Both the position numbers and the translations under genes were made by a program. 25,510 bases of DNA from a virus. Under the pieces are notes generated by a model that was not told where the DNA came from, searched no databases, and saw only the letters and a list, made by a program, of their open reading frames with translations. The stretch lies in IMG/VR virus record IMGVR_UViG_3300007229_000074, positions 1 through 25,510 of that record. One strand, given 5' to 3'. This document shows, in pieces, positions 1 to 25,510 of the stretch; the stretch's first letter is position 1; each line of letters opens with the position of its first letter.

Positions 1-2214
1 CGACTCATAAAGCTGCATCATGGATATGCAGAAATAACGTCGCTTCGATATACGCTTGGCTTTAACAACCTATCTGGAGGCACGTTTTCTGGTGGTCAGC
101 AAATAACCACTACGGGGCCAGGAGGTGGATCTACTGCGATTATCGCTTCTGTAGGCGCAAGCTCATTAGTTGTCTATAACGTAGTTGGCAGCACATGGAC
201 TAATGGCGTGCCGTTTGAAAGTCCTGGCGGAGTGGTTACTGCAAACGCTACCAATGCTATTGATACTACGCAAAGCGAGATAGCCTTTGCTACCGTACAG
301 GAAAATGACGAGCTAGAAGAAGAGTTAGAGCCTAGCTTTACCGCTACCACCATTAGCTTTCACGAAGGCGATCCCGATGCTACTGGGTTGGCGCACAATG
401 ACTTCATCGAAGATAGTGGCGGACACTTTATTAGCGAAGGCTTTAAAGTCGGCATGCGTATCAGTGCAAGCGGATCAGTTAACATTGACATTGCCACCTG
501 GCATATAGCGGCAAATAAGATAGAGGTAACTTGCTCTACGCCCCACCGACTTATTAACGGTGACTTAGTAAAGTTTACCGGTGTAAGCGATGGATCGCTA
601 ACCATAACTTTCACTGACGGTAGCGCCGCTGACATTAACGTAGATACGTTTGAAGTAAAAATAGATCCCGATACAGATCCCGAGACCAGGTTTCAACTGC
701 TAGATCCAAAGACGGGCGGCGATCTAAACCCTTCCGGTAGCGCTTCGGGCGGCGATCTTATTAATGGAAATAACTTTTCTAACGCTTTAATCGTTGCAGT
801 AAGCGATAGCATTATTACGTTAGCCACCAGTAACGACGTTCACTTTCAAAACGAAGGCGCTAGCATTACGCTGAGTGGCGATCTGATTGCGGACGATGAG
901 TATCAGATGGGCGCGTTTTCCGAGACCACCGGATATCCGGCTTGCATTGCATTCTTTGAGCAACGACTTGCTTTTGCCAACACCGCAACACAACCGCAAA
1001 CACTTTTCTTTTCTGTGAGCGGAGACTACACAAACTTTACCTCCGGCACCGCTGATGACAGTGCGCTGATCTACACCATTGGATCTAACCAAGTAAATAT
1101 CATTCGCTATCTAACCTCATCTAAAGTGCTGATAGTTGGAACGTCTGGCGGCGAGTTTGCGGTAAGAGCTGGCTCGGTAGATGCGCCAATCACGCCGCTA
1201 AATACTCAAATCAAACAGCAAGCAAAGTATGGCAGCGCCGATATACAGCCGCTTGTTATTGGCGCTACAGCACTATTTGTTCAAAGAGAGAAGCGAAAAC
1301 TAAGAGAGCTAATCTATAACTACGATGTTGACTCGTATACCGCGCCAGACATGACGCTACTGGCCGAACATATTACTGAAGGTAAGATCAAAGAGATGGC
1401 TTACCAGCAAGAGCCAAACAATGTGGTTTGGTGTGTGCTGGAAGATGGCAAGCTTGTGGCAATGACCTACCGGCGCGAAGAAGATGTAGTTGCCTGGCAT
1501 GAGCATCAACTAGGTGGAACATTGACCGATGGCGCTACTACCTATAACTATGGGTTTGTAGAAAGCATTGCATCTATATCTAGTGGTCAGGGTAGTGAAG
1601 AAGAGGTATATGTAGTGGTGCGCCGCACCATCAATGGCGTTAATGTTCGTCACGTAGAGCGACTCAAGCCAATCGACTTTGGCACTAACGTAGAGGACGC
1701 ATTCTATGTGGATGCTGGTCTGACGTATTCTGGCGGTGCGGCTACAACAATTAGCGGCCTTGACCATCTAGAGGGGCAGACTGTCTCTATACTGGCTAAC
1801 GGGGCTACACATCCAGATAAAGTCGTTTCTTCCGGTAGCGTTACACTTGACCGATCTGTTACTAAAGCACACATTGGGTTACCTTATGACTCAATCTTGC
1901 AGACTATGCGGATAGAAGCGGGCGGCACCGAGGGTACAGCCCAGGCTAAAACAAAGCGGATTAGCGATCTTGACATCCGAGTATTGAATTCTGTGGGTGC
2001 GGAAGTAGGGCCATCGGAAGATGACTTAGACCTTATTCCGTTTAGAAAGTCGAGTATGGCTATGGATCAACCCGTTCCATTGTATACTGGCGACAAATTT
2101 ATCGAGTTTCCTGGCGGCTATAGCAATGATGGGTTTGTAGTCGTCAAACAGGATCAGCCACTACCGCTGACAATTCTGTCTATCTATCCTCGATTGCAGA
2201 CGTTTGATAGGTAA
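1..2214 (+). CDS. Tail tubular/nozzle protein (T7 gp12-like), 5' partial
   Basis: Structural protein expected to form the lower tail tube or nozzle of a short-tailed phage. The reading frame is open from base 1 with no stop, so the gene begins upstream of the window; the first ATG-type start (GTG at 208) is internal. The segment around residues 240-275 of the visible frame (ACIAFFEQRLAFA, then SGDYTNF) and the following TIGSNQVNIIRYL and TSGGEFAVRAGS motifs are typical of the large tail-tube/hub proteins of podoviruses. The protein is beta-rich and Gly/Ser/Thr-rich. It is followed after 3 bases by the internal virion gene, as in T7-like virion operons. Assignment rests on recalled motif similarity and gene order; an alternative is a generic tail-stabilisation protein. 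Confidence 0.7.
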   Translation, partial: RLIKLHHGYAEITSLRYTLGFNNLSGGTFSGGQQITTTGPGGGSTAIIASVGASSLVVYNVVGSTWTNGVPFESPGGVVTANATNAIDTTQSEIAFATVQENDELEEELEPSFTATTISFHEGDPDATGLAHNDFIEDSGGHFISEGFKVGMRISASGSVNIDIATWHIAANKIEVTCSTPHRLINGDLVKFTGVSDGSLTITFTDGSAADINVDTFEVKIDPDTDPETRFQLLDPKTGGDLNPSGSASGGDLINGNNFSNALIVAVSDSIITLATSNDVHFQNEGASITLSGDLIADDEYQMGAFSETTGYPACIAFFEQRLAFANTATQPQTLFFSVSGDYTNFTSGTADDSALIYTIGSNQVNIIRYLTSSKVLIVGTSGGEFAVRAGSVDAPITPLNTQIKQQAKYGSADIQPLVIGATALFVQREKRKLRELIYNYDVDSYTAPDMTLLAEHITEGKIKEMAYQQEPNNVVWCVLEDGKLVAMTYRREEDVVAWHEHQLGGTLTDGATTYNYGFVESIASISSGQGSEEEVYVVVRRTINGVNVRHVERLKPIDFGTNVEDAFYVDAGLTYSGGAATTISGLDHLEGQTVSILANGATHPDKVVSSGSVTLDRSVTKAHIGLPYDSILQTMRIEAGGTEGTAQAKTKRISDLDIRVLNSVGAEVGPSEDDLDLIPFRKSSMAMDQPVPLYTGDKFIEFPGGYSNDGFVVVKQDQPLPLTILSIYPRLQTFDR

Positions 2215-2217
2215 CTT

Positions 2218-2715
2218 ATGGCAGATCCAGTAACGGCAGCATTAGTCGCGGGAAGCTCTCTTCTTAGCGCTCAATCCGCAGTACGGCAGGGCGCAGCAGC
2301 TCGGGCGGCAGGTCAGTTTAACGCGAACATGGCAGAGCGGAATGCTAAGATTTCAGAGCAACAGGCAGAGCAAATAAAGCGCTCGTCTGAGTTCGACATT
2401 AATCGCTTCCGAGATAACTTTGATGACCTTCAAGCAACTGCGGCGCAGGCATTTAGATACAACGGGTTCGTAGCTACTGGCGGCACCCCACTGCAAGTTC
2501 TTTTGGATAACTCTAGAGAGGCAGATACAGAGATTGCTCTGCGTCGCTACAACGCATCTATTGGCGAGCAGCAAGCGCTAGAGTCCGCAACAGAGCAAAG
2601 ACTGCAAGGTCGTCTTGATCGCATGATGGGTCGGTCGGCGCAAAAAGCAAGCTACTACCAGGCTGCTGGATCGTTGCTTAGTGGCGGCGCCAAAATAGCA
2701 GGAATGGGAGGCTGA
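2218..2715 (+). CDS. Small internal virion protein (T7 gp14-like position)
   Basis: 165-residue protein. An N-terminal small-residue stretch (MADPVTAALVAGSSLLSAQS) is followed by a long Ala/Gln/Arg-rich helical body, and the C-terminus is again Gly/Ala-rich (SLLSGGAKIAGMGG). This layout is typical of internal core proteins of podoviruses that are ejected with the DNA and insert in the outer membrane (T7 gp14 role). The central RYNGFVATGGTPLQVL segment is of a kind commonly seen in this family. The ATG lies 3 bases after the tail-tube stop, and the gene ends 1 base before the next start. Role inferred from position and composition. Confidence 0.65.
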   Translation: MADPVTAALVAGSSLLSAQSAVRQGAAARAAGQFNANMAERNAKISEQQAEQIKRSSEFDINRFRDNFDDLQATAAQAFRYNGFVATGGTPLQVLLDNSREADTEIALRRYNASIGEQQALESATEQRLQGRLDRMMGRSAQKASYYQAAGSLLSGGAKIAGMGG

Positions 2716-2716
2716 A

Positions 2717-4858
2717 GTGAAAGTACCAACATATCAAGCGCAAACAGGATTAGCGGCTGATGTAGGTGCAAGACCTATGCGCGTTCGCGCTACAGCAGAA
2801 GCCTTTGGCGCTGCTGAAGCAAGAGCTATGGGTGGACTAGCTCAACAAGTAGGCGATACAGCGCTTGAGTTAAACCGCAGGCAGAGAGAAGCGGCAGAGC
2901 TAGAAGCAAAGATACAGCGCGATCTTCAGAGCGAGCAGTTTATCAATGAGTATTCGGAAGTAGTAACACTTGCCGCTGAAGAGGCTGCGTTGCAACCGCC
3001 AGAGGAGCGAGAGGCGTTTTTCGATGGCGCTGTTCAAAATATACAAAGCAAGATACCTCAGCGATTTGAAGATCCAATACAGCAGCAAGAGCTATCATTA
3101 AGCCTTGATCGCTACGCTATATCTAAGCGCGTAGGCGTTAGAGCGGACGCTAACTCTGGAAGATTAAATGCGCTTGTTGGCGAATCTGCAAAGAGAGAAA
3201 TGTCCCTTAGAGGCGAGGCTATTAATGGCGATCTTGCTACTAGCACTAGAGCGATAGCTGATCTTCAGCAAATCTATATTGATCTCGAAGAAAAAGGCTT
3301 GATGACCGATGAGGATGTTGCAAAGCGATCCGCCCAGATGGTCAAAGACGTTCAATACGAGCGAGAAATCAACACGATCAATCGCATTAAAACAGCAGAA
3401 GAAGCTACCGCTTTTATAGATCGTATTCGTGATGACAAAAGATTTGATCCAACAGAACGTCGACAGCTAATGGGCGCTGTTAGCGGAGTGCTGACAAAGC
3501 GCACCGAACAGAAAAAGGCTGCTAAAGCAAAGCTAAAGGATGACATGGCGTCATTGCGCGATGTGATTGGCACTGGGATGGAGGTGCCACAAGAGCAGCT
3601 AGACGACTTAAACCTTGAGCTAAAGATGTATGGCGACGAGTCTGATGCTAGAGACTTTGACGACATTCTTGTGGCAAACAAAGAAACAAAGATACTTAAC
3701 AATATAGGCACATTGGCCGGCGTTGCTCAGTTAATAGCAGATACAGAGGAAATACCAGAGGCGGGGCTTTCTGCTCAAGAGCTAGGCTATCGGGCGCAGG
3801 CAATAGATAACGCTAAGAGATACGAGGCTGAGATGTCAACTGCATTTCAGAAGGGTGACGCCCTCGAGTTTCTGTCTCAACGAGGGATTGTTAACGTACA
3901 GCCATTTGATATTGCCAATCTTGGGGTGTCTATCCCACAAAGAATGCAAAGCATGAGTTCTATTGCCGCAAATGTAGGTGTAGACGAGCGAACCGGCAAC
4001 ATGAATTTTGAGCAAAACTTCTTCACAGACCAGGAAGCTACTCAGTTTGCGACCTATTTGAACGAAGCAACCCCTAATCAGAAAACATTGGCGGCCATAT
4101 CGCTTTTTCCTGCGGCTAAAAAATACCCTCAAATATATGAGCAGATAGCTGGCAAAAATGCCGATATGTTTGCAATGGCTGCCGGAATCACTGCAACTAC
4201 CGCAATGGCTAATCCAAGCAATATTCCCGACTTATCTATTGCCGAAACAATTTTTAATGGCATGGAAGTGATGAAACAGCCAGGGTACGTGGCGCCAGAA
4301 GCGCTAACCGTTGCTGCTGAATTTGAAAAATTGGCAGGGAATGCCTATCGACGATCGCCAGAAGACGAGGCGACAATGCTAGAAGCATCTCTCGCGTATT
4401 ACGCATCCACACGAAAATCAGCAGATAATACTTCCTTTGCTGCCTATTTTAAAAGAGCTTTTAATGCGGTTTCCGGGGGTATAGGTGAGTACAACGACAA
4501 CCAATTTGAGCTTCCTAGAGATTTAGATGATGAGCAGTTTGCTTCTATCATTGATGGCATGACGCCCAGAATGCTTAGATTGTTTGCGCCTGACGGCGTT
4601 GATGGCTACACCGACGAGCAGGCCATTGAGTTAATTCAAAAGTCACGCATTACAAATGGCGGCTTAGGTTATTACTACCCAGTAGATCCAGGCACCGACC
4701 AAATGTTTATTCGGTTAAACGGCGAGCCAGTAAAGTTCTACATAAACAACCAGCGGATTTATAACGGCTTTACGCTAATGGACTATTTGCCGTCTGATTA
4801 TAAGCTACGAACAACAAGGCCGCTAAACACCGGCGTTCTTGGTATTGCGGAGCCATAA
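2717..4858 (+). CDS. Internal virion / DNA-ejection protein (gp15-like position)
   Basis: 713-residue protein, mostly helical and charged, with a coiled-coil-like Glu/Gln/Arg-rich N-terminal third (roughly residues 45-110) and few hydrophobic stretches. The start is GTG at 2717, supported by a strong Shine-Dalgarno sequence (GGGAGG) about 5 bases upstream, inside the end of the previous gene. No enzymatic motif is visible. Size, position between the small core protein and two very large proteins, and soluble helical character fit the middle ejection protein of a podovirus (T7 gp15 role). I do not recognise a named family with certainty. Confidence 0.6.
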   Translation: MKVPTYQAQTGLAADVGARPMRVRATAEAFGAAEARAMGGLAQQVGDTALELNRRQREAAELEAKIQRDLQSEQFINEYSEVVTLAAEEAALQPPEEREAFFDGAVQNIQSKIPQRFEDPIQQQELSLSLDRYAISKRVGVRADANSGRLNALVGESAKREMSLRGEAINGDLATSTRAIADLQQIYIDLEEKGLMTDEDVAKRSAQMVKDVQYEREINTINRIKTAEEATAFIDRIRDDKRFDPTERRQLMGAVSGVLTKRTEQKKAAKAKLKDDMASLRDVIGTGMEVPQEQLDDLNLELKMYGDESDARDFDDILVANKETKILNNIGTLAGVAQLIADTEEIPEAGLSAQELGYRAQAIDNAKRYEAEMSTAFQKGDALEFLSQRGIVNVQPFDIANLGVSIPQRMQSMSSIAANVGVDERTGNMNFEQNFFTDQEATQFATYLNEATPNQKTLAAISLFPAAKKYPQIYEQIAGKNADMFAMAAGITATTAMANPSNIPDLSIAETIFNGMEVMKQPGYVAPEALTVAAEFEKLAGNAYRRSPEDEATMLEASLAYYASTRKSADNTSFAAYFKRAFNAVSGGIGEYNDNQFELPRDLDDEQFASIIDGMTPRMLRLFAPDGVDGYTDEQAIELIQKSRITNGGLGYYYPVDPGTDQMFIRLNGEPVKFYINNQRIYNGFTLMDYLPSDYKLRTTRPLNTGVLGIAEP

Positions 4859-7068
4859 TGCCATTTATTAGCGAAAGCGGAAGAAGGGGGTTAGAGGAGC
4901 GGGTCGCCGACGTTCCTTCATTTTCTCCAGAAGTTCAGCTAGACCCTACGTTTGGAGAGACATTCTCTGCCGCTGTTGGCCTAACGATTGACGAAAATCT
5001 TTCAATATCTCGCCTGTTAAACCAGGAAATGTTTAATGAGCGCAATAACAATACGCGCATGCTAATAGATGAAGGCGTGGTAGATCCCAAAAGGTACGAA
5101 TACAACGACGGTACTTTTGACTACAACCGCCTATCTATGGACCTGGATGGAACGGAGTACGGAGGCATGGTAAAGCCTGACTCCATACTGCGACAAGAAC
5201 GCAACGAAATGCTAGCTAATCGCAGAGAGTACGCCGAAGCAGTTTTAGGCCAGGGTTCTGGAATGGCACAGTTCTTGGGTAGCGCCACCGGCTATATGCT
5301 CGACCCTATTAACATCGCGACCATGCCCATTGCCACGGTAGCGGTTGCAGCAAAGGGGCTGACTGCATACAACCTTGCCCTTAATGCCGCCGGACGGACC
5401 GCGGCCATTACAGCTGGATCGGAAGCCGCTATTCAGCTCGGCTTCGTGTATCAATACAAGCAAGAAATCGAGTCTCCATATTCTACCGAAAATGCGCTTG
5501 CTGCTATTGCTGCTGCTGGCGTAGGTGGCGCAGCCATTGGCGCTATCCAGGGCGGCATAGTTGGTGCCTTTAGAGCGGCCAAAGAGCGCACTGCGCAACA
5601 GCTCGATTTAACGCCACTCCCTGATGTTATTAGAACTACTGATGGAAAAGTCGATCCATTAAGCCTAATCAATGAAGACGGCAAGGTAGATAGGGCTTTA
5701 GCAAAAAAAGTAATTGATGCTGAAAAAAAGAGCAAGAATGGCGTTATATCAGATCAAGAGGCTTTTCAGATATTTGATGAGCACTATAAAGACGTGCCAC
5801 GCCCTGCTGTAGCGCCAGAAAACCAGGCTATACCTAATGCGCCCAAGCCAAACGATGATTTAACATTAGCTGATAGAGCGCTAGAAAGCCTAGCTGATAC
5901 AGCTGAATCCGCGAGAGTCGAGCGATTTGGCGACTTTACGCCATCCGCAATATTGATGGATGCTGATTACCAGGCATACCTCAAAGGCGAATACGACTCT
6001 ATTGTGAAGGCCACAAAAGCCAGCACCAGAAAGCTAACTGCGGAAAAAAACAAACTGCTCAAATCCGAAAAAGTTGTTCAATGGATTGATAAGCAAGGCG
6101 GCTTAAACAAGGCTGCCTGGGAGGCGGAGGGCGTTGATAAGGCTAACTGGGAAGGCGTAGCGAAACTGGTTGATAGAATCAGCAAGAAAGGAAAGCCATA
6201 CAAGACAACCGTATATGACAAGCCAAAAGGATTTCCAAGAAACTTTTGGAAGGAAGGCGACGAAGGGCTGACCCCCGACATGTTGATTGAGCGGATGAAA
6301 GAGGACGTGCGATTCTCGGAGTTTGTTGAAGATTTTGGTGGTGTGCAGCAGGTCGGCGCCAATGAAGCTGTTGACTATGTTTCGGAGCTTCTTAGCGATC
6401 TTGGTCGATACATTGACCCAGAGGTAAGTCTAAAAATTAACGACGTTGATGAAGCCCTGGATCAACTAACAATGAAAGTCCCCGACCCCACTATTGGGCT
6501 AACGGGAAAGACGTTGCGGGCTACAAACTTTGCAAAAACGCAGAAAGGCGTATTTAGAGCCAGCTCAATGCAAAAGCATTTAAAGGCTGGATACAATGCT
6601 ACTAAAGAAATACTGGATGAACTAGAGGCTCGCGGCATTGTAGTTAAAGATCCTGACACGCTTGAGTATACATACAGAGAGCCTGACGTTAACTACGATA
6701 AGGTGTTTGAGAACGTCTACAGAGAGGCATCACAAAAAACGATGCGCATTGATGTAGAAAGCTTAGAAATACAAGCGGCAAACATGAAGGCAAATCTTGA
6801 GCCTTCTCGTGTGCCTGAGAACTACCCAATACCCGAAGACCTAGCGCTTGATGATATGGCGGTCATGGCTAGGGAAGCCGAGCTGCTAGACATACAAGGC
6901 ACCAAAGAGTCTTATGATATTGCAATGACCGAGTATGAGCAGCTACCAGCAGATAAGCGCAAGCTGTTTATTGATGGCGAAGAAGTTAGCGCGGATGCCG
7001 TCATAAAGGAAATTGACGATCAACTAGAAGACATAGATAACCTAATGAGGTGCGTACGCGGTGAGTGA
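4858..7068 (+). CDS. Large internal virion protein with hydrophobic Gly/Ala segments
   Basis: 736-residue protein starting at an ATG that shares one base with the preceding TAA (TAATG). Residues about 139-183 and 211-238 are long Gly/Ala-rich hydrophobic segments, the second running AAIAAAGVGGAAIGAIQGG. Such segments are typical of proteins that insert in the host envelope during genome ejection. The remainder is charged and helical. The C-terminal 20 residues include a lone Cys (LMRCVRGE). The stop lies inside the start of the next gene (8-base overlap). Related phages often carry this material in one very long polypeptide with the next gene's product, so the pair may be a split gp16-like ejection protein (inference). 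Confidence 0.6.
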   Translation: MPFISESGRRGLEERVADVPSFSPEVQLDPTFGETFSAAVGLTIDENLSISRLLNQEMFNERNNNTRMLIDEGVVDPKRYEYNDGTFDYNRLSMDLDGTEYGGMVKPDSILRQERNEMLANRREYAEAVLGQGSGMAQFLGSATGYMLDPINIATMPIATVAVAAKGLTAYNLALNAAGRTAAITAGSEAAIQLGFVYQYKQEIESPYSTENALAAIAAAGVGGAAIGAIQGGIVGAFRAAKERTAQQLDLTPLPDVIRTTDGKVDPLSLINEDGKVDRALAKKVIDAEKKSKNGVISDQEAFQIFDEHYKDVPRPAVAPENQAIPNAPKPNDDLTLADRALESLADTAESARVERFGDFTPSAILMDADYQAYLKGEYDSIVKATKASTRKLTAEKNKLLKSEKVVQWIDKQGGLNKAAWEAEGVDKANWEGVAKLVDRISKKGKPYKTTVYDKPKGFPRNFWKEGDEGLTPDMLIERMKEDVRFSEFVEDFGGVQQVGANEAVDYVSELLSDLGRYIDPEVSLKINDVDEALDQLTMKVPDPTIGLTGKTLRATNFAKTQKGVFRASSMQKHLKAGYNATKEILDELEARGIVVKDPDTLEYTYREPDVNYDKVFENVYREASQKTMRIDVESLEIQAANMKANLEPSRVPENYPIPEDLALDDMAVMAREAELLDIQGTKESYDIAMTEYEQLPADKRKLFIDGEEVSADAVIKEIDDQLEDIDNLMRCVRGE

Positions 7069-9478
7069 TTTTGCTACTTGTATACCAAAAGTTGCTACCA
7101 GGCTGCCTAAAGAAGTTCAGCGATTGCTTAACTCTGCGGACGATCCTAATGCGCTGCTTGATGAGTACGTCACAACCCTAACGATGCAGAAGAAAGAGGC
7201 TGCATTCCAGGCGGTAAGGCTCGCCCAGGCGTTTGATGATGCGGCAGGACATCCAGAAGGTCTGTATCAAGGCATTGAATCGTTAATGGTATTAGATCGC
7301 ACCATGAAGGCAGGATATGAAAATGTAGACAGCCTTTCTAACTACTATGACGCAATGTTCCAGGCTAGAGCTGCAGAAATACTCTTTAGGTTTCGGCGTA
7401 AAGGGCTGGGCTTTTTTATGGATGAGGCGGGCCTGGCCAAGTTTATCCGCGCCATCTACGGCGAAACTACTGACGACGCCACAATCAATAGTCTGGCTAA
7501 GCAGTGGATAGATTTAACTGAAACCATCCGTCGCGTTAAAAACAGGAATGGCGCTTCTATCTCAAAGAATGAGCGTTTCTTGTTACCGCAAAACCATGAC
7601 GCCAGGGCCATTAAAAAGATGGGCAAGGATGTCTGGAAAGAAAAAATTAGGCCCATGCTTGATGCCAACCAAATGCGCGATGATGCCGGTAATCTGCTGT
7701 CTCGAACGCAAATGGAAGACCTGCTCGACTACGTGTATGACTCAATTACTATGCACGGTCTTAACAAAGTCAAAGACTTAACTGTACCCAAGCTAGGCAG
7801 AAAGCTATCTCGACGCGGATCAGAGCGCAGAATTCTTTATTTTAAAGACGCTGAATCATGGATGAGCTATCAAAAAGAGTTCGGCAAGGGCGATATATTC
7901 ACCACCCTAACCGACTGGGTGAGTAGTAATGCTCACGACACTGCGTTGTTGCGACGCATGGGGCCTAATCCAAATCAAACGTATGACGCCCTGGTAGCTA
8001 TGGCAAAGAAAGAGGATGCGTTTACAGGTCGCACTAAACTGGGGCTACCTAAGTCTCAAGGCATACTTGACGCAATATTTAACGTAGTCTCTGGGAAAAC
8101 CAACCCAGTGGAAATGAATACCGTTGCACAAATCGGCATGGTGCAAAGAAACATAATATCTGCCGCCTATCTTGGTGGCGCATTCTTGTCTGCCATAGGC
8201 GACATTGCTTTTCTAAAGCTAACCAGGCAGTACGGCAACATACCGACGCAAAAAATTATGGCTCGGTATTTTTCACTCATGAATCCTGCAAATGAAGCAG
8301 ACAGGCTGGCCGCTGCTCGCAGTGGCATCATTGCAGAAGAAGCTATTGATCGCGCCCATGCCGCTAACCGAATTGCTGATGTGTACGGCACCGGAATGTC
8401 TATGCGTATGGCTGACTTTGTTATGCGCGCATCGCTGCTCAAGCCTCATACTGAAAGCTTACGCAAAGCATACGCCATGGAGTTTTCTGGAATGCTTGCA
8501 GATAACTTTGGCAAAAAGTTTGATGACTTAGACTCCGATTTACTTAAAGCGTTTGAGGTTTACGGTATTGGTCCTAGCGAGTGGAGTCGCTTTAGCAAAA
8601 CACCCAAAATGGACATAAGGGGCGCGCAGTTCGCTGACTTTACACAGCCCGGCGGCTTAAAGTTTCATCAGATGGTGATGTCTGAGGTTGATTACGCAGT
8701 GCCTTCGCCTGACTCAAAGATTCGCGCAATGACTACCGGAGGTCTACAGCGCGGCACAATACCAGGCGAGGTATGGCGATCCGCCATGCAGATAAAATCA
8801 TTCCCACTAACTGTAGCAAGCCTGCACTTTAACAGAGGGGCTTTCCAGGCCACGACCGGCCAAAAGGTTGGCTATATAACGCAGCTCATGGTCTATACAA
8901 CAGTGCTTGGCGGCATTGCACTGCAAGCAAAAGACCTGGCTGCGGGCAGAGATCCAAGGGCAGTATTTGATGAGGAAGGCGTACCCAAGAAAGAGTTCTT
9001 GTTGGCGTCTATGGCTCAGGGCGGTGGCGCCTCGCTTATTGGAGACTTTCTTTATAGCGACCAAACCAGATATGGACACAGCTTTTTCAAGACAGCAGCA
9101 GGACCGATAGCTACTACGCTTGATGATACGATCCAATACACAATTGGCAATGCTCAGGAAATAATCAGCGAGGGCATAGAAGCTGGATCACTAAAAGAAG
9201 GCTTTCAAAAATCAAGGATGGGGCCGGAAACAGTTAAGCTGCTTGAGCAATACACGCCATCTATATGGCAGGTAAACTTACTAAAGAACTCACTTTTCGA
9301 TCAAATGGAAATGGCTGCAGACCCTGACGCCCAAAAGAAGTACAGGCGTCTTATACAAAAGCGGGCGAAAGAGTACAATCAGCAATATTGGTGGAGGCCT
9401 GGCACTCCAATTATGGACGTGCTCTCTGGAGAGGCGGATATACGCCCTCCCGAGCTTGAGGCAATTAAAGAGGATTAA
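7061..9478 (+). CDS. Large internal virion protein, C-terminal ejection-protein half
   Basis: 805-residue protein starting at GTG 7061, overlapping the previous stop by 8 bases (GTGAGTGA). Hydrophobic stretches occur at about 365-385 (SAAYLGGAFLSAIGDIAFL) and 605-630 (QLMVYTTVLGGIALQAK). These are followed by ASLIGDFLYSDQTRYGHSF and a Gly-Pro-containing segment. A pattern like GDFLF..NR.G.S....AGP recurs in the C-terminal region of very large podovirus internal virion proteins. No lytic transglycosylase catalytic motif is evident. Likely role: part of the channel carrying DNA across the envelope. Named family membership was not verified. Confidence 0.6.
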   Translation: MSDFATCIPKVATRLPKEVQRLLNSADDPNALLDEYVTTLTMQKKEAAFQAVRLAQAFDDAAGHPEGLYQGIESLMVLDRTMKAGYENVDSLSNYYDAMFQARAAEILFRFRRKGLGFFMDEAGLAKFIRAIYGETTDDATINSLAKQWIDLTETIRRVKNRNGASISKNERFLLPQNHDARAIKKMGKDVWKEKIRPMLDANQMRDDAGNLLSRTQMEDLLDYVYDSITMHGLNKVKDLTVPKLGRKLSRRGSERRILYFKDAESWMSYQKEFGKGDIFTTLTDWVSSNAHDTALLRRMGPNPNQTYDALVAMAKKEDAFTGRTKLGLPKSQGILDAIFNVVSGKTNPVEMNTVAQIGMVQRNIISAAYLGGAFLSAIGDIAFLKLTRQYGNIPTQKIMARYFSLMNPANEADRLAAARSGIIAEEAIDRAHAANRIADVYGTGMSMRMADFVMRASLLKPHTESLRKAYAMEFSGMLADNFGKKFDDLDSDLLKAFEVYGIGPSEWSRFSKTPKMDIRGAQFADFTQPGGLKFHQMVMSEVDYAVPSPDSKIRAMTTGGLQRGTIPGEVWRSAMQIKSFPLTVASLHFNRGAFQATTGQKVGYITQLMVYTTVLGGIALQAKDLAAGRDPRAVFDEEGVPKKEFLLASMAQGGGASLIGDFLYSDQTRYGHSFFKTAAGPIATTLDDTIQYTIGNAQEIISEGIEAGSLKEGFQKSRMGPETVKLLEQYTPSIWQVNLLKNSLFDQMEMAADPDAQKKYRRLIQKRAKEYNQQYWWRPGTPIMDVLSGEADIRPPELEAIKED

Positions 9479-9480
9479 AC

Positions 9481-11823
9481 ATGACAGTATCCAGCAGCAT
9501 TAGCTCTGTTAGCTACTCCGGCAACGGAAGCACTACCGTATTTTCGTATACGTTTAAGATATTTGCTGACAGCGACCTGGTGGTTTCACTTAGAGACAAT
9601 GCCACCGGGGCATCTACCACACAAACACTGACCACTGACTACACTGTATCAAATGCAGGTAGCGTGTCTGGCGGAAATGTCACATTTGTCACATCACCAG
9701 CTAGCGGCAAGACTGTCATTATTCGTCGTGTGCTACCTTATACGCAAGAAACTGATTATGTAGAGAATGATCCGTTTCCTGCTGAGGCGCATGAGAATGC
9801 GCTTGATAAGCTGACTATGCTGACGCAGCAGAATCGCGATGAAGATGCAATCAAGCTACCCGAGGGCGATGTTACCTCTGGAATAAACAACGTAGTACCT
9901 AACGCGGTAGATCGAGCCAATACCGTTCTTGCTTTTGATGGAACCGGAAACGTCGTTGTTCAGCCATTAAGCTCTACCGCTACAAACTCGACCATTACTC
10001 AGCAAGCATTTACAGGCAATGGCTCTACAACTGCATTTACATTGTCCGCTGCCCCTGGCGCTGCGGGTGTTGGCGTATCTATCTACATTGATGGCGTATA
10101 CCAGGAACGAAACACGTACAGCATCAGCAACACTGCGCTGACTTTTACTGAGGCGCCACCTACTAACTCCAGCATCGAGGTACTGAACTACCGAGTAGCA
10201 GATATAGGCACGGCCGATGCTAACAACGTCACCTACACACCCGCTGGCACTGGCGCAGTACAGACCACAGTACAGACCAAGCTAAGAGAGAGCGTTAGCG
10301 TCAAGGACTTTGGTGCTGTTGGCGATGGCGTGACAGATGATACTGCGGCTATACAGGCGGCGCTAACTTATGTCGTTTCCGTAAAAGGCACAATGTTCGT
10401 TCCTAAAGGCATATATGTTATTTCTGGGATGTTGGACATAACGGATAGATGTGCCATTTTGGGAGAGGGCGCGGAACTCACAATATTTAAAGTTGCCTCT
10501 TCATATTCTGATTTTGTTATTAGACTGAATGATACGTGGAGGAATAATAACGGTGAAGACACAACTACGACAACATCTATAGTTGCTGGATCTGGCAAGG
10601 CAGGAGTGCAATTAAAAGGCTTTACCATTCTTGGTGATAGAGCCAATACTGCTAAAGGCATTGTTTTTTATAAAAGAAACGATACGGCTATTTTAGAAGA
10701 TATAAAGCTAAAATATTTGAATGGATCATCTTTGAACATTGGCAACAATGATGACTTTGGTCTAGTAAGAGAATCTTTGTTTTTTAATGTTGTAAGTTTT
10801 GGATGCGGTAATGCAACCGAACCTGCTGTTGTCATTTCTACAGGCGCAACCGTTCTTGATGGCACTAACAACTTAGAGTTTCATAAGTTAAACATTCAGC
10901 ACCCATTTGGTGTTGGCCTTCAAATAATGAACAACAAGACCGCGACCTATGCCACAAGAAGAATTTCATTTTATGGCTTTATGTGTCATGGGCAAAATCT
11001 TACAGACGCATCCGCTCCAGCTAAAGACCTAATTAAAATTGTTGGTTTTGTTGAAGATATAGATATTATTGGCTTAAACGGAAACGGATCAAACGATGAT
11101 ACTACCAATAAGTTTGGAGTTGTCCGTATTGAGGATGATGCGTCTGGAAATTCTCCAGCCTTTATTAAAATACATGGCGATATAAGATCATGCAAAGGTC
11201 ACGCTTATATAATTGATAATGTAGAATTTTGCGATATTTCTGGCACAGTCGCCGCTAGTGGCGCAGGTCAGTCAATTATTGGTAACGAGTTATTGATGAG
11301 CGCTAGCAGTTTAACTAACGCAAACTTTAATTATCATGTTATTGCTCCAGCAACCCGATCAATCTCTATTGATTCAAGCATAGCAAAATTCGTAAGTGGC
11401 AATAACTTTGTTAAAACAGAGTTGCCTTTACGCTTTGTAAGCGGTGCGGTAAAGCTAGGCGTTACAGGAACCAATGATCCAGAATTGCATTTTGGCGGCG
11501 CATCTTCTCCAGAATCAACTGTTACAGCTCCAAAGGGCAGTTTGTACGTTAGAAACAATCAAGACAGTTCAAGAAGCTCAAATTCCTTATACGTAAAAGC
11601 AACGGCTGGCACTGGCAATACTGGCTGGAAAAAAGTCATTAATGTCACAACAGCAACAACGGCGCAACTTACAGATGTTGGCGACACTGTAAACACACAA
11701 GACCCACAAACAGGGCAGATGGTTTACAACACAACAACAAATAAACCGTGTTGGAAAGGTGGCTCTGCGGCTGGAAGTGTTTGGCGAAATGCTGATGGCA
11801 CTGTGGCACATACTCCGGTGTAA
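9481..11823 (+). CDS. Tailspike: T7-fibre-like anchor plus pectate-lyase beta-helix
   Basis: 780-residue receptor-binding protein. Residues 1-130 resemble the T7 tail-fibre N-terminal anchor (SYSGNGSTTVFSYTFKIF early, then FPAEAHENALDKLTML). Residues about 170-235 repeat the theme (TGNGSTTAFTLSA, then YIDGVYQERNTYSI). From about 274 the motif DFGAVGDGVTDDTAAIQAA marks a pectate-lyase-superfamily right-handed beta-helix, the usual fold of depolymerase tailspikes. The C-terminus carries a short SLYVKATAGTGNTGW motif also found in the second tailspike. Expected to attach to the tail and bind or cleave a surface polysaccharide. Enzymatic activity and substrate cannot be read from sequence. Confidence 0.85.
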   Translation: MTVSSSISSVSYSGNGSTTVFSYTFKIFADSDLVVSLRDNATGASTTQTLTTDYTVSNAGSVSGGNVTFVTSPASGKTVIIRRVLPYTQETDYVENDPFPAEAHENALDKLTMLTQQNRDEDAIKLPEGDVTSGINNVVPNAVDRANTVLAFDGTGNVVVQPLSSTATNSTITQQAFTGNGSTTAFTLSAAPGAAGVGVSIYIDGVYQERNTYSISNTALTFTEAPPTNSSIEVLNYRVADIGTADANNVTYTPAGTGAVQTTVQTKLRESVSVKDFGAVGDGVTDDTAAIQAALTYVVSVKGTMFVPKGIYVISGMLDITDRCAILGEGAELTIFKVASSYSDFVIRLNDTWRNNNGEDTTTTTSIVAGSGKAGVQLKGFTILGDRANTAKGIVFYKRNDTAILEDIKLKYLNGSSLNIGNNDDFGLVRESLFFNVVSFGCGNATEPAVVISTGATVLDGTNNLEFHKLNIQHPFGVGLQIMNNKTATYATRRISFYGFMCHGQNLTDASAPAKDLIKIVGFVEDIDIIGLNGNGSNDDTTNKFGVVRIEDDASGNSPAFIKIHGDIRSCKGHAYIIDNVEFCDISGTVAASGAGQSIIGNELLMSASSLTNANFNYHVIAPATRSISIDSSIAKFVSGNNFVKTELPLRFVSGAVKLGVTGTNDPELHFGGASSPESTVTAPKGSLYVRNNQDSSRSSNSLYVKATAGTGNTGWKKVINVTTATTAQLTDVGDTVNTQDPQTGQMVYNTTTNKPCWKGGSAAGSVWRNADGTVAHTPV

Positions 11824-11824
11824 C

Positions 11825-12217
11825 ATGACCCTAACTGACTTCAACACTCTATACAATTACAAGCACGATCCAGACGGTCGTGATGTGTGGCGCGTGATAA
11901 AGCCAGTCGAGGAAGTGTATCGCGGTGACTGCGAGGACTATGCGCTATCCGTCCTGTACTACGTTGTATGCAAAGAGTCATCGATTAAGTTCTGGTGGCT
12001 ACTGTTCACCTTCCAAGCTGAGATATGTGGCTGTGATACGAAGGGCGGCGGTCACGCTGTACTACGCTACGGCGGTATGTATATTGATAACTGGACTAAG
12101 GAATGGGTAGGCCGCGATCACATGGAAGGTCTGGGTCATACATTCTGGCCTTGGTACAAAACTATTCTCCCCACTACTGTCGCCATTAAGATGGTAATGG
12201 CAAAACTGAGAGGCTGA
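11825..12217 (+). CDS. Bacterial transglutaminase-like cysteine peptidase (BTLCP-type)
   Basis: 130-residue protein. The chosen start is ATG 11825, directly after the tailspike stop; a longer frame from 11759 would overlap the tailspike by 65 bases. The motif YRGDCEDYALSVLYYV holds candidate nucleophile Cys36. His77 lies in GGGHAVLR and Asp88 in YIDNW, giving the Cys-His-Asp order of transglutaminase-like/C93 cysteine peptidases (LapG is a well-known relative). No signal peptide is visible. It sits between two tailspike genes in the same operon, so it may act on a tail protein or a host surface protein. The family call is motif-based and fairly strong; the substrate is unknown. Confidence 0.75.
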   Translation: MTLTDFNTLYNYKHDPDGRDVWRVIKPVEEVYRGDCEDYALSVLYYVVCKESSIKFWWLLFTFQAEICGCDTKGGGHAVLRYGGMYIDNWTKEWVGRDHMEGLGHTFWPWYKTILPTTVAIKMVMAKLRG

Positions 12218-12218
12218 T

Positions 12219-13706
12219 ATGGCATTAACGAAAGCACACAACCGCATGATTGAAGGCGCGGCTGTCAATGTAAAAGACTTTGGCGCAGTAGGTGACGGGG
12301 TAACGGATGATACTGCGGCTATACAGGCGGCTGTAAATGTGGCGGCTAAAATTATTGTACCAGCGGGCACGTACAAAGTTACAAACACATTAGCCTTAAA
12401 AGACAACACAACATTCCAAGGTAATGGTGTTGGCTTGACAATAATCAATTATGGATCTTCAGCCGCGCTCAGTGATGGAGCAATTATTCTGCTTGATGGT
12501 GCTGATAACGCATACGTCAGTGATTTGTCTATAACTCACACCCTAAGCGCAAGCGGAGTGAGTGGCATTAAAGTAATAGGCGCATCGTATAACGTCAAAC
12601 TGGAGCGATTAGATGTTAGTGGATTTAGCACTAACTTTTTCCTTGATGGTGCGGAAGGTGCTGTTGCTGGCAAGTTGACACGATGCAGTGTCACGCAATG
12701 CTGTGGGCATGATACGCATTCGGGATATGGTATCAGGGTTCAAAATACAGACTCATTATTGATACAAGACTGCAATTTTTATTCCAACACATTGGATGGC
12801 ATTAAGCTCAGAGCGCTAAATGACAATACGCGAGTAATAGGCGGACAGTCTTATAACAATGGAACCGGGCCATCTAACGGCAATGGAATTGATACCTTAT
12901 CAGGTGGCTATGAAGTAACCATTGACGGGTTAGAGTGTTATGGCAATGACGGTGCTGGAATCTATTGCAAAACAGATATATCACTATCGCCATCATTGGG
13001 CGTAACAAGAAACATATCAATCGTTAACTGTGTGTCGCATGACAATACCGGCGATGGCATTCAGCTAACGAGAAACAGCGGCGACACCGACACGGACTAC
13101 CTTCTCGCCAATGTTAATGTTATTGGGGGCAGATACTACTCTAACGGAGCGAACGGGCTGACTGTTGGCAGATCGAGAAATGTAAATGTGACTGGAGGGC
13201 TTTTCTACGACAACGACAATGTTGGCGTGAGTGTTGTTCAGGCTATTGATGTCAATATTGGCAATGTATCTATAATCCATAATTGCTTAGATCCAACATC
13301 AAGCCCGCCTGTCGGCCTGTCGATAGCTAAAGCTGTCCGATTTAATATATCAAACTCTAATATCAATGGCTCAGATTGTGATACCTGCATCATAGAGCCA
13401 TCTGATTATTCCTCATTGACGCCAACACACCAATGGGCAATACAGATTCACCTTACTGATTCGGACAACATCAACATTGATAGCACTGTTCAATGTTCAA
13501 ATTATTTGGAGCCTCAGCCGATTTACATTACGGGAACACATACTACAAACACTCCTGTTATTGTTGACCAGACAGGAACCGGAAACCCGGAGAATGTTCA
13601 ATATGGAGGCGTAGGCTCTGTATTTAGGCGAACCAATGGGGGAGCCGGATCAAGCATATATGTTAAGGAATCAGGTGTTGCGAAAACCGGATGGGCCGCT
13701 AAGTAA
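12219..13706 (+). CDS. Second tailspike, pectate-lyase beta-helix
   Basis: 495-residue protein with a short N-terminal segment (MALTKAHNRMIEGAAVNVK) followed at once by DFGAVGDGVTDDTAAIQAA, the pectate-lyase-superfamily entry motif. Repetitive beta-helix rungs rich in Asn/Gly/Asp follow (for example ITGGLFYDNDNVGVSVV-type rungs around residues 320-350). The C-terminus (SSIYVKESGVAKTGW) resembles that of the first tailspike. It lacks the T7-fibre anchor, so it probably docks through its short N-terminus onto another tail protein. GAGAGG lies just upstream of the ATG, inside the end of the peptidase gene. Likely a polysaccharide depolymerase or receptor binder. Confidence 0.8.
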   Translation: MALTKAHNRMIEGAAVNVKDFGAVGDGVTDDTAAIQAAVNVAAKIIVPAGTYKVTNTLALKDNTTFQGNGVGLTIINYGSSAALSDGAIILLDGADNAYVSDLSITHTLSASGVSGIKVIGASYNVKLERLDVSGFSTNFFLDGAEGAVAGKLTRCSVTQCCGHDTHSGYGIRVQNTDSLLIQDCNFYSNTLDGIKLRALNDNTRVIGGQSYNNGTGPSNGNGIDTLSGGYEVTIDGLECYGNDGAGIYCKTDISLSPSLGVTRNISIVNCVSHDNTGDGIQLTRNSGDTDTDYLLANVNVIGGRYYSNGANGLTVGRSRNVNVTGGLFYDNDNVGVSVVQAIDVNIGNVSIIHNCLDPTSSPPVGLSIAKAVRFNISNSNINGSDCDTCIIEPSDYSSLTPTHQWAIQIHLTDSDNINIDSTVQCSNYLEPQPIYITGTHTTNTPVIVDQTGTGNPENVQYGGVGSVFRRTNGGAGSSIYVKESGVAKTGWAAK

Positions 13707-13724
13707 TATTACTGGAGAATAGAA

Positions 13725-14540
13725 ATGAGTATTAAGCAAAACGGCGGCATCTTTGGCCGCAATCCAACATTCAACGATGTGACTATTGATGGTCAACTAA
13801 CCTTTGAAGGTGACATTGATATCAATTCCGATCTCAAGGTAGACGGGAATCTTGTTGTTGATGGAAACGGCGAATTTGATTCGCTAGATGTAGTTGTGAA
13901 TGGCATAAAAGCAAACGCTAATGCGGCGATAGGTTTTCAATTGGGCGGTGACGCTAGTGGCTCAACGGATATTGGAAAAATCGTCAACAATGCTGGACGC
14001 TTTGCGATAGAGCCAGCAGGTAATCGCAGATTTGTTGTAAGAACTAATGCAACAAAAGTGGATGCGCTTGAAGTCGATCACAACAACAATATCTCAGTTC
14101 CTAATGGTGAGGTGACATCTTCTGGAAATATGAATGCTCCCGCATTTGTTCAGACATCTGATTACCGGCTAAAAGCCGGTGTTGTTGCTCTTACAGGTGC
14201 GACGGATCGCTTAACCCAGCTAAAGCCATCACGATTTAATTGGCAAAATAATGCTGAAGTTACTGTTGATGGCTTTTTGGCGCATGAAGTTCAAGGCATT
14301 GTGCCTGAGGCTGTTTTTGGTACTAAAGACGGAATGAAGACAGAGGAATATGAAATTTCTCCTGCTGTTGAGGCTACTTATGACGATGAGGGTAATGAGC
14401 TAACTCCTGCTGTTGAGGCAATCATGGGTGAGCGTGAAGTACCTGATTATCAAGGCATTGACCAATCTAAACTCGTGCCGCTACTTGTAGCAACAATTCA
14501 AGAACTAGAGGCGCGAATCACTGCGCTTGAATCTAACTGA
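13725..14540 (+). CDS. Tail fibre with C-terminal S74 self-cleaving chaperone domain
   Basis: 271-residue fibre. Residues 15-60 contain short beta repeats (FNDVTIDGQLTFEGDIDI, then VDGNLVVDG). From residue 144 TSDYRLKAG begins the intramolecular chaperone (peptidase S74) domain, with candidate catalytic Ser145 and Lys150 in the Ser-x4-Lys spacing known for endosialidase-type domains. It continues with DGFLAHEVQGIVPEAV and ends in YQGIDQSKLVPLLVATIQEL plus a C-terminal coiled coil. In this family the domain trimerises the fibre and then cuts itself off before the Ser. An internal near-repeat PAVEA occurs twice (residues about 209-227). Preceded by GGAGAA near the ATG. Confidence 0.88.
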   Translation: MSIKQNGGIFGRNPTFNDVTIDGQLTFEGDIDINSDLKVDGNLVVDGNGEFDSLDVVVNGIKANANAAIGFQLGGDASGSTDIGKIVNNAGRFAIEPAGNRRFVVRTNATKVDALEVDHNNNISVPNGEVTSSGNMNAPAFVQTSDYRLKAGVVALTGATDRLTQLKPSRFNWQNNAEVTVDGFLAHEVQGIVPEAVFGTKDGMKTEEYEISPAVEATYDDEGNELTPAVEAIMGEREVPDYQGIDQSKLVPLLVATIQELEARITALESN

Positions 14541-14554
14541 TAGGAGGTTGAATA

Positions 14555-14872
14555 ATGTCAGGCGAAGTAACAAAGAGCATTACAGCTCAAAACACATTTA
14601 GCGATGAGATCACCATACAGGGATACTTTAACGTCTCTGTCACTGGTATTGCTGGCGGCACAGAAGTGACAGTGCAGCGACAAACTGGAGTAGATGGCAC
14701 CGCATTCACCGATGTTGACTCGTTTACTGCTGATATTGAAACTTATGGCTATGAGCCAGAAGCGGTTCAGTATAAGATTGGCGTCAAGACAGGTGACTAT
14801 GGATCAGGAACCTGTAAGGTGCGACTTGGCTTAATTGGTCGTGGTCACGGGACTACTACTCCGATTCGATGA
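14555..14872 (+). CDS. Small beta-rich structural protein of unknown function
   Basis: 105-residue protein in the tail-fibre cluster with a strong AGGAGG about 6 bases before the ATG. Alternating Val/Thr/Ile/Gly strands (EITIQGYFNVSVTGIAGG, then TVQRQTGVDGTAFTDVDSF) suggest a beta-sandwich. I recall similar small proteins near tail or head-decoration genes of marine phages, but cannot name a family. It ends 1 base before the next ATG. Possible roles are a fibre adaptor or a decoration protein. Confidence 0.65.
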   Translation: MSGEVTKSITAQNTFSDEITIQGYFNVSVTGIAGGTEVTVQRQTGVDGTAFTDVDSFTADIETYGYEPEAVQYKIGVKTGDYGSGTCKVRLGLIGRGHGTTTPIR

Positions 14873-14873
14873 T

Positions 14874-15149
14874 ATGGACGATCAAGCGGTACGACTTAAC
14901 AGGATCGAGGCCAAGTTAGATAAGCTAACTGAGGCTATGACTATGATTGCTCGGGTTGATGAAAAGATCATGGCTAGCCAGGCTCGGACTGATCGGCTTG
15001 AGTATCGCCTTGATGAGCAAGAGTCGGATATTGATAGCCTCAAGTCTATCGTGGGATATAACACGCAGAGCGTTAAGGTGGCTGAGCGCTTTGTTTGGAT
15101 TCTTGTGTCCTCGATAATTGGTTTGCTAGCCTACTATATTAGGACGTAA
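14874..15149 (+). CDS. XhlA-like coiled-coil membrane protein, holin-associated
   Basis: 91-residue protein. The start is ATG 14874, just after the previous stop (TGATATG), preferred over an in-frame ATG at 14835 that overlaps the upstream gene. Residues 5-65 form heptad-like amphipathic helices (RLNRIEAKLDKL, then RLEYRLDEQESDIDSL). Residues about 71-88 are one C-terminal transmembrane helix (FVWILVSSIIGLLAYYI). This coiled coil plus terminal TM layout is that of XhlA-type lysis-associated membrane proteins. Its position directly before a holin supports a role in lysis; a role in tail attachment is less likely. Confidence 0.6.
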   Translation: MDDQAVRLNRIEAKLDKLTEAMTMIARVDEKIMASQARTDRLEYRLDEQESDIDSLKSIVGYNTQSVKVAERFVWILVSSIIGLLAYYIRT

Positions 15150-15151
15150 TC

Positions 15152-15547
15152 GTGATCGACCTACTCATTGGTCCGATCTCTAGCCTGCTCGATAAGGTCA
15201 TACCGGATGCAGATGAACGCAATCGCCTGGCATTCGAGATCAGCACCCTGGCGGAGAAGCAAGCGCATGAGATTTCCAAGGCCCAAATCTCTGTTAATAA
15301 AACTGAGGCATCAAGTCACTCAATGTTTGTCGCGGGATGGCGCCCGTTTTGTGGATGGGTTACTACTCTTGGCCTTGCGTGTAATTTTCTGTTTATTCCT
15401 ATTGCTAATTTTTTTCTTACTCTCACTGAATCCCCTGTCACCGTTCCACCCCTGGACCTGAGCGAGATGATGCCCGTGCTGCTTGGCATGCTAGGCCTGG
15501 GCGGCTTGCGTACCTGGGAAAAAACACAAGGAGTAGCTAGGCCATGA
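15152..15547 (+). CDS. Phage holin, three-TM family
   Basis: 131-residue protein from a GTG start. The motif GWRPFCGWVTTLGLACNFLF (about 62-81), hydrophobic IPIANFFLTL (82-91) and MMPVLLGMLGLGGLRTWEK (106-124) match the recurrent pattern of the three-transmembrane holin family (Holin_3TMs, also in gene transfer agents). The N-terminal 55 residues are helical and charged. It would form lesions in the inner membrane to release or activate the lysozyme encoded about 400 bases downstream. The family call is strong; membrane topology is not determined. Confidence 0.85.
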   Translation: MIDLLIGPISSLLDKVIPDADERNRLAFEISTLAEKQAHEISKAQISVNKTEASSHSMFVAGWRPFCGWVTTLGLACNFLFIPIANFFLTLTESPVTVPPLDLSEMMPVLLGMLGLGGLRTWEKTQGVARP

Positions 15548-15735
15548 GGCAGAGCACGATGCGTAAATTCAAGCCGGTAGCCAAGAAAGGCGGCGTTCCG
15601 GTAAAGTACACCAAGGGCGCAAAAGATCCAGAAGCCAGGCGCAAAGAGATTAAACGAACAGCGGAAAGATACCGGAAAGGGCTGCTGAGCAAGGCTGAGA
15701 TGAACCGCATATCAAGGGAGAGATCGCGTGGCTGA
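15544..15735 (+). CDS. Small basic protein, unknown
   Basis: 63-residue Lys/Arg-rich protein (KFKPVAKKGGVPVKYTKGAK, then RRKEIKRTAERYRKG). It overlaps the holin stop by 4 bases (ATGA) and the next gene by 8 bases. A second in-frame ATG is present at codon 6. The basic composition suggests nucleic-acid or envelope binding. Similar small basic genes are frequent between holin and lysozyme genes in marine podoviruses; function unknown. Confidence 0.6.
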   Translation: MRQSTMRKFKPVAKKGGVPVKYTKGAKDPEARRKEIKRTAERYRKGLLSKAEMNRISRERSRG

Positions 15736-15940
15736 GTTTAAGGGGACTAACGCCGGGCGATACAGCCCAAGCATTTTAAAGAAAGTATATAAGCGCGGCC
15801 TTGGAGCGTACTATTCCAGCGGCAGCCGACCAAAAGTATCCGCGCATCAGTGGGCGATGGGTCGCGTTAAATCATTTGTAAGCGGCAAGGGCGGAGCCCG
15901 CAAAGCCGACAAAGACCTGCTAAGCAAAAACAAAAAGTAA
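15728..15940 (+). CDS. Small basic protein with RGLGAYYSSGSRP motif
   Basis: 70-residue protein from a GTG start inside the end of the previous gene. The stretch YKRGLGAYYSSGSRPKVSAH followed by WAMGRVKSF is a short motif I have seen repeatedly in small phage proteins (DUF5824-like, recalled and not verified). The C-terminus is basic (ARKADKDLLSKNKK). The stop shares a base with the lysozyme ATG (TAATG), so the two are translationally coupled. Function unknown. Confidence 0.6.
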   Translation: MAEFKGTNAGRYSPSILKKVYKRGLGAYYSSGSRPKVSAHQWAMGRVKSFVSGKGGARKADKDLLSKNKK

Positions 15941-16401
15941 TGGATATTCAAAAAGTAATAGAGCAGCTAAAGCGGCACGAAGGTTTGCGCCTTTGCGTAT
16001 ACGATGACGCTACCGGCAGAGAGATAAAGCAAGGGTCCAGGGTGCAGGGGCATCCTACTATCGGCGTAGGGCGTTTGCTGACTAGCGCCCGTGGGCTATC
16101 GACCATTGAAGTAGAGATGCTGCTAGAGAATGACATTGAAGTAGTGGTAGATGAGCTGAACAGGAATGCCTCCTGGTGGAACGACCTGTGCGAGCCTCGC
16201 AAAGCGGTGATGGTAAATCTATGCTTTAATCTGGGATGGCCCAGGCTATCGCTGTTCGAGAACATGCTAGATGCTGCAAAGAAGGGTAACTGGGATCGGG
16301 CAGCTGATGAGCTGATAGACAGCAAGTGGTTTAGGCAAGTTGGGTTGCGTGGCCTGGAGCTGGTAGAGCAACTAAGGACAGGGAAAGAGGTAAGGGGTTG
16401 A
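15940..16401 (+). CDS. Endolysin, T4-type lysozyme (GH24)
   Basis: 153-residue muramidase predicted to hydrolyse peptidoglycan. KRHEGLRLCVYDD holds the general acid Glu14 and Asp22/23. GHPTIGVGR holds Thr40, matching the Glu-Asp-Thr triad of T4 lysozyme (Glu11, Asp20, Thr26). The C-terminal VNLCFNLGWPRLSLF and SKWFRQVGLRG segments fit the family, as does the length. There is no signal peptide or signal-anchor, so export probably depends on the upstream holin. The start overlaps the previous stop by one base. Confidence 0.92.
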   Translation: MDIQKVIEQLKRHEGLRLCVYDDATGREIKQGSRVQGHPTIGVGRLLTSARGLSTIEVEMLLENDIEVVVDELNRNASWWNDLCEPRKAVMVNLCFNLGWPRLSLFENMLDAAKKGNWDRAADELIDSKWFRQVGLRGLELVEQLRTGKEVRG

Positions 16402-16709
16402 TGGCTAAGTCGGCAGCGTGGACAAGAAAGGCGGGGAAGAATCCAAAAGGAGGCTTGAATGAGGAAGGTCGTAGGTCTTATGAGCGTGAGAATCCTGGTA
16501 GCAATTTACGCCGTCCTGTTCGTTCTGGTGATAATCCTCGCCGCGCTAGCTTCCTTGCTCGTATGGCCGGTATGTCTGGCCCTGAGCGGGATAGCAAGGG
16601 CCGCCCGACAAGGTTACTCCTATCTTTGAGAGCATGGGGTGCGAGTTCAAAGTCGGACGCTAGAAGCAAGGCTGCCTCAATCAGCAAGCGCAACAAAGCA
16701 AAGGCCTAG
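16401..16709 (+). CDS. DUF6321-like basic phage protein
   Basis: 102-residue very basic protein starting MAKSAAWTRKAGKNPKGGLN. ATG 16401 shares a base with the lysozyme stop (TGATG); a TTG two residues... in frame at 16398 is less likely as start. SYERENPGSNL, then RRASFLARMAGM and DSKGRPTRLLLSLRAWG are motifs of a conserved small phage family I recall as DUF6321, of unknown function. It is the last plus-strand gene and ends 1 base before the convergent metallophosphoesterase stop. Its middle carries a second, out-of-frame ORF described separately. Confidence 0.75.
   Translation: MAKSAAWTRKAGKNPKGGLNEEGRRSYERENPGSNLRRPVRSGDNPRRASFLARMAGMSGPERDSKGRPTRLLLSLRAWGASSKSDARSKAASISKRNKAKA
16459..16629 (+). 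CDS. Candidate embedded membrane micro-protein (out-of-frame overlap)
   Basis: 56-codon ORF lying wholly inside the DUF6321-like gene in a different frame. It has AAGGAGG (16447-16453) exactly 5 bases before its ATG. The product begins MRKVVGLMSVRILVAIYAVL and continues with a long Val/Leu/Ile/Ala hydrophobic run (about residues 9-46) and a basic tail (ARAARQ), a plausible one- or two-helix inner-membrane protein. It sits right after holin and lysozyme genes, where nested lysis genes are known in other phages (Rz/Rz1). Caution: the Shine-Dalgarno bases also encode the conserved Lys-Gly-Gly of the host gene, so it may be accidental. Confidence 0.35.
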   Translation: MRKVVGLMSVRILVAIYAVLFVLVIILAALASLLVWPVCLALSGIARAARQGYSYL

Positions 16710-16710
16710 C

Positions 16711-17871
16711 CTACCTAAGTGAGTCTATCCCAACCTTAAAGCGGCTAAACTCTCCGTACTCTTTGTCTAACACTACACAACTAATCGACCGCTGCGAGCC
16801 ATAGCCAGCACCTGAGTGCCAAGAATCGACGGGCGGGAGCACCGACCAGGCCTCCCAGGTAAGCCCTCCCAGTTCTTCCGACTGCTTATGATGGATATGA
16901 CCTGTCCATGCAAAGCGGTATTTGGTGCGGCCCCATTGCTCGGCGTAGTCCCTGGTAATCGCCTCGTATAGCTGGCGAGTTCGTATCTTATCGCCGTGGT
17001 GTGTAATGACGAGGTTATTGCCCCACTCGAAATGTATAAACTTATTAAAGTTATCGAACACCTTCACGCGCTTTTCTTTCTCGTAATACATCCTAAGCAT
17101 TTCGTTAAGCCAAAGCGCCGCGTCTGGATCGTGATTTCCCCTGGCATTGATGAGCCATATTTCGTCGTACTGCTGAAGCATTCGCGTAACGATGATTTTA
17201 AACAGGTTGCCTGCGGCGCGTATGGTCTTGCCCTGCCGATTGGAAACGTCCATAGGCGTCCCGCCGCCGGTCTCATTCTTCAGCGAGTTAGAGTGAATGA
17301 GGTCGCCAACATTAAGAAGCACGCCAACCGAGCAGTCGCCGGTACTACTAACTAACTTATCCACGCCCTTGATAAGCGTAGATTGCGACGCCTCTAAATC
17401 CCAGTCTTCGGCGCCAGTCTCCTCTCCCCATGCCATCATCCCGAGATGATGATCCCCGATGATCGTAATAGCCATTCGGTCTTTGTGCTTTTGAGCTTTA
17501 CTTTTCTTTATGGGTTTTGCCAGGCCTTTGAGGTCGTCTTTCAGCCCTTCCTTGAAGTGATCCAAAGCGACCTGTAGTGCGTGTTCTTTGTCCGAAAGAC
17601 TTTTGACCCACTGCCCTGTCGGCTTTCCCTCGTCGTTGTAGTAGGTCGATACTCCCTTGACGATAAAGCCTTCCGGCACCGTGTGTTGCATGTCGTGGCT
17701 AGGCGAATAACCTTGTATGGCAGCCTTGCTTTTAACATTTTTTATGGTGTCACGAACACCCAGCTTGGTGATCCCGAGGCGATCGCCGATTTTTTGATAC
17801 CCCAAGCCCTCTAAGTGCAGAGTAATGACTTTGCGCTGGCGATCGGTGGCACAGAAATCCAAAAGGCTCAT
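16711..17871 (-). CDS. HTH-metallophosphoesterase
   Basis: 386-residue protein. Residues about 8-50 form a sigma-region-4/LuxR-like helix-turn-helix (TDRQRKVITLHLEGLGYQKI, then GDRLGITKLGVRDTI). A linker with GYSPSHDM follows. The calcineurin-like phosphoesterase domain (about 133-386) has all metal motifs: GDHH 139-142, NVGD 187-190, GNHD 245-248, HHGD 291-294, GHIHH 324-328. The domain is the one found in SbcD/Mre11-type nucleases and other phosphatases. Fusion to a DNA-binding head suggests action on DNA. The ATG is preceded by GGGGGAAAG. It is the last gene of the leftward block and has its own candidate promoter. Confidence 0.85.
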   Translation of the reverse strand: MSLLDFCATDRQRKVITLHLEGLGYQKIGDRLGITKLGVRDTIKNVKSKAAIQGYSPSHDMQHTVPEGFIVKGVSTYYNDEGKPTGQWVKSLSDKEHALQVALDHFKEGLKDDLKGLAKPIKKSKAQKHKDRMAITIIGDHHLGMMAWGEETGAEDWDLEASQSTLIKGVDKLVSSTGDCSVGVLLNVGDLIHSNSLKNETGGGTPMDVSNRQGKTIRAAGNLFKIIVTRMLQQYDEIWLINARGNHDPDAALWLNEMLRMYYEKEKRVKVFDNFNKFIHFEWGNNLVITHHGDKIRTRQLYEAITRDYAEQWGRTKYRFAWTGHIHHKQSEELGGLTWEAWSVLPPVDSWHSGAGYGSQRSISCVVLDKEYGEFSRFKVGIDSLR

Positions 17872-17902
17872 GGCCTTTCCCCCAGTGGATTTATGAATTT
17901 TT

Positions 17903-17916
17903 GGCGTAGGTACGCC
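17903..17916. promoter_or_regulatory. Palindrome in leader of the metallophosphoesterase gene
   Basis: GGCGTAGGTACGCC is a 6-base inverted repeat with a 2-base centre. It lies between the candidate minus-strand -10 box and the metallophosphoesterase start, where an operator or a short leader hairpin would act. The position is suggestive; the binding factor is unknown. Confidence 0.35.
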
Positions 17917-17931
17917 GATGTCCTTGCGCCG

Positions 17932-17940
17932 AGTATAACA
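17932..17940 (-). promoter_or_regulatory. Candidate extended -10 promoter for metallophosphoesterase
   Basis: On the minus strand the sequence reads TGTTATACT, which matches an extended -10 element (TGnTATAAT). It lies about 60 bases before the metallophosphoesterase ATG. No good -35 box is present at 17 bases, which an extended -10 can tolerate. Moderate support only. Confidence 0.4.
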
Positions 17941-17976
17941 AGATAATAAGATTCGTACACACCAGGGGAGATTGGC

Positions 17977-18018
17977 ATGTACGGTAAGGGCAAGAAGAAG
18001 AAGCCGAAGGGTAAGTAG
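17977..18018 (+). CDS. Possible 13-residue basic micro-ORF
   Basis: ATG-initiated ORF encoding MYGKGKKKKPKGK, preceded by AGGGGAG with a 6-base spacer. It lies on the plus strand in the gap between two minus-strand genes, ending where the downstream HTH gene ends. Very short Lys/Gly-rich ORFs starting MYGK or MPYGK are recalled from other phage genomes, which is the main reason to list it. No plus-strand promoter is convincing. Confidence 0.35.
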   Translation: MYGKGKKKKPKGK

Positions 18019-18222
18019 TTACATAGACCATTCAGCGATGCGGACAGATTCGCCGTAGCGATTAATCACCGTCTTCATATCTGAGTTGATCTTGTGGCCT
18101 TCCAGTCTCAGTTCGGATATGCGGGCCGGTGCCTCGATGATTCCAAGATCCTCCCAGGCATTTAGCCTGGTTAGTTTATTGCCTTCTTTAAGGTAAGTCA
18201 GTACACGTTTTTTCTGGCTCAT
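18019..18222 (-). CDS. Small helix-turn-helix protein (HTH_39-like)
   Basis: 67-residue protein. KKRVLTYLKEGNKLTRLNAW, then EDLGIIEAPARISELRLEGH follow the pattern of the phage/bacterial HTH_39 family: a winged-helix-like DNA-binding domain with Leu-Gly-Ile before the recognition helix and a C-terminal beta wing (NRYGESVRIAEW). The ATG has AAGGAG about 7 bases upstream, overlapping the previous gene's stop. Likely a transcriptional regulator in the early operon; target unknown. Confidence 0.7.
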   Translation of the reverse strand: MSQKKRVLTYLKEGNKLTRLNAWEDLGIIEAPARISELRLEGHKINSDMKTVINRYGESVRIAEWSM

Positions 18223-18232
18223 GCTTCTCTCC

Positions 18233-18439
18233 TTATTTAAGTAAGATGTCTAGGGCGCGCCTCGCCATATCTGAAGCGTCCCCAATGTGCTGCTTCGCAG
18301 CTATCTGCTCTAGCAATAGAATCAATTCCTGATTGACCCCTGCGGTTTGCTTGCAAGTGATGCAATCACCACGCACCCCGATTTTGCGAGATCGAATCCC
18401 ATCCCGCATTACATCCGCTTCGTTCAGATTGTTTAACAT
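18233..18439 (-). CDS. Hypothetical small protein
   Basis: 68-residue protein with a CITC pair (residues about 26-29) and a helical C-terminal half (NQELILLLEQIAAKQHIGDA). The ATG is preceded by AGGAGG with a 9-base spacer, which supports expression even though the first 74 bases overlap the end of the upstream gene in another frame. The lone CxxC could bind metal, but no second pair is visible. Function unknown. Confidence 0.55.
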   Translation of the reverse strand: MLNNLNEADVMRDGIRSRKIGVRGDCITCKQTAGVNQELILLLEQIAAKQHIGDASDMARRALDILLK

Positions 18440-18608
18440 CTCTTATATCCTCCTCGTATTTAGCAAGTTTTTTTCTTAGCTTCGCTAGTCCCGTCTTCTC
18501 AGCATAGTAGACCTGATCCTTAGTGATCCCCATCTCGTCTGCTATCTCGTCGTAACCCATCTCAGCAAGCTCATTGATTAAACCCCTGCGAACAAAGTTA
18601 CTTGTCAT
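18366..18608 (-). CDS. Sigma-region-4-like HTH protein
   Basis: 80-residue protein. The start chosen is the ATG at 18608 (AAGGA about 9 bases upstream, 11-base overlap with the preceding gene); the open frame extends farther upstream but there overlaps a better gene. The stretch INELAEMGYDEIADEMGITK, then DQVYYAEKTGLAKLRKKL is a clear helix-turn-helix of the sigma-70 region 4 / terminase-small-subunit type. The C-terminal 30 residues are polar and overlap the next gene. Probably DNA-binding; role unknown. Confidence 0.6.
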   Translation of the reverse strand: MTSNFVRRGLINELAEMGYDEIADEMGITKDQVYYAEKTGLAKLRKKLAKYEEDIRDVKQSERSGCNAGWDSISQNRGAW

Positions 18609-18930
18609 GTATACATCCTTCTTTGTGGCCGCCGATTGTATCGCAGCGCAAACAGTAATCACGCTTGCCATAGATTTCATGGCGGACCCATGCTTTTTTA
18701 GGCATTCTGCGACGCCATATAAAGCCACCGCTACCCTTCCTAGTCCACCCCACAAATCCTTCCTGGTATGCCCAGGCAAGGGTCATGGCTGCGGAATGCT
18801 CGGTAATGCCAAGACGTCTGGCAATCTCATCCTCGGTGAGCAAGCCTGGATCGGGTGAATCCCAGGCAAACTCATCAAGGATGCGAGCCCATATCTCACT
18901 ACCATCAGCGACCTTTTGCTTGGGACTCAT
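18598..18930 (-). CDS. Winged-helix-like protein with C-terminal Cys/His cluster
   Basis: 110-residue protein. Residues 30-70 (LTEDEIARRLGITEHSAAMT, then LAWAYQEGFVGWTRKGSGG) look like a winged helix. Residues about 93-108 contain CLRC, then GGHKEGCIH, a possible zinc-binding knuckle. It starts at ATG 18930, overlapping the upstream gene by 26 bases, with GGAGAC about 8 bases before the ATG. It belongs to the leftward early operon. Probable nucleic-acid binding; specific function unknown. Confidence 0.6.
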   Translation of the reverse strand: MSPKQKVADGSEIWARILDEFAWDSPDPGLLTEDEIARRLGITEHSAAMTLAWAYQEGFVGWTRKGSGGFIWRRRMPKKAWVRHEIYGKRDYCLRCDTIGGHKEGCIHDK

Positions 18931-19120
18931 AGCTAAAGGTCTCCGCGTCAGCGTCCCACCATTCCGGTGAATGCTGCTCTAGCTGATATTGATTGCACTG
19001 CTTGTCCAGCTCCGAAGATAGTTTCTTGAGTGCCACGCGATAGTCGGAGCACACAACTACGATAGGGTTGATAGGACCATACGCTTGTACAGTCCACCAA
19101 TCCTTGTCGCGCTCAACCAT
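18905..19120 (-). CDS. Hypothetical small protein
   Basis: 71-residue protein beginning MVERDKDWWTVQAYGPINPI. The ATG at 19120 overlaps the stop of the excisionase-like gene by 8 bases, which favours it over a much longer upstream extension of the frame. An amphipathic helix (SDYRVALKKLSSELDKQC) is followed by an acidic, Trp-containing tail. No recognised domain. Expression probably depends on translational coupling, since the Shine-Dalgarno sequence (GGCGGTG) is weak. Confidence 0.55.
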   Translation of the reverse strand: MVERDKDWWTVQAYGPINPIVVVCSDYRVALKKLSSELDKQCNQYQLEQHSPEWWDADAETFSYESQAKGR

Positions 19121-19316
19121 CACCGCCGTTCCCTGGTGACTTCGACGCCAGGAACCTCTCGACCTCAGTTTTCGTAACGAAGTAGCGAGTGCCCGTGTTA
19201 ATGGAAGGTATGCTTCCGTTCTGAACCAATCGCAAAGCGCGCTTATAGTTGCGCGCGCTCCTTTCGCCGAAAAGATAATTAGCCAGGTCGCTGACCGAAA
19301 TAAGTTCACCATTCAC
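19113..19316 (-). CDS. Excisionase-like / MerR-type HTH DNA-binding protein
   Basis: 67-residue protein from a GTG start with GGGAGG 5-6 bases upstream. ISVSDLANYLFGE, then RALRLVQNGSIPSINTGTRY and FVTKTEVERFLAS form the helix-turn-helix plus wing typical of excisionase-family (helix_turn_helix_17-like) proteins. No integrase is visible in the window, so excision need not be the role; a local regulator or accessory DNA-bending protein is equally possible. Confidence 0.65.
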   Translation of the reverse strand: MNGELISVSDLANYLFGERSARNYKRALRLVQNGSIPSINTGTRYFVTKTEVERFLASKSPGNGGDG

Positions 19317-19674
19317 TTTGTCCTCCCTGGGGTTGCTGCTGCTGCGGCTGCTGGTAATTATTAGCCTGCTTGGGTTTATTTACAAACAGGTTCATGCGTC
19401 CAGCAATGGGCCATGCGCGGCTATCCTCGCCTACCTTCTGCTTAACAGTAAGCTGAAGCTGTGCGCCAGACTGAATAAGCTGCTGGTACAGCTGCTCGAC
19501 AACCATCTCCTGCTGATCTGTTAGCGGGTAAGGTCGGTTAGATGCGTCATCCCAACCGTTGTTGAAAGTAATCCACGCCGACGCCTGGTACTCAACCGGC
19601 ACGTTGTTAGTGGATGCGTTGATGTTGTTCTTAAAGGTAATTTTAGCGTTACCCATATGTGGTGCGTTTGCCAT
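19306..19674 (-). CDS. Possible ssDNA-binding-type protein next to ERF gene
   Basis: 122-residue protein with a folded N-terminal part (about 1-95: AKITFKNNINASTNNV, EYQASAWITFNNGWDD) and a disordered Gln/Pro/Gly tail (YQQPQQQQPQGGQSEW). Ordered core plus Gln-rich tail, and placement directly after the ERF annealing-protein gene, is what a phage SSB would look like. However, there is no recognisable OB-fold signature, and the acidic SSB tip is absent here while present on the ERF protein. AGGAGG lies 5 bases before the ATG. Unknown function with an SSB-like hypothesis. Confidence 0.5.
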   Translation of the reverse strand: MANAPHMGNAKITFKNNINASTNNVPVEYQASAWITFNNGWDDASNRPYPLTDQQEMVVEQLYQQLIQSGAQLQLTVKQKVGEDSRAWPIAGRMNLFVNKPKQANNYQQPQQQQPQGGQSEW

Positions 19675-19683
19675 GCTTTCCTC

Positions 19684-20400
19684 CTAGAAAGGTATGTCTT
19701 CTTCATTGATTGCTTTTTTGCGGGCCTGGAATGCCGCTGTGATAATGCCGTTCAGATCCTTGTGATCCTGCGACATAATTTTAAGGGCTGCAATGTTGTC
19801 CTCCTTCCACTGCTCCAGTGCAATGTGGTCAATGCAGTCGTTGATCTCCTTGCAGGTGACAAGCGGGCCATACTGCTTGCCATTGACGGTGATGTTTTTA
19901 GCACCAGCCTCCTCCTTTACAGCCTCGGGAACCTTTTGGGCCTTTGGCTTTCGTGCTAGCGGGGCTTGCGGAGCTGGCGCCGGTGCAGGTGCTGGCCTGT
20001 ATTGCGGGGCGGATGCCGTGGCTTGGTTGCCGTCATCATCCACCGCTGGAATGCCAGCAATAGCCTGCAAAGCGTACCGTCTTGCGTACGTTAGACATGA
20101 CCCCGCTGATTGCGCGTCAAACTTTGCAAGCGGCAGCGTATAGCTAGACTTGATCCACTGGCCTGACTCGTGCATCAAAATTGTTTCTACGCCAGCGCCA
20201 GCCTCATCGCGGATCGGGAATTGCGTATAGCTCAATCCGTTGGCAGCGAATGAATCCTTGATCGCCGCAATAACAGAGCCTAGGTCCGCGTAGCTTGATT
20301 TAAAGAAGGGGTTGCTGGAATCCTTAACGGCTCCCCCCATCTCTCCCTGTGCTTTTGATAGCGCCTTTGCTAAGACGTCTACCTGTTCACTCATTTCCAT
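19684..20400 (-). CDS. erf: ERF-family single-strand annealing protein
   Basis: 238-residue recombination protein that would anneal complementary single strands. The ERF core spans about 5-130, with NPFFKSSYADLGSVIAAI near the start and DAQSAGSCLTYARRYALQAI at 95-114. It is followed by IPAVDDDGNQA. A Pro/Ala linker (about 132-150) leads to a small C-terminal domain (about 165-230). The last residues are NEEDIPF, matching the acidic tip of bacterial SSB (consensus DDDIPF). Start ATG 20400 is favoured by AAGGAGG about 9 bases upstream over an ATG two codons later. Overlaps the preceding gene by 10 bases. Confidence 0.88.
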   Translation of the reverse strand: MEMSEQVDVLAKALSKAQGEMGGAVKDSSNPFFKSSYADLGSVIAAIKDSFAANGLSYTQFPIRDEAGAGVETILMHESGQWIKSSYTLPLAKFDAQSAGSCLTYARRYALQAIAGIPAVDDDGNQATASAPQYRPAPAPAPAPQAPLARKPKAQKVPEAVKEEAGAKNITVNGKQYGPLVTCKEINDCIDHIALEQWKEDNIAALKIMSQDHKDLNGIITAAFQARKKAINEEDIPF

Positions 20401-20618
20401 TTATACAAACCTCCTTCTTTTTCATAAGCTATTTTCTCTAACTCAAACTGCGCTGTGAGTACCTTTATCCAGTTATCAAGCAATTCGATCCTGGTTACTT
20501 GACTAAATTGGTGGTGCCAAGCGTGACCAATCTCAACGATGCCGCTAGTGCCGACACCCTCATGCCGATAGGCGTTTAGCTTTACTGCCTCGCCAATGAT
20601 GTCTGTTAACGCTTCCAT
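20391..20618 (-). CDS. Hypothetical small protein between exonuclease and ERF genes
   Basis: 75-residue protein beginning MEALTDIIGEAVKLNAYRHE. The ATG at 20618 overlaps the exonuclease stop by 13 bases and has AGGAGG about 11 bases upstream; a longer frame from 20663 would overlap more. No recognised domain; helical and mixed charge with a Tyr/Trp/Lys end (GGLYKWK). Placement inside the exonuclease-ERF pair suggests an accessory recombination factor (inference). Confidence 0.55.
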   Translation of the reverse strand: MEALTDIIGEAVKLNAYRHEGVGTSGIVEIGHAWHHQFSQVTRIELLDNWIKVLTAQFELEKIAYEKEGGLYKWK

Positions 20619-21553
20619 ATTCCGTAAGCCTCCTCTAAGTAGCCTGGTGGTTCTTGCCAGCAAAGCTCATTCCATTCTGGCGAGATCATTTCCATTAGTT
20701 CGCTGGAGTTCTCAGCGACCTGTAGGAATTTTTCTGTGACAGCGTTCTGCCGCTCGGTCTCTCGGATTACATCGTCCAGGTAGTCGGGCGTCATCTCGTC
20801 ACAGTTGTATTGGTGAAACAGTCGATAGTCCGACTTATTCGCGTACAGCAGCCAGCAAGGTAAGCCGCCATTGAGCGCACGAAACCCCGCCACCTGGCTC
20901 ACGTTCGCCTGCTCCCAGGGACCGGTAAGTTTTTTAGGTAGTGAGTTCTGTGCCCAACCTGACTTAGTAGTCTTGCTTCTCTTGGACCACTTGGTCTTGA
21001 GATCGCCGCGATAGCAGTAGTCCGGTAAGGTTTTATATGGCACTTTGTTATTGCCTATGTAACCGTACAGCTCCCGCTCTGGTAGTCGCTGCTTGTCGCC
21101 GCTCATGGCCTCTATGAGTCCGTGCCAGGCGTTCTCTATGACCGGCTCTATCTCATCAAGGTAGTAGTCGCACTTCTCCTCGTCGATCCCATCGTCCCAG
21201 GATCGGCATACATAGTTTTCGTGAAACTCTTTGTAGGCCCACACCTTGCACTCCTCAAGGTCCATGTCGGCAAATATCGCCATGTCCACAGCCTGCTGGA
21301 CTAGCTTTCCGCACTCCATGTTAGCGTTAGACGACCCATTATGTTTTCCATCGAGTCTTCTGATGGTGGTCCAGGCATCGTCCACATCCTCCTGCGTACC
21401 CCAATCTGACTTGGCTATCTGCCATGCCTCATTGAGTTTTGGCCTGATGATGCACTTGTCAAACAGGGTTTTGCTGCGCGTCTTGCTGCGCGGGTTTGAA
21501 TGCCAGTAGTAGTGGTGCCGTAGCGCCCAATCTGGCGTTGGTAATAACTCCAT
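20606..21553 (-). CDS. PD-(D/E)XK exonuclease (RecB/YqaJ-like)
   Basis: 315-residue nuclease. GKLVQQAVDMAIF (about 82-94) resembles the N-terminal helix motif of RecB-type nucleases. Candidate catalytic residues are Glu161 (ERELYGYI), Asp178 (TLPDY) and Asp184/Lys186 in YRGDLKTKW, in the expected order E-D-DxK. Several Cys are scattered, but not in the four-Cys pattern of Cas4 iron-sulphur enzymes. It precedes the ERF gene, which fits an exonuclease-annealase recombination pair. The ATG has AGGAGG 4 bases upstream. Exonuclease polarity is unknown. Confidence 0.75.
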   Translation of the reverse strand: MELLPTPDWALRHHYYWHSNPRSKTRSKTLFDKCIIRPKLNEAWQIAKSDWGTQEDVDDAWTTIRRLDGKHNGSSNANMECGKLVQQAVDMAIFADMDLEECKVWAYKEFHENYVCRSWDDGIDEEKCDYYLDEIEPVIENAWHGLIEAMSGDKQRLPERELYGYIGNNKVPYKTLPDYCYRGDLKTKWSKRSKTTKSGWAQNSLPKKLTGPWEQANVSQVAGFRALNGGLPCWLLYANKSDYRLFHQYNCDEMTPDYLDDVIRETERQNAVTEKFLQVAENSSELMEMISPEWNELCWQEPPGYLEEAYGIWKR

Positions 21554-21561
21554 ACTGCCTC

Positions 21562-22311
21562 CTATATATTAAAAGATAGTTGTATATCTACCTTGTCGCT
21601 CGCCTCATCCCAGTGCAGCGCACTGGCTGAGTTAGTAGATTCTATTCTCTCGGCAATAATGCTTGCTCGAGTTTCCTTTGACTTAGGGCTGTAAGCTCCA
21701 CTCCACTTGCTATCAATGCCAATGTTTCTCGCTATATTTGTGGAGTCCGCGCTGGATAGCGGCAAGTGTTTGAACACTGCCTTGTTCAGCATTCTAAGGC
21801 CGTGCAGTTTTGCGATTGGCTGACCATACTTATCAGTAACGTGGCGTATAACATCTTTCATTCTGCTAACGCATTTACCTGGATTCCGCACATCGTATTC
21901 GCCGCATGATCCGATGGCGACTCTTGGGTACGTTTTGCATAAGCGGATAAATCTATCCTCTGGCTCATTCATGTGCCAAACCGGCACCCCGACATGACTA
22001 CCATGGGGCCAGGCTGCTAGCAGTTCATCGTTAGCCTGGCACCCGCCATCAATTACATCGGGAATAATTGCAAAGTCAAAGCGAGGATGGTTTTTCCAGC
22101 GATCAACAAATTCATAATAGCCTGACCAATCAATAGGCTCTCCGGTTTTCCAGAACGTAAACGCCCCATTGTCCAGCCCAAATGATTGGCAAATTTCTGT
22201 GGCAAGTCCGAACTGGTCCGGCCTAGCGAAACTTATAAATGCATGGCGACCCTTCCAGGCTTTAATAGCGCAAGTGTCTGGCGTGATCGGGCCGCCGTGG
22301 TAGTGAATCAC
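21562..22311 (-). CDS. dpdA: DpdA-like DNA 7-deazaguanine transglycosylase (TGT superfamily)
   Basis: 249-residue TIM-barrel candidate. RHAFISFARPDQFGLA, LDNGAFTFWKTG (Asp47), FAIIPDVIDGG (83-90), GVPVWHMNEP (108-117), VAIGSCGEY (131-139), KLHGLRML (168-175) and SSADSTNIARN (Asp189) follow the conserved block order of the phage DpdA-type family. Asp47 and Asp189 are the likely counterparts of the two catalytic Asp of tRNA-guanine transglycosylase. In known systems DpdA swaps guanine in DNA for preQ0 or a derivative. The GTG start overlaps the T-fold gene's TAG by one base (TAGTG). Family by motif recall; product base unknown. Confidence 0.75.
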   Translation of the reverse strand: MIHYHGGPITPDTCAIKAWKGRHAFISFARPDQFGLATEICQSFGLDNGAFTFWKTGEPIDWSGYYEFVDRWKNHPRFDFAIIPDVIDGGCQANDELLAAWPHGSHVGVPVWHMNEPEDRFIRLCKTYPRVAIGSCGEYDVRNPGKCVSRMKDVIRHVTDKYGQPIAKLHGLRMLNKAVFKHLPLSSADSTNIARNIGIDSKWSGAYSPKSKETRASIIAERIESTNSASALHWDEASDKVDIQLSFNI

Positions 22312-22562
22312 TAGCTGCGCTCTCTCATAGTCTTAATGTGTACACCATGATGATGGGCCGTGATTATCTGAAAGCCGCCAAGAAGCTCTGCCAACTGATC
22401 GGCAAAAATTTCATGGTAACCCTCTTTGAGATCGTCGGTCGCATCTACAATCTTCTCGACCTCAATCATTTCTGACGACTCGATTGTTAGGTCGTAATCA
22501 ATCATGTCTCCATTTACTGGGCACTTAGCGCTAAAGCTATGCTCATAAATATTTCTATACAT
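22311..22562 (-). CDS. Mini tunnelling-fold protein with QueF/FolE-like motifs
   Basis: 83-residue protein. The order beta-beta-alpha-alpha-beta-beta fits a single T-fold unit. CPVNG with Cys14 matches the CPxTG around the QueF catalytic Cys. MIEVEKI (32-38) parallels the QueF VESKSL segment, and YHE (His50, Glu51) parallels QueF FHE at nearly the same spacing. TAHHHGVHIKTMR (68-80) also resembles the last strand of GTP cyclohydrolase I. Far shorter than QueF (about 165) or QueD (about 120). First gene of the leftward operon, AGGAGG 4 bases before the ATG, coupled to dpdA. Likely a 7-deazaguanine-handling protein; exact reaction unknown. Confidence 0.5.
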   Translation of the reverse strand: MYRNIYEHSFSAKCPVNGDMIDYDLTIESSEMIEVEKIVDATDDLKEGYHEIFADQLAELLGGFQIITAHHHGVHIKTMRERS

Positions 22563-22609
22563 ACTGCCTCCTTTGTCTTATTTCTGCCTGTAGTGGCATT
22601 AAATGAAAC

Positions 22610-22636
22610 ACTATAGCAGTTGACCCAACACGTCAA
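22610..22636 (-). promoter_or_regulatory. Leftward promoter of the T-fold/dpdA/recombination operon
   Basis: On the minus strand TTGACG (22631-22636) lies 15 bases before TATAGT (22610-22615), which is preceded by TGC, giving an extended -10. The predicted start is about 40 bases before the T-fold ATG. The short spacer is offset by the extended -10. Confidence 0.55.
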
Positions 22637-22638
22637 GG
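22620..22638. promoter_or_regulatory. Divergent operator, copy 1
   Basis: TTGACCCAACACGTCAAGG contains a perfect inverted repeat TTGAC-N7-GTCAA whose arms coincide with the -35 boxes of two opposing promoters. A related 19-mer at 25242-25260 matches at 15 positions. Likely bound by a dimeric repressor or activator. Confidence 0.6.
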
Positions 22639-22648
22639 ATTCTATTCT
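22620..22648 (+). promoter_or_regulatory. Rightward promoter of the HTH/VRR-NUC operon
   Basis: TTGACC (22620-22625), a 17-base spacer and TATTCT (22643-22648) form a good sigma-70-type promoter, about 30 bases before the HTH start. Its -35 box and that of the leftward promoter are the two arms of one palindrome. Confidence 0.65.
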
Positions 22649-22677
22649 GCACACCAAAGCGTGACGCGAGGCGTAAC

Positions 22678-22890
22678 ATGACGTTAGAAAAATGGCGAGT
22701 GAGGAAAAAATTGAGTTACGGTAAGCTGGCAAAGTTGCTTGGTGCATCTCATGCAAGCGTTGTATCTCGATGGTGTCGGGATATTGACGATAAGGATCGG
22801 ATGATACCGAAGCCCTCATACATGAATCAGATTTATAGGCTAACCGATGGCAGTGTCCAACCGAACGACTTCTACCTACGGCGAGATTGA
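22678..22890 (+). CDS. Cro/repressor-like HTH regulator
   Basis: 70-residue protein. MTLEKWRVRKKLSYGKLAKL, then LGASHASVVSRWCRDI is an XRE/YdaS-like helix-turn-helix at the N-terminus, and the C-terminus (IYRLTDGSVQPNDFYLRRD) resembles the tail of small phage Cro/CI-like regulators. ATG with GAGG 6 bases upstream. It is the first gene right of the divergent promoter, so it is the natural candidate to bind the palindromic operator beside it. Repressor versus activator cannot be told. Confidence 0.72.
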   Translation: MTLEKWRVRKKLSYGKLAKLLGASHASVVSRWCRDIDDKDRMIPKPSYMNQIYRLTDGSVQPNDFYLRRD

Positions 22891-23290
22891 GGACCAGGTA
22901 CATCTTCGGGTTATTAAGTGGCTGAATGCCGTGCTACCTGGCGAGACCCTGATTCATCATTCCCCCAATGAGGGGAAGCGGCATATCAATTTCAAAACCA
23001 AGTTGAAAAGGATGGGCACCCAATCGGGATGGCCCGACCTGGAGTTATTCGTGCCTGACTCTGCCTTTTTGCCTGGCGTTTGCCCTCGCCCTATTTTCCT
23101 GGAGCTGAAGCGCACGAAGGGCGGCCGACTGTCGGAGTCACAGACGGCTCTCTCTGAGCGATTCATTGGCTTGGGTATGCACTGGCACTGCTGTAACAGC
23201 GCTCGTGCTGTGAGGGCGGCTCTGCTGCCTCTGGTGACTATCCAGGAAGGTGAGCACTCGGACAGTCTGCTGGAGGACTTCAAGTGCTGA
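22847..23290 (+). CDS. VRR-NUC nuclease (PD-(D/E)XK)
   Basis: 147-residue nuclease. YGEIEDQVHLRVIKWL opens the domain; GTQSGWPDLEL gives Asp64 and FLELKRTKGGRLSESQ gives Glu86-x-Lys88 and Gln99, the pattern of the VRR-NUC family. The family includes FAN1 and many phage proteins that act on branched or flapped DNA, for example Holliday-junction resolution. ATG 22847 overlaps the HTH gene by 44 bases; a GTG two codons later is an alternative. Cotranscribed with the HTH regulator; likely serves recombination and packaging of replicative DNA. Confidence 0.85.
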   Translation: MAVSNRTTSTYGEIEDQVHLRVIKWLNAVLPGETLIHHSPNEGKRHINFKTKLKRMGTQSGWPDLELFVPDSAFLPGVCPRPIFLELKRTKGGRLSESQTALSERFIGLGMHWHCCNSARAVRAALLPLVTIQEGEHSDSLLEDFKC

Positions 23291-23470
23291 ACGGATTAAA
23301 TAAATAACTTGACAGGATTTTGGCTGCTCGTTACGCTCCGCTTGCGGTTAACAAAACAGCTATAGCTTAGCCCTCTTAGCTAACATCAAACTAAACAAAC
23401 AAAAACAAATAGTCTTAAGCTAAGCGATGCTAAGCGTTAGCTCTAAGCTAAAGCTAAGCAATGCTAAGCA
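23291..23470. other. AT-rich noncoding region, candidate replication origin
   Basis: 180 bases without a supported gene between the convergent nuclease and early genes. It holds an A-rich stretch (23387-23410), a TTGACA box (23309-23314) with only a weak -10 (TACGCT at 23332), an inverted GCTTAGC (23365-23371) and the iteron pair listed separately. The combination of iterons and an AT-rich unwinding-like stretch suggests an origin; no direct proof. Confidence 0.35.
23419..23442. repeat. Iteron-like 24-base repeat, copy 1
   Basis: A 24-base unit containing GCTAAGC twice and ending TTAGCT. It differs from copy 2 at only two positions (G here, A there, each following GCTAAGC). The copies are 34 bases apart start to start. 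Confidence 0.7.
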
Positions 23471-23476
23471 TTAGCT
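23453..23476. repeat. Iteron-like 24-base repeat, copy 2
   Basis: Second copy of the unit at 23419. Here the A variants create the palindrome AATGCTAAGCATT (arms AATGCT/AGCATT). Its last bases include the stop codon of the neighbouring minus-strand gene. Confidence 0.7.
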
Positions 23477-23638
23477 AGGATTTTTTGTCCAAAATGAAAA
23501 GCCATAGCGCTCAGCACCTCGCATATACCTGCGAAGCGTCGTAATGCTGACCCCTAAATCTTGGGCTATCCATTCGTAAGAAACAGAAATGCCGCGCAGC
23601 TCGAAAGCATACGCGACCTGCTCAATTGTTAGCCTCAC
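23471..23638 (-). CDS. Small helix-turn-helix protein
   Basis: 55-residue protein from a GTG that shares a base with the upstream TAG (TAGTG). RLTIEQVAYAFELRGISVSY, then EWIAQDLGVSITTLRRYMRG is a clear helix-turn-helix of the resolvase/AraC-like type, ending GFSFWTKNPS. There is no strong Shine-Dalgarno sequence, so it probably depends on translational coupling. Its stop lies inside iteron copy 2. It may bind the adjacent repeats as a replication or regulatory factor (inference). Confidence 0.65.
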   Translation of the reverse strand: MRLTIEQVAYAFELRGISVSYEWIAQDLGVSITTLRRYMRGAERYGFSFWTKNPS

Positions 23639-23832
23639 TAATTAACCCTTATCGGTTTGATGACGACCGGCGCCCATTGATGGAACCGACCCTCGATCAT
23701 GTCTGATTGTAAGCGACTGAGTAGCGCCGCCTGACTTGCTTCGTTGTGGCTCTCGGCCTCCACGTAATGGATGGAGCGCGTGAGTCTGTTGCTGACTTGG
23801 GTAAGCGTTACCCGATAGGCTCGTTTAGTCAT
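23638..23832 (-). CDS. Hypothetical small early protein
   Basis: 64-residue protein beginning MTKRAYRVTLTQVSNRLTRS. ATG 23832 overlaps the preceding stop (ATGA), with GGAGG about 10 bases upstream; a longer frame start at 23868 overlaps the neighbour. The pattern Y-R-V-T-L ... YVEAESHNEASQAALLSRL is a ferredoxin-like beta-alpha-beta seen in many small phage early proteins that reshape host metabolism, but no function is assigned. Confidence 0.6.
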   Translation of the reverse strand: MTKRAYRVTLTQVSNRLTRSIHYVEAESHNEASQAALLSRLQSDMIEGRFHQWAPVVIKPIRVN

Positions 23833-24026
23833 TGCAGTAAATCCTCCAGATCGATTTGTTCGGGGCACTCACAGTCGAATATTTCGAAGCCGCAAGTGTG
23901 GCAGTGGGTAAAGCCAAGATCCTGCTGGACCTCGGCTGGCTTGTCTTGCTCCAGGCTTTCGGCAATCGCTGCGCGGTGAATCTTAAGGCGCAGCTCTTGC
24001 TCTCGCAGGCTTAGTATCCCAGCCAT
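23829..24026 (-). CDS. Small CxxC/CxC putative zinc-binding protein
   Basis: 65-residue protein beginning MAGILSLREQELRLKIHRAA. The ATG at 24026 has GGGAGG 7 bases upstream. After a helical half, FTHCHTCGFEIFDCECP gives four Cys and one His in a compact cluster suited to zinc. The tail is acidic (IDLEDLLQ). A host-targeting early protein is plausible; function unknown. Confidence 0.6.
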   Translation of the reverse strand: MAGILSLREQELRLKIHRAAIAESLEQDKPAEVQQDLGFTHCHTCGFEIFDCECPEQIDLEDLLQ

Positions 24027-24169
24027 TCTAAAACCTCCCGTGAGTTGTAGTGCGCGGAATCTCCGCATTCTTCGATAAACTCCGCGATATCTATGCCGTG
24101 GTTCTCGACTTCGCGGAATGCTTGGCGACGAGTGATATTCTCGCCGGTCATGGCCTGCTCGTATGTCAT
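24011..24169 (-). CDS. Short early protein (52 residues)
   Basis: 52-residue protein beginning MTYEQAMTGENITRRQAFRE and continuing VENHGIDIAEFIEEC, ending REVLEWLGY. The ATG overlaps the preceding stop as ATGA, and its stop lies 16 bases inside the next gene. The TRRQAFREVE..GID pattern recurs, in my recollection, in small early proteins of other phages. Alpha-helical, acidic. Function unknown. Confidence 0.65.
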   Translation of the reverse strand: MTYEQAMTGENITRRQAFREVENHGIDIAEFIEECGDSAHYNSREVLEWLGY

Positions 24170-24591
24170 GCTGCACGCTCCTGCTCACGCTCGATGATCT
24201 CGCCGCAGGTGTACTGCAGTTGGTGCCAGTGAATGCCTAGCAGGTCCAGCTCGTCATCCATGCGCTGCATGATGTCCTGGACGCGCTCGGGGTAAGCGTC
24301 CACCAGGGCGTGCGCTGTGATATAGGAATCCTGGCAATGCAGGATGTCGCGGGGTCTTAGGCTGCCGCGCTGTTCCCAGGCTGTACGCATATGGTTAACC
24401 ACGAAGTAGTCAGCGACCAGGCTAATCGGGTCCGCCTTGAGATCAAACGGCGCGGCGTTGTTCATAGTGCGCTGTAGCTTGCGCTGGTAGTCGTGCATAT
24501 CGCGGATGTAATCGCGGCTGCCTACGTGTCGCAGCTCGTGAAGCTCGCCCATGGCTGCGCGGATTGCTTTCTTGATTTGTGTTTTTGTCAT
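24166..24591 (-). CDS. Hypothetical early protein
   Basis: 141-residue protein beginning MTKTQIKKAIRAAMGELHEL. The ATG at 24591 follows GGGAG by about 9 bases; the frame is open farther upstream but that part is low in plausibility. Helical, His-rich (HELRHVGSRDYIRDMHDY, then GIHWHQLQY), without a recognised catalytic motif. It overlaps the next gene by 4 bases. Confidence 0.6.
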   Translation of the reverse strand: MTKTQIKKAIRAAMGELHELRHVGSRDYIRDMHDYQRKLQRTMNNAAPFDLKADPISLVADYFVVNHMRTAWEQRGSLRPRDILHCQDSYITAHALVDAYPERVQDIMQRMDDELDLLGIHWHQLQYTCGEIIEREQERAA

Positions 24592-24672
24592 TTTTAAAAC
24601 TCCCGTTGTTACGGTGGATTCCGTATACGCCTCGCGGCGTTTCGCCTGGTATCCGCCCAGGCTCATCAGTAC

Positions 24673-24694
24673 GGTAAGGGCCGCTTATGCGGCC
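24673..24694 (-). repeat. 3'-end hairpin repeat, copy 1
   Basis: A 22-base element including the perfect hairpin GGCCGC-TTAT-GCGGCC, with the TAA stop of the adjacent minus-strand gene in its loop. An identical copy is at 24922-24943. No T-run follows, so it is not a classical terminator. Confidence 0.75.
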
Positions 24695-24897
24695 TGTTTG
24701 ATTTGCTTTGCCATGATCTTGCCGAGGTAGTATTCCTGACGATCAAACAGCTCGTTGATCTCATCGCTTACTGCATGAAGCGTAGCAACGTGCTCTGCGT
24801 CGTTGAAGTCAGTGCAATCAGCTAGTAGTGCTCGGCTCTCAATAAGCTCGGCTAGTTGCTTGGCGATGTTGGTTACGATCTCGAGGTCTGTGTACAT
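24685..24897 (-). CDS. Hypothetical small early protein
   Basis: 70-residue helical protein beginning MYTDLEIVTNIAKQLAELIE. AAGGGA lies about 7 bases before the ATG. Its C-terminal Ala-Ala-stop codons form part of the repeated hairpin. No domain recognised. Confidence 0.6.
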   Translation of the reverse strand: MYTDLEIVTNIAKQLAELIESRALLADCTDFNDAEHVATLHAVSDEINELFDRQEYYLGKIMAKQIKQAA

Positions 24898-24921
24898 GTC
24901 TTTATCCCTTGGTTAGTAGTT

Positions 24922-24943
24922 GGTAAGGGCCGCTTATGCGGCC
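24922..24943 (-). repeat. 3'-end hairpin repeat, copy 2
   Basis: Identical to the element at 24673-24694, again spanning the stop codon of the upstream minus-strand gene and ending just before the next gene's leader. Confidence 0.75.
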
Positions 24944-25191
24944 GTGTTGAATGCTTTTTTGAGGCGGCGCGTTGTGGCTGCTTCCAGGTTGATGCCGTAG
25001 CGGTCCAGCATCTCGGCTTCGATAGCTTGGCGATGTCTTGCCTGCGCCTTGAAAATGCTACGCACTGCTTCGTCGTCGGTCTCTAGCCACTTCTGGAAAA
25101 ATCGGTCTTCGCTGCTGGCGGTTAGCCTGTGCTCGATAATCAAGTCTGCGATGTGCTCTTGTTGAATTGCGTTGGGTGTGATGCGTGTCAT
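24934..25191 (-). CDS. Hypothetical early protein, first of leftward early run
   Basis: 85-residue helical protein beginning MTRITPNAIQQEHIADLIIE. GGGAGG lies 7 bases before the ATG. Charged, with a basic tail (TTRRLKKAFNTAA). It is the promoter-proximal gene behind the operator-containing leader. No recognised domain. Confidence 0.6.
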   Translation of the reverse strand: MTRITPNAIQQEHIADLIIEHRLTASSEDRFFQKWLETDDEAVRSIFKAQARHRQAIEAEMLDRYGINLEAATTRRLKKAFNTAA

Positions 25192-25510
25192 GTCGTCGCC
25201 TCCCGTGGCGTTGTTGTGTTGACGGGATCTATAGAATCACACCCTGACGCGTTACGTCAAGGGGTAGGGTTAAACGCGTGACAATTGTGACAGTCCATAG
25301 GCTTATTAGCTTAGCTAAGCGGTTTAAAGGGGTAGGCGGTAGGGTTGCACCAGGTGAGCTGCTAGCGTTTACCCAGGGCGATTGTGCGCAGTTCTAGGGC
25401 TATGCCAGGGGATGAGCTGCACCAGGGGATGGGTTGTGGGACGGTACCCATAGCCTCAGTCTGTCAGTGCTCGCGCGTACGATCCTCTCGACGCGACGTG
25501 TGTGCATGTG
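25192..25510. other. Noncoding leader/intergenic region
   Basis: No supported gene. It contains operator copy 2, a perfect 12-base palindrome GCTTAGCTAAGC (25309-25320) made from the same 7-mer as the 23.4 kb iterons, two CCAGGGGATG repeats (25405-25414, 25422-25431) and GGGGTAGG twice (25260 and 25329 regions). The right edge of the window cuts this region. Confidence 0.6.
25242..25260 (-). promoter_or_regulatory. Operator copy 2 with -35-like box
   Basis: On the minus strand TTGACGTAACGCGTCAGGG matches copy 1 at 15 of 19 positions and keeps TGAC-N7-GTCA. TTGACG could be a -35 box for the leftward early genes; the following ATTCTATAG is also shared in part with copy 1 (ATTCTAT), but its -10 spacing is not ideal. 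Confidence 0.55.

Follow-up and report, generated by a model that had tools for sequence, protein, structure and literature searches.

The locus described here raises the question of what a protein of 83 residues contributes to a DpdA-like enzyme when the two genes are joined and no gene for 7-deazaguanine synthesis is seen around them. The pair was found in a viral contig (IMG/VR record IMGVR_UViG_3300007229_000074, positions 1 to 25,510), which was analysed over its whole length of 25.5 kb, is referred to below as the window, and may be a fragment of a larger genome. An earlier note on this DNA had proposed that the two proteins form a minimal system that takes a precursor from the host, possibly changes it, and puts it into phage DNA. 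We asked which parts of this proposal are supported by the window itself, by relatives of both proteins, and by the setting of the pair in other phages and prophages.

The Gene Pair and Its Genomic Setting

The upstream gene of the pair (positions 22311-22562, minus strand) starts with ATG and encodes the 83-residue protein, a member of the PHROG 37496 family that appears to be related to QueF. It is preceded by a strong Shine-Dalgarno ribosome-binding site, AAAGGAGG (22563..22580, minus strand). The downstream gene (21562-22311, minus strand) starts with GTG and encodes a 249-residue protein of the compact phage DpdA clade, whose members have about 225-265 residues. Direct reading of the sequence confirmed both open reading frames and the one-base overlap between them: in the TAGTG at 22309..22313 (minus strand; the junction reads AGC TAG TG ATT CAC), one G is common to the TAG stop codon of the 83-residue gene and the GTG start codon of dpdA. 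The overlap makes translational coupling of the two genes likely.

Just upstream of the pair lie a divergent HTH gene (22678-22890, plus strand; a weak Pfam HTH_3 match) and a VRR-NUC-like gene (22847-23290). With these neighbors, the pair suits the head of a leftward early operon, where the earlier note had placed it, but no promoter for the pair was confirmed in the window. Leftward after dpdA come a 315-residue gene without a family, an Erf ssDNA-annealing protein, and a PHROG 704 exonuclease. Virion and tail proteins are also encoded in the window, and two of them match PHROG "internal virion protein" families. The 315-residue gene (20606-21553, minus strand), which directly follows dpdA, has no Pfam or PHROG match; by eye, its GDLKTK stretch resembles PD-(D/E)XK nucleases, e.g., YqaJ/Cas4. 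In agreement with the first reading of this DNA, no FolE, QueD, QueE, or QueC, and also no QueF, was detectable in the 25.5-kb window, which may be only part of a genome. No Rfam family, the preQ1 riboswitch included, was found in the window.

The 249-Residue Protein and the Phage DpdA Clade

The 249-residue protein matched PHROG 887, "queuine tRNA-ribosyltransferase", at E=2.4e-88, while Pfam returned no match. In a tblastn search, matches at E<=1e-5 were obtained in 107 phage records, with up to 69% identity, and included phages of Pantoea, Salmonella, Klebsiella, Escherichia, and Vibrio. A short record labeled as a Staphylococcus phage, OR850331.1 (1719 bp), contains a dpdA that is 68% identical to that of the window, like those of enterobacterial phages; this record is probably mislabeled or contaminated.

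A DpdA family HMM built from 31 relatives matched the proteins of phages MED16 (2e-71) and 7-11 (2e-53), as well as the annotated DpdAs of the Queuovirinae phages VogelGryff (5e-18) and Iggy (1e-16). Residues D47, H113, H170, and D189 are kept throughout, including in these four phages. The aspartates of the TGT-superfamily catalytic type (LDxGxF, and later D-S or D-C), D47 and D189, are present in all alignment rows, and D47 aligns with the DSGGFQ of host TGTs.

Structure and profile checks of the TGT relationship gave a mixed outcome. The AlphaFold model (pLDDT 89.8) gave TIM-barrel matches, but in Foldseek searches other TIM barrels were nearest, with arcTGT 1j2b at rank 49 (E 0.17), and hhalign matches to TGT were weak (E 0.01-0.045). 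With an untrimmed TGT alignment, 2 of 60 shuffles reached the score of the DpdA-TGT profile match, which is thus not clearly above shuffled profiles. The DpdA assignment therefore rests on homology to phage DpdAs. The PHROG 887 match and the HMM matches to the proteins of 7-11, MED16, VogelGryff, and Iggy uphold the view that the 249-residue protein is DpdA-like; judged by this homology, it is a guanine transglycosylase of the DpdA clade. DNA from two phages of the clade has been analyzed by LC-MS/MS, and dADG, in which the base is 7-amido-7-deazaguanine, was present at low levels, accounting for 0.02% of G in phage 7-11 (PMC6884629) and for 0.13% of G in MED16 (PMC8306585).

Fold and Conserved Residues of the 83-Residue Protein

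The PHROG 37496 family is annotated as being of "unknown function", and the 83-residue protein had no significant match in Pfam. AlphaFold, given 48 aligned sequences, predicted a beta-beta-alpha-alpha-beta-beta arrangement with a pLDDT of 96.5. When this model was compared with the PDB using Foldseek, the best matches were the structures 5k0p/5jyx of the archaeosine synthase QueF-Like (E from 4e-4, TM to query 0.73-0.80), followed by GTP cyclohydrolase I and, next, by V. cholerae QueF. The model and its matches to QueF-Like and QueF structures thus support the earlier assignment of the protein to the T-fold.

Residues Y6, F10, C14, P15, Y23, E51, A54, A69, and H71 are invariant in 124 T-fold sequences. 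A comparison of the family profile with that of QueF gave a score of 23.1, which none of 150 column shuffles reached (maximum 20.1). In the resulting alignment, C14 falls on the catalytic Cys of QueF (Cys55 in B. subtilis), and H50-E51 falls on the QueF HE motif, which contains the substrate-anchoring Glu97. The match is weak in absolute terms (hhalign probability 8-11%), and PDB sequence searches with queries A1, A2, A4, and A5 gave nothing or chance matches only and never found QueF. We take the profile comparison as support for, but not proof of, a relation between the family and QueF.

Asp62 and the NADPH motif, by which QueF is defined (PMC5372742), are both absent from the family. The Asp62 column is occupied by I21, with Ile in 123 of the 124 sequences, and the motif E(S/L)K(S/A)hK(L/Y)(Y/F/W) is found in no family member, the corresponding region reading VEHIKTATALI or similar. 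The T-fold protein is therefore not a member of QueF, and the QueF mechanism cannot be transferred to it. With QueF (PF14489, including the proteins of phages Dp-1 and HVTV-1), it shares the T-fold, the CP..G motif with the catalytic Cys, and the HE motif with the substrate Glu, but it lies below Pfam detection. QueF-Like of Crenarchaeota (5k0p/5jyx, PMC5485725) is its best fold match and is similar in having a single T-fold domain, a Cys nucleophile, and no NADPH chemistry. However, the phage protein is shorter (83 versus about 109 residues), has a DpdA as its partner, and is without the general acid/base Asp, which QueF-Like retains; QueF-Like acts in its own system after base insertion (PMC5485725). 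The reaction that characterizes it is the ammonia-dependent conversion of nucleic acid-borne preQ0 to an amidine. Judging from these comparisons, the T-fold protein may work like QueF or QueF-Like, yet it belongs to neither.

Several other identities were tried and rejected. A likeness between A-x-H-x-C-M of the Dp-1 FolE and A-x-H-x-G-V of the T-fold protein was seen by eye only, and the profile did not support it: the FolE score of 13.5, obtained in the same way as that for QueF, was within the shuffled-profile range, and the alignment was out of register. In the fold comparison, GTP cyclohydrolase I came second, after QueF-Like. QueD/PTPS scored 11.2, over 5 columns only. Membership in QueF-Like was rejected despite the best fold match, the Cys being present and the Asp absent. 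The small dpdA-adjacent genes MED16 gp37 and Pam5 Pam5_29 showed no T-fold relationship.

Linkage of the T-Fold Gene and dpdA

Relatives of the T-fold protein were taken from IMG/VR (the best 80 of 208 in one scan and the best 80 of 200 in another), from 15 loci in bacterial genomes, and from phage records, which gave 182 loci, 125 of them distinct. A same-strand dpdA was found by tblastn to adjoin the T-fold gene in 181 of the 182 loci. In the remaining one, a Cupriavidus prophage (L174, 4962-5951), the T-fold gene is intact and the dpdA behind it survives as a broken start whose reading frame is disrupted. Thus, when co-occurrence was checked in other phages, the T-fold family always lay beside dpdA or its remnant. 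The two genes overlap by four bases in 96 of the 125 distinct relatives and by one base in 8. Prophages carrying the pair occur in Pseudomonas, Massilia, Janthinobacterium, and other hosts, and among isolated phages the pair is present in, e.g., Pseudomonas phage Epa33 and Rhizobium phage RHph_X2_30. The T-fold profile was found in none of 398 other sampled Pseudomonadota genomes and hence does not represent a housekeeping gene.

Distances among T-fold proteins and among the corresponding DpdAs are correlated (Mantel r 0.64, shuffled maximum 0.16). Exchanges of either partner were also observed. In three loci (L185, L187, and L188), a DpdA about 90% identical to that of the window is paired with a very divergent T-fold protein, and in four others (L051, L060, L088, and L178) a Pseudomonas-type T-fold protein is paired with another DpdA type. 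Such re-pairing in both directions argues for a joint function of the two proteins. Together with the adjacency in 125 distinct loci (one with a broken dpdA), it bears out the suggestion that the two genes belong together.

Precursor Supply and Genes Inserted between the Partners

None of the 39 pair-bearing records, three complete phage genomes among them, encodes QueC; QueD was present in one of the 39, within the cassette. Among 14 hosts of pair-bearing prophages, QueC is found in 13 and QueF in all. This distribution of QueC suggests that the precursor probably comes from the host. In relatives of the window pair, the gap between the T-fold gene and dpdA can contain QueD/PTPS (5e-22), YhhQ/Vut_1 (8e-7), or a nucleoside 2-deoxyribosyltransferase (2e-8), and in Rhizobium phage RHph_X2_30 YhhQ is located just upstream of the pair. 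Since E. coli YhhQ is required for preQ0 import (PMC5372724), the presence of QueD and YhhQ in the slot ties the cassette to preQ0. The prediction of a host-made (or imported) precursor thus finds support both in the distribution of QueC and in the contents of relatives' cassettes.

Some of the inserted genes deserve separate mention. In L083 (4246-4653), L101 (3249-3656), and L117 (3242-3643), QueD/PTPS has the T-fold gene on one side and dpdA on the other, and in L422-L425, L432, L434, L435, and L450 QueD alone, without a T-fold gene, directly precedes dpdA; QueD may serve DpdA as an alternative, second partner from the T-fold superfamily. The nucleoside 2-deoxyribosyltransferase (PF05014) occupies the gap in L113 and L114 and perhaps acts on a deazaguanine base or nucleoside. 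Small HTH-type regulators, recognized by eye, are found in the same position in L023, L041, L105, L120, and L148. A Massilia genome has, at G001:C24:472700-475764, a second QueD and QueC no more than 3 kb away from a TGT-like match (E 5e-7), and this site is possibly a bacterial dpd-type island apart from the prophage pair.

Proposed Function of the Pair and Alternative Explanations

On balance, we favor the reading that the two genes form a compact cassette for modifying phage DNA, supplied with preQ0 that the host makes or that is imported, and that within it the T-fold protein converts the nitrile. In such a cassette, the 249-residue DpdA would replace guanine of the phage DNA with a 7-deazaguanine base, and the T-fold protein would bind the same base, with E51 serving as the purine anchor. 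C14 would attack the C7 nitrile, yielding a QueF-type thioimide, which would be resolved without NADPH to an amidine (dG+) or an amide (dADG), with H71 or another conserved residue replacing the missing Asp. Conversion of the nitrile could take place before or after base insertion.

Retention of the Cys and the Glu suggests QueF-type thioimide chemistry, while the lack of an NADPH motif and the fact that the hosts have QueF speak against preQ1 production. Most likely, the T-fold protein would convert the preQ0 nitrile by a non-QueF route, perhaps to an amidine or amide. The fold match to QueF-Like mildly favors the amidine, and the fact that dADG is made by phages without a T-fold protein mildly disfavors dADG as its special product. 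A more specific proposal, which we advance tentatively, is that the 83-residue family is a new minimal T-fold enzyme whose invariant Cys and His71 (rather than an Asp) would convert the preQ0 nitrile, free or in DNA, to an amidine, an amide, or another group, as part of a two-gene system fed by the host. Of the minimal system originally envisaged, the DpdA clade, the T-fold, the linkage, and the host precursor were supported; modification of the DNA, the role of preQ0 as the substrate, and nitrile conversion by the T-fold protein are what we infer.

The strongest rival to this reading is that the T-fold protein is a non-enzymatic subunit of DpdA, which either captures a scarce host 7-deazaguanine base through E51 or contacts DNA, and in this way raises the yield of modification or sets its sequence preference. 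The obligate linkage with translational coupling and the absence of the QueF catalytic Asp would fit such a role, and the DpdA of related phages works alone, which makes a helper conceivable. On the other hand, the invariance of both C14 and H71 in 124 sequences exceeds the needs of base binding, and the pairings of divergent DpdA and T-fold proteins are less expected of a tight heteromeric interface. We therefore regard a non-catalytic base-capturing or targeting subunit as rather unlikely, though worth keeping in mind.

It is quite improbable that the T-fold protein is a miniature version of the nitrile reductase QueF, producing preQ1 that the phage would then insert as dPreQ1. QueF is the closest family by profile, and phage Dp-1, which has a QueF-type protein, contains dPreQ1 (PMC6884629), but the NADPH motif and Asp62, which define QueF (PMC5372742), are both missing, and a second copy would add little in hosts that all already have QueF. 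We likewise give very little credence to the possibility that the 249-residue protein is a short TGT variant that modifies tRNA and alters host translation, as the name of its PHROG and its TGT-superfamily membership might suggest: its clade includes 7-11 and MED16, whose DNA contains dADG (PMC6884629, PMC8306585), it has 249 residues against about 370 and more in the open frames of host TGTs, and the DpdA HMM does not match host TGT loci. Finally, phage early regions do shuffle modules and HTH regulators also insert in the slot, but it is barely credible that the two early genes are unrelated and travel together by hitchhiking in a single mobile block, since in none of the 125 distinct loci was the T-fold family seen without a dpdA or its remnant beside it, and the pair is kept while either member is swapped.

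Relation to Known Phage Systems

A cassette for nitrile conversion and base insertion would resemble several known systems in part. The DpdA-only phages (the third group of Hutinet et al. 2019, PMC6884629), which comprise 7-11, MED16 (PMC8306585), and prophage BTP1, have a homologous compact DpdA and no phage preQ0 pathway, and a host precursor is presumed for them; however, their dpdA has no T-fold neighbor, whereas the window and its relatives have one. In phages with preQ0 genes and DpdA (9g, CAjan, VogelGryff, Iggy, and Dp-1), a homologous DpdA inserts the 7-deazaguanine, but these phages make their own preQ0, unlike the pair-bearing phages, which are without QueC. YhhQ and QueD, as found in preQ0-gene phages, also adjoin relatives of the window pair.

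Phages that have a DpdA but no precursor pathway had been described before (76 of them, as cited in PMC8306585). The new part is the small T-fold partner. A 2023 NAR paper on further phage 7-deazaguanines is said to deal with the families DpdA3, DpdA4, and DpdL. In the literature searched, which excluded that paper (cited in PMC13329287), we found no report of the T-fold protein as an obligate partner, of its kinship with QueF, of the re-pairing, or of the alternation with QueD/YhhQ; priority on these points is not firm.

The analysis provides a function-linked hypothesis for PHROG 37496 and links the family to DNA modification in prophages. If the proposal is true, temperate phages would possess a two-gene DNA hypermodification fed entirely by the host queuosine pathway. 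The pair would also offer a small system in which to ask how modifications beyond dPreQ0 arise in DpdA-only phages; how dADG arises in MED16 was a question that PMC8306585 did not answer. For comparison, a ready set is at hand in the pair itself, its re-pairings in nature, and the variants into which QueD or YhhQ has been inserted.

DpdA Genes without the T-Fold Partner

A separate sample was collected by DpdA and consisted of 160 relatives, or 86 after thinning at 80% identity, with accessory genes sought within 2.5 kb. The T-fold gene was found in 45 of the 160, YhhQ in 31, and QueD in 16 (22, 20, and 9, respectively, after thinning). The T-fold gene and YhhQ occurred together in only 2 of the 160 (Fisher p 0.002, rising to p 0.08 for the thinned set), and the accessories tend to exclude one another. 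In the DpdA tree, for which sampling was uneven, the pair is present in several major branches, and the window falls in a clade of mostly solo dpdA genes, that of BTP1 among them. A T-fold partner is lacking for many close DpdAs, also for those of phages in which dADG has been measured, which indicates that base insertion does not require the partner. Genes of another type were observed beside solo dpdA in enterobacterial phages: genes annotated as having, or resembling, an ASCH domain are located next to dpdA in BTP1 (L396, 4225-4509) and upstream of it in L202, L206, and L212.
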